DNA from: Ptychodera flava | Taxonomy: Eukaryota > Hemichordata > Enteropneusta > Ptychoderidae | NCBI RefSeq assembly: GCF_041260155.1 | Contig: NW_027248277.1 | Span: 2,454,501-2,518,500, forward strand | Direction: 5' to 3' | DNA length: 64,000 nt | In this document: in pieces, positions 1 to 64,000 of the stretch | Layout of the letters: each line of letters begins with the position of its first letter | Position numbering within the stretch: position 1 is the stretch's first letter | Translations under genes and position numbers: made by a program | The notes under the pieces: model-generated | Databases searched by the model: none | The model's input: only the letters and a program-made list of their open reading frames with translations | What the model was told of the DNA's origin: nothing

Positions 1-1622
1 CTTCTAATGAAAAGCATGAATATGGTATGTTTAACTGTAAAAATGGTCATTGAACTGAGGTAAATGAAAACATGTTTCTGTGATAATAAAGGATGAATTC
101 ACAACAGTTCAGTTGATGTGAAATTGATGTGCGCCACGGTGCAGTGTAGTGCAATCCGATAGGTATTTTAAATTTGTCTTTTACCAGTAAAACTGTTAGA
201 AGAGCCAAGGGGGGAGAGCAAGAGAGGGGGTGCCCCCCTGACTCGCATTGAAAATTTTGAGAAATGGATGTGTGCAATGGTGCAATCTGAGATGTGTTTC
301 AATTTATTTCGCCAAAAAAATTGAGTAACCCCGCCCCCCTTCTTCCTCTCCACATTTTGAGTAACGCCCCCCTGAAGTTTTCAATTTTTTTAGTGACCCC
401 TCCCTTGTATTTCATTATATTTGTTGTTCCTCAATTTTTCATTGTCAACTTGTACATCTTCCTAATATATTTATATTGAGAGAATAATATATTGATTTTA
501 ACACTAGTTTATTGACTCCTGTCTTGTGTTTTAAAATTTTCACAATTTACAGAAGTCAAAAAGTCCCCTTTAGATAGTGCCTATGCCATTGAGATATTGC
601 AACAGAAATCCTGAAATATGATTTCTTGGGTCAGAAAAGGGAAGGAAAACATTGAGTGTACTGAGGTGTAAAGTAGACCTATGTAGTGCATGCTCATATC
701 ATAAGTGCTGGGAAAAAAAACATAAGAATTGCTTGTGGTAAAAACATTTGCGCCGCCTATGGCGGCGCGCCGGCAAAGAATACATGAGAATAGGGTTTCC
801 AAATTTTGCTAATTTCTGGTGCATTGTGACAATTTTTTTTTCACTTCTGTCTGTTATGACAATTTTTTTTTTCTCAGGCCATGACAGGATCAATTTTTTT
901 TTCTTCTATCTCACCTGGCGACAATTTTTTTTTTCTCAAAATCCTCCATACCCCCCCCAGAAATCAAATGGTGTTCCCCTTACTAGGACAAGTGACCAAA
1001 CTAGGAAAGTGTTTGTCAAACTCTCACCTCTGAACTTTGACCTCATTGCACACACTGCAGTGATCACTCTTTGACATCTTGTAATCTTTCACCATTTCAT
1101 CCAATTATCGCTGGTAGAATAAAAGAAAACAACATGTTAAAATTTAGAAATCTATACTGCCAAATCTAGGAATAGTTTAACATTTCCATATGATGTGAAT
1201 CTATATTAATCTGCAAAATACTTACATAGAAACAAATGCCATGATTTCTAATATCTTTACAAAGTGGATTAATACACGTAGGCAGAGAGTGGCAACCATT
1301 TTATTTTGTTTTGAAAATGTAACTCAGCGACACTCTAAAACTGATGACATTTATTGTGCATATCACAATGTTTATCATAAAATAAGGCTCAGATGATATT
1401 TTACAGTAAAATCCACCAGGATGGAGAGATATTGGCATGGGTATATGATAATAGTGTTTATGTCAAATAACTTAAAAAATGGTTCACATCTAATATTGAA
1501 AATCACCAATATACATTCAGAAGAAACAGTTACTGACCACTAGACTGTCTTCACAATATATTTAAAAGATCTCTAAAACTCTCACGCCAAACTTTGGTAA
1601 CATTACTACTGTCTACTAGTAA
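1..1622. other. Gene-free stretch with C-rich and poly-T repeats
   Basis: No convincing exon is seen. Around 168-420 there are C-rich runs next to phrases of the form 'gagtaac' plus C-tract, and two diverged copies of a 'gaaat(t/g)gatgtg...ggtgca' phrase near 123 and 262, which suggests an old dispersed repeat. Between about 825 and 945 a short unit ending in 'gacaa' plus a run of eight to ten T recurs four times. Short open frames here are low-complexity translations. Confidence 0.5.
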
Positions 1623-1823
1623 CAGGGTTAGCGGTAGGATTTTCAAGTTAGTAGCCACACTTACTCAGTGTGGCTAATTTGATCCTAATTTTATTAGCCA
1701 CACGCAACTTTCATTAGCCACACATACTAAATGCTGGTAGAAACATGCTTCAGTCTTCAAGTTTTTGATGTGATACATTCATAAATGCATACACATATAC
1801 ATATATATACATATATATACATA

Positions 1824-1879
<56 letters not shown>

Positions 1880-3204
1880 AGATACATGAGACTATACAAT
1901 CTTGTTTCACTGCAAAGGCTACACAGACAGTAGACATGATGTTTAAGTAAACTAAACATTTGTAAAAACATTCAGAGACACACAAGACCTTATAAACATT
2001 TTTCAAGAACAGTCAAATCATCATTATGTGATTTGGGAAAATTGTTTGAACTCAGACCAAAATAAAAATGAAAAAGAGTAAAATATTGATGAACATGTTA
2101 CATCATCATCTATATATACTCTTTTGTTGTTGATTTTGCAAAACCTGTATTGCACTTTATGATCAAGATCCCCAATGGGGATATGATTTCAATAAAGGCT
2201 TACTTCACTTTACTTTACCTGCCTACCCTAGTTAAACCCCGATACAGAAAGGTGATGAGCCTATAATAGATCAGTTAGTAAAATCACTTTTCCGATCTTT
2301 TCCAACTAGAACAACAATGAGACATTGAAGTTCCCGCGACAGCATCGTTAGGAAAATGGCACGTTTTGCCAGGACCTTCATGAATCTGTGTCCCTCCGTA
2401 CCCCCGTTACCTAAATAGAATAGTCTCACTCCGCACATCCGCCATTGTTATTTCTCACTCATGGCCACGACGCGATGCGACGTTGGTTTTCCTTCTCTAA
2501 ATATGCAATTTCATGTGTTTGACGCTATTATCCTTTCATCAGTGAAGAGTTTTACCGGTGACTATTACAGCTTTCACTGCTATGTCGTTGTTTCATAAGA
2601 TGTAGACCGTTTGATATTGCAATGTCGACTTGCTTTTATGTGCAGTCAATGCACATATGCCATGCCAGTTAGTTTACGGTTCACACTATGCTGTTGATCG
2701 ACAGCATACACGACGTCTTTGTTTCACGTTTAAATTTACTTTTTTCAAGTTACGATTAATGTGGAAATTTCAAATGCCGCTGATCCAGGGATTGTGTAAT
2801 CAGTTTGATTTGATACTGCGATATGTAATACTGTGTCAATAAAGCTCGGAATCGTCGCTGAGTTTTGCTGCTTTTGGCTATGGTTGTCTATCTTCTCAAC
2901 GTGATCGGAATGCCAGTTCATGGAGATCGAGATCGCGAGAATGTATTGTAACTGTTTTCTGTATTTTGTCTTCCTTTACAATTTCAAGAGAGTGCTTTAA
3001 ATAAAAAGTTTTTTATGTTGTCTTTAGCATATCAGTGGAAAAACATTAAGATTTGGACTGTTTTAATAGTTTTATTAATTTCGACTATAGAAATCAGCTG
3101 TCGCCACGCTTTTGAGATTATGGCGATTGCCGATGGGTTTTTGTTCGCCACAACCAAGTTTTAGTCGCATTTTGCGACTGTGGCGACCTCTACCGCGAAC
3201 CCTG
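1623..3204. mobile_element. Non-autonomous DNA element with CAGGG inverted termini
   Basis: The left end reads CAGGGTTAGCGGTAG and the right end is its inverse with one mismatch (CTACCGCGAACCCTG). AGTAA directly flanks both sides (1618-1622 and 3205-3209), a 5-bp target duplication. The phrase 'agccaca' with inverted copies recurs just inside the left end. The interior has no recognisable transposase and includes an (AT)n tract. CAGGG ends are typical of hAT-like elements, but a 5-bp duplication is at the short end for that group. The element at 14,216-15,098 has the same end type and duplication length. Confidence 0.7.
1827..1876. repeat. (AT)n microsatellite
   Basis: About 25 uninterrupted AT dinucleotides, preceded by imperfect 'atatatac' units. 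It lies inside the CAGGG-ended element. Confidence 0.95.
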
Positions 3205-3339
3205 AGTAAAGCTGTATTATGTACAGTTCTGGTGAAAATGACAAGAAAATTCCAAGAAAATCGACTTCAAACTCACAAATGTCTTGTGAAACATCAAAAG
3301 TTATGAAAAGAAAATGATAATTATTTGGTTATAATCATC

Positions 3340-4565
3340 AAACTGTTGCTATGGATACAATCAGACATTCAATGATTGTATTAATTCATTGAGTTATCAT
3401 TTTGAATTTTACAAAAGTACAGCTTTTAACAAAAAAATTCATTTTGAACTAGAGAAAGGTTACAAGGAAATGAGAAATTTTAAACAAATAGAATAAACGC
3501 TGTCGCTATGGTTACCAGTAGCACACAAGAGTCTTAATGTATTGGCATATGATTAAAAAGTTTACTTCAGTCTTTCAAGTATTGTAAAAGAATTTTTATG
3601 ATATTATGACCTCTGAAGAAGTTATAAAGAAAAGCAAATTTTGAATATTTATGTTGCCATGGTTACTTGTTGGCATCATTGTACTAATTTTTCTATGTAT
3701 AGAACAAAATCTTGGTCAAAATGACCAGAAAATTCCAACAGACAAAGTCACTCAAACTTAGTAGTATCTATTTTCATTCACACTGGACACCTCCAGTAAA
3801 ACACTAGAGAATTTCCACTGTATGTCTATAAATTCAAACATTGTCGACAAAATAAGAATTTTTGAGCAATGATAATAAAACATTGCCATGGATACCAGCC
3901 ATACATTCTCTGAGTCTTTCCATTTATTGAGAATCATTGAAAAGTGAACTACAGTGTGTAAATATTTCCTGGAGAATTTTTATTTAAATTGCACAACATA
4001 CATGTATTACTGGGAAAAGATAATTTTGAGGAAATGGAATAAAATCTGTTGCCATGGTGATTAATAACGCTCAAATATACGGTAGAAATGCATTGCTAGA
4101 AAATAAGCAAGTGTGTATAAGCCTTTAAACTTTTGTGAAAAAATTTTCATGGTAATTCAACAACAGATAATTATGAAGAAAAGCAAATTATTAACATTTA
4201 CGTTGCCATGGTTACTTGTTATGCATAACTTTACTAATGCATTGATGCATAATAAACAAGCTTACGTCAGTCTGTAAACTTTTGCGAAAAAATTTTTGAT
4301 CTACTGCATGAAATACAAAAGTTACAGAAAAAAATATGTTTTTAGCCATTGTCATAAAAAATGTTGCCATGGTTACAGTAATTAGTGAATGAATTCATTT
4401 TTGGTTCACGATAGTTACATCTTTGAAAATAATGAAATGTACTCAATGCAAAGAATTTTGAATTTAGCATGACAAGTTAAAATTCATGACAAAATACACT
4501 TGTACAAAATACACAATGTACTTATTTTGCCTATTTCTGCTGAAAATGTTGCTATGGTAAATTTG
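3340..4565. repeat. Degenerate tandem array carrying X-box-like motifs
   Basis: The core GTTGCCATGGTTAC or a close variant recurs eight times, near 3344, 3503, 3653, 3882, 4048, 4202, 4363 and 4548. Spacing is about 150-230 bp. Between cores, phrases such as 'cagtct(t/g)t(c/a)aa', 'aaaaatttt' and 'ttacagaaa' also recur, so this is a diverged tandem repeat of roughly 160 bp. The core resembles the RFX-factor X-box (GTTGCC-AT-GGYAAC) with one or two mismatches. Whether it binds anything is unknown. Confidence 0.6.
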
Positions 4566-4764
4566 CAAAATGGCCAATAATTGTGAGAATTTGCAAAAAT
4601 AATATTATACTGTACCTAAAGGAATTATGTGAGTTTTCAAAAAATTCTGGGGCAGTGAAAACTTTATGTGAACTAAACTAGGTTTCATTTTACAGCAGAA
4701 CAAAAAGTAAGCTGTGCAACAATGCACAGAACAATTTTCACTGATTTGACCTTTGACCTTTCAG

Positions 4765-5616
4765 GTGACTGGTCAATGACATTGGTCAATGGTCAACATC
4801 AAGACCAAGGACAAAAGTTCAAGAGGCCAAGAGGTTTAGCCTTCCACCGTGATAAACTTGTGGTGTGTGACACTGGTAACAATATTGTACAGATATTGAA
4901 CAAAGATTATACCTGTGACAAAGTCATAGGAAGCTTTGATGGTCAGTTTGCAAAGCCATTCCGGCCACTGAGTGTAGCCATCTCACGTTTCAACCACTAT
5001 TTCATACTTGATGATGAAAATAAACAAATTGTTGTTTGTGATGAAAATGGTAAAATTATCCAAATAATTACTCTACCTGAAAACACTGAAGAAGTCTATG
5101 ACATAGCTCTGATGGATGACTTTGTTTTGGTCACTTTGCGTTTGACCTCTCCGGACACCAGTGTGAGACCTGAGGACAGAGGTGATAGACTGGTCAAGTA
5201 CACTCAAAGTGGAGAATATCTAGCAGAAGTCAAGGTCAAATTAGAGGCCAAGGACAATTCAAGTGGCCGGTTTCTGTGGTTGTAAACAGCAACAATGTCA
5301 TCATGGTTTATGACAATGGCAATGACTGCATCAAGTGTTTTGACAGCGACCTGAATTTTTTACATCAATTCGGACAAAGTCAGCTATCAGAGAGGGCATT
5401 GTGGGATACGATGGATACATTGCTGTGGATGAAGATGATAATGTTTATGTTTGTGACTTCTACTTTGATAGAATCCTAAAATATCGATGTGATGGAAAGT
5501 GGATCTGTAATCTGTTGGAAGGTAATGTGAGTGTACCCTGGTACATTGCAGTCATGGGTGATAAAATTGGTGTTGTAGAGTTTGACAGTGACCAAATCAA
5601 AGTATTTTCCAAGTAG
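4765..5616 (+). CDS. NHL-repeat beta-propeller (TRIM2/3-like C-terminal part), frame interrupted twice
   Basis: Three consecutive open stretches encode six NHL-type blades. Recognisable starts include FKRPRGLAF...VCDTGNNIVQI, FAKPFRPLSVAI...DDENKQIVV, FKWPVSVVVNSNNVIMVYD and GYIAVDEDDNVYVCD; the last blade ends in KVFSK before a TAG stop. NHL propellers form the C-terminal substrate- or RNA-binding module of TRIM-NHL proteins, but no RING, B-box or coiled-coil exon is visible upstream. A plausible acceptor (ctttcag) precedes 4765, and an in-frame ATG lies at 4722. The reading frame slips once near 5258-5265 and once near 5393-5400, each consistent with one lost base. It is either a decayed copy or a gene hit by assembly indels, since other genes here show the same kind of slip. 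Family call firm, integrity unsure. Confidence 0.72.
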
Positions 5617-6729
5617 ATAAAATACACCAACATGAAGTGTATGTCTACATGACATCAAAATGTCAGAATTTGGAGGAATTTTTTGAAAGGAATAATTTTG
5701 TGAGCGTTGAAGTTTGAACGCATTGCATTGACTTGACTGCATTGTTGACAAGGATGTCATGGCAACAAGTTGATTGCAAGGTTATTTTTACAAATTTAGA
5801 AATATGGTTGTTGACAAAAATTGTGATTTTTGTCAGTCGATTCATCTCAGGGATGTTAGAAATCCAAAACGGAGATATTTGTGGATTTATCATCAACAAT
5901 TTTGACCAATTTTGTCATGGAGGTATTTGACTGCAGTTGTACACGGCATACCCCAATGACAACATTGATCAAAAATGTTTGTTGATATTTAAATATTGGC
6001 ATTATTTTTCATTTTTAAATTGAAATTTTGGATCGGACAATCTTAGAGATGTAGTCGCTCACTTTTTTTATATGCCGATGAAACATTCTTGCACATTTTG
6101 TGAAATTTTCGCCGAAATTTTGGTCAACTTGTACAAGGGGATGTCTTCAGGCAACAGAACAGATACACCTTCCATCACATCGCCATAAATATCGGGCGGA
6201 ATATCAATTGTGTGTGCAAAATAAGATGAGATAAAATACCTGCATATCTGATGATGTTAATTTTGTTGAAATCTGTCGATATTTCCATCCGATGGAGGAA
6301 GATTACTCCGATTTATGGTTTATAAACAACGACTTCAACCTTAGCAATCACCGCCATTCTAAGTTAAAGAGCTACGTTGAGGGCGTTGTATCCAGGTCGA
6401 TCTCACTATGTCGAGAGAGGGGTGGAGCAAGGGCATTTCTAGGTTGTACAGACTTTTATACGGTTGTTTTGAAATATTCACAGTGCTTTCTTTCTACATC
6501 AATGTGTTGTTTGTCTGTTTGTATTGTAAATAATGTCTACACAGTTTAATCGTGATCTTTACGAAGAGCTTTAACTAGTACTACCCTTTCTGAGAAGAGT
6601 AGTTGTTACCGTATGAAATTACTTTTGTATCCCTGAGACATTGTATCAAATTTACAGGAGTAACCAAGGACGCTTTCATCCCAGACGTGTGTAAGATGTA
6701 AACAAACATGAATCATTGAATGTGACAAC
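5617..6729. other. Gene-free stretch
   Basis: No family is recognised. An 85-codon open frame starts at 6292 (MEEDYSDLW..., with a G at +4 after the ATG). It has no recognisable domain, no obvious splice donor and no partner exon, so it is not called as a gene. Confidence 0.35.
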
Positions 6730-6822
6730 AGCGTAGATCTAGCTGCAATAATTGTAGCCCTGCAATTGGAGCTAGGCCGTGCGGCTTTGACTTCTGTCCA
6801 TAGCGCGAGCAGCACGGGTACC

Positions 6823-7447
6823 AGTCAACTCGCACTTTTTCCAACCCGCCCAGAACCAACTCGACCGATACCAACTCGCCCGATACTATTTTGCAATTTT
6901 ATGAGTACCTGGTACGTATAAAACGTTTTATTTGTAACAACAATTATTTTTAACATTGAAAACCACAGGTGCGGCTTGAAATATGTGCCAACACCGGAAA
7001 ACTTTTTATTTGCGAATTTCACGTTTTGCAAATCTCTTGAAAGAATAAATTTCGTTCGGCTTCTTTACGTATAGGGATAGTTACTGCGTACTGGCTCACT
7101 TCTTTAGGGACGGCAGGACCGTCTTTCACAAGTTACTGGCATGGCTAGCTGCAATAATTGTAGCCTTGGTGGGTGGGGATTGGGCTTCTGTGGTGCGGCT
7201 CGCGCCTTGCCTTGGTTGGGGCAAGGCGCGACCCGCACGACAGAAGCCCAATCCCCACCAACAACCAAGGCTACAATTATTGCAGCTACTGGCCTGGCAT
7301 GACATGAAAATAGCTGGCCTTGGGCCATTGGGTTAGCTTACATGGAATCTACAACACCCTATCTCAAAACAACGAGCGAGTTGGCATCGGGCGAGTTTGT
7401 ATCGGGCGAGGTGGTATCGGGCGAGTTGGAAAAAGTGCGAGTTGACT
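6823..7447. mobile_element. Middle nested inverted repeat with GGGCGAGTTGG units
   Basis: The arm starting AGTCAACTCGCACTTTTTCC at 6823 is inverted at 7428-7447. Inside each arm a short unit like 'atcgggcgagttggt' is repeated three to four times. The flanking 'ggagctaggccgtgcggc' is also inverted on the outer side, so this palindrome probably sits at the centre of the outer element. Confidence 0.55.
7144..7293. mobile_element. 150-bp inner hairpin element
   Basis: This is a near-perfect foldback. The arm 'ctgcaataattgtagccttg' continues through a shared GC-rich segment and returns as its inverse around a short loop near 7215. CTGGCATG flanks both ends (7136-7143 and 7294-7301), an 8-bp target duplication. 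Its outer bases match the ends of the 6,740-7,613 element, so a younger member of the same family appears to have inserted into an older one. Confidence 0.7.
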
Positions 7448-7623
7448 GTGCCGCACGGCCTAGCTCCACCAGGGCTGGCTCTGCATGGTAGGGCTCACCA
7501 CATTAGCGATTAGCTGTAGCGGAATACAACAGCATCGTACGCAGGGCTAGGTAGGGCTGTGTGTTACCGACTTTATACGGCAGAGCTACACCAGGGCTAC
7601 AATTATTGCAGCCAGCGTAGATC

Positions 7624-9440
7624 ATGATTTTATGGCATTGTCGTTTATTTCTCGTGACGTTCATGAGAACAAATCTTTGTTTTAGATTTCAACCCAACTT
7701 TTACCTACATGTACAGGAATAGGTGAGCGTCACCTCGTGATTTTGATATCTACAACAGCCATGTGATGATATTGTACTTTTATCTATACTGACTGTAGTA
7801 TCAAGTTTTGATACGAAAGTTAAATATTTTGTTTGGAGAAACATCACTGCTGTTTCAGTAAATAAAGAATTTCACAGATATATATTTATATAATGAATTG
7901 TGTTTCTTCAGATTTTTTTCAGACATTTTGTCGGTAAGTTACAAAAACATTTCAAGTTTGTTTTCAATGCGCTGTACCGTTTTAAAATTATATCATAGAA
8001 TGACTGTGTTGTAGATTCATTTATCAGCCAGAACAATTTGAACTTAAATTTTGTACATTTCAATTGTATTTGAACACTGGAAAGAAGTACATATTTTATA
8101 AACTTTGCAGTGTAGTTTGAATGTATTCAACCAATTCTACAGATATGTAGTAGTAGCGGCAATATTTCTTTTGTGTTTGATTGGAAATATTTTATAATCC
8201 TACAAGATAATGTATGTAACTCAACAGTGGTTTATTTTCAGTAAGTTCAGATGTCAGTTTGTACACGTGTATGTACCCCTGTCGATTTTAAATAGTCTGA
8301 AATAAAAAATGTTTTCATTGTTAATTTTCAAACTTCAGAATGTTTTATTGAAATGGCGAAACATTCTTACTCTTGTAATTTTAACGCTGTATGTTCCTCA
8401 TGGTCATGGACTGGGGTCATCTCAGGTCACATCCATCTTCCGCTCACAGTGCAATTTGAAATCCTGTCACATTCTTGCAGAAAACATGACTTAAGTTGGT
8501 AAAACACATCGGATGATGAATGGCTGATAGCCTGGGATCACGCAGTATAATGCACGGAGTTCTTTTCTTTTCAAAGATGAAAGCTGAGTTAAAATCAGCG
8601 ACACCGATCAGTGCAGTCAATGTTTTGATGTGAACGGGCCTCCTGTAGTGTAACTGTGGCTACAGGTGGATGTGATATTATTTGAATGGTGATAAAATTT
8701 GAATGGTAAGATTTTATCAAAACTTTATTAAACAGAGTATTTTGATACTGACATACTGACTGGCAACTTTCTCCCTGAAAACAAGTTTTCGACCCCGGCA
8801 TAATGCCTTTACATTTTTTCACCAGATAAATCTGACAAGCGGAAAGTATTTTACTTTAAAACACTCCACACATGGAAAGTTTCTTTCCCTACATTTCCAC
8901 TTACAAAAAAACCTACTGTTTTGAGTTGTGAGCAACAGTCACTTGATGAAAAGAACTGTATGAACATGGAATTCGCGGGCCTAATGACTTGCAGCGCTCG
9001 CGAGTGTATCAGGGCGCCCTCAACAGTCAAATAGTGATAACTACTTTTGTTTCACAGAAAGTTTCACAGATATATCAATCACGGCGATCACTTCCGGTAA
9101 TATTAGCATATTAACTATGTGTGTTGATCAGAAAAGGGCTGTCGTACTTATATAGCTGAAAAAAAATCAAGAATTTTTGGTCACGAAAAGAGTTGTACAA
9201 ATTGGAGAACCAAAATCTTAGTATAATAGTGTTAATGAAATGGTGAAATGAATTTACGACTGCCATAATGAATGACATGTACATGACAGGAAAACACAAA
9301 TGTATCCGACGACTTACAGGGCAGGATTTATCGTGATTTGAACGACACTGATAAGTGTTCAATCAGACCTAGGTGCTATGGGTTCAATGCACGGGATATT
9401 TCCGAATCGAAAACCGAAGTCATTCGGAAGACCTCGGATG
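7624..9440. other. Gene-free stretch
   Basis: No exon, RNA gene or clear repeat is recognised on either strand. Open frames are short and without domain character. Confidence 0.4.
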
Positions 9441-9454
9441 TAAACAAGACAAGA

Positions 9455-9467
9455 CAAGATGGCGGCC
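9455..9467 (+). promoter_or_regulatory. Possible TSS/YY1-type site CAAGATGGCGGCC
   Basis: The AAGATGGCGGC motif is the known YY1-type downstream promoter element of many animal genes. It lies in a locally CpG-richer patch. The ATG in the motif opens a 36-codon frame (MAASSFTHAAS...) that could be a first coding exon, but no donor or matching exon was found. It could mark a start upstream of MCC; this is inference only. Confidence 0.3.
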
Positions 9468-9569
9468 TCCTCGTTTACCCACGCCGCATCGACATACTCG
9501 GAGTCGCCGACCATCAGTGCAGTGTTTATTGACGGTAGCAGTGGAAGACTAACACTTAGTTGCTCATGA

Positions 9570-11009
9570 GAATTGATGTTGACTGGTTAGAAGTGGTTTT
9601 CCCACAGTGAAAATGTGAGTATTGCTGCAGTACAGCAGCCCGAGGTTCTTGTATGGTATCATTACAAGTCTTTGCTGTGGTTCCGCAAAAAGTGTGCAAA
9701 ACCGGGTCCCACTAATTACTGCCGTCGACTGTCCGTCAGCAAATTAACCTTCCAATGACTGTAACCAGCCGATATCTTAGTACTAAAGACCACTACTCTA
9801 ATAAAGTATTTACAGAATAGTACAGATCCCAAAACGTTGGTTTCGAATGAGTATATACGATGATCGTATTATGACTTGACTATCGTATTCGACTGATAAC
9901 TGTGATTGGAACTGGAAGGTTATTTTCCAGACGGGCAATGGACGAGTAGTGACAGACAGTGCAGTGTTTAGAAGGACCGGAAACACTCACAGTTTAGCAT
10001 GTCAACACAGCTTGTCGTGGGTAAGCCTAATTCAAGTACTACGGGCCACGTGCCGCGAGCCAAATTCCACGATTCGGGCTTCAACGGCGTCAAGTCCAAT
10101 TATTCTTGACTGTGTCTGTTGGAATGATAAGTGTAAACACGATTGTAAAATTGTGCTCCAAGTTTCATATCACTTTAAATGTTAATCAAAACACAGTGGA
10201 GTTTGTATTTCATTATATTTAGTAACCTCTCCTCTTAATATCCATTTCTCACGATGTAGTTACAACACAACATTCTTAGCCCTTAAAGTTTGAATGCTGT
10301 ATGTTCAATATGTTGACTTTTCAAGTCTCAAGTTATACAATTTGTTTTATATGTCCTCTAAATAATTAGGGCTTTCATATTCCCTCTCATGTTGGCGATT
10401 CTTACACATTTCGGACCATGTATGCCTTTTTCGCACCAATTTTCAGTAAATCTTAACACAAGAGTTGACTGAATGCCAAGAAACACATCAAGAGATCATA
10501 TGGACTGAAAATTACGAACATTACGAAGAAAAGCTAGTCTTTATGCGATATTCTGACGATAAAATATTACCTGCAAAACCAGCTTCACGATTCAAAGGAA
10601 AGTTGTGAGAGAATGGAGTTGTTATTTTCTCAACATTGGCAAATTTTATCATTTATCTGTCATCAGAAGCATCACTTCGGCAATCTTCAAATACAACGCT
10701 GAAGCTGACGCTGAGTAGCGTCATTTTCAGCGTCAGCTGGAAAGGTCACCCAAGGCTGAGATTGAGGATGTTGAGGCAAAGTTAATAACTACCGTATATC
10801 ATTCAATTTGTAGATTGCAATGAACATCTGAGGAAATTGGAGGTTGGACAAAATACGCAGAGTTGCAAGTCATGGGTCTTTAAGGCTGTGATATTTGTTG
10901 TACTACACTGTGCTTTTGGGCTGTGATGTTATTGTGGTGGTATATTTATTCATGTGATACAGATCTATAAGGACAAACATGAACGTACTAGAGTGACACT
11001 TGCTTGATT
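9570..11009. other. Gene-free stretch, probably intergenic or MCC intron
   Basis: No exon is recognised. The MCC exon that should precede VRELQ (encoding the human-like REERDRLRRR helix) was looked for here and not found. The only structure seen is the perfect stem at 10,703-10,738. Confidence 0.35.
10703..10738. repeat. Perfect 12-bp inverted repeat, 12-nt loop
   Basis: AGCTGACGCTGA is followed 12 nt later by its exact reverse complement. The loop itself contains 'gtagcgtca', so the half-site 'gcgtca' appears three times. It may be a recombination relic or a binding-site pair. Confidence 0.5.
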
Positions 11010-12520
11010 AGTCCCCGCGGACGAAGTCCGGCGGGGACTTATAGATTGGGTCCCGTCTGTGCGTCCGTCATCAACAGTTTCTCAGACACTGCTAAACCAA
11101 TTTCGTTTAAACTTGGCACAAAGGCATAACACTATGACCTACAGATGCATGTCGATTTATTTTGTGATACGATCCAAATGGCCGCGAGGCGGCCATTTTG
11201 TTGCGATTTTTCATGTCTTTGGACCATAACTCAGACATCCTTGAGCAGATTCTGTTCAAACTTGGCAAAAAGGCATAACACTATGGCTTTCATATCCATG
11301 TCAAATTATTTTGTGATACGATCCAATATGGCCGCGAGACGGCCATTTTGTTGCAATTTTTCATGTCTTTGGACCATAACTCAGACATCCTTGAACAGAT
11401 TCTGTTCAAACTTGGCACAAAGGCATAACACTATGGCCTACATGTGCATGTCAAATTATTTTGCGATACGATCCAATATGGCTGCAAGGCGGCCATTTTG
11501 TTTGCCATTTTTCGTGTCTTTGAACCATAACTCAAACATCCTTGAACCGATTCTGTTCAAACTTGGCACAAAGGCATAACACTATGGCCTACAAACGCAT
11601 GTCGAATTATATTGCGATACTATCCAATATGGGCGTGAGGCGGCCATTTTGTTGCGATTTTTCATGTCTTTGGACCATAACTCAAACATCCTTGAACCGA
11701 TTCTGTTCAAACTTGGCACAAAGGCATAACACTATGGCCTACAAACGCATGTTGAATTATATTGCGATACTATCCAATATGGGCGTGAGGCAGCCATTTT
11801 GTTGCGATTTTTCATGTCTTTGGACCATAACTCAGACATCCTTGAACAGATTCTGTTCAAACTTGGCACAAAGGCATAACACTATGGCCTACATGTGCAT
11901 GTCATATTATTTTGCGATACGATCCAATATGGCTGCAAGGCAGCCATTTTGTTTGCCATTTTTCATGTCTTTGAACCATAAATCTAACATCCTTGAACCG
12001 ATTCTGTTCAAATTTGGCACAAAAGCAAAACATTATGCCCTTCATATGAACACCAATTTTTTCATGATATGATCCAATATGGCCGACAGGCGGCCATTTT
12101 TTTGCGATTTTTTCATGTCTTTGAACCATATCTCAAACATCCTTGAACCGATTTTGTTCAACTAAACGTGATACGCAGATAAAATACTATGGCTGCATTC
12201 TTGTGCACATTAATTTGTTTCATTATATGATCCAAAGGGCTGATTACAACAACATACCCGATCCCATTACCATTTTGAAAATTCCACCAAACCATGTGTA
12301 TAGTATGTGCCGTCATGACACAAGAGGCAGTGAGGGCATCGTTATGTGTGATGTAATCAAAAGTTCCTTCATGGTCATTACCAGCAGAGATGAGTCATTT
12401 ATTGAACGTTCCTCAGATTACTTTATTATGCAGGTCACAGGCCTGATGCACCCGTTGCATCAATGTCATTCCACAGCTACTAGACACCAAAGATTATAAC
12501 AAAATGGACAAGCGGGGACT
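11010..12520. mobile_element. AGTCCCC-ended element with internal 150-bp tandem units
   Basis: It opens with a terminal palindrome (AGTCCCCGCGGAC, GAA, then the inverse GTCCGGCGGGGACT) followed by 'tatagattgggtc', and closes with GCGGGGACT. The ends therefore form a 9-bp inverted repeat. Two more copies of the same head lie at 23,401 and 23,802, so this is a dispersed family. The interior is mostly a 150-bp tandem repeat; no transposase is visible. Confidence 0.6.
11100..12175. repeat. About seven copies of a 150-bp tandem unit
   Basis: The anchor phrase '(g/t)gaccataactca(g/a)acatcc' recurs at about 11,220, 11,371, 11,521, 11,672, 11,822, 11,973 and 12,123. The next phrase 'ttctgttcaaacttggcac' follows each time. 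Because 150 is a multiple of three, long repetitive open frames arise; these are not genes. Confidence 0.85.
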
Positions 12521-12561
12521 GTGTCATCAACGATGACTTGTTTATCATAAATTGTAGTCGG

Positions 12562-13350
12562 GTACTTTGTTTGTTTGTGAAATTTGTTACTCTCCTACCA
12601 GAAAAAAGGACTGTTGTATGCCAAGGGAAATATGTTCAATCAGATATCATTCCTTATAAGGTGTAGTTTGTTTGTTGTGACATTGTTTACTCTCCTACCA
12701 GAAAAAAGGACTGTTTGTATGCCAAGGGAAATATGTTCAATCAGATATCATTCCTTATAAGGTGTAGTTTGTTTGTTTGTGACATTGTTTACTCTCCTAC
12801 CAGAAAAAAGGACTGTTTGTATGCCAAGGGAAATATGTTCAATCAGATATCATTCCTTATAAGGTGTAGTTTGTTTGTTTGTGACATTGTTTACTCTCCT
12901 ACCAGAAAAAAGGACTGTTTGTATGCCAAGGGAAATATGTTCAATCAGATATCATTCCTTATAAGGTGTAGTTTGTTTGTTTGTGGCATTGTTTACTCTC
13001 CTACCAGAAAAAAGGACTGTTTGTATGCCAAGGGAAATATGTTCAATCAGATATCATTCCTTATAAGGTGTAGTTTGTTTGTTTGTGACATGTTTACTCT
13101 CCTACCAGAAAAAAGGACTGTTGTATGCCAAGGGAAATATGTTCAATCAGATATCATTCCTTATAAGGTGTAGTTTGTTTGTTTGTGGCATTGTTTACTC
13201 TCCTAAAAAAAGGACTGTTTGTATGCCAAGGGAAATATGTTCAATCAGATATCATTCCTTATAAGGTGTAGTTTGTTTGTTTGTGAAATTGTTTACTCTC
13301 CTTCCAGAAAAAAGGATTGTTTGTATGCCAAGGGAAATATGTTCAATCAG
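12562..13350. repeat. 102-bp tandem satellite, about eight copies
   Basis: The unit runs from 'gtttgtttgtgacattgttt' through 'actctcctaccagaaaaaa' and 'ggactgtttgtatgcc' to 'ttccttataaggtgtagt'. Copies differ by only a few bases, so the array is recent or homogenised. The period equals 34 codons, which explains the long repetitive frames. It lies just 5' of the first MCC exon seen here. Confidence 0.9.
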
Positions 13351-13702
13351 AATTACAGTGAAATCAGCAAAATTAACAATTTTTCTTGAAAGTGAACATT
13401 GTTGACTGACTTTGATGATGAGTCCTTATTAAGGGCAATTTTTGGATAAAATTGTTGTTTTCATATGTTTTGAAAATAACATTATGTAATTGTTAGAGTT
13501 GTTCATTAAATGAATTATCTCAATGCTTCAACAGTCTAGAATATAATCTGTCGTTTTATGGCACTTAATTGTTCACAGAATCACACAAAACTCTTTGAAA
13601 GTTTGTTGTCTAACAAAGAGTTTAGGGTCAGTTCATAGAACTCTACAAGTTGTATTAAACATTTCTCAATATAGAACTATTGTTTGTTTTTCTCTCCTGT
13701 AG

Positions 13703-14064
13703 GTTCGTGAACTTCAAAGCAAAGTGCAAAATTTGGAGACAGTCAACTCCAGCACAAAGACGAGTACCAACAGTAGCAAACAGACCCAAGCATCACAAGT
13801 CGCAGCCACGCAAGGGGTTAGATCCCCGGCAGCGACGCCGACATCACGTCCCAATCAAATCAATCCAAGTACAGGAGAAATCAGTGCTTCCAGTAGCGAT
13901 GCTCGTGGTGATTTACCCGTTGCCAAAGTCGAAGCGAGGCGGAAATTTAATGACAACAGGAAAGTGGCAGAGAACATGAACAATGCTTCAACAGATGGAC
14001 ATAAGTTGTGGTGCTGTGGTATGTCATGTCCAAGGATGCATCATTCAACCCATAGCCATACAAG
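13703..14064 (+). CDS. MCC: MCC exon: VRELQ...INPSTGE joined to the SHT linker
   Basis: The acceptor is ctcctgtag and the donor is AG|gtaaag (phase 2). It encodes VRELQSKVQNLE, a Ser/Thr/Gln-rich linker, INPSTGEISASSS and DLPVAKVEARRKF. It then runs directly into NRKVAEN and a stretch ending HSTHSHT, which corresponds to the human segment just before TTSSTASSCDTEFT. In human MCC about 180 residues lie between the IAKI-type motif and the RKTAEN motif; here both sit in one uninterrupted exon. Confidence 0.85.
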
Positions 14065-17000
14065 GTAAAGGACTGAGGCCATTGAATGACCAGGGTAAGG
14101 ATGGACCATTGAATGACCGGGGGTAAGGGAAAGGCAAGTGAATGACCAGGGGTAAGTGACAGGCCAGTGAATGACCATGGGTAAGTGATAGGCCATTGAA
14201 TGACCGGGGGTAAGGCAGGGCTCGAAATTAGCGGTAGTCCCGCGTCCACAGACTACCAACTTTTCCCTGGGGCTACCAAAACAAATGAAATGGTAGCCCA
14301 CACGGACTACCAAAGCCTGGGACATGAAATCATTTAGTGGGCGACATGATGTTGATTGCTGACGCCACTACACATGCTATACCGACGCTCATACAGTCAA
14401 CCCAGCTGGACACAGAAAGGACATGTCGAATTTGTTGCAACAAACTTTCAATAAAATATCATTTATATCTGAACTGATGTACTTGGATAACAGGCTCGAG
14501 AAATGATGGCCAATGAAAATTCATTTTCATATTATTTAGTCACAATTATCAATCACAATTAGACACAAAATTAGTCAAACTGCAAAGAAAAAGCTGTCGG
14601 GCCATCCACACATTTAGCTTTCCGAAGTGTACGAGATCATCCCATGATATGCTGGGGAAATATAGTTAAAATTGCCACGAAAGTATTAGGAACATGACTG
14701 TACCAAGTTGTCATCCTGAAATTCATAGCCAATCTATTTTTAGCCATGTTATGTTTACACGTGCTGAGTGAAAAGTCGTTGTCATTGCGAACATCAAAGC
14801 TCTGCGTATGTGTGAATAGGTCGTCAAACTTTGTGGCGTCACCGTCGTCCACTACACATGCTATACCGTTCTCCAAAGGCTTGATCTGCAGGTATTGATG
14901 TCAAATGACTAGAAAATTCACTCACTGGATAGAATCATGCAAAATAAATCGTTCATTGTGTAGATATAAATAAAATATTCTTTACAAAAAACCCTCTTCA
15001 TTCATGCATGGGCTACCAGACCTTGTCGCTGGGCTACCAACTTCAGAAAATGGTAGCCCAATGGGACTACTAGGGTAAAAAGTTAATTTCGAGCCCTGTA
15101 AGGGACAGGCAAGTGAATGACCAGGGGTAAGGGACAGGCCAGTAAATGACCATGGGTAAGTGATAGGCCATTGAATGACCGGGGGTAAGGGACAGGCCAG
15201 TGAATGACCAGGGGTAAGGGACTAGACAGTGAATGACCAGGGGTAAGGGACAGGCCAGTAAATGACCTTGGGTAAGTGATAGGCCATTGAATGACCGGGG
15301 TAAGGGACAGGCCAGTGAATGATCAAGGGTAAGGGACAGGCCAGTGAATGACCAGGGGTAAGGGACATGCCAGTGAATGGCCAGGGATAGGGGACAGGTC
15401 AGTGAATGAGTCTGGAGTATTGAGAAGCAATTTTCATTGAGATGTAATAAATGAAAAGATATAAACTTGAATCTGAGTTATGCACACTGCTAAATTGTTT
15501 TGCTGTAGCGCTACATATCAATGATATCATTCCCGAAAGGCTACAGATCAAGTCATGGTCTAAAGTCTCTTCTCATAGTGATTCAAAAGCAAGGAACAAC
15601 CATTGCTTATTGCTTATTGCATAGGGAAAAGAGTGCATTGGGGTGTGAGTGACAAACCAATGAATGCTGGGAAGGGGGAGGTTGCAGATATAATAGGCAG
15701 TTTCTATCAGAAAGGAAAGTTAACCCCTCTAATAACTCATTTGAGGGGAGAAATGTTATACTTTATCTAAAATTTTGGGAAGGGACAAGGATATTTATGA
15801 AATGGAGAAAATGTTCCAAGAAGTTTGGCACTACGTACATTTTTGTGAATGCTTTCATTGGTGAAGGACAAGCTTGTTTTGCACAGGGAGGGATTTCCCA
15901 TCAAGCATTCCACAGCTTTATGATTTCATTCAGTAGTCAGTCATGACCTTTTATATTCATGGGTATTGGAAAATATTATCAGATGAGTGTTCAGTGAGAC
16001 ACAAAACACATGTCTCAGTTCCAATTTAATAAGTTAAGCTGCTTCTAACTGTGTATACAAAACCATTATCAATGCCATGGTCATCACAGTGATACTGAAC
16101 GTAAATTGTCTCATTATTTGCCTTTCATTTCTCCAGTACAACAAGTTCAACAGCAAGTAGCTGTGACACGGAATTTACACTAGAAAGAGAGCAGAGACTG
16201 AAAGATTACATCCAGCAGTTGCTGCAGTGCGGTTGACCACGTTGGAATTGGAAAGTGTACACATTGACCCATTGAGTCATGACATTGCAACACGTATCGA
16301 TAGCCAGAGATTAGATTTGGAAAATGCTGTACTCATGAAGGAACTGAACGCTGTCAAGGTGAGTAAGCAGACTTCTTGTTCCCCTCTAGAGGGCGCGCTC
16401 TCACATTTTTTTGCACAGAGAGGGCTTCAGCCTGATCTGATAACACACTGAAACTTTACATCTTTCTTCAAATTCCTCAAGAAGGTACAGTTTCCTTTCC
16501 ATGCCTACTGCAAGGGATGCGTTCCATCATCTATCAAGTTTATTTCCCTTTCACCCTGTCTCCTTGTACACTCATTAATGTAAACAATTGACTTGGGTCA
16601 ACCATTATGGTTAAGGTAGTATGCACCTCAAACGTTAGACACAAAACGTTTGCTCAAACTTTCCTCAATGAAACTTGAACCTTTCTCTCTCAAAATCAAG
16701 AACAAAAATCTAGAGTCATCATCAAATTTTTGTACTAGAGAAACAAATAACCTAACATTTATTGATTTTTCAAATTCAAAATGGCTGCCATCCCTGTGTT
16801 AACTCTATGGAGAAAAATAATTTGTTTGATTTTTGTAAAAGTAAGACAGTGAAAAGTTCACTTCCTCCAAGAGCTTGAAAATGAACCCTGACAAGTGGTA
16901 GATCGGAGGAGATATTGTAAAAGTTTGAAAGTCTGGGTATCTGTCCCGAATATGAAATGTGTTGACCTGAAGTCCTGAACAGTCATACAAAGATTATGAA

Positions 17001-19487
17001 AAGATGATATTAAAACATGTTTGTGAATTTCTTGATATCTTGCCAGGAAGAGAAAGCTGAGCCGAAAGCACAAAACTACCTCTTAGAAAAAGAAAAGAAA
17101 GCGATAGAATTGAAGCTGAGTACCAGGGAAGCCCAGGAACAGGCGTATCTCTTGCACATTGAACATCTGAAATCTGAGGTCAAGGTCAAAGAGCAGAGCC
17201 AAGCAAGAATGAAGGGTGATACCACTATTGAAAAGGTAAGATAGCTTGTCATCGGACTCAAATCTTTGTGACTGTAAAATCTTGATCAGGTTGTTGGAAA
17301 TTAGGGATGTTTAATTGTATCAGGTTTACACGAACACAGTTACAATGTCTAGAGACAATAATATTCTAATCCAGTGTACAGTCTAAACTATCAGGCATTT
17401 AGGAAATCTCATATATGTTATTTCTATCACAGGATGGTTCAAGCCCTGGTGCTATGAAGGCAACTCCCTCCATGACCTTAGCTGAACTCAGCAACTATGA
17501 ACTCGGCGATATCGAGTCTGATCCCAATATGCCGCGGGATTTGGCCGAGGCACACAAACGTGAAAAACGACTAAAGCTAAGGGTACAAGAACTGGTGGCA
17601 ACACTGGAAAAATTACAGAAGAACTCAGAGCTGAGACACCAACAATCAGCGGAATTTGTATCAGATTTGAAACGGGCAAATAGGTATGCTGTTATCACTG
17701 ACTCCAAGTCATGTTTGACCCTTAATTTATAAAATAAGGGTCAAACAAATATTTTTGGTACTAATGTTTTAATAAAAATAAAATCATTTGTTGAGCAACC
17801 CCAACATAATCTGCAGGGAAACATTGGTATAAAACACAAAATGTTTGAAAATTCTTTTTAGAGTGGTTCTGTCTGTTGCTACTCCGCTAGGTGACTGGAT
17901 GCCGTATGTTGTGAGTTCTAACCCCGATTGAAGACACCATATTATATATATGGTTTATAAACTTGTATTCTAACAAAACCTGCAACCATTATCTTAGCAA
18001 CTGGCAGACGTAACAGCATCAAACTCCACTTCAGTGAAAAGCTGAAAGATAGGAATATTAGGTTTTGGGTTTTGTCATCGTCTAAGAAAGCTCCATTTAT
18101 CTGAAGCATCAACTTTGCACATCCAGGATGACAATGATATCAATTTTACACTTACTGAATTTGAACTGAGCAGTAATCATAATTCCTTTTGAAATTTCTC
18201 ACTACCAATTATGAGATTATTACCAAAATATCGCCCTCTATGCAGGATGACATCATTGCACCTAATATGCAGCAGAGGGCCATGTACATCAGTGATGTCA
18301 TCAGTGATGTCATCAGTGATGTCATCATGCATACAACACATGTACGGCACTGATGTCATCAGTGATGTCATCAGTGATGTCATCAGTGATGTCATCATGC
18401 ATACAACACATGTACAGCACTGATGTCATCAGTGATGTCATCAGTGATGTCATCATGCATACAACACATGTACAGCACTGATGTCATCATTCATGCTCTG
18501 CAGTGTTTTCATAATAACTTATCATTCTACGCTGTACATATGCCACTAAAACACATATCTTTGCAAGTGTCTAAAACCGTCAAAGGATAAAAACACAGGT
18601 ACCTAAGGATATAAAAGACACTGTGCTTCTTGTGCTTTAAACGCCTGTGCCGGCTATTTATTAGATTACAATTTCAATGGCAAACAAAAGGCTATGACAC
18701 TCCTCTTATTGACTTAAACAAACTTGATCCTGGAGATGAAGTCCCTGGCCTTTAAAGCTACCAATGTTACAGTCAGAGCATTCTGCACAATGTTTTCAAT
18801 GCACACAAAATTCTGTTGTTCTTGGTGACAGACATGTAATAATGGTAAATATTTATTTATTTATGGTTCTGTGTTTTTTGTAGTGCATTAGTGACAGCTT
18901 ATGAAAAAGCCAAGAAAAAACACCAAAGTCGACTGAAGAAGTTGGAAGCTCAGATGATGGCGATGGTTGAGAGACATGAAACACAGGTATGATAAGAAAT
19001 GAGTTTAACGTAAATCTGATAGGCTCCTTGAAAAGATATGGTTATCATTGGAATACAGTAATGTCATTTCATATTGTCAGTGATGTCATTCAAAATTGGA
19101 CAGAAGAAAAAGTAAAAGAACACATAATTGTACTTAGGAAATCAATGAGCTATGTCAAGTCCAGGATGCAGTTCAGTTTGTACAACTCATTTATAGAATT
19201 CGCTGTTAGGTATGCTTTACACACAAGGCAAAAAAATACTTGATATGCGTTCAGTATATTTATGAAAATTAAGTATGCAAATCTAGAAATATTTACTCCT
19301 TATCAATGTTGAATATTCATGATGCGTACTCAGATCATTTATTTTGTAAATGATGTGCAACCAAAGTCATAAGAAAAATTTTCCGTTTTTTCCTTCACAG
19401 TTGAGAATGTTAAAACAGAGGATTGCATTACTGGAAGAAGAGAATGCCACATGTGCCAGGCCGCCTCACAATGAGACATCGTTATGA
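13703..19487 (+). CDS. MCC: MCC (mutated in colorectal cancers) homologue, last six exons
   Basis: Six exons (13703-14064, 16137-16358, 17047-17235, 17433-17683, 18884-18986, 19401-19487) with phase-compatible GT-AG joins encode the C-terminal half of MCC. Landmarks shared with the human protein are VRELQ, INPSTGE, TTSSTASSCDTEFT, EQRLKDYIQQL, ELESVHIDPLS, DSQRLDLENAVLM, LEKEKKA, ELKLSTREAQEQAYL, RHQQSAEFV, DLKRAN, AYEKAKKKH, MMAMVERHETQ and the terminal ETSL. MCC is a cytoplasmic coiled-coil scaffold; the terminal PDZ ligand is known to bind Scribble-type proteins, and the protein affects Wnt signalling and cell migration. Two oddities stand out. The conserved central part of about 180 residues is absent, and exon 16137 lacks about 13 bp, which shifts the frame. 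The N-terminal exons were not found upstream. Confidence 0.93.
14078..14215. repeat. Minisatellite, left part (about 30-bp unit)
   Basis: Imperfect copies of 'ggccattgaatgaccagggg' plus 'taag(g/t)ga(c/t)a' begin just after the MCC donor at 14,065. The array is split by an inserted element and resumes at 15,099. Confidence 0.85.
14216..15098. mobile_element. CAGGGCTCGAAATTA-ended element inserted in the minisatellite
   Basis: The left end CAGGGCTCGAAATTA is inverted at 15,084-15,098. TAAGG flanks both sides (14211-14215 and 15099-15103). Inner phrases built on 'gctaccaa' and 'ggtagccca' occur in both orientations near the two ends. No transposase is seen. End type and 5-bp duplication match the element at 1,623-3,204. 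The duplication length is a little uncertain because the target is itself repetitive. Confidence 0.72.
15099..15412. repeat. Minisatellite, right part (about 30-bp unit)
   Basis: About ten copies of 'gggacaggccagtgaatgac' plus 'caggggtaa', some reading 'gtgataggccattgaatgac'. It is the continuation of the array left of the insertion. Confidence 0.88.
15413..16136. other. MCC intron, rest
   Basis: Intronic sequence with no repeat or exon recognised. It was read in all frames for the missing central MCC segment (CSNIQEIFQTLYSHG-like and YESNATALRLALQYS-like motifs); none was seen. Confidence 0.5.
16137..16358 (+). CDS. MCC: MCC exon: SSTASSCDTEFT...RLDLENAVLM
   Basis: The acceptor is tttctccag and the donor is AAG|gtgagt. 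The first base completes a Ser codon with the preceding exon. The frame reads SSCDTEFTLEREQRLKDYIQQL, then meets a stop; the next frame resumes at AVRLTTLELESVHIDPLS. Compared with the human KNDRA spacer, about 13 bp are missing right after QQL. Everything on both sides is highly conserved, so this is a deletion allele or an assembly error rather than old decay. Confidence 0.85.
17047..17235 (+). CDS. MCC: MCC coiled-coil exon LLEKEKKA...HIEHLKSEV
   Basis: 63 codons with phase 0 at both ends; acceptor cttgccag, donor AAG|gtaaga. It encodes EEKAEPKAQNYLLEKEKKA, ELKLSTREAQEQAYL and HIEHLKSEV, nearly identical to the human coiled coil. It shows no interruption. Confidence 0.92.
17433..17683 (+). 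CDS. MCC: MCC exon: SLAEL-like linker to DLKRAN
   Basis: Acceptor ctatcacag; donor AATAG|gtatgc, phase 2. It encodes a short linker, MTLAELSNYEL, then a coiled coil with KREKRLKLRVQELVATLE, SELRHQQSAEFV and DLKRAN. The split Ser codon is completed by the next exon. Confidence 0.92.
18288..18490. repeat. 12-bp TGATGTCATCAG array with higher-order unit
   Basis: Runs of two to four 'agtgatgtcatc' units alternate with 'atgcatacaacacatgtac' spacers; the spacer-to-spacer period is about 60-75 bp. The 12-mer contains TGATGTCA, a CRE/ATF-like octamer, and is nearly self-complementary. It lies in the MCC intron before the AYEKAKKKH exon. Confidence 0.85.
18884..18986 (+). CDS. MCC: MCC exon AYEKAKKKH...MVERHETQ
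   Basis: Acceptor ttttgtag, donor CAG|gtatga. It encodes LVTAYEKAKKKHQSRLKK and LEAQMMAMVERHETQ, the most conserved coiled-coil block of MCC. The preceding 1.2-kb intron holds the TGATGTCATC array. Confidence 0.92.
19401..19487 (+). CDS. MCC: MCC terminal exon with PDZ ligand ETSL
   Basis: 29 codons including TGA; acceptor tccttcacag. It encodes LRMLKQRIALLEEEN, a five-residue insertion relative to human, then PPHNETSL. The class I PDZ-binding C-terminus is kept exactly, which implies selection on partner binding. Confidence 0.94.
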   Translation: MRMLKQRIALLEEENATCARPPHNETSL

Positions 19488-20969
19488 CAACCAATGAGGA
19501 CACTATCACCATGACAACTCTATTTACGTCATCACCAAAGCATTATCTGTTTACAAGACTCATTTTCAAAACTTTATTGGAAAAGGTGCATCGTTATGGC
19601 AACCACTTCTTCCATAATTTGATGTACATAAATATGACTCTGAACTTTAATCTTTGACCTAGCAATCTGACCCATGAGGTCTGTTCTGCTACGTTGATTG
19701 TCTTTGACCAATGACCTGGTCAAGATCATCAAGGGAGAGAAGCTGCCACAATTTTCACCAAGGACGATTGAAAAAATTTATACGCTTTGCTTTCGGAAAA
19801 TATTACGTACGACAACTGTGAGAACATGATGGCCAAGTCGTCTAAGATGTAAAAAGCTGGTTCATTGACTTCAGTTAACAGAGACTGAACAATGAAGATT
19901 TCAGGTTTGATAACTTTATATAGAACTGCCATTTCTCTGGAAGAATGTTAACCACACAGAAAAATTGCTGTGACTTTATCGTTGTTACGTTCCAAAGCAT
20001 TTGCTCACTTTAAAAAAATGACATTTCAAGGCAAATCTCTACAGAGAGAAAGTCATTCACACCAGAGTGATCTGAATCCAAGAATAATTTGCCGAGAAAG
20101 CTGATTGGTCAGTCAGAGTGGTGTCAAGTTGTCAGTGTCAAATCTGATTGGTCGATTTGTCAAAATTAAGCAATTTGCCAATTGGTCAACACAATCAGTG
20201 ATGTCACCAACTGAATAGTGAGGAAATAGACTTCATTATCAATCAGCTGATATCAAGAAAATGTGTTTTTCTGTTTGCGCAATTCAGCTAAAAGGCCAGC
20301 AGCTGATTGGCTGTGGGAAAGTCAGTAGCTGATTGGCTGTGGCAAGGCAAGACAGCTGCTGATTGGTTGTTCAACCAGTGTCATTTCAGTAGAATGTAAA
20401 TACATTTCAGTGTGGTGCAATCTTTCCTAGTATCACAGTTCTGTGATGGCTTCCCCTTCCACTATTTATTTACCAGTTTATATTCTAAATGTCTCAAACT
20501 TTATGTTCATCAGAAATTATACATTTGCATAGAAGTTCTACTTAAAACAAACAGGCATATGGAATAAGAGTTAATTTAGTTCTGACAATTTTGGTGCTTC
20601 CAAGCAGGGCTAAATTTGCTGAACATGTGTCTTTCCCTGCTGACATGAACAGCGCCACCTATTGATGTCATGTAGAGCGCCATCTAGAGTTGGAACGGAA
20701 CTGCCAACAAACTTTTGTAGATAAAACAATCTCAGTATATGTAAAGCATGAAAAACTGAGTTTTGGAATTTTCAAAATATGCAATCATTATAAAAACTTT
20801 TTAAGTATGCAATTTAAATCATGCATCCTCTTTTGTGTATGTATTTCCTTTCATTTCTTCTACAGTGTAAATTATTTGTTATAAAGATTAAAATGAAAAA
20901 ACAGAGTATCCATACAAAAATCAAATGTGTATGGTTGTCTTCTTTCCAAATACTGGTGTTGTGTTGTGT

Positions 20970-20970
<1 letters not shown>
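19488..20970 (+). other. Probable MCC 3' UTR and downstream region
   Basis: It follows the MCC stop. Three close copies of 'agctgattggctgtgg' or a variant lie at 20,300-20,370. No further exon is recognised and no polyadenylation site can be chosen with confidence. Confidence 0.4.

Positions 20971-20972
<2 letters not shown>

Positions 20973-21015
<43 letters not shown>
20973..21015. repeat. (CT)n microsatellite
   Basis: About 21 uninterrupted CT dinucleotides. Confidence 0.95.
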
Positions 21016-21018
<3 letters not shown>

Positions 21019-21371
21019 CTTTCTGAGATAAGAATGCACCTTAAAACCAAATAGTTGTAAACTTTCACTCAAATGGAGAAAAAATGTCATCAATTTCCAG
21101 ATACAGATGAATTCAAAAGTTTCATTTTCTCCAACAGTTTCAAAACACATCCTTATGAACAGCAGACCAGCAATGAGAAAATTTCTGAGTTCTAAAATGT
21201 GTCTGCAAGACACAACCTATGTATCTGTGTATTTTCTGTCTAATACAATCTATCTTTATCAACAATCAACTGAGAACTCTCTTCACTGTCACACAAAAAG
21301 GAAGGAAGAAGTGATTTTTAGCGACGAAGTTACGTAACTGAGGAAGCTTATAGGGTTGGGAGAGGCAAAGT

Positions 21372-21465
21372 TGACGTCATTTCCGTCAACAACTTCCGTA
21401 AAACTATTTTGTCACACCACGTGATCACCACTTCCGTAAAACTATTTTGTCACACCACGTGATCA
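21372..21465. promoter_or_regulatory. CRE plus duplicated ETS/E-box module
   Basis: A full palindromic CRE (TGACGTCA, 21372-21379) and a nearby 'ttccgtcaac' are followed by two perfect copies of a 36-bp unit (21392-21427 and 21430-21465). Each unit has an ETS-like CTTCCG and an E-box CACGTG inside 'caccacgtgatca'. The density and exact duplication suggest a promoter or enhancer. No exon is assigned to it on either side. Confidence 0.5.
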
Positions 21466-23400
21466 GTGTTATCTAAGGACCACAGCATACCATTCACGCT
21501 GCACACTCACTTTCAGCGAAAATAGTATCGTGTTGGATTGACATCATAATTGAACTTAGAGCATACGTGTGAGTGTATTGGCTTACATGAAAATGCGATA
21601 GACAATGATGCATTTACGTTAGAACGTCCATGCTCGATCAAATTGTTTTTGTTCAGTCGGTGTAAATTACGAGATTGGTGGATGTGGATGGATATCTTGC
21701 GTGCGTTTGGTCTTTGTCTGATATGCATGTCGTTTCGATCTCCTTTTTACTGTGCAGGGGAGAATGAATTACGTTCCTCATGGGTTTCAAATATGTAAAA
21801 AATACGAAGTTTTGAGTGGATTTACGATTTCGTTTGCAAAATTACGAGCGAAAATTTCAGCTTCCCATTTCATCGGCGCGACCGTGCAAGAAACCTCAGT
21901 CTCCTGCTACCTCCATGATCACATGTTGTACCACACGAACATGAAAGGCCTCTGAAACACTCAGTGTAAAGCGTGTGGAAATTTTCGTAGTGTTTTTCTC
22001 ATTTAATTTGGCAAATTATCAGCAAAAAACTCAATAATTCAAGGTAACCCTTTCTTCTCAATAGCTTCCTGGAGTTTCAAAGTCATACCAATGAAAATGA
22101 GTGAAAAATTTCGGTGCAAAAATCATGCATCGGCGAAAGTAGAGACTGAGAGTATTCGCACAGAAAAAGCCCATGATTCGAGCTTGGTTTTCGTGTTTTT
22201 TGAATTTTGGCCAATTAGTCGCTTTTTAGCGGGTTTTGAAATTTTTAAAGCATTTAAAAACATTAAAATGACTTTTCATTAACAAACGAAATAAAAAACT
22301 GAGAAATTCAATTATTTATCTACAAAATAAAAATATTTTTGGCAAGTGAATCATGCAGCTAAAAAGTGAACAATCAATGTTTTGGATGAGTAGGTATGTG
22401 TGAGCGATTTTTGTAGGGATTCCCCGACCGTTTGTTCATTGCTGTGGCGCTGGAATACGCAGTCAGTTTCTGTGAAACGGGATGAAATTTTCTTTCAGGC
22501 GAGGCGTTTCAAGTTACTCTTGAGAAAGTTACTTATTTATCAGTTGTTGTTTTACTGTTTCATGACACATGTTTTTGATTCAATGACTTGTTGACCTGAA
22601 AAACAACGATATTTAGTACTCTTTTTCAACAGACTTTTTATAGTAAGTAGCCACGGTAACAGCTGTCAAAATACTATCGTTTTCAAAGTACATTTTGAGT
22701 GAACTTTGTAAATGAACATTCTGAACCATCGTGTAATGTTATGCTTGTCATAGTATCTGCAATTGGAGAATTACTTCACATAGAATAATTTGTAAATGTA
22801 AATCAGTGCTGTTGAAGATTATTTAAGTGTCAGGGTGTTGCCAAATCTTGTGTGTATATAAGTATGTCCGGTTCTGAGATGAGCTGTATTGGCATCGAAA
22901 GGAATTTGTTAATAACTGACAATTTAATTAATAAAATCAATTTGAAATTTACTCAGAACTTTTGAGACTGAATTTGTAAATTTACCAAGAATTTTCGGAA
23001 GCTAGAGGGGAAACAGACATAACAGTGTGATGGGCGGACCAGAAAGTCCATGGAAATCAAGCAGGTTGTTCTTACATGAACATTGCTGTTTGGTGTGTTG
23101 ATTTGTAACACGTACACTATGCTAACATGTTTCAACACCCAAGGAAACATTTGCAACTTTATAGTCAATGCGACATATTAATAAAGTTATTTTAATTTTG
23201 TATCGGAATATCACAAAACAATGTTGTGATCATTGCAGTCCAGCTGTTATGAGTGAGCATGTGTACTTGGCTGGACCGATCAAGTTTCTGCAAAAAATCA
23301 TTTCACTGTCAATGACAAGCTAAAGTGACGTCTTTAATAAATGTGTCCATTCAATATCCAAAGAAAATCAAGGCCATCAATGACACGAAGAAAGTTTGTC
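21466..23400. other. Gene-free stretch
   Basis: Several 60-80-codon frames occur but none has domain character or splice partners. An AATAAA lies near 22,930. A non-coding transcript starting at the 21.4-kb promoter-like block is possible but not shown. Confidence 0.35.
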
Positions 23401-23735
23401 AGTCCCCACGGACGAAGTCTGGGGGGACTTATAGATTGGGTCATGTCCGTCTGTCCGTGCGTACGTCCGTCCGTTCAATTTCTTTCAAACTTTGCACAAG
23501 GATAGTACCCTACCCCATACAGATGCACGTCGATTTGTTTCACAATGCGATCAAATTTGGCTGTGTTAGACTTGGAGGACTTTTTAGTTTACACCTCCAT
23601 AGACTCCCATGTATAAGGCAGTTCTCCATAGACTCCCATGTATAAGGCAGTCCTCCATAGACTCCCATGTAAAGGCAGTTCTCCATAGACTCCCATGTAT
23701 AGGTCAGTTCTCCGTAGACGCCCATGTATAAGGCC
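23401..23735. mobile_element. AGTCCCC-family copy with 29-bp minisatellite
   Basis: The head AGTCCCCACGGACGAAGTCT plus 'tatagattgggtc' matches the start of the element at 11,010, and 'caaactttgcacaagg' matches its interior. From 23,593 it passes into about five copies of a 29-bp unit 'ctccatagactcccatgtat' plus 'aaggcagtt'. No closing end is seen. Confidence 0.6.
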
Positions 23736-23801
23736 AAGAAAAATAAAAATTTAGTTTCTCATCGTATTCTAGTGCAAAAAAGATGCAGTGACACAGTTTT
23801 T

Positions 23802-24560
23802 AGTCCCCACGGATGAAGTCCAGGGGGCTTATAGATTGGGTCATGGTGTCCGGGTCATTGTGTCCGTTCGTCCATCCTTTCACACAGATATCTCAGACAT
23901 TTTGACAAAATGTCACGTGACCTTGGTGACCTTTGACCTCAAATATACGTATTTGTCCATAACTCAGTAACCACAAGTGCTACACCCTTCATATCTGGTA
24001 TGACGGGAGACCTTATGACGCCACATACTGTACCTCATTAATTATGTGCATATCTAATTCTGAGCAAGCCAATAGAGCTGGATGTCTGATTTTTCGTATA
24101 TAGGGATAACTATAGGATAGAAATTTTTGACAAAATGTCATGTGAACTGATTTTTTACCTAAAATATACGTTTATGTCAATAAATAAGTCCGACAAGTGC
24201 TATGTCCTTTATATTTGGTAGGATGGGAGACCTTATGACACTACACGCTTTACCTCATTTATTATGCACATATCTAATTCTGGGCAAGCGAATACAGCTA
24301 GAGGTCTGATTTTTGGCATATAGGGATTTATTAGCAATACATTTTTTTTTCAAAATGTCACGTGACCTCGATGACCTTTGACCTTGATTATACATATACA
24401 TGCATAACTCAGTAACCACAAGTTCTATACCCTTCAATTTTGATAGGATATTAGACTTTAAGATGTCCCATCTTGTACCCTATTTATTATGCGCATATGT
24501 ATTTCTTGGCTGACAAATACAGCTACAGATCTGATCTTTTTTCCCGATTTAGAACCACAA
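23802..24560. mobile_element. AGTCCCC-family copy with 223-bp tandem units
   Basis: The same head (AGTCCCCACGGATGAAGTCC...) is followed by about three copies of a roughly 223-bp unit anchored by 'caaaatgtca(c/t)gtga' at 23,905, 24,130 and 24,351. Each unit includes 'gacctttgacct' or a diverged version, 'ataactcagtaacca(c)' and 'gcatatctaattctg'. The unit differs from that of the 11,010 copy, so one head is attached to different arrays. Confidence 0.6.
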
Positions 24561-25575
24561 CTGAGACATGTCTCATGTGTTTCACATTTGGAACAATGAC
24601 ATAGACCTATGTACCCATATATCTCAACATATACACTCAAGTGATAATTCTTAATGACCACATTTCCCTGCCCCATCAAGACTAATACTCCTATTACTAT
24701 GTCATTGTCAATGACTTGTTTAGAATTATATTTTCGTTTTAAACTACAGTTCTTTGATGCAGTGTGGTCGTCTGGCAATCCATCATCACGGCAGATGTAG
24801 TGCATCCAATACACAGTCCACACTGTCCAATCATGCGTGCATGTTTTCCTGTTATAATTCAATTGGGTCAGAATTTTGTAGCAAGGAACATACAAAATCT
24901 TGCAGATAAATCAATTTGGATGATCTATGTACATCTATGCAAATTCCAAGTTTGGTGGACATGTGAAAATTATGTTTTTTGCCTTCATGTACAAGATGGC
25001 ATGTTTACCAAGCTGGACGCTCACTGCTAAAAAAACAATAGGTTTTATTACAGTTTCACATTTCAACCCTTTCTTTGCATCTTTCTCAGCAACATTCCCC
25101 AAACCTCTCTCCTTGCATCCCTACCGCTAAATGCACTGAGGAGCACAGTGTCATCATTGACGCTATTTTTTCAATCTTGCAAATGTAAAAAAGCCACGCT
25201 ACTGATCGGACGTGCCGTGTTTGGTCCCAGAATCCCATAATTTTGCCATGTTTCAGGCGTTCATTGTCTGTGAATCTTCCATATAATGTCTGTGAATATA
25301 TAGTGACTAAACTTGAGTCGAAAATAAACTAAAAAATGTTCTGGTTTTTGTCAGAGATAACGCATGTGTTTCAAAATGTGTTCACTGAACGACCATTTGA
25401 CCCCTCTTTGCTTATGTCACGAAAATGCCCATGCGGTCAAAGCGATGCTTTGACTTTGAGAATTTAAAACTCCCACCAAGTGTATGCAAATGGCTGCATC
25501 GTTGGTAATCCCTTTATTGTGTGCCCACGGTCTTGTAACTTCCTGTTTAACAGATCATTGATATTTCACTTGAAA
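24561..25575. other. Gene-free stretch
   Basis: A 145-codon minus-strand frame at 24,458-24,895 has no recognisable domain and begins inside the tandem repeat, so it is not called. Nothing else is recognised. Confidence 0.35.
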
Positions 25576-25579
25576 TTTT

Positions 25580-26340
25580 CACGAATTCAGCTACTAATAA
25601 ATACCTGTAGTCGTCTGGTCGTATTTGAATCCTAACTTGATTGCAAAACCGTGTCTTACTTCAGCAACGTCGACTTAGATACATATTTGGCCACTGATGG
25701 CGCTATTAGATATTGTTGATCAATCGACTTTTGTTCAACGCTCCTTGCAAAAAAAACCCTGCAACATCTATGATATACTGAAATATGCAAAGAAAAATTA
25801 GGATATCGGTTGGTGTAGAATTCGTTGATTATAAGAGAAAGAAGTGTAAAGTTGCAGAGGGTGCTTTGGCGAAGTAACTCGACAAACTATTCTGACAATA
25901 ATATATAATGTTAACACAAAGCATGACATTGCAGATTGCAGCGATGTCATTGTATTTGAGGCGATCTCTGACTATGGTAGTGACCAAGAATGTAGTTGAA
26001 TGGTGGATAAACATGGCATTATCGAAGAAGATACTGTAACACAGCTTTGACCATATTTTCAGCCGCGTATTTCGTTCTGGGATTTTTGTATGTTTTCGAA
26101 CAAAATGAAAATTTTTGAACGAGCTAGATGGAGTACAACTTTAATTAATATGACACGTGTTTGTGCTTTGTACACTAATGTTTTATACAAAATCGTAAAA
26201 TTCAAATCTGTAGCCTTTCATGAAAGGAAAACAAAGTTGAGATTGTATGTTGTTGGTGTTATTGTATCAATTGTCTATTTGAAACAGTAATCATCTTTTA
26301 AGAAGTGTATCTAAAGCCTGGGATCTAAAATCTTTATATC
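25580..26340. repeat. Flanking segment shared with 60,225-61,600
   Basis: It aligns by eye with 60,225 onward: 'aaatacctgtagtc', 'gcaaaaccgtgt', 'actgatggcgctattagata', 'agaagtgtaaagttgca', 'cattatcgaagaagatactg' and 'agcctgggatctaaaat'. Both copies lie at the 3' side of a zinc-finger unit (A and D), so they belong to the duplicated block. Confidence 0.7.
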
Positions 26341-26976
26341 ATTGACAAAACTATTCAAATAGTAATGCAGATACATATTGTAGGAACTCATAATCTGCGA
26401 CCCCTCCTCGGCTACGCAGTACGCTGTGTTTCCTCTGAAGTGTAGTGTACACCGTAACAAAGTAGAGGTCAACAGTATCTAATCTTACACAAACTTTATT
26501 AAAGAAACAAACAAACAAACAAACTGAACATATGGATAGCAGAAATCATGTGTACTTATGGTACATACTAAATACAAATTGAGGAACCCTGGTGTTTCCC
26601 AAGAGAGAGTGGAACATGTCAAGACATTTTAATTCAGAAACAGACAAAGTTTGGTAGGACTGGTTTGAGGTTTGATGTACATAACATAATAAAATAAAAA
26701 TACCGTCAAGGACAGTATGCTCATATTTGGTTTGAATTGGTCCATCAAGAAATATTGAAACCAGAAAAACAAGAATGACAAAGTAAATAAGGTCTGAAAC
26801 TTTAGGTAATGGAGGTCAACATTTCCCTTTTTCTTACCTCATTTGCATATTTTTGACACTGATATGTTCAGTTGAACGTCACATCTCGACAACTGGGTCT
26901 ACATGTACACCAAATACTGTGATGGTAGGTGCGGCGCTATGGGAGCTTTTGCCTGTGACGGATATACATCTGCAAA

Positions 26977-27041
26977 TACATACATACATACATACATACA
27001 TACATACATACATACATACATACATAGACAGACAGACAGAC
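26977..27041. repeat. (CATA)n followed by (GACA)n microsatellite
   Basis: About 13 CATA units pass directly into four GACA units. It is found only in unit A, as the tail of the inserted segment. Confidence 0.93.
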
Positions 27042-28493
27042 ATAAAGACAGACAACCACCACTGACTCACCACCATATAAGCTCTTTTTGGTATTTATAT
27101 ACCGGTACATACCAAATAGAGCTAAAACGGAAATTAAGAGATTACTTTCTATAACTATTGAATGTTTTATTTTCAAAATATATTTCATATCAGATACATT
27201 GAAATCTTACGCTACAATTAAAAACACTAAATAACTAAAGAATAGTGTCACCAAGTAATTACAGGTTACACAAGGAAAATTGAACACCATGCAAATTGGC
27301 ATTTAGAAGACGAGTGGGTGCAGCTTTACCTTTAGACTGGGGACACACTAAATGATGTATATACTGTCAATGAGATAAGACCAAGGCATTGTGAAATTAA
27401 AATATAATCTTTTTCTGAAACAATATACATTTAGAAGTCTATGTAGTCAGTCAAAACAAACCTAATGTTTTGTCAAAATAGTGTTCCTTGTCATTGAATG
27501 ACAATTGTTGATCACTGTGCTTCTGCAAAATTTGAGTACAGTGGGTTGGAAAAGGCACACACAGCCTGTAAGAAAGACCACAACAAAATCATGGCTACAA
27601 AATATATGAAAGACGCTGAAACAACAACGTATATGGTTCTGCAATATACACACCAGTTTCTGTGAGAAATATTTTAGTATTCAAAGTACTGAAATACCTA
27701 CATTCAGTTTTAAGTCTTACTTTTCAAATTTAAAATCCAATTCCCAATAACACCTTTCTGTCTTTCTGCACTCTTTCCTGTGTGCATACCCTAGTTTTAT
27801 AGAATTTAATAGGTATTATCTGTTAAGAAAACTGACTACTTGATTACTAATTATCTAATAGAAGTTGGTGTGTGTGTAAAAATTACAATGACATCGCTTA
27901 TACAGAAAACTGTAAACTCTGCAGTATGGTTAAAGTGGCATTTATTGTTTGCTTACTTTTCTGTACACAGACCTATACACACACTGCAACAGAAGAACAA
28001 ATTAAACACAAGAAAAATATTTGATACACACACTTTGCTAACATAACAAATATGGCGCTGTCATGTTCATAAACATTGGAATGACAAAGGGAGTTGAAAC
28101 CTGCAATCAGGAGATACAAAATATAACTTACATTGTTTAAAGTTGTAATTTATCCAGTCGTTCTCCAAACTGATTTTTTCAGGGATTCAAAAGCAATACA
28201 GTGACACAGTTTTTACTACACAGTAGTCTTGATTAGATATCATCAACACCAAACAATGGACGATTGTAGCAGTTCACGCTTAAAGGCATCAATAATGATA
28301 AGATTATTAGAAATTGTCAACAGTGAAATGTCACGTGACAGAATTAACATAGAATGCTCCTCGGGGATAGACATTTAATTCAAGCTCTCATTTCTTTACA
28401 ATCCTTTCCCAGTCTACCACTCGTTGCAGATCATTATCAAGATCTCGGAACAAGAAACATTTTCGCAGCTTTTCTTTCTCGAAAATGGAAAAA

Positions 28494-28499
28494 TTTATT
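28494..28499 (-). terminator. ZNF-A polyadenylation signal AATAAA
   Basis: AATAAA on the minus strand, 112 nt past the stop codon. The same hexamer stands at a similar distance after the stop in B, C and D, within an otherwise conserved 3' UTR. Confidence 0.6.
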
Positions 28500-28610
28500 T
28501 TTCCCTTTAGAGTTAAAATAAAATTCACAATTTCAAATCAATTGTTTCAATGACAACTGTGAACATTTTACGTTTGATTGAGTGTGAGCAGATTACAAAC
28601 AATCCTGGGT

Positions 28611-29827
28611 CTACTTGTTGTGTATTCTGGTGTGTTTTAAAAGATTTTCCCTCAGTTTACATCGATATCCACATACATTACACTTCCAAGGTTTTTCATC
28701 ACTGTGTACAGACTTAATGTGTGCAGTTAGTGTAGTTTTTAGCTTAAAAACACGTGGGCAAAGATCGCATTTGATTGTTGGTTTACTATGAGTCGAGGCA
28801 TGCAATCGTAAATTGGCACCTTTCTTAAACTGGCGTCCACAAATATCACACAGATATTCAGGCTTAGTGCAGTCCCTATGACGGTGCTTGCGATATTCAG
28901 ATTTGATGTAGAAAACCTTCTTGCATATCTTACAAGAATATTTACTTGAAAGCAGACCATGGGTTTCTAAATGGGCTTTCCATCCACCCATATGGTGAAA
29001 TTTCTTGTTACAAAAAGAGCATTTAAATCCTGGCTCAACGTGGGCGGTCCGTAGATGGTTTGCCATCTTTGCCCGCGTGTCAAATTTTTCCTCACAGACT
29101 GTACAGACAGCGGACACTTCACTGTGTAATTCCTTTTCATGAGTTGATCTGATTCCCTCAGTTGTAAACTTCATGTCACAATATCTTTCTTTCACTGTGG
29201 ATCGTTTATGTTTGGTTAGAGCACTACGATAGGAAAAGACACGCTTACACACATCACATTCAAATACATCATTGGAATGTTTTGACAGTATATGGTTTGA
29301 TCTTGTTGCGCAATTAATAAATGTTCGATCACAATAGTTGCATGGAAACACTGGTATCTCTTCTGCATGAGAATCAACCATATGCTTTTGCCAGTCCTTA
29401 AGAAGAAATTCCAATCCACAATACTTACATTTCTGTCTGACACAAACGCCCAATGACATATGTAAACTTAACCCTTGCTGTTTTTTATAACCCTTACCAC
29501 ATTTCTCACAAGTGTATGGTTTATCATCAATCATAGCTTTCCGTATTCTCTCTTTGTGAATTTCCAGCCCTTCATCTGTCATCATTAGCTTTCCCTCACG
29601 TTCATGTTTCTTTCTCTGAAACTTTGGTTTTTCATTTCCATTTTTTGACGATCCATTGCAGCTCTCGACCAAAGTATTTATTTGATTTGTATCAGCATCG
29701 CTGGAGTTGTCTTCATTATTTGTTTCATCTATTGTTATGTCACCATTTTTGTCGTAACTTCTTCCAAAGGCTGATGGTGAAGCATCAACGGAAGAGCTTA
29801 CCATCTCTCGAATATTTTGACGGAGAG
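28611..29827 (-). CDS. ZNF-A exon 3: C2H2 finger array
   Basis: The acceptor is tttctttcag; the stop is TAG after HTRIHNK. It starts with a linker rich in Asp and Asn, then a basic stretch, then 11 finger positions. The last six fingers are regular (for example YLCDICGRQF...H...H). The junction of fingers 4 and 5 reads HKRSTVKERYCD, where the paralogues have a complete His pair and a CRYC start. Confidence 0.9.
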
Positions 29828-32552
29828 CTGAAAGAAATCACATGCAATACAAGGTTAATGTAGAACTAGAGGTCAAATTTTTCTGTCAGTCCAAAACTAC
29901 CAAATTTTGATAAATATCATTATTATTTTTGTGATTTATTAATTGATTAAATGTTTGACATATTGCAACGAGCTAACACAAACTGTGGTTGAATGGTGAG
30001 CTTTGCTATAATTCAACACCATTAATGTTTTCTTAGCGGTATGTTTGTATAATCAACTTTATCTGAGTGAGTATGTATGTATTCATTCCCCATTAACAGC
30101 AAGCTAATGTTTAGAAGACACTAAATGCTAAGATAAGTGACATAAAACATATCAGTAGCAAGTATACAACAACACACTGGAGGATGTCAATGACGAACAA
30201 ACTAACCTATTGGATAAATTTGATTACTATTCTCCTGATTTTTCAAAGTTCCTATACACTGTGTTTCTTCAATCTCCGTCTCTCTTTGCTGATTGTCTTC
30301 ACATGATCCACTTTCTCTCACAGTTTCAGTACATTCCTCATCAAATTTCAGTACATCATTGTCTGGTTCACCAGTATTTCTCATGTCATCCATAACTTCA
30401 GCTTCAGTTAGTTTGTTGCCTATTTCAGCACTTTCCTCCGCAATGGCCAGCTCTCCTGATCTGCTCTTATCAACAGCTATATTGATGACATCATTATGCA
30501 AATGAGTAGGTGCATTTGCAAGGTCGAACGACGAAGTATATTCCTCTAAGAATACATCTTCCTTCTTTACAAGATTGTTAAGATTTTTACTTTCCTCATA
30601 AGTTTCCTCTGATGGTACACCCATGATATGTCCATCAGTACTATGGCCAGTAGCAGTAGGACTCAGTCCAACATTAACATCACCTGGTTTTTCTTTCAGT
30701 CCAGTTGTCAAAAATTCTCTGACAAAGTCTTGACTTCCAATATACTGAGATGACAGCCCATCTTCAGAGACCATGACAAACACTTTGCAAGCAAACTTCT
30801 CCAGGAAATCTTTACACTAAAAGGATGTAATGAAAATAGAAATATCACATGCTAGTAGTAGTAGTGGTACAAATGTACACATCTGTGTTCAATGCAAATA
30901 TGAACCTACACTAAAACAATCTCATCTCTTTCATGTTAGAAACTTTGTATATTATATGAATTGTTATTGGAGAGATATATATAAGAAAGTTTCCAAGAAA
31001 TTGAAAGATTAACTAAAATGCGTCAGAAACATAGTTGACATTCCACTGAGATGTGTGGGGGCTCAAGAAATGTATAGCTGACAATTATTCCGCTGAGATG
31101 TACGGGGCCAGGAACAAACTACTGCAAAGTGTGCTACTTACATGTTTCTACGATGAATTCTGTAGGATTATTCTAACATAATGACAACAGTCAGATTGTG
31201 GCACTATTAAAAATGTATGAACGGATGATTTTGTTGTTTTAAAAATTAAAAACGGAGGAGGGCGGAGTTACGGAGGAAAACAGAAAAAACTCAAGAAAAT
31301 CACTAGGAGACAAGGATGACACATTTGGCCCCTGAGTGTTTGAGTTGAACAATGGCGCGACTTCAATATAAGCTTGCCCACTTTTCATTAAATTTGCATG
31401 AAAATGTGCATCATGGTGGGAAAATACAATACAATATAAAAAGATACGTGCAAGTGATGGGAAACTTGCATTTTTCATCGGTGACACTGGCCATCATGTT
31501 TCAATCACACACGACAAACTTTTCATACAACGAAACTGCTGTTGTACAGGAGCTGGAGGTTTTGCCATCCAACCCACACCATCCAGGCAAAGCAGTCCTA
31601 CTGAATACTGTGACTGCCCATAGCTGCCTGAGGACTGTCCGAGGAAAAAGTAGGCCAAATTTCGGCCATTTTAACATAAAGTCAAGGTAGGTTCAACCTA
31701 CATATTATGCCGGGCTAACCAAAAAATATCATTGATTTGACGTGCACTTGATGTTTTCTCTAGCGCTTTTGGAACCTAGAACACTGGATATCGACTACAA
31801 AGATGTCCCAAGCTTGCTTGTGAGATCATACTATTCAATGCAAGGGGTGTTCGGCTTTCAAGCTGCACGAGTGCAGCTAGGATATCGTACCTACTCTTGC
31901 ACTAAATGTTACGATTGACAGGAGTAGTGGTACAAATGTACACATCTGTGACCAATGCAAATATGAAGCTGCACTAAAACAATTGTTTTGCGACGTCCTT
32001 CAAGTCCGTCGTCTTTTGAGTTTCAAAACATTCGGAGAAAACATCAGGTTAAGGTCAAAACAATGGTAGTTTTGGCTTTGTGTTAAAATGGGCAAAATTT
32101 GGCCAACTTTTTACTCGGGCAGGCCGCAGTCCTCGGGCAGTAATTTATTAGGACCCAATGTAGTACTAGGCAAACAATCTAAAGTTTACAAATATCACTA
32201 ACATAATTGGTAACAACACTTGGATCGCGATGGAAATGCACGCAACATGTGCCCCGACCCACAAACGATATTAAATTAATGACGTTACATCAGCAGGCCC
32301 ACTAGCCCTGCGTACCGTGCTGTGTGTTTCGGGCGTTACACGGCCCCACCACATGTGCCGTGTAACGCCCGAAACACACAGCACGGTACGCAGGGCTACA
32401 GGCCTACATGAATAAAACAGCACGTCATAGAGCCGCACATCGCTTTAATAGCACCAGTTAACAGTTGCACGAATGAACAGACTTACTTCCATAAGCAGTC
32501 GATTTTTCAGCGTGCTTGTAAAACAAGCTGTTTGTGATGATATTGGATCCAT
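28611..32552 (-). CDS. ZNF-A: 630-residue C2H2 zinc-finger protein, three exons, intact
   Basis: Exons 32487-32552, 30207-30816 and 28611-29827 join in phase (0, then 1) into one open frame of 630 codons. Residues 1-80 form an unrecognised module (STLKNR...CKDFLEKFACKVFVMV...QYIGSQDFVREF). Residues 80-330 are acidic and Ser/Thr-rich. From about 332 to the end lie 11 C2H2-type finger positions with short linkers. Fingers 1 and 8 end in Cys instead of the last His. Fingers 4 and 5 are damaged: compared with B-D, about four residues are missing at their junction, removing one His and one Cys. It is probably a nuclear DNA-binding regulator. No KRAB, SCAN, BTB or ZAD domain is seen. First of four tandem paralogues and the only complete frame of the three fully contained in the window. 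Confidence 0.88.
30207..30816 (-). CDS. ZNF-A exon 2: N-terminal module and acidic region
   Basis: The acceptor is cttttag before TGT-AAA-GAT; the donor is ATAG|gttagt, phase 1. CKDFLEKFACKVFVMV followed by SEDGLSSQYIGSQDFVREF is almost identical in B and C and is not a domain I can name. The remainder is acidic and poorly conserved except for a final GSCEE...KLK..E.....PI stretch. Confidence 0.82.
32303..32398. mobile_element. 96-bp hairpin element with 9-bp target duplication
   Basis: It starts TAGCCCTGCGTACCGTGCTG and returns as its exact inverse around a loop of about ten bases. CAGGCC(C/T)AC flanks both sides (32294-32302 and 32399-32407, one mismatch). It lies just 3' of ZNF-A exon 1 in intron 1. 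A truncated relative is at 45,745. Confidence 0.75.
32487..32552 (-). CDS. ZNF-A exon 1 (22 codons)
   Basis: ATG GAT CCA opens the frame; the donor is GAA|gtaagt, phase 0. The STLKNR motif before the donor is shared with exon 1 of B and C, while the N-terminal residues differ. The start is chosen because the same ATG-GAT start is kept in A, B, C and the inverted relic at 48,589. Confidence 0.8.
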
Positions 32553-34420
32553 CGCTGTTTTCTGGGACTGATCGCGCACTCGTACACCTGAACACTCAGC
32601 TCTGTGTCCTTGCCTCCAGCATAGGTCATGGGTCAAGTTACTTTTCATCTGAAGTAAGACTTGGTTTCAGATTCAGCTTCACGTCGTGTAAAGTATCGGA
32701 TTCGCCAAAGTTAACGCAACTGTGCATTTGCAGTGGAGTCGGCTCTTTTGAATGTTTTGACAGTGATATCAGGAAAAAATTATCACTTAAAAACATCATA
32801 TTCATAATATTATATAGGGCTCAGCCCTTGGTGTCGCGCCAGGGGTTATTAAAGATTGGCAATGTTATTTGTATTGATTCATGATAAACTGTAATTGTTA
32901 CTTCATAAACGTTTATATGACAACTGTGCCCAGTTTCCCTCTGATGAAAGCAGTTCACGTACGTACACGACGTCACACCCTGCAGCAGGGCAGGTATAGA
33001 TTTTCTGCAGCGTGTAAAAATTTTGGACAAAAATTTTTACAATGATAACAGCATATAGCGATAAACAAGGGACGTATTATCCAATCATTATCATTGCAAT
33101 GGTAAACCGCACTGCCCACCTTACACTTGCAAGCTGAAAACTATAGCGTTCCGTCTAAAAACTGGCACTTTTTGAATCTAATTATTGACACAGAGGGCGC
33201 TCTTCTATAATTCAATCCCAGCATTCTTTGCGTATGCCCCCGTTCATATGCACGACAGTTTTCTCCCTTTATCTATATTAACGATATTTTGTATCAGCGA
33301 CAAGGTGCATAATAACATTTACTGGCTAATAAAAGAGGTATATGTTATAAAAGGCATGTTATATAATAGTAATTTGTTTCGTTTTTGTTTATTTACGAGT
33401 ACTCAAAAAAAAAACATGGCGGCGCCCATCATGTGAAAGAAGGGTACACTTCCGGTTACTCGCATAGTATATTATGAATAAGCGCATGCGTAGTCAGTAA
33501 GCCGCTGGCGCGACTATTAATGAGATTGATTGGTTCTTAGTTGATTGACTGGTTCATCGTTTCAACGAACATAGATAAAATTGGTACAAAGAGATCAAGA
33601 AATAAGCACACTTAACGTGAAACAATCGTGATTTGTGAGTTTGTAAAAAATGAAAGTAGAGTGAATTTAATTGTCAATGGTAAAAGATGATGAACATTAA
33701 AATTGTTTTTGTATTAGAATATAAAGAACAAAGAAAGTTCGAGTTGCAATGAAAGGAAATTTTTGAATGAGACTCGATGTAGAAAACAATCGAATTGATA
33801 GACAAATCGCACCTGACGTAAGTAATGGTTCTCTTGTTCAATTGTCTAACATTATTTTTAGTTCAACAAATTTGAAACTGTTTCCATCTTGTTCGTGCCC
33901 CAAACACAATTTACCGATAGTAACATTGTATCCTAAACCATAGACCCTCGAGGGTCTATGCCTAAACCTTTCATTCATCAAATTATACAAAGACAAAACT
34001 ATCATTTTTAAATGTGCTATTTATAAGCATCTGCTCTAACCACCAGATATCTGGTCATAGTCGTGTTAATATGATTGAACATGCCTGGGCCCCCTTGTCA
34101 AAGTTTCTTGCTTTTGCCGCCCCTACCAAGTACAAATTGCGTGTTCACAAAGACAAAGAACAGCACAAGAGATGCAAAAAGGGAAAGTAAAATAAAATGA
34201 AAACTTTTATGCGGTAAAATGCCCTGTTAGTACTCAAATCTGATACCTTTAATTGAAATAGGGCAAGGGGAATACGTCTTTAAGAGCTGTAGCAAAATGC
34301 AACATTGTACTCTCGGTCAGACATGAACATTTCGCACTTTTAAAGTTTCGTTTAGGGGAAGGGGGGAGGGGGTTTTGATCTAAACGAAGGGATTTCGTTT
34401 CTTGAACTTCTGCGACAATC
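32553..34420. other. ZNF-A upstream region and spacer to unit B
   Basis: Gene-free. A 'catggcggcgcc' YY1-like patch at 33,415-33,426 could be promoter-related. The 22-bp palindrome at 33,939 is described separately. No exon is recognised. Confidence 0.4.
33939..33960. repeat. Perfect 22-bp palindrome flanked by 7-bp direct repeats
   Basis: CATAGACCCTC is followed at once by its exact reverse complement. CCTAAAC lies directly on both sides (33932-33938 and 33961-33967). This looks like a minimal hairpin insertion with a target duplication. Confidence 0.7.
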
Positions 34421-34429
34421 TGAGACGGT

Positions 34430-35746
34430 CCCTTACGGTGTATGCTGTGTTTCCTCTGAAGTGTAGTGCACACCGTAATAAAGTAGAGGTCAACAGTACC
34501 TCCTCTTACACAAACTTGAATAAACAAACAAACAAACAAACAAACAAACTGAACATATGGATAGCAGGAATCAAGTGTACTTATGGTACATGCTAAATAC
34601 AAATTGAGGAACCCTGATGTTTCCCAAGAGAGACCAGAACATGTAAAGAGATTTTACTTCAGAAACAGTTAAAGTTTGGTAGGACTAGTTTGAGGTTTGA
34701 TGTACATGACATAATTAAATACAAAGGAAACAACGTAATCACATTCTATAACTATTGACTATTTTATTTTAAACATTTATCTCATATCAGATACATTGAA
34801 ATCTTACATTATGAAAAAAACACTAAATAACTAAAGAATAGAGTCACCAGGTAATTACAGGTTACACAAGGAAAATTGAACGCCATGCAAATTGGCATTT
34901 AGAAGACGAGTGGGTGCAGCTTTACCTTTAGACTTGGGACACAATAAATGATGTATATAATGTCAATGAGATAAGACCAAGGACATTGTGAAATTAAAAT
35001 ATAATCTTTTTCTGAAACAATATACATTTAGAAATCTATGGAGTCAGTCAAAACAAATCTAATATTTTGTCAAAATAGTGTTCCTGCCATTGAATGAGAA
35101 TTGTTGATCAATGTACATAAATACTTCTGCAAAATTTGATTATAATGGGTTGGAATAGTATGTAAGGCGCAAGAAGCCTGTAAGAAAGACCACAACAAAA
35201 ATCATGGCTACAAAATATACAAAGGACACTAAAACAACAACGTATATGGTTCTACAAAGTACGCACTTCAGTTTCGGTGAGAAATATTTTAGTATTCACA
35301 GTATTGAAATACCTACATTCAGTGTTGAGTCATACTTTTCAAATTTAATATCCAATTACCAATTACTATCAATTGCACTGTTGGACGATTGTAGCAGTTC
35401 ACGCTTGAAGGCATCAATAATGAGGAGATTATTAGACATTGTCAACGTTGAAATGTCACGTGACAGAATTAACATAGAATGCGCCTCGGGGATAGATATT
35501 TAATTCAAACTCTCATTTCTTTACAATTCTTTCCCAGTCTACCACTCGTTGCAGCTCATTATAAAGATCTCGGAGCAAGAAAAAATTTCACAACTTTTCT
35601 TTCGCGAAAATGGAAAAAATTTATTTTTCCCTTCAGAGTTAAAATAAAAGTGGGGCAATTCAGAATTTCAAATCAACTGTTGTCAATGACAACTGTGAAC
35701 ATTTTACGTCTAATTGAGTGTGAGCAGGTTACGAACAATCCTGGGT
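34430..35746 (-). repeat. Downstream part of ZNF duplication unit B
   Basis: Paralogous to 26,390-28,610, 51,305-52,997 and 61,650-62,808. Relative to A and C it lacks about 500 bp at 35,370, where 'ccaattactatcaattgcac' passes straight into 'tggacgattgtagcagttca'. Non-coding. Confidence 0.75.
35620..35625 (-). terminator. ZNF-B polyadenylation signal AATAAA
   Basis: AATAAA on the minus strand, 122 nt beyond the ZNF-B stop, at the same place as in the paralogues. Confidence 0.6.
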
Positions 35747-36975
35747 CTACCTGCTGTGTATTCTGGTGTGTTTAAATAGATTTTCCCTCAGTTTACATCG
35801 ATATCCACATACATCACATTGCCAGGGTTTTTCATCACTATGTACAGACTTAACATGTGAAGTTAGTGTACTTTTTAGCCTAAAAGCACGTGGGCAAAGA
35901 TCGCATTTGAGTGTTGGTTCACTATGAGTTAAGGCATGCAATCGTAAATTAGTACTCCTCTTAAACCGGCGTCCACAAATATCACACAGATATTCAGACT
36001 TAATGCAGTCCCTAATACAATGATTGCGATATTCAGATCTCACATGGAAAACTTTCTTGCATACCTTGCAAGTGTATTCCCTGGAAAGTTCGCCATGACT
36101 TTCTAAATGGGTTTTCAAATATGCCTTACTACAAAATTTCTTGTCGCAATAGGAACAACTAAATTTGTGCTCTGAGTGAACAATCTTCAAATGGTTTAAC
36201 ATATGTGTTCGAGTATCAAACGTTTCACCACACTCTGTACAGACAGCTGAAACTTTACTGTGTGAATGCTTTTCATGACCTGTTCTGATCCCTTGTTTTG
36301 TAAACCTGAGGTCACAATATCTACACTTGAACTTTCTTTCAATGTGGGTTTTTTTATGATTATTTAACGTAATGCGATTGGAAAAGACATGTTTGCACAC
36401 GTCACATTCAAATGCACCATTTGAGTGTTTAAGGAATTTGTGACCTGATCTTGATGAGCGACTCATGAATATTCGATCACAATACCTGCATGGAAACACT
36501 GGTATCTGTTCTGCATGAGAATCAACCATGTGATTTTGCCAATCCTTCAGTAGAAAGTCTATTCCGCAATACTTACATTTCTGTCTGGCACAAATGCCCA
36601 ATGACAGATGTAAACTCAATCCTTCCCCTGTTTTATAACCCTTACCACATTTCTCACAATAATAAGATTTATCACCAATCATGGCTTTTCGTATTCTCTC
36701 TTTGTGAGTTTCTAACTCTTTGTCTGTCATGGGCGGCTTTTTGGCGCGCTCATATTTCTTTCTCACATGCATAGGTTTTTCAATTCCACTCACTGAGGAC
36801 ACATTGCAACTTGTGGCCAAAGTATTCGTTTGATTAGTGTCATCACTTATGGAGTTGTCGTCATCACTCGTTTCATCATTTCCTGTGTCTCTGTTTCCAT
36901 GGTAACTAGATTCTAAGTTTGACGTTGATGCATCGGGAGAGCAGCTTTCATTCTCGCCACCATTCTGAAAAGCAG
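35747..36975 (-). CDS. ZNF-B exon 3: 11-finger array, uninterrupted
   Basis: The acceptor is ttctctcag; the first two bases complete an Ala codon. An acidic linker leads to a KKPPMTDKELETHKERIRKA stretch that is nearly invariant in B, C and D. The 11 finger positions follow. The sequence differs from D and C by scattered substitutions only. Confidence 0.9.
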
Positions 36976-39900
36976 CTGAGAGAAAATCACAGAGAATGAA
37001 TGGTTAATGCACAACTGGTCTGAAAATATGCCGTCTACTCATAGCAAAATGACAGTTTTGTATTTGTCAATTCCAGTATTATTAAAGTAGTTCATCCCAA
37101 TGTATTAATCTTTACGGCCCTGATACCGGTTTTGCAGACCGAGGTTGTACGGCGGAAGGGCCCGAGCGTGCGAGGGCCCGTACGCCGTACGACCGAGGTC
37201 CGCAAAACCCGTATCTGGGACGTAAAGGTTTTATCATATACCTTATTGAACGGTTGTGATATGTTTAAGTATTTATCAATAAAGTTATGGGCGTATATTA
37301 AAAAAAACATGAGCCACGCAATTTTGCGGATTAATATGTACGATGTTTTCATTTGTTCTGTTGTGGAACGCGTCACGAGCTTGTTCTATGCGAACGCCAA
37401 TGTCACTACAAAATGAGCACAGATGAGTAGTTGATCCTGCTCGTTAAAATACACTTTCTCAGCAAAACATTGAAAGGAGACTATCAAGCACTTGTTTTAA
37501 ACCAATTTTGATCGGAATAAGATTCGAATTGTCTACAATTTGCTTCAAAACTATGAGCGAAGCGCCGAGAAACGGGTTCGAATCTTGCACTGACGTGCTT
37601 TCGAATGGAATGTACGTGGATAGCAACACGCATAGCAATGACAACGAAATAGTTCGAAAATGCGTGCACACTACCTCATTTGGGCAAAGTGTGCCTGGGC
37701 GTGATACGGCAACTTATTACACACCTGTAAGAGCGCCTTTTCCCATAGGTTTACATGGGTACGTGAATCTAGGTATATGATAAGACATATTATAGCATAT
37801 GGACATAACAGATGTTGGTAGAAGATCTTTTTGGCCTTGTTTACAGACAGAACCAATGAAGAAAAAACAAAAGGATTCAAGGCATTAATAATTTGTTTAT
37901 GCCTTGCAATATCAATGTGCAGCATCTCAAAGGCTTTCAGCTTATTGATTGGCAGAATAATCTTGACATTAATAAATCTCTTGAAAATAGACAACTATCT
38001 ACACCATAACCTTAGCCTAAGACATTTTAAGTAGCAGTGAATAATTACAATCTGCCAATCAGCTATATCCAGAATTATATTGACATTAATAAATGGGCCG
38101 CGTCAAGCAAAAACCTACCTGATGCTCAAAATTATCAATTTTTGTTTTCTAGCATTTTTTATGGTTCTCTATCTCTAGATTATGTCACTGAAGTTTAAGG
38201 TCCGAACCGCGATTAGAAGTATGATTTTAGCTCATTTGAATATAACCCCTGACCTTAGATTTGCATACTGGTTTTCCTTTGCTCTTCATTCACACATCAT
38301 CAAATTACTGTGTACCTCTGCATTGTTTTCTTCCATAGAAAAGCACGCTGATGAAAAGTGTTGTTTTGCCAACATGATATGAGATAAAATGTTTCATTTA
38401 AGCTGTGTAGATATCTTATTAACATGATTTTCAGGTTTACAAACAAATTTATGCATGTTCACTTTCACTTCAATGTTCAATGTTCAATTGTTCAGTGCCC
38501 ACTCTCACTGCAAAATAATACTTCAAACGACAAACATGTACTGGTACATAAATGAGAAATACTCAATCTTTTTTTATTCACTTTTTGAAGTGTGGTGTAT
38601 ACACTTTACATACAAACTGTACAAAAGTCAGCCCGAAAAGGTGGCCTTACATGCTGTTGAATAGTATCATGTAGTTGTCTATGGCGGGCATCTGACAAAC
38701 CTCCACATTCAAGTTTCTCAGGAAAGCTTCCTTGTGGTGGGGGCCAAGCTACACAATTTCTAACCAATGCTATCTCAGTTTCAATTTCATCATGGACTTC
38801 TTTTACATAAACTTTACCTGGATTATCTTTATTAAACCTAAAATGGTGATATTTCCTGATGCCTTTCAGTGGTTTGAGATATGCAGATAGATATGTATCC
38901 CACTGATACCATTGCCATGTGTGATCAGACTCTGAGTCTTGTTGCAGGACATGACTTTTATTAATATTGGCACTCTTGTTGACAAGAGTAGCTAACTGAT
39001 CCACTGTATCAACATCACTACGTCTATATAATTGACGAACTTTACCAAAGCATGCATCACAGATACATTTTGTGTGCCCAGGTTCCATGAAATGAATTTG
39101 AATTTCATCATGCAGACCAGTACTGGTTCTCCATGACATATAGTGCAGAACAGATTTGTTTTTATTTTGACCCCCACAGTTGTCAGCATGAAAGGAACAT
39201 TGTTTTTCACCCAAACTGTGATCTGAAAGATGGTGATGCAATATGCTAATTACATTATTGGGTCCTGCACTTTTCTTCCCATCCTGACCAATGCTATCAG
39301 CTTCAGTGAAAAGATAATTAATTTGTTCTTTACAAACTTCATTACAAACACCAAAACAGAAAACTTTCATTGGGCTAAGGAAGTACAAAGGACCAACTTG
39401 TCTTGACTGATGGGGAAGTGAAAAATGTTGTGCATAATCAAAACTATAATGAACAGAAAACAAATCTTGTGAACAAGGAGTATGAATACCAGCATCTTAT
39501 TTTGTTGTGGTAATGATTCATACTCTTCAAATGACTTCTGAACACAATTCTTATAAAATTCTCTCCTTTTCTGTGCTTTCATGACATGCTCATTATATTG
39601 CGATGTAAACAATAATTTATCATCTTCTGAGGAGGCAAACATAATTTTGTTTCGAAACTCCTCACATTTCACAACAAACATCAGTTTTGGGAGAAATGGT
39701 TTGAATGTGAGGAACACAGTCTTTCCATACGTTCTTAAAGTTGTGAGTCCAACATGTGTCAGAGGTGGCTGTGTCTGCTCACATGACTCTACATAAGCTG
39801 AGTAGACTCTCTCCTTGGTGATACTGGATGGTAAGTAGACTGGTGGAGTGCCTTCCCTTCCACGTGGTACAGCTGGCATAGGCAAACCAAACTCATTTGA

Positions 39901-42900
39901 GTACTCCATTATGAACTGCACAACGTGCTGGATGATCTATGGTGACAAGTAAAAGAATATGAAAACATCTTCAGTTATAATTGGTATTTTTTGTACGTTT
40001 GTAAAACCGTTGTCTGCTTTTATGGTGCCAGTATTGTATATCTGTCTTCAAAAAATGATCACAAAACAAGAAAAAAATTCAACACAAATCACTTGATTTT
40101 AAACACAAATAAAGAACAGGTTTGTGGATGACCTGGTATCTATCAACCTATTGGTGAAAACACTGCCAGAAATCATGCTGTAGTCAGTTCTTAAGGGGGG
40201 CGGTACTGTATTTTTAACCTATGATGAATTTTTCATTATATCTGTATGTTAATTGCAAGTTCTTGTTCTACTCCCAAAGGCATGTCTAAACACCCACTAT
40301 TTAGCTTGTCAACACAAAGTCTGTACTTGTAACATCCATTATTATTGTTTACATTTGAACTCTAGTTTGTACCGGGATTACCCTGTCAACAATGACACTG
40401 CAGTTTACACATGCACGATCTTAGGCTGAGTTTAATAACAAGCTAAATACTGTATATCTCAACATGTTTTTGGGAGTCAGCACAACAAGAACTAGTTGAC
40501 CTTGAAAAACAAAAGAAGTGAAAAAATCATGAAATGTTAAAGCCCCAGTGCTGCTAACTTTCGATGGTTTTTTTCATTATTTTTATTTTATAAATCAATT
40601 GCAACTTCCTATTATACTCCCCAAATACTCCCCAAAGAATGTTGAAACACCCACTATTTAGCTTGTCAACTTAGCGTCTATGTATAAAATGCATGAATAT
40701 TGTTTACATTTGAATTCTAGTCCAGACCAGAAGTCAGTTTTCAACAATAAATATGCACTTCACAACCATGGGGACTGAGTTGACAAGCTGGATACTGTGT
40801 ATATCAACATTCTTTGGGAGAAGAACAAGGAATTATGGTTCACATTCACAATAAAAATGGTGAATTATCATCAAAAGTTAACAGCACTTGGGCTTTAACT
40901 TAAAGATACTGACTCTTTTAAATACCAAAATCAAGAAATTTAAAACAAGATGAGATAGAAGTCTAAAAAAACAAAACTTTTTTCCTGTCAAATCAGGCCA
41001 AATATGTGAAATGGGAAATTTGTGGTTTTACTATTTATGATAGATCTGGCATGACAACAACAGATAAACCCAGTTGGGAAAAGGGCTATCACACACGTCG
41101 TCATGTCAGAGAAACCGACTAATGAAAATTATTCCCCAGATATGTCTGCGAGAGATGAGTTTGGAAAATTGAGATCAAAATTGAACTTTGGTTATGTTAT
41201 TGCAAATTACTCTCTACTAAACATTAATGATTTTACTCAGTCTTTTCTGCTAAAGATAGGGGACGCTGGTAATTAATTTCGCAACTCTGGTAACATTTCT
41301 GCTGTCCAAATTTGGAAACCTTGATATACCAAAGGAAACCATAGTAAGATGACTGTGAATTCCGGTAACATTTACCTACTTACTGCCCTTAACTAAAACT
41401 CTGAATTTACAAACGGTTTGTGAATTGACCACGATGCACTTAAGATATTTGCTTACCTCAAATGAAAAAGCATTATGAGCCTTCTTTCCTTTCAAACCAT
41501 GTTCTCTAGGTGCTATGCCATTGACCTTGTAATGGGCTTTCAGAGATTTGTAACTCCAAACACCTGAGAGGGAGATAAAATTATATTAGAGAAAGATATC
41601 ACATTTCATGTCGGGTTATTAGTTATTGTTTAATTTCAAAGTCAACTGAAAACATAAGGTTCAATCTAGTTCTAATTTGAAGGATCTGTGGTCCTAAAAA
41701 GAAATTTGAACACTGTGGGCAGTGTGGATGCCTATCATGTATGGTGTCGCTTTGATGACAAAACAGGCCAGTTATATTGCCTTGCCGGTGACGCTATGCA
41801 TCGACGTTGACTGTTATTGATTGAAATGACGAATTAAAACTGCGTCGACGCATGGAAAACTATCACTCATTCACTGTCAGTCTGAGAGTAAATTGAAAGT
41901 CAGGAAGGTGTCATAGCTGCAATAATTGTTCAGCTCCGGCCCGTGGGCCGGGGCTGAATCACCAGCACAGCAAACAAAGGCCCGTGAGCTACAATTATTG
42001 GAGCCAGAACTTAGAAGATGAGACTGACTTTACACGCCATGACGCGCGCGGCTGTCTGGGTCAATGACCTTGAACTTCAATTCTTTGGAATCCATGAGAA
42101 TATACCGGTACTCGTGTACGGCAACTCTGTTTGATGATCTGATTTAAATGACAGAAAGGCAAACACAATTCGATCATGTTCTATCGATATCTGATGTCAC
42201 AAAATCAGTACTTCGATTAAGTCGTTTTGGGGCAGAGATGTACCTGTAAAACTTAGTTGTTTTTAACATAGACAAGGAGAAACTTGCATGTTTGTAAATA
42301 CTCACTGATGTCATGAATAAATCGCCATGCCTTCTCGCAAATTTCGTATCCGTCAAATTCGTATCTGAATCTCTGACATTCTCGTATCTTTCCTCTCCTT
42401 GTGTCACCTTTCTTTTCCATCTGTTCCATCTTCGCAAGCAGGAGTATGTCTTTCTCCGTCTTTGTGAATTCGGCTAAATTAAGACGATACTGAAATACCC
42501 GATCTGCGTTGAGTTGACTGTAACATCGATTGGAACAGCCGCAACCAACTTGAAATTCTGCAGTAACTTCAGACGCATTTCCATCAGTCTCACGACTGGA
42601 TTCGGTAGAAGCAGTAAAATTTGCAACCAAATCCTGCGACGATGTTTGGCATTCATCATCCGAATCGGATTCAGAGTTCTCTGAGTCGCTACCGTTGCTG
42701 CTTTCGTCGCTTGCAAGTTGGCGTTGTTGGTGTTCACTTTCGATGTCATCAAGGAAATCCCGATGTCTATCGGACATTAATTGCCCTAGATCTTCGTCGA
42801 ATTGAAGGTCAACGGGAACTCTTGAACACATTTTACTGTGAGAAATGCCGATGATTTTAGAGAGGAAAGCAACGTACGACACGGCAGGTTGCAGACTGAT

Positions 42901-45900
42901 GACGGCTCGACAAGAGCTATGGGCGGGAAACTCTTTCATATGCAAATATTTTTGGCGGTGATTGATTACACCCTAAACTTTACGTTTCAAAATGTAGAAC
43001 GAAAATGAGAGAAACGAGTATCTACATTTCACCGCACCTTGGTACTATCCACTTTTGATATTTCTTACTGTAAATGTTTTTAATTCGAAGAGGATTTAAA
43101 GGAAAGAAACGAGCCCATGATTTTATCGCCGACAGGTCTGTGGGCGCGCAAACGTAAACTCTCATACAAAGTATCAATTTTTAGAACTGATATTGTGCAA
43201 CATTGTATCCATTACCATCCGGTAGGTTTTTGCTTGACGCGGCCCAAATATCTACTAAATAACCAATGGCATTATAACAATAGCTTTAGGCTACCCTAAG
43301 ACTTTTTTAAGTAGCCGTGAATAATTACAATCTGCCAATCAGCTATATCCAAAATTATATTGACATTAATAAATATTTACTAAATAACCAATGGCCTTAT
43401 AACAATAGCTTTACACTAAGACTTTCAAAGTAGCAATGAATAATTACAATCTGCCAATCAGCTATATCAAGTATTATATTGACATTAATAAATATCTACT
43501 GAATAACCAATGGCCTTAATAATAGCTTTACACTAAGACTCTTTAAGTAGCAATGAATAATTACAATCTACCGATAGTTATAATTACGATCTACTGATAG
43601 CTACCGGTATATCCTTCCAAGCTGCTGCACATTGTTCCATATAAGATGATGAGCTCAAGATTGTTATAGTGTTGTGCAAACCTCTGCATATCTCATTGTG
43701 AGTTGATATAACATTTGTCCAATAAAAATGAACACTGCTGTTTTAAGTGGTTTGATTGAAAAAAGTATTGTAATTTCCATCATTTCACACAAAACCTGAA
43801 AAGATGCCAATTAACTCAATAAAACACTTTGCTTGGCCGCAAGCTGTGGTTTTCAGCTGTGCAATTGCGATGTGCACGAAATTCCATGATGGATGGAAAT
43901 GATAAATAAACTAACCTATAGGACTATTTTGTTGACAGCTCTCCTGACTTTTCAACTTTCCCAAAAACTCTGCCCCTTCCAACTCCATCTGGTTTTGCAG
44001 AGTTTCTTCACATGATCCAATTTCTGTATAGGTTTGGTTAGTATCTGGATCACAAGTTTTCCTGTCATTGTCTGATCCATTTATATCTCCTATGCCATCA
44101 TTCCATTTAGCTACTTGTGTATCTATGTTTGATTGTTGTCGATTGACATTGATATCTTCTTCCACCATGACACTGTCTCCTGATTGGCTATAATTGTCAG
44201 CCATATTGACATCATTCTGCAAATCAATAGTTTCCCTTGTGATATTGGTGAAGGAATTCTGCTTCAACAGTACACCTTCATTCTTTGTAAAATGTCACGA
44301 TTTCTATTGTCCCTGTTATAAGTATCCGTCGATGGTTCAACTATCGTATGTGTACCGTTACTTTAAAAGGAGCTGTAGGACACAGTCCGACATTCACATC
44401 ACATGGTTTTACTTTCAGTCCAGTTGTGACAAATTCTCTGACAAAGTCTTGACTTCCAATATACTGAGATGACAGCCCATCTTCAGAGACAATGACAAAG
44501 ACTTTGCAAGCAAACTTCTCCAGTAAATCTTTACACTAAAGAAAAACGACAGTAGATAAGATTGGATGGTTGATTTAAAGAGAATAGTTGTGGTATAAAT
44601 GTACACATCATTGTCAAATGCAAGTTTGAAGTTCTATCAAAACAATTCTCTACTCCTTGATTTCAGAAAGCTTTATATATTATCTGCATTGTCATTGGGA
44701 TGACATCAAGAAAGTTTCAAGAAATTCACATATTGACTGTGATGGTTGAACAACCAAAGATTAGACAGTCGGTAGACATTGATACTGAGATGTACAGGGC
44801 CTCAAACTTACTGCTACCCTACGTACAATGTCACGCATGGCTTAATGATTAATTCTGTTGAAATATTTTAAAATAATGGCCATGGTCAGATTGAAGCATT
44901 CAAAGAGGAGTTTTCAAGTATCATGCCCCGAGCTGCGCTGTTTACTGCATCATTACATTTTGTGGCTATTGAGGGGTGTGTAGGGCTGCCACGTGACCAC
45001 AACTGACTGGAAGTTAACTTCCGTAGTCATGGTAATGAGTTTCATTTTAATAGTCATTTGAAATTCCTATTGTTCATTCATATGATGCAGACGTGTTATG
45101 CTTCTCTCAGTTTCTCAAAAGTGTTTGTACTGAGACAAGTTCAATGAAGCCTAAGTTCAACAACGTATGGGTAATGAATCTAACCTTATATCTGGAGGTG
45201 GATTTTTTCCGTATATATATTTTAAACTTTTCTCAAAATCACCCAACCAATTAATTTAACCACCCAAATATTCGGCGTTATTCGAAATCAGAAATCATTA
45301 ACAAATGATTCTGTTTCAACATGGCTTTTCTAAGTCACCGCAGGGGTATGGATGGCAGTCCCTCAGACCACTCTGCCGCCCAAAATATAATGGTACAGTG
45401 CGCGGGATAGCTTTGTGTCACCTAGCTATGTGTCAGTGGTTGTGGAGTTTTTAGACGGAATTGCCCCTTCACAGTGCTGGAGTTGAAAAATCTGCTCGAC
45501 CTAATTTGCATTGGAATGCGCATCATGGTGGCGAAACAAATAGGCACATTATACAGATATGCGATAGCGTACTCGACCCCGGAGTCCTTTTCGTCGGGGA
45601 GCCAGGAACCATCCTCATCATGTTATGTACAACAAACTTCAATATTTAATAAAACCAACAGGTTTGCAAATGTCCTTAAAAGAACACTTAATAACACAAG
45701 GGCAGTGATCGAACTGTGCACTTTATAATAGCTGCACTGTTGTATAGCCCTGAGTACCGTGCTGTGTGTTCCGGGCGTTACACGGCCCCCACCACATGTG
45801 GTAGGGGCCGTGTTCGAGGTTTTGTTTGGGTAGGTTTGTCAGACCATGGAGCTTCCCAAATGTAGCTCCATGGTCAGACCAGGTTTGCCGACCAACCCGT

Positions 45901-46206
45901 ATACCCAGGCAAAAATCGAACAGCAGCATTGCAGCCGACTTATAACCCCATTGTTTCACTTTAACAGGCTCTGATTACCAAGCGGGGCATAAATTTGTAT
46001 CGCATGGCAAATTTAGCTCACTGTACGAACGGCCGAGGTCAAGTTATATCAGTAGTAAAGATGACAACAGAGCTGTAAATTTACAGACAGTGCCGCCGAA
46101 CGCTTGCACTGAATGGACTTACTTCCGTAAACACTCGATTTTTCAGCGTGCTTGTTAAACTTCTTGGAGGATATACAACGGCTGGTTTTGAAGAAGTCAT
46201 ATCCAT
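35747..46206 (-). CDS. ZNF-B: C2H2 zinc-finger gene with a transposon in intron 2
   Basis: Exons 46123-46206, 43916-44535 and 35747-36975. Exon 1 (28 codons) ends STLKNRVFTE at a GAA|gtaagt donor. Exon 2 starts CKDLLEKFACKVF. Exon 3 holds 11 finger positions, all with complete ligands except the CCHC-type fingers 1 and 8, and ends HTRIHSR. Exon 2 is two bases shorter than in C: one A is lost from an A-run near 44,364 and one base near 44,290, so the acidic region is out of frame as assembled. Intron 2 (6.9 kb) contains a 5.15-kb DNA transposon with its own gene on the same strand. Either a recent pseudogene or a live gene with assembly errors; the uninterrupted finger exon favours the latter. 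Confidence 0.78.
37112..37225. mobile_element. Hairpin element in ZNF-B intron 2
   Basis: An imperfect foldback with arms 'ttacggccctgatac...' and 'gtatctgggacgtaa' around a GC-rich centre. The paralogous hairpin in ZNF-C intron 2 (54,359-54,473) is a better palindrome, so it was present before the B/C duplication. Confidence 0.65.
37960..38094. repeat. 120-bp tandem repeat, left of the transposon
   Basis: It ends '...agctatatccagaattatat' plus 'tgacattaataaat'. The same unit continues at 43,246 after the transposon and occurs undisturbed in ZNF-C at 55,083-55,290. The last four bases (AAAT) are the left target duplication. Confidence 0.75.
38095..38124 (+). repeat. Left terminal inverted repeat
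   Basis: 30 bp; matches the inverse of 43216-43245 at 29 positions. Sequence similarity stops sharply after it. Confidence 0.9.
38606..39936 (-). CDS. Transposon gene exon 3: catalytic-like region
   Basis: The acceptor is caccatag before IIQHVVQFIMEY; the stop is TAA after FCTVCM. It carries the HYSFDYAQ, GPLYFLSP, FHADNCGGQNKN and HTKCICDACFG motifs. One base is missing near 39,493 between QQNK and DAGIHTPCS. A polyadenylation hexamer lies at 38,573-38,578. Confidence 0.82.
38606..42831 (-). CDS. DUF7869-type protein, probable transposase of the enclosing element
   Basis: Exons 42306-42831, 41457-41563 and 38606-39936 join in phase to about 654 codons, apart from one slip. Order: an acidic N-terminus; a Cys cluster (VGCGCSNRC) with KIRECQRFRYEFDGYEICEK; the second-exon motif SYKSLKAHYKVNGIAPREHG; AHNAFSFE; LPSSITKERVYSAYVE; then HYSFDYAQ, GPLYFLSP, ADNCGGQNKN and EPGHTKCICDACFG. 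This is the order I recall for animal proteins databases hold as DUF7869. Asp residues in FDYAQ, ADNC and CDACFG could form a DDD RNase-H-like triad; this is inference. The frame slips by one base near 39,493, where AATAAGGATGCT is expected and one G is absent. The start is set at MCSRVPVD; an in-frame ATG lies 36 codons upstream. Confidence 0.8.
40190..40530. repeat. Palindromic segment in the transposon intron
   Basis: The phrase 'gcaagttcttgttctactcc' with 'atttagcttgtcaac' at 40,255-40,315 is inverted at 40,440-40,500. It is a diverged relative of the neighbouring element at 40,541; its ends are unclear. Confidence 0.5.
40541..40894. mobile_element. Non-autonomous element with TTAA duplication inside the transposon intron
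   Basis: Inverted ends starting AGCCC(C/A)AGTGCTG, about 26 bp with three mismatches, are flanked by TTAA at 40537-40540 and 40895-40898. TTAA targets are used by piggyBac- and Kolobok-type transposons. A diverged relative is seen near 61,210-61,480. Confidence 0.65.
41457..41563 (-). CDS. Transposon gene exon 2 (35 codons)
   Basis: Acceptor ctctcag, donor GAG|gtaagc, phase 0 out. It encodes WSYKSLKAHYKVNGI, PREHGLKGKKAH and NAFSFE. The match to the family consensus and the exact phases at both joins support the splice model. Confidence 0.82.
41914..42006. mobile_element. 93-bp hairpin related to the GCTGCAATAATTGT family
   Basis: The left end TAGCTGCAATAATTGT and right end ACAATTATTGGAGCCA match the termini of the elements at 6,740 and 7,144. 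The core is a GC-rich short palindrome. No clear target duplication. It sits in intron 1 of the transposon gene. Confidence 0.55.
42306..42831 (-). CDS. Transposon gene exon 1: acidic head and Cys cluster
   Basis: The donor is ATCA|gtgagt, phase 1. It holds a Ser/Asp/Glu-rich segment (SDSENSESDSDDE), the VGCGCSNRC cluster and the conserved FRYEFDGYEICEKAWRFIHDI. An E2F-like TTTCCCGCCC lies about 90 nt upstream of the ATG. Confidence 0.75.
42921..42947 (-). promoter_or_regulatory. E2F-like site and octamer upstream of the transposon gene
   Basis: TTTCCCGCCC on the minus strand (42921-42930) is a consensus-type E2F site. ATGCAAAT on the plus strand (42940-42947) is a perfect POU octamer. Both lie about 90-115 nt upstream of the chosen ATG and inside the right terminal region of the transposon. 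Confidence 0.4.
43216..43245 (-). repeat. Right terminal inverted repeat
   Basis: 30 bp; the inverse of the left end with a single mismatch. The adjoining AAAT is the right target duplication. Confidence 0.9.
43246..43640. repeat. 120-bp tandem repeat, right of the transposon
   Basis: About three copies of a unit running 'aaatatctactaaataacc' through 'agcagtgaataattacaatc' to 'attatattgacattaat'. It is the array into which the transposon inserted. Confidence 0.85.
44536..46122 (-). other. ZNF-B intron 1
   Basis: It aligns closely with ZNF-C intron 1 (56,228-57,827). Differences are small insertions, notably the hairpin remnant at 45,745-45,812 found only in B and a 94-bp segment at 57,492 found only in C. 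A foldback built on 'gaccatggagct' is present in both. Confidence 0.6.
45745..45812. mobile_element. Truncated copy of the TAGCCCTG hairpin element
   Basis: The left arm TAGCCCTGAGTACCGTGCTG and the loop match the 32,303 element, but the right arm stops after about 15 bases. ZNF-C lacks it and reads 'ctgcactgttgta', 'gtgaag', 'ttcgaggtt' at the same point. Confidence 0.6.
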
Positions 46207-47060
46207 TGCTATGTTTCCTTGACTGGCTATGATGTAGGAAGGTTGTGTATAAAAATAAGTACATGAAGAAAGTCACTGAGCGGCCTTTGGGCAGATATGT
46301 CAAGTTGCTTGACCTCTAAAGTTCTCATCGGCTTCAGATTCAGGTTCGGAATCTCTTCAAGTTTCGGATTTATCAGGATTAGCCTTACCATTGATACGTC
46401 CATGGCATAATTATGCATTTTGGCTGAGTTTTTAAACTTTCTGAGAGTGACATCAAGAAATATAGTCTCACCAGAGAACTTGAATACACATTCATAAGAT
46501 TTATCTAATTATTTATTAAAATGAATAATTCAGACATAGGTATAATTAGGAAAAATTGTAAATTTGCTAATAAAGAATATAGAATAGAGAATTTAAGGAT
46601 TAAAGAATAACTATGACTTATTCTAATATACAAGTGAAGGGTCTTTAATTAACAAACCATTGTGTTGTATCAAAGAATTAATGAATTCATCTACAAATGA
46701 ACATCCAGCTTGGCCACTGATGGCGCTATTAGAGATATTGCCGATATTTACAATGGTCAATGCTCTTAATAAAACACAACGTAATACACAATATTCATGA
46801 TTTAATGTAATGAAATATACATTCAGATATAAGGAAGTTTGTGTATGTGAATTTTATAGGGGATTATTTACGACACAATAGGGATAAGAAAATAACATTT
46901 CAGTTGACGAGATCACTGTGGGAGAATCTACAAATTCGTTAATACATACAAATTCGTTAATACATGTTTCAACAGCACAACCTAAAAGCACAGTATAATA
47001 GTACGCATTAACAATATCAATGACAGTGCAGAGCTTAGGAAAATTGAGTTCTGCCCATCT
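46117..47060 (-). repeat. Left arm of an inverted duplication of a ZNF 5' end
   Basis: Starting at exon 1 of ZNF-B, its upstream flank is found again in reverse at 47,400-48,680. Matching phrases include '(t)ttgggtcaagttgctt'-like, 'atgcattttggctgag', 'ctcaccagagaacttgaata' and 'ggccactgatggcgct', in the same order. Divergence is much higher than between B and C. Confidence 0.72.
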
Positions 47061-47399
47061 GTGTAAGACTGTTTTAAGTGTGCTGTTAAGTCTTTTATTG
47101 TTATTCTCTGATATTATTATAAACATTTTATAACTAGAAATTCTGACAATTTCCATATTGTACAAGGCGAATGTATGGCGAATGTCTTTTAACTGTACAT
47201 AATGCTAGACAATTGAATAGGAGAACCATAATTTACTTCAGATGTGATTGGTCTTTCAATTTTACATTGAGTTTTATATACAAATTCTCTTTCATTGCAA
47301 ACTTGAAGTTTCTCTGTTCATTAAATACTCCAAGGAAAAAGTAATAATATGTTACCTAATTTTATGCATCCTGCAGTCTTCAGACAAATATAGATACAA

Positions 47400-48680
47400 A
47401 TTTAATAAATTATCATCAGCTCTTCATTCTCAGTTATGTTTTGGGACGTACCATTATTCTGTGTGTTTTAGTGGTGGTGTTGAAATATATATTTTTATGT
47501 ATGTGTATATTATCCCAGCAGAGCAATCTCTTCAACTGAATATTTCTTATTTTGTTCATCCCTGTTCTGCCAGAAATAATACTCAATAAAATCCACATAC
47601 GTCATTATTTGCGAATATTTGTTTCATCACACCAAATCATGAATGTTACAGTGTTGTATTTCTAAGAGTACAGACCATTGAGGTCAGCGATATCTTTAAG
47701 AGCGCCATCAGTGGCCAACTGTGATGTTGATTACAAGCTGAATTCATCAAAATTTTTATTCCAACATCGATGGTCAGTTAATTATCAATGGTCTGTTAAT
47801 AAAAAATCCATCACTTGCATACTGGAATATTTTATAGTATTTTAAAGTCTTTGATCTTAATTCTCAGATTCTAAAAGAAAGGAATTGCGGCAATTTTCCA
47901 GATACAACAAAAGGGTACATTTTATTTCCTTTGGATAAATACGCAGTGCATTCAGATACACATATGGGAAATGCTGTTGAACAGTGATTTATGTGAAAGT
48001 AGGGAAGAACATCGTAGCTTCAATGTATTAGAAACAATTTGTTTACATTTCAATGATTTTCTACACTTAGCTTTTAATAAAAAAAACCCCCAAATTTTAT
48101 AACATTACGCACTTGAAGTTCGTGTGTGTGTGTGTGGTTTTTTAATTCTCAAACAAAATGTGAGTGTTTGTAAACATTTTATGTCAGCAACCACATTCTT
48201 TGTGATTTTATTTCAAGTGTATCAAAATAAACATCAGGATTATTTTGTTTTTCATGTGATTTATTTGCAAATTTGCTAATTTCCCCGATCACACCTTTGA
48301 CAGAATAGTTTATTGTGAAAAATAAGTAAATGAATAGATCTGATGAATTGTATTCAAGTTCTTTGGTGAGAGTATTTTCCCCGATACTACTTTGAGAAAG
48401 TTTCAAAAAGTCGGCTAAAATGCATAGTTGTGTTCATCTTGTTGAATCTGAAACTAGAAGCAATTTCGAATCAGAATCAGAAGCCTACTCGACTAAAGCA
48501 ACTTGACCCAAAGGGCACATTGTGATTTCCTTCATGTTTTATTATGCATAAACCTTCCTGTTGTATGGTCAGTCTAGAAAACATAGCAATGGATCCTATC
48601 TTCACAATCAGCTTTGGTACATCCTCCGAGAAGTTAAACAAGATCGCTGAAAAAATCTCGTCAAACTTGGCTTCTCGTAG
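47400..48680 (+). repeat. Right arm of the inverted duplication
   Basis: Read on the minus strand it follows the left arm from its inner to its outer end. It finishes with a degraded copy of exon 1 at 48,589, pointing away from ZNF-B. The centre lies near 47,250. Confidence 0.7.
48589..48675 (+). pseudogene. Exon 1 relic of a fifth, inverted ZNF copy
   Basis: 'acatagcaatggatcc' precedes MDPIFTISFGTSSEKLNK..., aligned with exon 1 of ZNF-A and ZNF-B including the same upstream context. The STLKNR motif is degraded and the gtaagt donor is gone. No exon 2 or 3 follows; a LINE fragment lies 150 bp further on. Confidence 0.6.
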
Positions 48681-48825
48681 CTAAGTGGGTGTGGCATTAC
48701 CTTTGGCTAAATGAAAAAATAATTTATGTAGGGCCTACATGGGATAACACCAGAGTATTGCCAAACCTAAATATCTTAACTTGTTCTTAAACTATATTCA
48801 TTGTATGTGTATGTAGCTAGTCAAA

Positions 48826-49550
48826 ATTACACTAATTTCAGCAAAGCATTTGAAAAATCAAATCGCTTTCTTTTGTTGGATAAGTTACAATATTACAGTT
48901 TTCATACGGATCTGCCAGTGAAATGGTTTCGTATTTTTACTTAACCAACAGAAGGCAAAGTGTACTTATTAATGGTACCTCGCCATCGTGGTGTGACATA
49001 ACGTCTGGTGTACCACGAGGATCTATTTAGGTCCTCTTTTGTTTGTTTTATACGTCAAGGAGACCTTTAGTATTTGCAGAGCAATTATTTTTTGCAGAAG
49101 ACACTGAACTTTACAAAAGACAGCTGCAATTTGCAGTCATCATCAGACAAAGTTGTACAGTGATCATCTACGTGGTAATTAGCCCTGAATATTGACAAAT
49201 GTGGCACACTGACGATTTCTTTGAAAACGAACCCATTTGTGTAACGACTATCACATCAGTACCAAAACCCCTTGCTAGGCTTAATCATCAGAAAGACCTT
49301 GGTATCGTACTTGACAGACAACTTTCTTTTAACAAATATGTTGATCATATTGTTGCCAAGGCAAATCTTATTGTTGGTTTTATAAAGCGTAATTTTAGTC
49401 TTATTGACAATGCTCCTGCTCTACTCGTTTGTTTGTAGCAATTGTTCGTCCGATTTTAGAATACAACGCGGTCATTTTTAATTCTATCTGAAAGCACCAA
49501 GCATGAGAATTGAATCAATTCAAAAACGCTTTCTCCGTTTTTTTTTTCAC
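48826..49550 (+). mobile_element. LINE reverse-transcriptase fragment (Jockey/CR1-like)
   Basis: In order: FSKAFEK.NRFLLLDKLQ, LTNRRQSVLINGTSPSW, SGVPRGSI, GPLLFVLY, FAEDTELY where YADD is expected, IDKCGTLTIS, KDLGIVLDRQLSFNKYVDHI, VAKANLIVGFIKRNF, ILEYN and IESIQKRF. These are the palm and thumb blocks of a non-LTR reverse transcriptase. The frame is broken by stops and shifts and the second catalytic Asp motif is altered, so it is dead. Neither the 5' part nor a 3' tail is recognised. Confidence 0.82.
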
Positions 49551-51300
49551 ATGTCAAACATGACTTTCATATAAGGACAGCAGAGTTTGGTGCAATTGTG
49601 ACTATGACTTCCTCTGTAATATTTATAATATTCAACATTTACATTTTCGTAGTGGTATTGTTACGATTGTAATTTTTAAGTAAAAGTATTATAGGAAATA
49701 TGTACAATTTTGTTGAACTCATAACGAACGTTCACTGGGATAAACAATGTCACACGGTACAACGTGGAGGGTCTTTTCTTTTGTTTACTGGAGTATTATT
49801 ACTGGTAGTTCTTTTATTACCTCAAGTATCATTGCCAATGTCTTAATTAACGAACAATGCCACTACCGGTCAGATGAATACGAACAAAAGATGTTTACTG
49901 ACATTGACATTGATACTGTACTCGAATGGACAATTAAGCTAAAACAATGAAGTATGACACCGATATGGCTACATCACGGTGGTCATCATTTAATTGACTT
50001 CGGCATGAAACAATGGCTCATACATACATAATCAAATTCTGGCTCCACAAGTCTTGACCATGGAACGGTAGTAACTATTATTTTTAGAAGTCGGCATTTG
50101 TCAAAAGAACATTATAAATATTAAAAAGCGTTAGTTGGGATGCCAACTCAGCAGAATAATTCTGAATATTTTAGAAACTTCTTTCCAATCAAGTACTTGT
50201 ATTTTTATCTTTTACCCAATCAAGTTTCTTTAATACTTTTTAGCCAATGTACAGTCACTTCCTGTAATGTATTTTACATGTTCAGGTTACGCCCTGAAAA
50301 ATTGTCTATTTAATGTGAAGTTTTGAGAAATAAGGGCATGACTTTCTGGTCGGTCAAGCTGACAGCGTTTGCAATAAACATCGTCCACTTCAACTTACGA
50401 CGCCTCTGTGTAGTAGCATCTTGTGTTACCTCTCAGCGAGTTAATTTCCCAGCTGAAGTCTTCAACCGTTAAAATAGCCGGCAACAGTATATTTGACTAT
50501 GTATTCCTGAGTTGATGTCTTTTGTTACATTTTAATCGTACGGGTAGTGTACCTTTTTTTGTTTCAATGTTCCTTTGTTAGGTGCCAGAAGAAGGGACTT
50601 TAATTTAAATACCTCCCAATAAAATCGATGTTAGAAAGAGAGGGTTCATTGATCGCATTTCTCACTTCTTTAATTCATTTAACATTACTAGTAATATTGA
50701 TATCTTTAACGAATCACTGCAACTTTACAAAACAAACATCTTGGCAGTTTTGTCTGAATTTGAAGATTCTTTCGTATGTTTCTTGTATTTATCATACATG
50801 TTATGCCTGTATTGCCATTCTTGTATTGTTCTGACGGTTCTGATATGAACCCTTTTTTGAACTAGTTACTACTATATAGTAAAAAGAATTCAGGTTGACC
50901 TATTTACGCCCGGATCTTTTTTTCACCCCGTTCTCCAAGCACAGATCGTAAAGGGAACCTGTTTTGTGGCCACACGTTCTCTTCTCATTCAGGAACACGG
51001 TGGTACAGAAATATGTTGATAACAATTCATAATTTTGATAAAAAATGCAATTTTTCAAAATCTCTCGCAAAATCCCGTGTACTCTCGCTTACCCTAACAA
51101 TTAACGGTACCCCCGCGCGAGAAATTATAATAAAGGCAAATATAAACAAACACAATCGCATTTAATGAGGCACATTTTGGTATGTTTCTTGCGGATTGTT
51201 TTGACATTCACCTGGTTTAATTTGTTTGCTTAAATTATGTCGTGTTTGCGATTAATAATTATAATATCCCGTCTCCGGTGGGGGGCTCGCGACCGACTTT
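49551..51300. other. Gene-free spacer between the relic and unit C
   Basis: Only one shared segment is recognised: 50,728-50,867 recurs at 58,758-58,896. Nothing else is identified. Confidence 0.45.
50728..50867. repeat. 140-bp segment repeated at 58,758-58,896
   Basis: 'aaacaaacat', 'ttttgtctgaattt', 'gattctttcgtatgtttctt', 'gcctgtattgccattctt' and 'tgatatgaaccc' are shared in order. At 58.7 kb it abuts a cut-off copy of the ZNF upstream flank, so it may mark a duplication joint. Confidence 0.65.
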
Positions 51301-51304
51301 TTGT

Positions 51305-52997
51305 TTGTAACTGAACATCTGGATAGCAGAAATCAGGTGTACTTATGGTACATACTAAATACAAATTGAGGTACCCTGGTGTTTCCACAGAGAGACTGGA
51401 ACATTTCAAGATATTTAGTTCAGAAACAGTTAAAGTTTGGTAGGACTAGTTTGAGGTTTGATGTACATGACATAATTAAATACAAAGGAAACAACGCAAT
51501 CACATTCTATAACTATTGAATACTTTATTTTAAATATTTATCTCATTTCAGATAACTTGAAATCTTACATTACGAAACAAAAACACTAAATAACTTAAGA
51601 ATAGAGTCACCAAGTAATTACAGGTTACACAAGGAAAATTGAACGCCATGCAAATTGGCATTTAGAGGACGAGTGGGTGCAGCTTTACCTTTAGACTTGG
51701 GACACACTAAATGATGTATATAATGTCAATGAGATAAGACCAAGGCATTGTGAAATTAAAATATAATCTTTTTCTGAAACAATATACATTTAGAAGTCTA
51801 TGTAGTCAGTCAAAACAAGCCTAATGTTTTGTCAAAATAGTGTTCCTGCCATTGAATGAGAATTGTTGATCAATGTACATAAATACTTCTGCAAAATTTG
51901 ATTATAATGGGTTGGAATAGTATGTAAGGCGCAAGAAGCCTGTAAGAAAGACCACAACAAAAATCATGGCTACAAAATATACAAAGGACACTAAAACAAC
52001 AACGTATATGGTTCTACAATGTACGCACTTCAGTTTGTGTGAGAAATATTTTAGTATTCACAGTATTGAAATACCTACATTCAGTGTTGAGTAATACTTT
52101 TCAAATTTAATATCCAATTACCAATTACACTGTTTTCTGTCTTTCTGCACTCTTTTCTGTATGCATACCCTAGTTTTATAGAATTTAATAGGTATTATCT
52201 GTTGAGAAATCTGACTACTGGACTACTGATTATCTAATAGAAGTTGGTGTGTGTAAAAATTACGATGACATTGCTTATACAGAAAACTGTAAACTCTGCA
52301 GTATGGTTAAAGTGGCATTTATTGTTTGCTTACTTTCCTGTACACAGACCTATACTCACACTGCAACAGAAGAACAAATTAAACAAAAGAAAAATATTTG
52401 ATACACACACTTTGCTAACATAACAAATATGGCGCTGTCATGTTCATAAACATTGGAATGACAAAGGAAGTTGAAACCTACAATCAGGAGATATAAATAT
52501 GACTTGCACGGTTTAAAGTTCTAATTTATTTAGTCGTTTTCCAAACAGATTGTTTCAGGGACTTAAAAGCAATACAGTGAGACAGTTTTTACCACACAGT
52601 AGTGTTGATTGGATATCATTCAACACCAAACAATGGACGATTGTAGCAGTTCACGCTTAAAGGCATCAATAATGAGGAGATTATTAGAAATTGTCAACAG
52701 TGAAATGTCACGTGACAGAATTAACATAGAATGCTCCTCGGGGATAGACATTTAATTCAAGCTCTCATTTTTCACAATCCTTTCCCAGTCTACCACTCGT
52801 TGCAGCTCATCATTATAAAGATCTCGCAGCAAGAAACATGTTCACAGCTTTTCTTTTTCAAAATTGAAAAATTTTATTTATTCCTTTAGGGTTAAAATAG
52901 AGATGGGAGCAATTCAGAATTTCAAATAAATTGTTTTCAATGACAACTGAACATTTTAGTCTTATTGAGTGTGAGCAGGCTAAAAACAATCCTTGGT
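51305..52997 (-). repeat. Downstream part of ZNF duplication unit C
   Basis: Paralogous to the A, B and D downstream flanks. It begins abruptly after 'ctttttgtttgtaactgaac', inside the block that in the other units has the AAAC-rich run, so the left boundary is truncated. Confidence 0.75.
52873..52878 (-). terminator. ZNF-C polyadenylation signal AATAAA
   Basis: AATAAA on the minus strand, 120 nt after the aligned stop position. A second overlapping hexamer starts four bases away. Confidence 0.55.
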
Positions 52998-55900
52998 CTA
53001 CCTGCTGTGTATTCTTGTGTGTTAAAAGATTCTTTTTCAGTTTACATCGATATCCACACACATCACATTGCCAGGGTTTTTCATCACTATGTACAGACTT
53101 AACATGTACAGTTAGTGTAGTTTTTAGCCTAAAGACACGTGGCAAAGATCGCATTTGAGTGTTGGTTCACTATGAGTTAAGGCATGCAATCGTAAATTAG
53201 TACTCCTCTTAAACCGGCGTCCACAAATATCACAAAGATATTCAGGCTTAGTGCAGTCCCTCATACAATGATTGCGATATTCAGATCTGACATAGAAAAC
53301 TTTCTTGCATATCTTGCAAATGTATTCCCTGGAAAGTTCGCCATGACTTTCTAAATGGGTTTTCAAATCTGTCTTACTATAAAATTTCTTGTCGCAATAG
53401 GAACATCTAAATTTGTGCTCTGAGTGAACAATCTTCAAATGGTTTGACATATGTGTTCGTGTATCAAACGTTTCGCCACACTCTGTACAGACAGCTGAAA
53501 CTTTACTGTGTGAATGCTTTTCATGATTTGATTTGATCCCTTGTTTTGTAAACCTGAGGTCACAATATCTACACTTGAACTTTCTTTCCATGTGGGTGTT
53601 TTTGTGATTATTTAACGCAATGCGATTGGAAAAGACATGCTTGCACACGTCACATTCAAATACACCATTTGAGTGTTTAAGGAATTTGTGACTAGATCTT
53701 GATGAGCAACTTATGAATATTCGATCACAATACCTGCATGGAAACACTGGTATCTGTTCTGCATGTGAATCAACCATGTGATTTTGCCAATCTTTCAGTA
53801 GAAAGTCTATTCCACAATACTTACATTTCTGTCTGGCACAAATGCCCAATGACATATGTAAACTCAATCCTTCCTCTGCTTTATAACCCTTACCACATTT
53901 CTCACAATAATAAGATTTATCACCAATCATGGCTTTTCGTATTCTCTCTTTGTGGGTTTCTAACTCTTTGTCTGTCATGGGCGGCTTTTTGGCGCGCCCA
54001 TATTTCTTTCTCACACGCATAGGTTTTTCAATTCCACTGACTGAGGACACATTGCAACTTGTGGCCAAAGTATTCATTTGATTAGTGTCATCACTTATGG
54101 AGTTGTCGTCATCACTCGTTTCATCATTTCCTGTGTCTCTGTTTAAATGGTAACTAGATTCTAAGTTTGACGTTGATGCATCGGGAGAGCAGCTTTCATT
54201 CTCGCCACCATTCTGAAGAGCAGCTGAGAGAAAATCACAGAGAATGAATGGTTAATGCACAACTGGTCTGAAAATATGCCGTCTACTCATAGCAAAATGA
54301 CAGTTTTGTATTTGTCAATTCCAGTATTATTAAAGTAGTTCATCCCAATGTATTAATCTTTACGGCCCTGATACGGGTTTTGAGGACCTCAGTCGTATGG
54401 CGTACAGGCCCTCGCACGCTCGGGCCCTTTCGCCATACGACCTTGGGCCGCAAAACCCGTATCAGGGCCGTTAAGGTTTTATCATATACCTTATGGAATG
54501 ATAAATATGTAGTTTACATAATATTCAACATTGTTTAGGAGATAAAAATGCGTGCGATATCAAATATTTATCGCCATTTGTGTCTGCTTTTTATAAACAC
54601 GATGGCCGCTTCCCGTCGCGGATTGACATACATAATGACGTCATTTGTTTACCTGCAGAATGCTAGAACGCGCAAAGCAACATCCGTACTATTACGTGAC
54701 CAACAGAGATCCAGGCTGAAATTGAGGTGTAAGTAGGACAAAAGCGTGATGTCAGTTTCTTGTAATTTATACTGAACAGGCACGCACTTAGTATACACAG
54801 GATTTCACTAGAATTTAGAAATAAAAGCCGATGTCACCTGCGCGGCTCCACTGTCGCCATGCGCAATTACGATCTGAGCGAGCAGACGTTTTCCAAATCT
54901 TGCGCTGGCTTTGTGTACGAATGGAACGTTTGCGGATAGCAACGCGCGTAGTAACCAGAATTGAGATAGTTAAATGCACGCGATTGCCCATATTTGGGCA
55001 CCGGGCCGGGGCATGATACGTAAAAAAATGCACGGATCTGAGGGCGCTTTCTCCCATAGCTTTACACAGGCATGTGAATAATGTAGGTATATAATAATAT
55101 CTACTAAATAACCAATGGCCTTATACAAATAGCTTTACCCTAAGACTTTTTAAGTAGCAGTGAATAATTACAATCTGCCAATCAGCTATATCCAGAATTA
55201 TATTGACATTAATAAATATCTACTAAATAACCTATGGCCTTATAACAATAGCTTTACCCTAAGACTTTTTAAGTAGAAGTAAATAATTATGATAGCTATA
55301 TTCTTCAAAACTGCTGCACATTGTTCCATATAAGATGACGAGCTTAAGATACTTAGAGTGAGGTGCAAACCTCTGCATATCTCATTGTGAGTTGATATAA
55401 CGATTGCCAAATAAAGATGAACACTGCTGTTATAACTGGTTTGATTGAAAAAAGTATTGTAATTTCCATCATTTCACACAAAACCTGAAAAGATGCCAAT
55501 TAACTCAATAAAATACTTTGCTTGGCTCCAAGCTGTGGCTTTCCGCTGTGCAAATTGCGATGTGCACGAAATTCCATGAAGGATGGAAATGATAAATAAA
55601 CTAACCTATAGGACTATTTTGTTGACAGCTCTCCTCACTTTTCAACTTTCCCCAAAACTCTGCCCCTTCCAACTCCATCTTGTTTTGCAGAGTTTCTTCA
55701 CATGATCCAATTTCTGTATAGGTTTGGTTAGTATCTGGATCACAAGTTTTCCTGTCATTGTCTGATCCATTTATATCTCCTATGCCATCATTCCATTTAG
55801 CTACTTGTGTATCCATGTTTGATTGTTGTCGATTGATATTGATACCTTCTTCCACCATAACACTGTCTGCTGATTGGCTGTTATTGTCAGCCATATTGAC

Positions 55901-57911
55901 ATCATTCTGCGAATCAATAGTTTCCCTTGTGATGTTGGTGAAGGAATTAAACTTCAAAAGTACACCTTCATTCTTTATAAAAATGTCACGATTTCTATTG
56001 TCCCTGTTATAAGTATCCGTCGACGGTTCAACTATCGTATGTGTACCGTTACTTTTAAAAGTAGCTGTAGGACACAGTCCGACATTCACATCACATGGTT
56101 TTACTTTCAGTCCGGTTGTGACAAATTCTCTGACAAAGTCTTGACTTCCAATATACTGAGATGACAGCCCATCTTCAGAGACAATGACAAAGACTTTGCA
56201 AGCAAACTTCTCCAGTAAATCTTTACACTAAAGAAAAACGACAGTAGATAAGATTGGATGGTTGATTTAAAGAGAATAGTTGTGGTATAAATGTACACAT
56301 CATTGTCAAATGCAAGTTTGAAGTTGTATCAAAACAATTCTCTACTCTTTGATTTCAGAAAGCTTTATATATTATCTGTATTGTCATTGGGATGACGTCA
56401 AAAAAGTTTCAAGAAATTCACATATTGACTGTGATGGTTGAACAACCAAAGATTAGACAGTCGGTAGACATGTACAGGGCCTCAAATTTACTGGTACCCT
56501 CGTACAATGTCACGCATGACTTAATGATTAATTCTGTGGAAATATTTTAAAATAATGGCCATGGTCAGATTGAAGCAATCAAAGAGGAGTTTTCAAGTAT
56601 CATGCCCCGAGCTGCCCTGTTTACTGCATCATAACATTTTGTGGCTATTTTGAGTGGTGTATAGGGCTGCCACGTGACCACTACTGACCGGAAGCTAACT
56701 TCCGTAGTCATGGTAATGAGTTTCATTTTAATAGCCATCTGAAATTCCTATTGTTCATTCATATGATGCAGACGTGTTATGCCTCTCTCAGTTTCTCGAA
56801 AGTGTTTGTACGTTCTATCTGGAGGTGGATTTTTTCCGTACGTATATTTTAAAATTTTCTCAAAATCACCCAACAATTAATTTAACCACCCAAAAATTCG
56901 GCGTTATTCAAAATCAGAAATCAAGATCAAATGATTCTGTTTCAACATGGCTTTTTTTAGTCAGCGCAGTTAGGGGTATGGATGGCAGTCCCTCAGACCA
57001 CTCTGCCGCACAAAATATAATGGTAAAGTGCGCGGGATAGCTTTGAGGCACCCAGCTATGTGTCAGTGGTTGTGGAGTTTTTAGACGGAATTGTCCCTTC
57101 ACAGTGCTGGAGTTGAAAAATCTGCTCGACCTAATTTGCATTGGAATGCGCATCATGGTGATGAAGCAAATACATAATACAGATGTGCAATAGCGTTCTC
57201 GACCCCCGGACTCGACCTTTTCGTCTGGGAGCCAGGAACCATCCTCTTGTCATGTACAACAAACTTCAATATTTAATAAAACCAAAAGGTTTGCAAATGT
57301 CCTTAAAGGAACACTTAAAAGCACAAAGGCAGTGATCGAAGTGTACACTTTATAATAGCTGCACTGTTGTAGTGAAGTTCGAGGTTTTGTTTGGGTAGGT
57401 TTGTCAGACCATGGAGGTACAAAGAGAGACTACCTACATGGTCAGACCATGGAGCTACCAAATGTACCTCCATGGTCAGACCAGGTTTGCCATGCTCGCT
57501 AGCCAGAGCAATAATTTCCGCTCCGCTGACCTACGCAAATAGCGCTGAGCTGTTGCCGTAAAGAGGCGCGTGGTTTACGACGATGAGGTTTGCCGACCAA
57601 CCCGCATACCCAAGCAAAAATCGAACAGCATCATTGCAGCCGACTTATAACCCCATTGTTTCACTTAAAGAGGCTCTGATTACAAAGCGGGGCATAAATT
57701 TCTATCGCATGGCAAATTTAGCTCACTGTACGAACGGCCGAGGTCAAGTTATATCAGTAGTAAAGATGACAACAGAGCTGTAAATTTACAGACAGTGCCG
57801 CCGAACGCTTGCATTGAATGGACTTACTTCCGTAAACACTCGATTTTTCAGCGTGCTTGTTAAACTTCTTGGAGGATATACAACGGCTGGTTTTGAAGAA
57901 GTCATATCCAT
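52998..57911 (-). CDS. ZNF-C: C2H2 zinc-finger gene, finger exon frame-shifted
   Basis: Exons 57828-57911, 55606-56227 and 52998-54223. Exons 1 and 2 are open and join in phase; exon 2 keeps the full module (CKDLLEKFACKVFVIV...QYIGSQDFVREF) and acidic region. Exon 3 is open through finger 9. In finger 10 one C is lost from a CCC run near 53,143, so CDLCPRVF becomes CDLCHVSLG and a stop. A further two bases are lost from an A-run near 53,022, which spoils the last His and the normal stop. As assembled the product would end in finger 10. Both losses are in homopolymers, so assembly error is a serious alternative to real decay. Confidence 0.78.
54359..54473. mobile_element. Hairpin element in ZNF-C intron 2
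   Basis: A near-perfect foldback with arms 'acggccctgatacgggtttt' and its inverse around a GC-rich core with 'cgcacgctcgggccc'. Orthologous in position to 37,112-37,225. Confidence 0.7.
55083..55290. repeat. 120-bp tandem repeat, paralogous empty site
   Basis: About 1.7 copies. It reads 'attgacattaataaatatct' then 'actaaataacc' without interruption, exactly where the ZNF-B copy is split by the transposon. Confidence 0.85.
57492..57585. mobile_element. 94-bp insertion in ZNF-C intron 1
   Basis: It is flanked by the 9-bp direct repeat AGGTTTGCC (57483-57491 and 57586-57594) and absent from the matching place in ZNF-B, where a single AGGTTTGCC passes directly to 'gaccaacc'. No inverted ends are visible. 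Confidence 0.6.
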
Positions 57912-58757
57912 TGCTATGTTTCCTTGACTGGCTATGATGCAAGAAGGTTGTGTATAAAAATAAGTACATGAAGAAAGTCACTGAGCGGCCTTTGGGTCAA
58001 GTTGCTTGACCTCTAAAGTTCTCATCGGCTTCAGATTCAGGTTCGAAATCTCTTCAGGTTTCGGATTTAACAGGATTAGCCTTACCATTGATACGTCCAT
58101 GGCATAACTATGCATTTTGGCTGAGTTTTTAAACTTTCTGAGAGTGACATCAAGAAATATAGTCTCACCAGAGAACTTGAATACACATTCATAAGATTTA
58201 TCTAATTATTTATTAAAATGAATAATTCAGACATAGGTATAGGCCTAATTAGGAAAAATTGTAAATTTGCTAATAAAGAATATAGAATAGAGAATTACAG
58301 ATTAAAGAATAACTATGACTTATTCTAATATACAAGTGAAGGGTCTTTAATTTACAAACCATCGTGTTGTATCAAAGAATTAATTAATTCAGCTACAAAT
58401 GAACATACAGCTTGGCCACTGATGGCGCTATTAGAGATATTGCCGACCTACTTACAATGGTCAATGCTCTTAATAAAACACAATGTAATACACAATATTC
58501 ATGATTTAATGTAATGAAATATACATTCAGATATAAGGAAGTTTGTGTATGTGAATTTTATAGGGGATTATTTACGACACAACAGGGATAAAGAAAATAA
58601 CATTTCAGTTGACGAGATCACTGTGGGAGAATCTACAAATTCGTTATAATACATGTTTCAACAGCACAACCTAAACGCACAGTATAATAGTACGCATTAA
58701 CAATATCAATGACAGTGAAGAGCTTAGGAAAATTTACTTCTGCCCATCTGCTCAGTA
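57912..58757 (-). repeat. ZNF-C upstream flank
   Basis: Close copy of 46,207-47,055 upstream of ZNF-B, with small insertions and deletions. It ends abruptly at about 58,757, where the segment shared with 50,728 begins. Confidence 0.7.
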
Positions 58758-58896
58758 TAAAACAAACATATTGGCTGTTTTGTCTGAATTTGTTGATTCT
58801 TTCGTATGTTTCTTGCATTTATCATACATGCTATGCCTGTATTGCCATTCTTCTATTGTTCAGACGGTACTGATATGAACCCATTTTTAAACTAGT
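58758..58896. repeat. 140-bp segment repeated at 50,728-50,867
   Basis: See the partner copy; same order of phrases, about 90 percent identical by eye. Confidence 0.65.
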
Positions 58897-60224
58897 GAAA
58901 AGACGAATTTTATTTTCAATGTAACCGAACTACTCACAGCGACGCGTGACCTTCGCTGGTATGCATGACCTTCGTTGGTATATGTACATATAAAACAGCT
59001 GAGCGAATAAGGCAATCCAAAACGTCATTATGATTATGGTCAAAATTCTGTTGTTTGCAGTCACTTCATGGGCATTGCACTTAGCAGGCACAAGTACAGT
59101 TAAGCCTATACCAAAAACATACAAACGAACGTGTTGAAAAATTGTATCATTTGCCGACACCTGTCATCGTTCACGGCCGCGGTCCCATGGCGGTGCAGTG
59201 TTTTTATGTAATCTACGCTGCTGAAGATTACATGTAAGATACCGGTTGACAGTACATCATGATAGAACCGCTTTACGACAAGTTTCCTGTTGAGGAGCTT
59301 AAGTATATGGGCGGCAAATTACATCGTTTACAGCCGTAAATGAGCCGCAAAAATCCAACCGCACTGAAATACTCGCGACAGACAAGGTTGAGGGCGCACA
59401 TAATATTTCCGCTTTGTAAGCTTACCTGTCAGTGAGATTCACAGGTAATGGCCGTGTCTGGTGGCACCGGTGCGTTGAGGGTTTCAGATACAATGTAAGA
59501 TCTAGGGAAGTCAAGCTTTCACTTAGGTTGTTAAAGGAAGTTAAAGGTCTGGTGAAATGATCCCGTTCGTGTGACTGAATATCTTCCCGGGGGGTCAATA
59601 CTATTACACTCGCAACAGAATTTAATTTAGGCAAGCCAGGAACGAAAATACGAGCAGACGACGGAAATACCTTTGAAATGTTTTATTCGTACAGCAACAA
59701 AATCACGAACGAGTTACGACACTACAGCTTACAGTGTACTTCACTTCATGTTTTCCCTAATCCGCTTACTAAGATGATAAATTCGGCATGATATTTTACG
59801 TCTTGGGACATGTACAATTCTTCGAAATAAACTAACCACTTCACACATTCTACAACAACTTTTGTAGTCGAACAGATCCCCTTTTTGCCGTGAATTATAC
59901 CTATTCATTTTGGCACCTTTTCTTCACACATTCTATTACAGCACCTGTACAATGTGCATGAACAGAGGAAAGTTTTAACAACTATAATTAACCTGTTTCC
60001 ATGCAGGATTTCTTGAAATAGTCCATTGCTGAACTTAGTTCAGAGTGTTGAGAAGACAAAATTTATGTCTAATTGAACTTGTACATAGTTATAATTGGCT
60101 AAAGTGTTGTCTTACGGCTAAATTCAGGCCCTGACACCTTTTGGACACCCCTAACAATAATAGTAAAGTCCGCTAGGTACTTCCGTGGCAGCATACTTGA
60201 CAAGGTCCGTAAATTTTACAAAAT
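58897..60224. other. Gene-free stretch
   Basis: Intergenic between unit C and unit D. No exon or repeat family recognised. Confidence 0.4.
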
Positions 60225-61640
60225 AAGTTGATAGTAAATACCTGTAGTCTAGTTGGATCCGAACTCAATTGCGAAACCGTGTGTAACTGTAGCCAAGCCT
60301 ATTTGAAGACACATTTAGTCACTGGTGGCGCTATTAGATATCGCTGATCTCCTCACTTTGGATCAATACTCCGTCGGAAAACAACTCTGTGACATTTATG
60401 ATATAGTGTGGTGAAATATGCATCCGGAAATTAGCATAATGGTTGATAAAGATTTATTTGATTAAAAAAGAAAGAAGTATAAAGTTGCATAGAGTGCTCT
60501 GGGCGAAGCAAATCGACAAATTATTTTGACAATGATAATTATGTTGACACAAAGCACGACAAAGCAAATTGCAGGGATGCCATCATCTTGTGTTTGTGGC
60601 AAACTCTGACTGTGGCAGGGACCGTGACCAAGAATTTGGTTGAAGGGTGGATAAATATGTCATTATCGAAGAAGATACTGTTACAGAGGTTTGACTAAAT
60701 TTTCAGCTGTATATTTCGTTCTTAGATTTTTCATGAGAGGATTCGCCGGCACAAACCATGTATCTAGGCTAATCCCCTGAACGCGGAAAATTTCCACGTT
60801 ACCGAATTAATGGTTTATGACTCCCCAGAGAGTAAATAAACTACCGATCTAGTAGAACAAAAGATCACAATGTTTGTAAATATGACACAACGCGTGATAT
60901 TTGCAGAGCAATCACCGAATGACAGTCAGTTCACACCTCAAGTAAGGTATCTTTTCATATGGAAATGATTTTGAACCTACAGCGCTTGTGCCGGGGAATC
61001 TTGGCATGTTTATGTTTATGCAGAAAATAAATTTGTTGAACGAGCTCGGTGGAGTATAAATATGGTTTATATGACACATGTTTATGGATTGTACACTTAC
61101 TTTTAATACAAAATCGTAAAATATAAACATGTAGCCTTTCATTAAAGATCTGTACCTTTGGTCGTTTTCTATTTTGTTTGTTTCTGTGTATCATCTGCAG
61201 TTTCTGGTTTGAATCCCTGAACCATGGAGAAATTCCTAATATTTAGCTCATAAATATATGAGTATAATCTGCATTGTTATTGTTTAAATTTTGTATTCAG
61301 GTCCGGACTAGAATACATTTATCAACAATTATATTGGTCATTTCACATGTACAGACTGTGTTGGCAAGAAGGACACCAGGCATTTGTCATGATGGTCGGA
61401 TTATAGTAAAATTCTGTAGTTGATACATTGAAACAGTGCAGTGAAAAATTTGTCAACAGTTACAGCTAATGTCCCTTTAAATGAAAACAAAATTTACAAT
61501 GTATGATGTTGGTGTTATTGTATGGATTGTCTATTTAAAACTGTAATCATCATTTAAGAAGAGTATCTAAAGCCTGGGATCTAAAATATTTATCTTATTG
61601 ACAAAACAATGCAAATACATATTATGTGTAGGAACTCATA
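60225..61640. repeat. Flanking segment shared with 25,580-26,340, with insertions
   Basis: It aligns with the 25.6-kb block. Extra material includes 61,210-61,480, which resembles the TTAA-flanked element at 40,541 ('tattgtttaaattttgtatt' and 'ggtccggac'). Confidence 0.6.
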
Positions 61641-61649
61641 ATCTGCGAA

Positions 61650-62808
61650 CCCTCTCCGGCTACGAAGTATGCTGTGTTTCCTCTGAAGTGTAGTGCACAC
61701 GGTAATAAAGTAGTCAACAGTACCTAATCTTACACAAACTTGAATAAACAAACAAACGAACGAACAAACAAACAAACTGAACATATGGATTGCAGAAATC
61801 AGGTGTACTTATGGTACATACTAAATACAAATTAAGGAACCCTGGTGTTTCCAAAGAGAGACTGGAACATTTCAAGATATTTAGTTCAGAAACAGTTAAA
61901 GTTTGGTAGGACTAGTTTGAGGTTTGATGTACATGACATAATTAAATACAAAGGAAACAACGTAATCACATTCAATAACTATTGAATACTTTATTTTAAA
62001 CATTTATCTCATTTCAGATACCTTGAAATCTTACATTACGAAACAAAAACACTAAATAACTTAAGAATAGAGTCACCAAGTAATTACAGGTTACACAAGG
62101 AAAATTGAACGCCATGCAAATTGGCATTTAGAGGACGAGTGGGTGCAGCTTTACCTTTAGACTGGGGACACAATAAATGATGTATATAATGTCAAAGAGA
62201 TAAGACCAAGGAATTGTGAAATGAAAATATAATCTTTTACTGAAACAATATACATTTAGAAGTCTATGTAGTCAGTCAAAACAAGCCTAATGTTTTGTCA
62301 AAATAATGTTCCCTGCCATTGAATGAAAATTGTTGAACACTATACATAAATACTTCTGCTAACTTTCATTATAAGAAGCCTGTAAGAAAGACCACAACAA
62401 AAATCATGGCTACAAAATATTAAAAGGACACTAAACAAAAACGTATATATACGTATATATTACACGCTTGAAGGCATCAATAATGATGAGATTATTAGAA
62501 ATTGTCAACAGTGAAATCTCACGTGACAGAATTAACATAGAATGCGCCTTGGGGATAGACATTTAATTCAAGCTCTCATTTCTTTACAATCCTTTCCCAG
62601 TCTTCCACTCGTTGCAGATCATTATAAAGATCTCTGAGCGAGAAAAACTTTCACAGCTTTTCTTTCTCAAAAATGGAAACATTTATTTTTCCCTTTAGAG
62701 TTAAAATAAAGGTGGGGCAATTCAGAATCACAAATCAATTGTTTTCAATGACAAATGTGAACATTTTACGTTTGATTGAGTGTGAGCAGGCTACAAACAT
62801 TCCTGGGT
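61650..62808 (-). repeat. Downstream part of ZNF duplication unit D
   Basis: Paralogous to the A, B and C flanks. It lacks the 27,750-28,250 segment and further sequence near 62,455, making it the shortest copy. Confidence 0.72.
62682..62687 (-). terminator. ZNF-D polyadenylation signal AATAAA
   Basis: AATAAA on the minus strand, 122 nt after the ZNF-D stop; same position as in ZNF-B. Confidence 0.6.
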
Positions 62809-64000
62809 CTACCTGTTGTGTATTCTGGTGTGTTTAAATAGATTTTCCCTCAGTTTACATCGATATCCACATACATCACATTGCCAGGGTTTTGCATCAC
62901 TGTGTACAGACTTAACATGTGAAGTTAGTGTACGTTTTAGCCTAAAAACACGTGGGCAAAGATCGCATTTGAGTGTTGGTTCACTATGAGTTAAGGCATG
63001 CAATCGTAAATTAGTACTCCTCTTAAACTGGCGTCCACAAATATCACACAGATATTCAGGCTTAGCACAGTCCCTAATACAATGATTGCGATATTCAGAT
63101 CTGACGTTGAAAATTTTCTTGCATATTTTACAAGTGTATTTCCTGGAAAGTTCACCATGGATTTCTAAATGGGTTTTCAAATCTGTCTTACTATAAAATT
63201 TCTTGTCGCAATAGGAACATCTAAATTTGTGTTCTAAGTGAACAATCTTCAAATGGTTTAACATATGTGTTCGTGTATCAAACGTTTCACCACACTCTGT
63301 ACAGACAGCTGAAACTTTACTGTGTGAATGCTTTTCATGAGTTCTTTTGATCCCTTGTTTTGTAAACCTCAGGTCACAATATCTACACTTGAACTTTCTT
63401 TCAATGTGGGTGTTTTTGTGATTATTTAACGCAATGCGATTGGAAAAGACATGCTTGCACACGTCACATTCAAATGCACCATTTGAGTGTTTAAGGAATT
63501 TGTGTCTTGATCTTGATGAGCAACTCATGAATATTCGATCACAATACCTGCATGGAAACACTGGTATCTGTTCTGCATGAGAATCAACCATGTGATTTTG
63601 CCAATCCTTCAGTAGAAAGTCTATTCCACAATACTTACATTTCTGTCTGGCACAAATGCCCAATGACAGATGTAAACTCAATCCTTCCTCTGTTTTATAA
63701 CCCTTACCACATTTCTCACAACTGTAAGATTTATCACCAATCATGGCTTTTCGTATTCTCTCTTTGTGGGTTTCTAACTCTTTGTCTGTCATGGGTGGCT
63801 TTTTGGCGCGCTCATATTTTTTTCTCACACGCTTAGGTTTTTCAATTCTACTCATTGAGGACACATTGCAACTTGTGGCCAAAGTATTTGTTTGATTAGT
63901 GTCATCACTTATGGAGTTGTCGTCATCACTCGTTTCATCATTTTCTGTGTCTCTGTTTCCGTGGTAACTAGATCCTAAGTTTGACGTTGATGCATCAGGA
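62809..64000 (-). CDS. ZNF-D: finger exon of a fourth C2H2 gene, cut by the window end
   Basis: Open from the window edge to the stop after HTRIHNR. It has the acidic linker, the KKPPMTDKELETHKERIRKA stretch and 11 finger positions with complete ligands, fingers 1 and 8 again ending in Cys. By comparison with ZNF-B about 37 nt of this exon, and exons 1 and 2, lie beyond the window. The frame has no interruption. Substitutions relative to B and C fall partly in the helices that contact DNA, for example KRTHEKHSH versus RTGHEKHSH in finger 5. Confidence 0.88.
   Translation of the reverse strand, partial: PDASTSNLGSSYHGNRDTENDETSDDDNSISDDTNQTNTLATSCNVSSMSRIEKPKRVRKKYERAKKPPMTDKELETHKERIRKAMIGDKSYSCEKCGKGYKTEEGLSLHLSLGICARQKCKYCGIDFLLKDWQNHMVDSHAEQIPVFPCRYCDRIFMSCSSRSRHKFLKHSNGAFECDVCKHVFSNRIALNNHKNTHIERKFKCRYCDLRFTKQGIKRTHEKHSHSKVSAVCTECGETFDTRTHMLNHLKIVHLEHKFRCSYCDKKFYSKTDLKTHLEIHGELSRKYTCKICKKIFNVRSEYRNHCIRDCAKPEYLCDICGRQFKRSTNLRLHALTHSEPTLKCDLCPRVFRLKRTLTSHVKSVHSDAKPWQCDVCGYRCKLRENLFKHTRIHNR

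Follow-up and report, generated by a model that had tools for sequence, protein, structure and literature searches.

The window, meaning the whole 64,000-nucleotide stretch of Ptychodera flava DNA that was analysed, contains a transposon carrying a three-exon gene of the DUF7869 type on the minus strand. The element is inserted in a tandem array of ~119-bp units. The features of the locus are as follows.

38095-43245, no strand: whole transposon, 5151 bp, structurally complete with a broken coding region (inverted ends, target-site duplication, empty paralogous site)
38091-38094, no strand: left target-site duplication AAAT (empty site at 55203 with a single AAAT)
38095-38124, plus: left terminal inverted repeat GGGCCGCGTCAAGCAAAAACCTACC... 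(arm match; end motif)
38606-39936, minus: exon 3 to the stop codon (frame broken near 39490; one upstream stretch out of frame)
38804-39268, minus: Pfam DUF7869 (PF25273) match (E 3.3e-22; 79.5 bits, cut-off 26)
39056-39058, minus: third putative catalytic Asp codon, P0001 D371, start of helix 369-382 after GHT (98.7% of 225 aligned; model)
39182-39184, minus: second putative catalytic Asp codon, P0001 D329, end of strand 323-329, HADN (99.5% of 222; model)
39437-39439, minus: first putative catalytic Asp codon, P0001 D244, strand b1 (99.1% of 226; model)
41457-41563, minus: exon 2 (junctions agree with the P0001, P0002 and P0004 sequences)
42306-42831, minus: exon 1, ATG at 42831 (gene model; tblastn of P0002, 98%)
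43216-43245, minus: right terminal inverted repeat (29/30 identical to left)
43246-43249, no strand: right target-site duplication AAAT (read from the right flank)
43246-43569, no strand: rest of the ~119-bp tandem array hosting the insertion (repeat structure)
55203-55232, plus: empty site outside the element, a paralogous copy of the target without an insertion (identical to the joined junction at 30/30 positions)

Element boundaries and target site

The preliminary description had reported 30-bp inverted ends with one mismatch, AAAT on both sides and an uninterrupted target near 55,215, and all three were borne out. The ends were identical at 29/30 positions, the first 25 bp being the same at both, and the junctions read AAAT/GGGCC...GGCCC/AAAT; arms of 36 nt (92%) comprised the ends plus 6 flank bases. 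None of 100 shuffles in a control matched these ends. Within the window, GGGN12AAAACCTACC occurred at the two element ends only, the first 25 bp had no further occurrence at up to 3 mismatches, and no second copy with these ends was found. When 282 protein queries were compared with the window by tblastn (E ≤ 1e-4), none of the 477 HSPs revealed a DUF7869-related stretch outside the element.

The joined 30-bp junction TTGACATTAATAAATATCTACTAAATAACC was sought in the window on both strands at up to 4 mismatches and was found in three places: exactly at 55203-55232, and with 1 mismatch at 43360 and at 43479, both inside the array that the element entered. The flanks, joined minus one AAAT, matched the 55-kb copy at 91% over 167 bp, with the junction crossed without a gap. 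Sequence to the left of the array (37600-37950) did not align at the 55-kb site; thus, homology between the two sites comprises the array and right flank. The tandem array sits within duplicated zinc-finger genes. No Rfam match was found in the window at gathering cut-offs. The 4-bp AAAT duplication at the window element is secure, as proved by the empty paralogous site and its single AAAT.

Probable transposase gene and predicted fold

The introns of the window gene are bounded by GT/AG, and the P. flava proteins P0001 and P0002 are continuous across both exon junctions. The profile match to DUF7869 and the presence of HYSFDYAQ, ADNCGGQNKN and HTKCICDACFG upheld the type and motifs first proposed for this gene. 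The three-exon structure likewise stood in its exons, splice junctions and the read-through of relatives, but exon 3 has no single open frame: a break near 39490 splits it into two parts that are read in different frames, and an upstream stretch is out of frame relative to P0001 and P0002 before returning to frame. The break reflects either decay or an assembly error. Exon 3 being frame-broken, this copy is therefore structurally complete but unable to encode an intact protein, and the earlier claim of a complete transposon holds for the ends, duplication and empty site but not for the coding region. The list of open reading frames contained no other long frame between the ends, Pfam scans of four pieces brought no further family above its cut-off, NCBIfam gave no match near a cut-off, and the C-terminal piece, compared by sequence with the PDB, gave 0 matches.

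The predicted model, a confident one (pLDDT 86), has an RNase-H-like core, and 49 of the 50 structural neighbours listed, many of them redundant, are transposases or integrases. Conservation was assessed in an alignment of 228 sequences, the long-enough members of 282 proteins plus 8 open reading frames of loci, with proteins under 480 residues left out; codon positions in the window were derived from the match of P0001 227-520 to 39490-38609. Three near-invariant Asp residues, with 84 and 41 residues between them, lie in b1, where main strand four ends, and in the helix after it according to the model, the usual RNase-H positions. The predicted model has the RNase-H-like fold with an acidic triad that is typical of DDE/D transposases. 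A viral fold library returned 0 matches at E ≤ 0.001, of 249 at E ≤ 10.

Related elements in prokaryotes

Inverted ends were also present around prokaryotic DUF7869 genes. Among 13 distinct loci (L001-L010, L019, L021 and L028; L011-L018 and L020 were left out as repeats, L022 as below cut-off and L023-L027 as flank matches), 7 had them on both sides and 3 on one, so the refuting outcome named in the preliminary description, a consistent lack of flanking inverted repeats around DUF7869 genes elsewhere, did not arise. The seven two-ended bacterial elements measure about 2.0-2.7 kb (2.06-2.72 kb), and in 6/7 an open reading frame of 635-668 codons fills most of the element. Elements with recognisable ends came from the acorn worm, Desulfobacterales, other Deltaproteobacteria, Thiomargarita and a Legionellales MAG; one inverted end was seen in a Verrucomicrobia MAG. 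The isolate Desulfocicer vacuolatum DSM 3385 carries a 2116-bp element with a single 657-aa frame and ends identical at 30/30 positions, its 43-nt arms including 4 flank bases. In the D. vacuolatum genome, the left flank of this element matched itself only, and the right flank matched itself and, weakly and partially, three other places.

The end motif of the window element, GGG-12N-AAAACCTACC, is common to several bacterial elements; when every one of the 25 terminal bases was scored, the ends of the window element did not stand out. Flanks of the window and bacterial elements read AWWT in 17/19 cases (13/15 with identical pairs counted once), against a background of 4.8%. Flanks were identical in 3/7 two-ended bacterial elements (with the window included, 4/8 identical and 4/8 not), which is not above chance given the AWWT preference, and identical flanks were not accepted as proving that the bacterial elements duplicate 4 bp. 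One bacterial element has inserted into a reading frame that runs unbroken through the corresponding empty site.

Distribution of the family

PF25273 was found in 8/8 genomes traced from nine of ten loci (L003 and L007 left out) and in 0/14 control genomes. Further prokaryote genome sets, which overlap and in every case include one or more previously identified positives, gave 1/395, 2/42, 5/291, 7/389, 1/245, 1/197 and 1/143. No positive genome had more than one match above the cut-off, which left no multi-copy genomes from which mobility could be proved. Contigs carrying relatives measured 1990-2400 bp, near element size, in 59 of 120 listed (551 found), a clustering weakened by the general abundance of short metagenome contigs. 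None of 37 pattern stretches in viral contigs was a relative, and the D. vacuolatum protein matched nothing in plasmids or phages.

Full-length DUF7869 proteins are mostly ~580-690 aa and are annotated as uncharacterized, or even labelled "chaperonin"; they also occur in mycorrhizal fungi (Rhizophagus irregularis) and bivalves, where no ends were seen. The word DUF7869 was not found in the literature searched, nor did a search for new prokaryote-eukaryote superfamilies return anything related. Texts containing GQNKN, PF25273 or IPR057191, the presumed number of the DUF7869 entry, concern ecology or social science by their titles. "Sola" is absent from the main text of PMC11175523.

Discussion

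Collectively, the fold, the three near-invariant Asp residues and the bacterial genes with inverted ends and AWWT flanks support the original reading of the gene as a transposase. With a probability of about 0.9, we regard the window element as a DNA transposon of the cut-and-paste type whose transposase is encoded by its DUF7869 gene. That DUF7869 is a transposase of some kind is nearly certain; a DDD enzyme is very probable, and its likeliest identity is the transposase of the already known Sola2 group. The N-terminal helical part would bind the terminal repeat, and the three Asp residues would hold two metal ions and cut at the GGG/CCC ends; the cut ends would be joined at an AWWT target whose strands are opened 4 nt apart, and gap repair would make the target duplication. 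Since its ends are intact, the window copy could perhaps still be mobilised by protein from a sister copy.

A widespread domain of "unknown function" can thereby be given a predicted function, together with a putative triad of catalytic residues and precisely defined DNA ends, and gene counts that include DUF7869 genes (in acorn worms, bivalves and mycorrhizal fungi) probably count transposons. Compact bacterial members such as that of D. vacuolatum DSM 3385 could readily be used for initial biochemistry on the family, and also for testing whether Pfam DUF7869 equals Repbase Sola2.

In a repeat-rich region such as this one, with its tandem array within duplicated zinc-finger genes, inverted ends and AAAT might arise by chance around an ordinary host gene; this reading we regard as refuted by the shuffles, by the uninterrupted target at 55203 and by the related ends that flank related genes in bacteria. 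It is very improbable that DUF7869 is a passenger or domesticated nuclease inside transposons moved by another enzyme. Eukaryotic Sola2 elements can carry the passenger protein Fanzor1, according to PMC3627910, and the reading frame of the window copy is broken; against this stand the lack of another long frame between the window's ends or of another Pfam family in the four pieces, the dominance of the DUF7869 frame in bacterial elements, and a predicted fold that is that of DDE recombinases. The transposase reading is favoured over both.

The Sola superfamily, with its Sola2 group, is catalogued in Repbase and is reported to go back to Bao et al. in 2009. Placement in a Sola-like group, at first inferred from duplication length alone, is now backed by the AWWT target, the putative DDD triad (D244, D329 and D371, conserved in 98.7-99.5% of 222-226 sequences) and a host range that includes bacteria, the protein being set beside Sola2 by published description and not by sequence. 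According to Bao and Jurka 2013 (PMC3627910), the Sola2 target is AWWT; the 4-bp duplication and terminal inverted repeats are likewise shared with Sola/Sola2, as are hosts among bacteria and metazoa. It is unlikely, though still a serious contender, that DUF7869 elements are a DDD superfamily in their own right, present in bacteria and animals and probably also in fungi, whose likeness to Sola2 is confined to the choice of target. The Sola2 examples in PMC3627910 have an 888-aa transposase and 12-21-bp inverted repeats, against ~580-690 aa and ~30-40 bp or more here; yet the shared target, triad and hosts fit Sola/Sola2, and both Rhizophagus irregularis, whose curated library includes Sola-2 families (PMC11075540), and bivalves (PMC10294476) have Sola-2 together with DUF7869 proteins. 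On that reading, the end motif and AWWT target of the superfamily are still recognisable in both some bacteria and the animal, whose proteins share only 29-42% identity. We consider the Sola2 group of the Sola superfamily probably the best filing.

TnsB, IstA and retroviral integrases are DDE rather than DDD, and DUF7869 proteins have no Pfam rve match; the window gene belongs to Pfam DUF7869, a family listed without a function. Kolobok targets TTAA. So does piggyBac according to PMC7351741, and both were rejected given the AAAT target at the window and the absence of a piggyBac Pfam match. IS481EU, IS3EU and Ginger share prokaryote-eukaryote links, and IS481EU also 4-bp duplications, according to PMC10045372; IS481EU includes families with TGT...ACA ends, and the integrase (rve) group was rejected on the GGG...CCC ends here and the lack of an rve match at E ≤ 1. 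The DUF7869 model matches the fold of Mos1/mariner (ITm) transposases (PDB 3hos, 4u7b) at 7% identity, but mariner duplicates the 2-bp TA, as stated in PMC10741241 and PMC10045372, whereas the window element duplicated the 4-bp AAAT.

Ends and insertion site

The preliminary description of the element at window 38095..43245 gave it inverted ends with one mismatch and AAAT at both borders. Both points held: the termini at 38095 and 43245 form an inverted repeat with 29 of 30 bases matching, and AAAT is present left and right. A search of the window that tolerated up to 3 mismatches placed the first 25 bases at these two ends and nowhere else. The element inserted into an array of tandemly repeated ~119-bp units, in a region where C2H2 zinc-finger genes are duplicated.

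The uninterrupted target copy proposed near 55,215 was recovered with its junction intact at 55203-55232 (30/30). Alignment of the joined element flanks with this 55-kb copy was gap-free at the junction, with 91% over 167 bp; similarity of the right flank extended for more than 800 bp (89%), and that of the left flank stopped at the end of the array. Two more array units adjoining the element match this junction at all but one base. The duplicated blocks are spaced ~17.25 kb apart to the left of the element and ~11.69 kb to the right; the element itself (5155 bp including the duplication) accounts for most of this 5.56-kb difference, and other differences between the copies for the rest. The empty site thus proves a 4-bp duplication for the window element.

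The duplicated zinc-finger genes lie on the minus strand at 28611-29837, 35747-37003 and 53124-54251, and repeated blocks are found near 34-36, 51-53 and 62-63 kb, as well as near 43.6-46.5 and 55.3-58.2 kb. Elsewhere in the window, a perfect 42-bp inverted repeat with a 12-bp loop (32303-32398) has an extra arm copy at 45745-45786 (95%), and this arm may be a terminus of a different mobile family. Tandem arrays of 150-bp units (11105-12161, 89% matches) and 102-bp units (12562-13351, 96% matches) were also observed.

The probable transposase gene and its acorn-worm relatives

The proposed three-exon gene was mapped on the minus strand from an ATG at 42831, and its DUF7869-type assignment was borne out by the Pfam match of exon 3.

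Exons of the probable transposase gene in the window
42831-42306, minus strand: exon 1
41563-41457, minus strand: exon 2
39936-38606, minus strand: exon 3, Pfam DUF7869 match, E 3.3e-22

Overlooked in the preliminary description, exon 3 is out of frame at two places relative to P0001 and P0002, the DUF7869-type proteins of P. flava nearest to the window gene (each 95% identity over 80% of the query; encoded on contigs of 45.6 and 44.0 Mb, respectively). On this evidence the window most likely comes from P. flava or a very close relative. Since the ends are intact and the gene is not, the window copy would depend on a sister copy's protein, by which at most it could be moved. Intron 2 harbours a nested 354-bp stretch (40541-40894) whose ends are inverted repeats (AGCCC[A/C]AGTGCTG...) bordered left and right by TTAA; it looks like a TTAA-targeting MITE.

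The last 294 residues of P0001 are 100% identical to the window gene, and P0001 or P0002 could be the same locus in another assembly; because their contigs differ, at least one is a different locus. Seven P. flava DUF7869 proteins were found, their contigs all differing in length. A Glandiceps talaboti protein showed 70% identity to the window gene over 66%. In a tree of 49 proteins, six P. flava proteins and that of Glandiceps formed one clade (support 1.0) of several lineages, in which the window's kind paired with Glandiceps.

Bacterial loci and their ends

A scan of prokaryote genomes with alignment A1 yielded 10 loci (29-42% identical). Three more, L019, L021 and L028, came from genome searches, giving 13 distinct loci. 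Inverted ends lay on both sides of the gene at 7 of the 13.

Sizes of two-ended bacterial elements
L001: 2339 bp
L002: 2116 bp
L004: 2108 bp
L006: 2056 bp
L008: 2067 bp
L010: 2044 bp
L021: 2715 bp

Six of these seven elements contain open frames of 635-668 codons, and the frame of L010 is interrupted (310). A right end alone was found at L003, L007 and L009, and an end-like motif on the left at L019, where the right side is masked; no inverted ends were seen at L005 or L028.

In the window element, in L002 and L007, and at the right-hand end of L008, the end motif consists of GGG, twelve variable bases and AAAACCTACC. L003, L009 and the left-hand end of L008 have GG instead of GGG; the second half is altered in L001, L004, L006 and L021, and the ends of L010 keep just GGG and AAAA. 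Within the window, GGGN12AAAACCTACC is confined to the element's two ends. For L002, eukaryote contamination is spoken against by its source, the isolate Desulfocicer vacuolatum DSM 3385, its 147.8-kb contig and its intronless 657-aa gene.

L028, whose genome belongs to the same order as G002, is a DUF7869 relative with an open frame of 731 codons and the top PF25273 score in its search; recognisable inverted ends were absent within the 2922 bases searched. In a Desulfobacteraceae MAG (L003, 9400-11784), the DUF7869 gene overlaps the end of an ORF that we take to be CheD-like; the right end is present and a left end was looked for and not found, as if deleted.

Target site and duplication

With element borders placed at the first G, AWWT was found at 17 of 19 flanks (two from each of 8 elements and one from each of 3), against a background of 161 in 3362 positions (p about 6e-21, binomial), or at 13 of 15 with identical flank pairs counted once (p about 7e-16); these p-values apply to a pattern noticed in these loci and later found in print, not to one fixed beforehand. 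The 4-bp flanks were identical in four of the eight two-ended elements (window, AAAT; L004, AATT; L008, AAAT; L010, ATTT) and non-identical in L001, L002, L006 and L021. Because this number of identical pairs is within chance given the AWWT preference (p 0.12; 0.26 without the window), identical flanks do not prove a 4-bp duplication in bacteria. The flanks of L002 seem rearranged, since the left one cuts an integrase-type ORF and the right one lacks its continuation. When the L010 element and one ATTT are taken out of the Thiomargarita nelsonii sequence, a frame of 131 residues runs on without a break and contains a PqqD domain (E 6e-11). The PqqD match begins past the junction, and the site is spanned by the continuity of the frame rather than by the domain.

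Proposed mechanism

The chance estimate for the flanks leaves the odds of a transposase unchanged, because these rest on the predicted RNase-H-like fold, the triad of near-invariant Asp residues (D244, D329 and D371 in P0001), the conserved ends and the empty site in the window. Judging from fold, triad, ends and flanks, the transposase would bind the element ends, its DDD centre would cleave by a two-metal mechanism, and joining would occur at AWWT with a 4-nt stagger, followed by gap repair. Cut-and-paste, not copy-out, is assumed.

Comparison with Sola elements

The term 'DUF7869' was absent from the open-access papers searched, which says little about Repbase or subscription journals; among the 5 of these papers that contain 'GQNKN', 'PF25273' or 'IPR057191', none was by its title on the domain. 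Four DUF7869-type proteins from a bacterial MAG and mycorrhizal fungi (P0063, P0200, P0268 and P0271) are labelled 'chaperonin' or 'Chaperonin: PROVISIONAL' in public databases, an apparent misannotation.

The 2009 Sola paper of Bao et al. reportedly named bacteria, protists, plants and metazoans as hosts of Sola. Sola2 elements are described as encoding a Sola2 transposase, bearing TIRs and making 4-bp duplications that are AT-rich, 'AWWT' (ATAT, AAAT, ATTT) (Bao and Jurka 2013, PMC3627910), and Sola elements as having a DDD transposase, a 4-bp duplication and hosts among bacteria and metazoans (review, PMC10741241). Compared by description rather than by protein sequence, the features of the DUF7869 element fit both accounts. 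Curated transposon work lists Sola-2 families for Rhizophagus irregularis (PMC11075540) and reports that bivalves have Sola2 elements (PMC10294476); DUF7869 proteins occur in both groups. The same sequences are likely known as Sola2 to transposon curators and as DUF7869 in protein databases.
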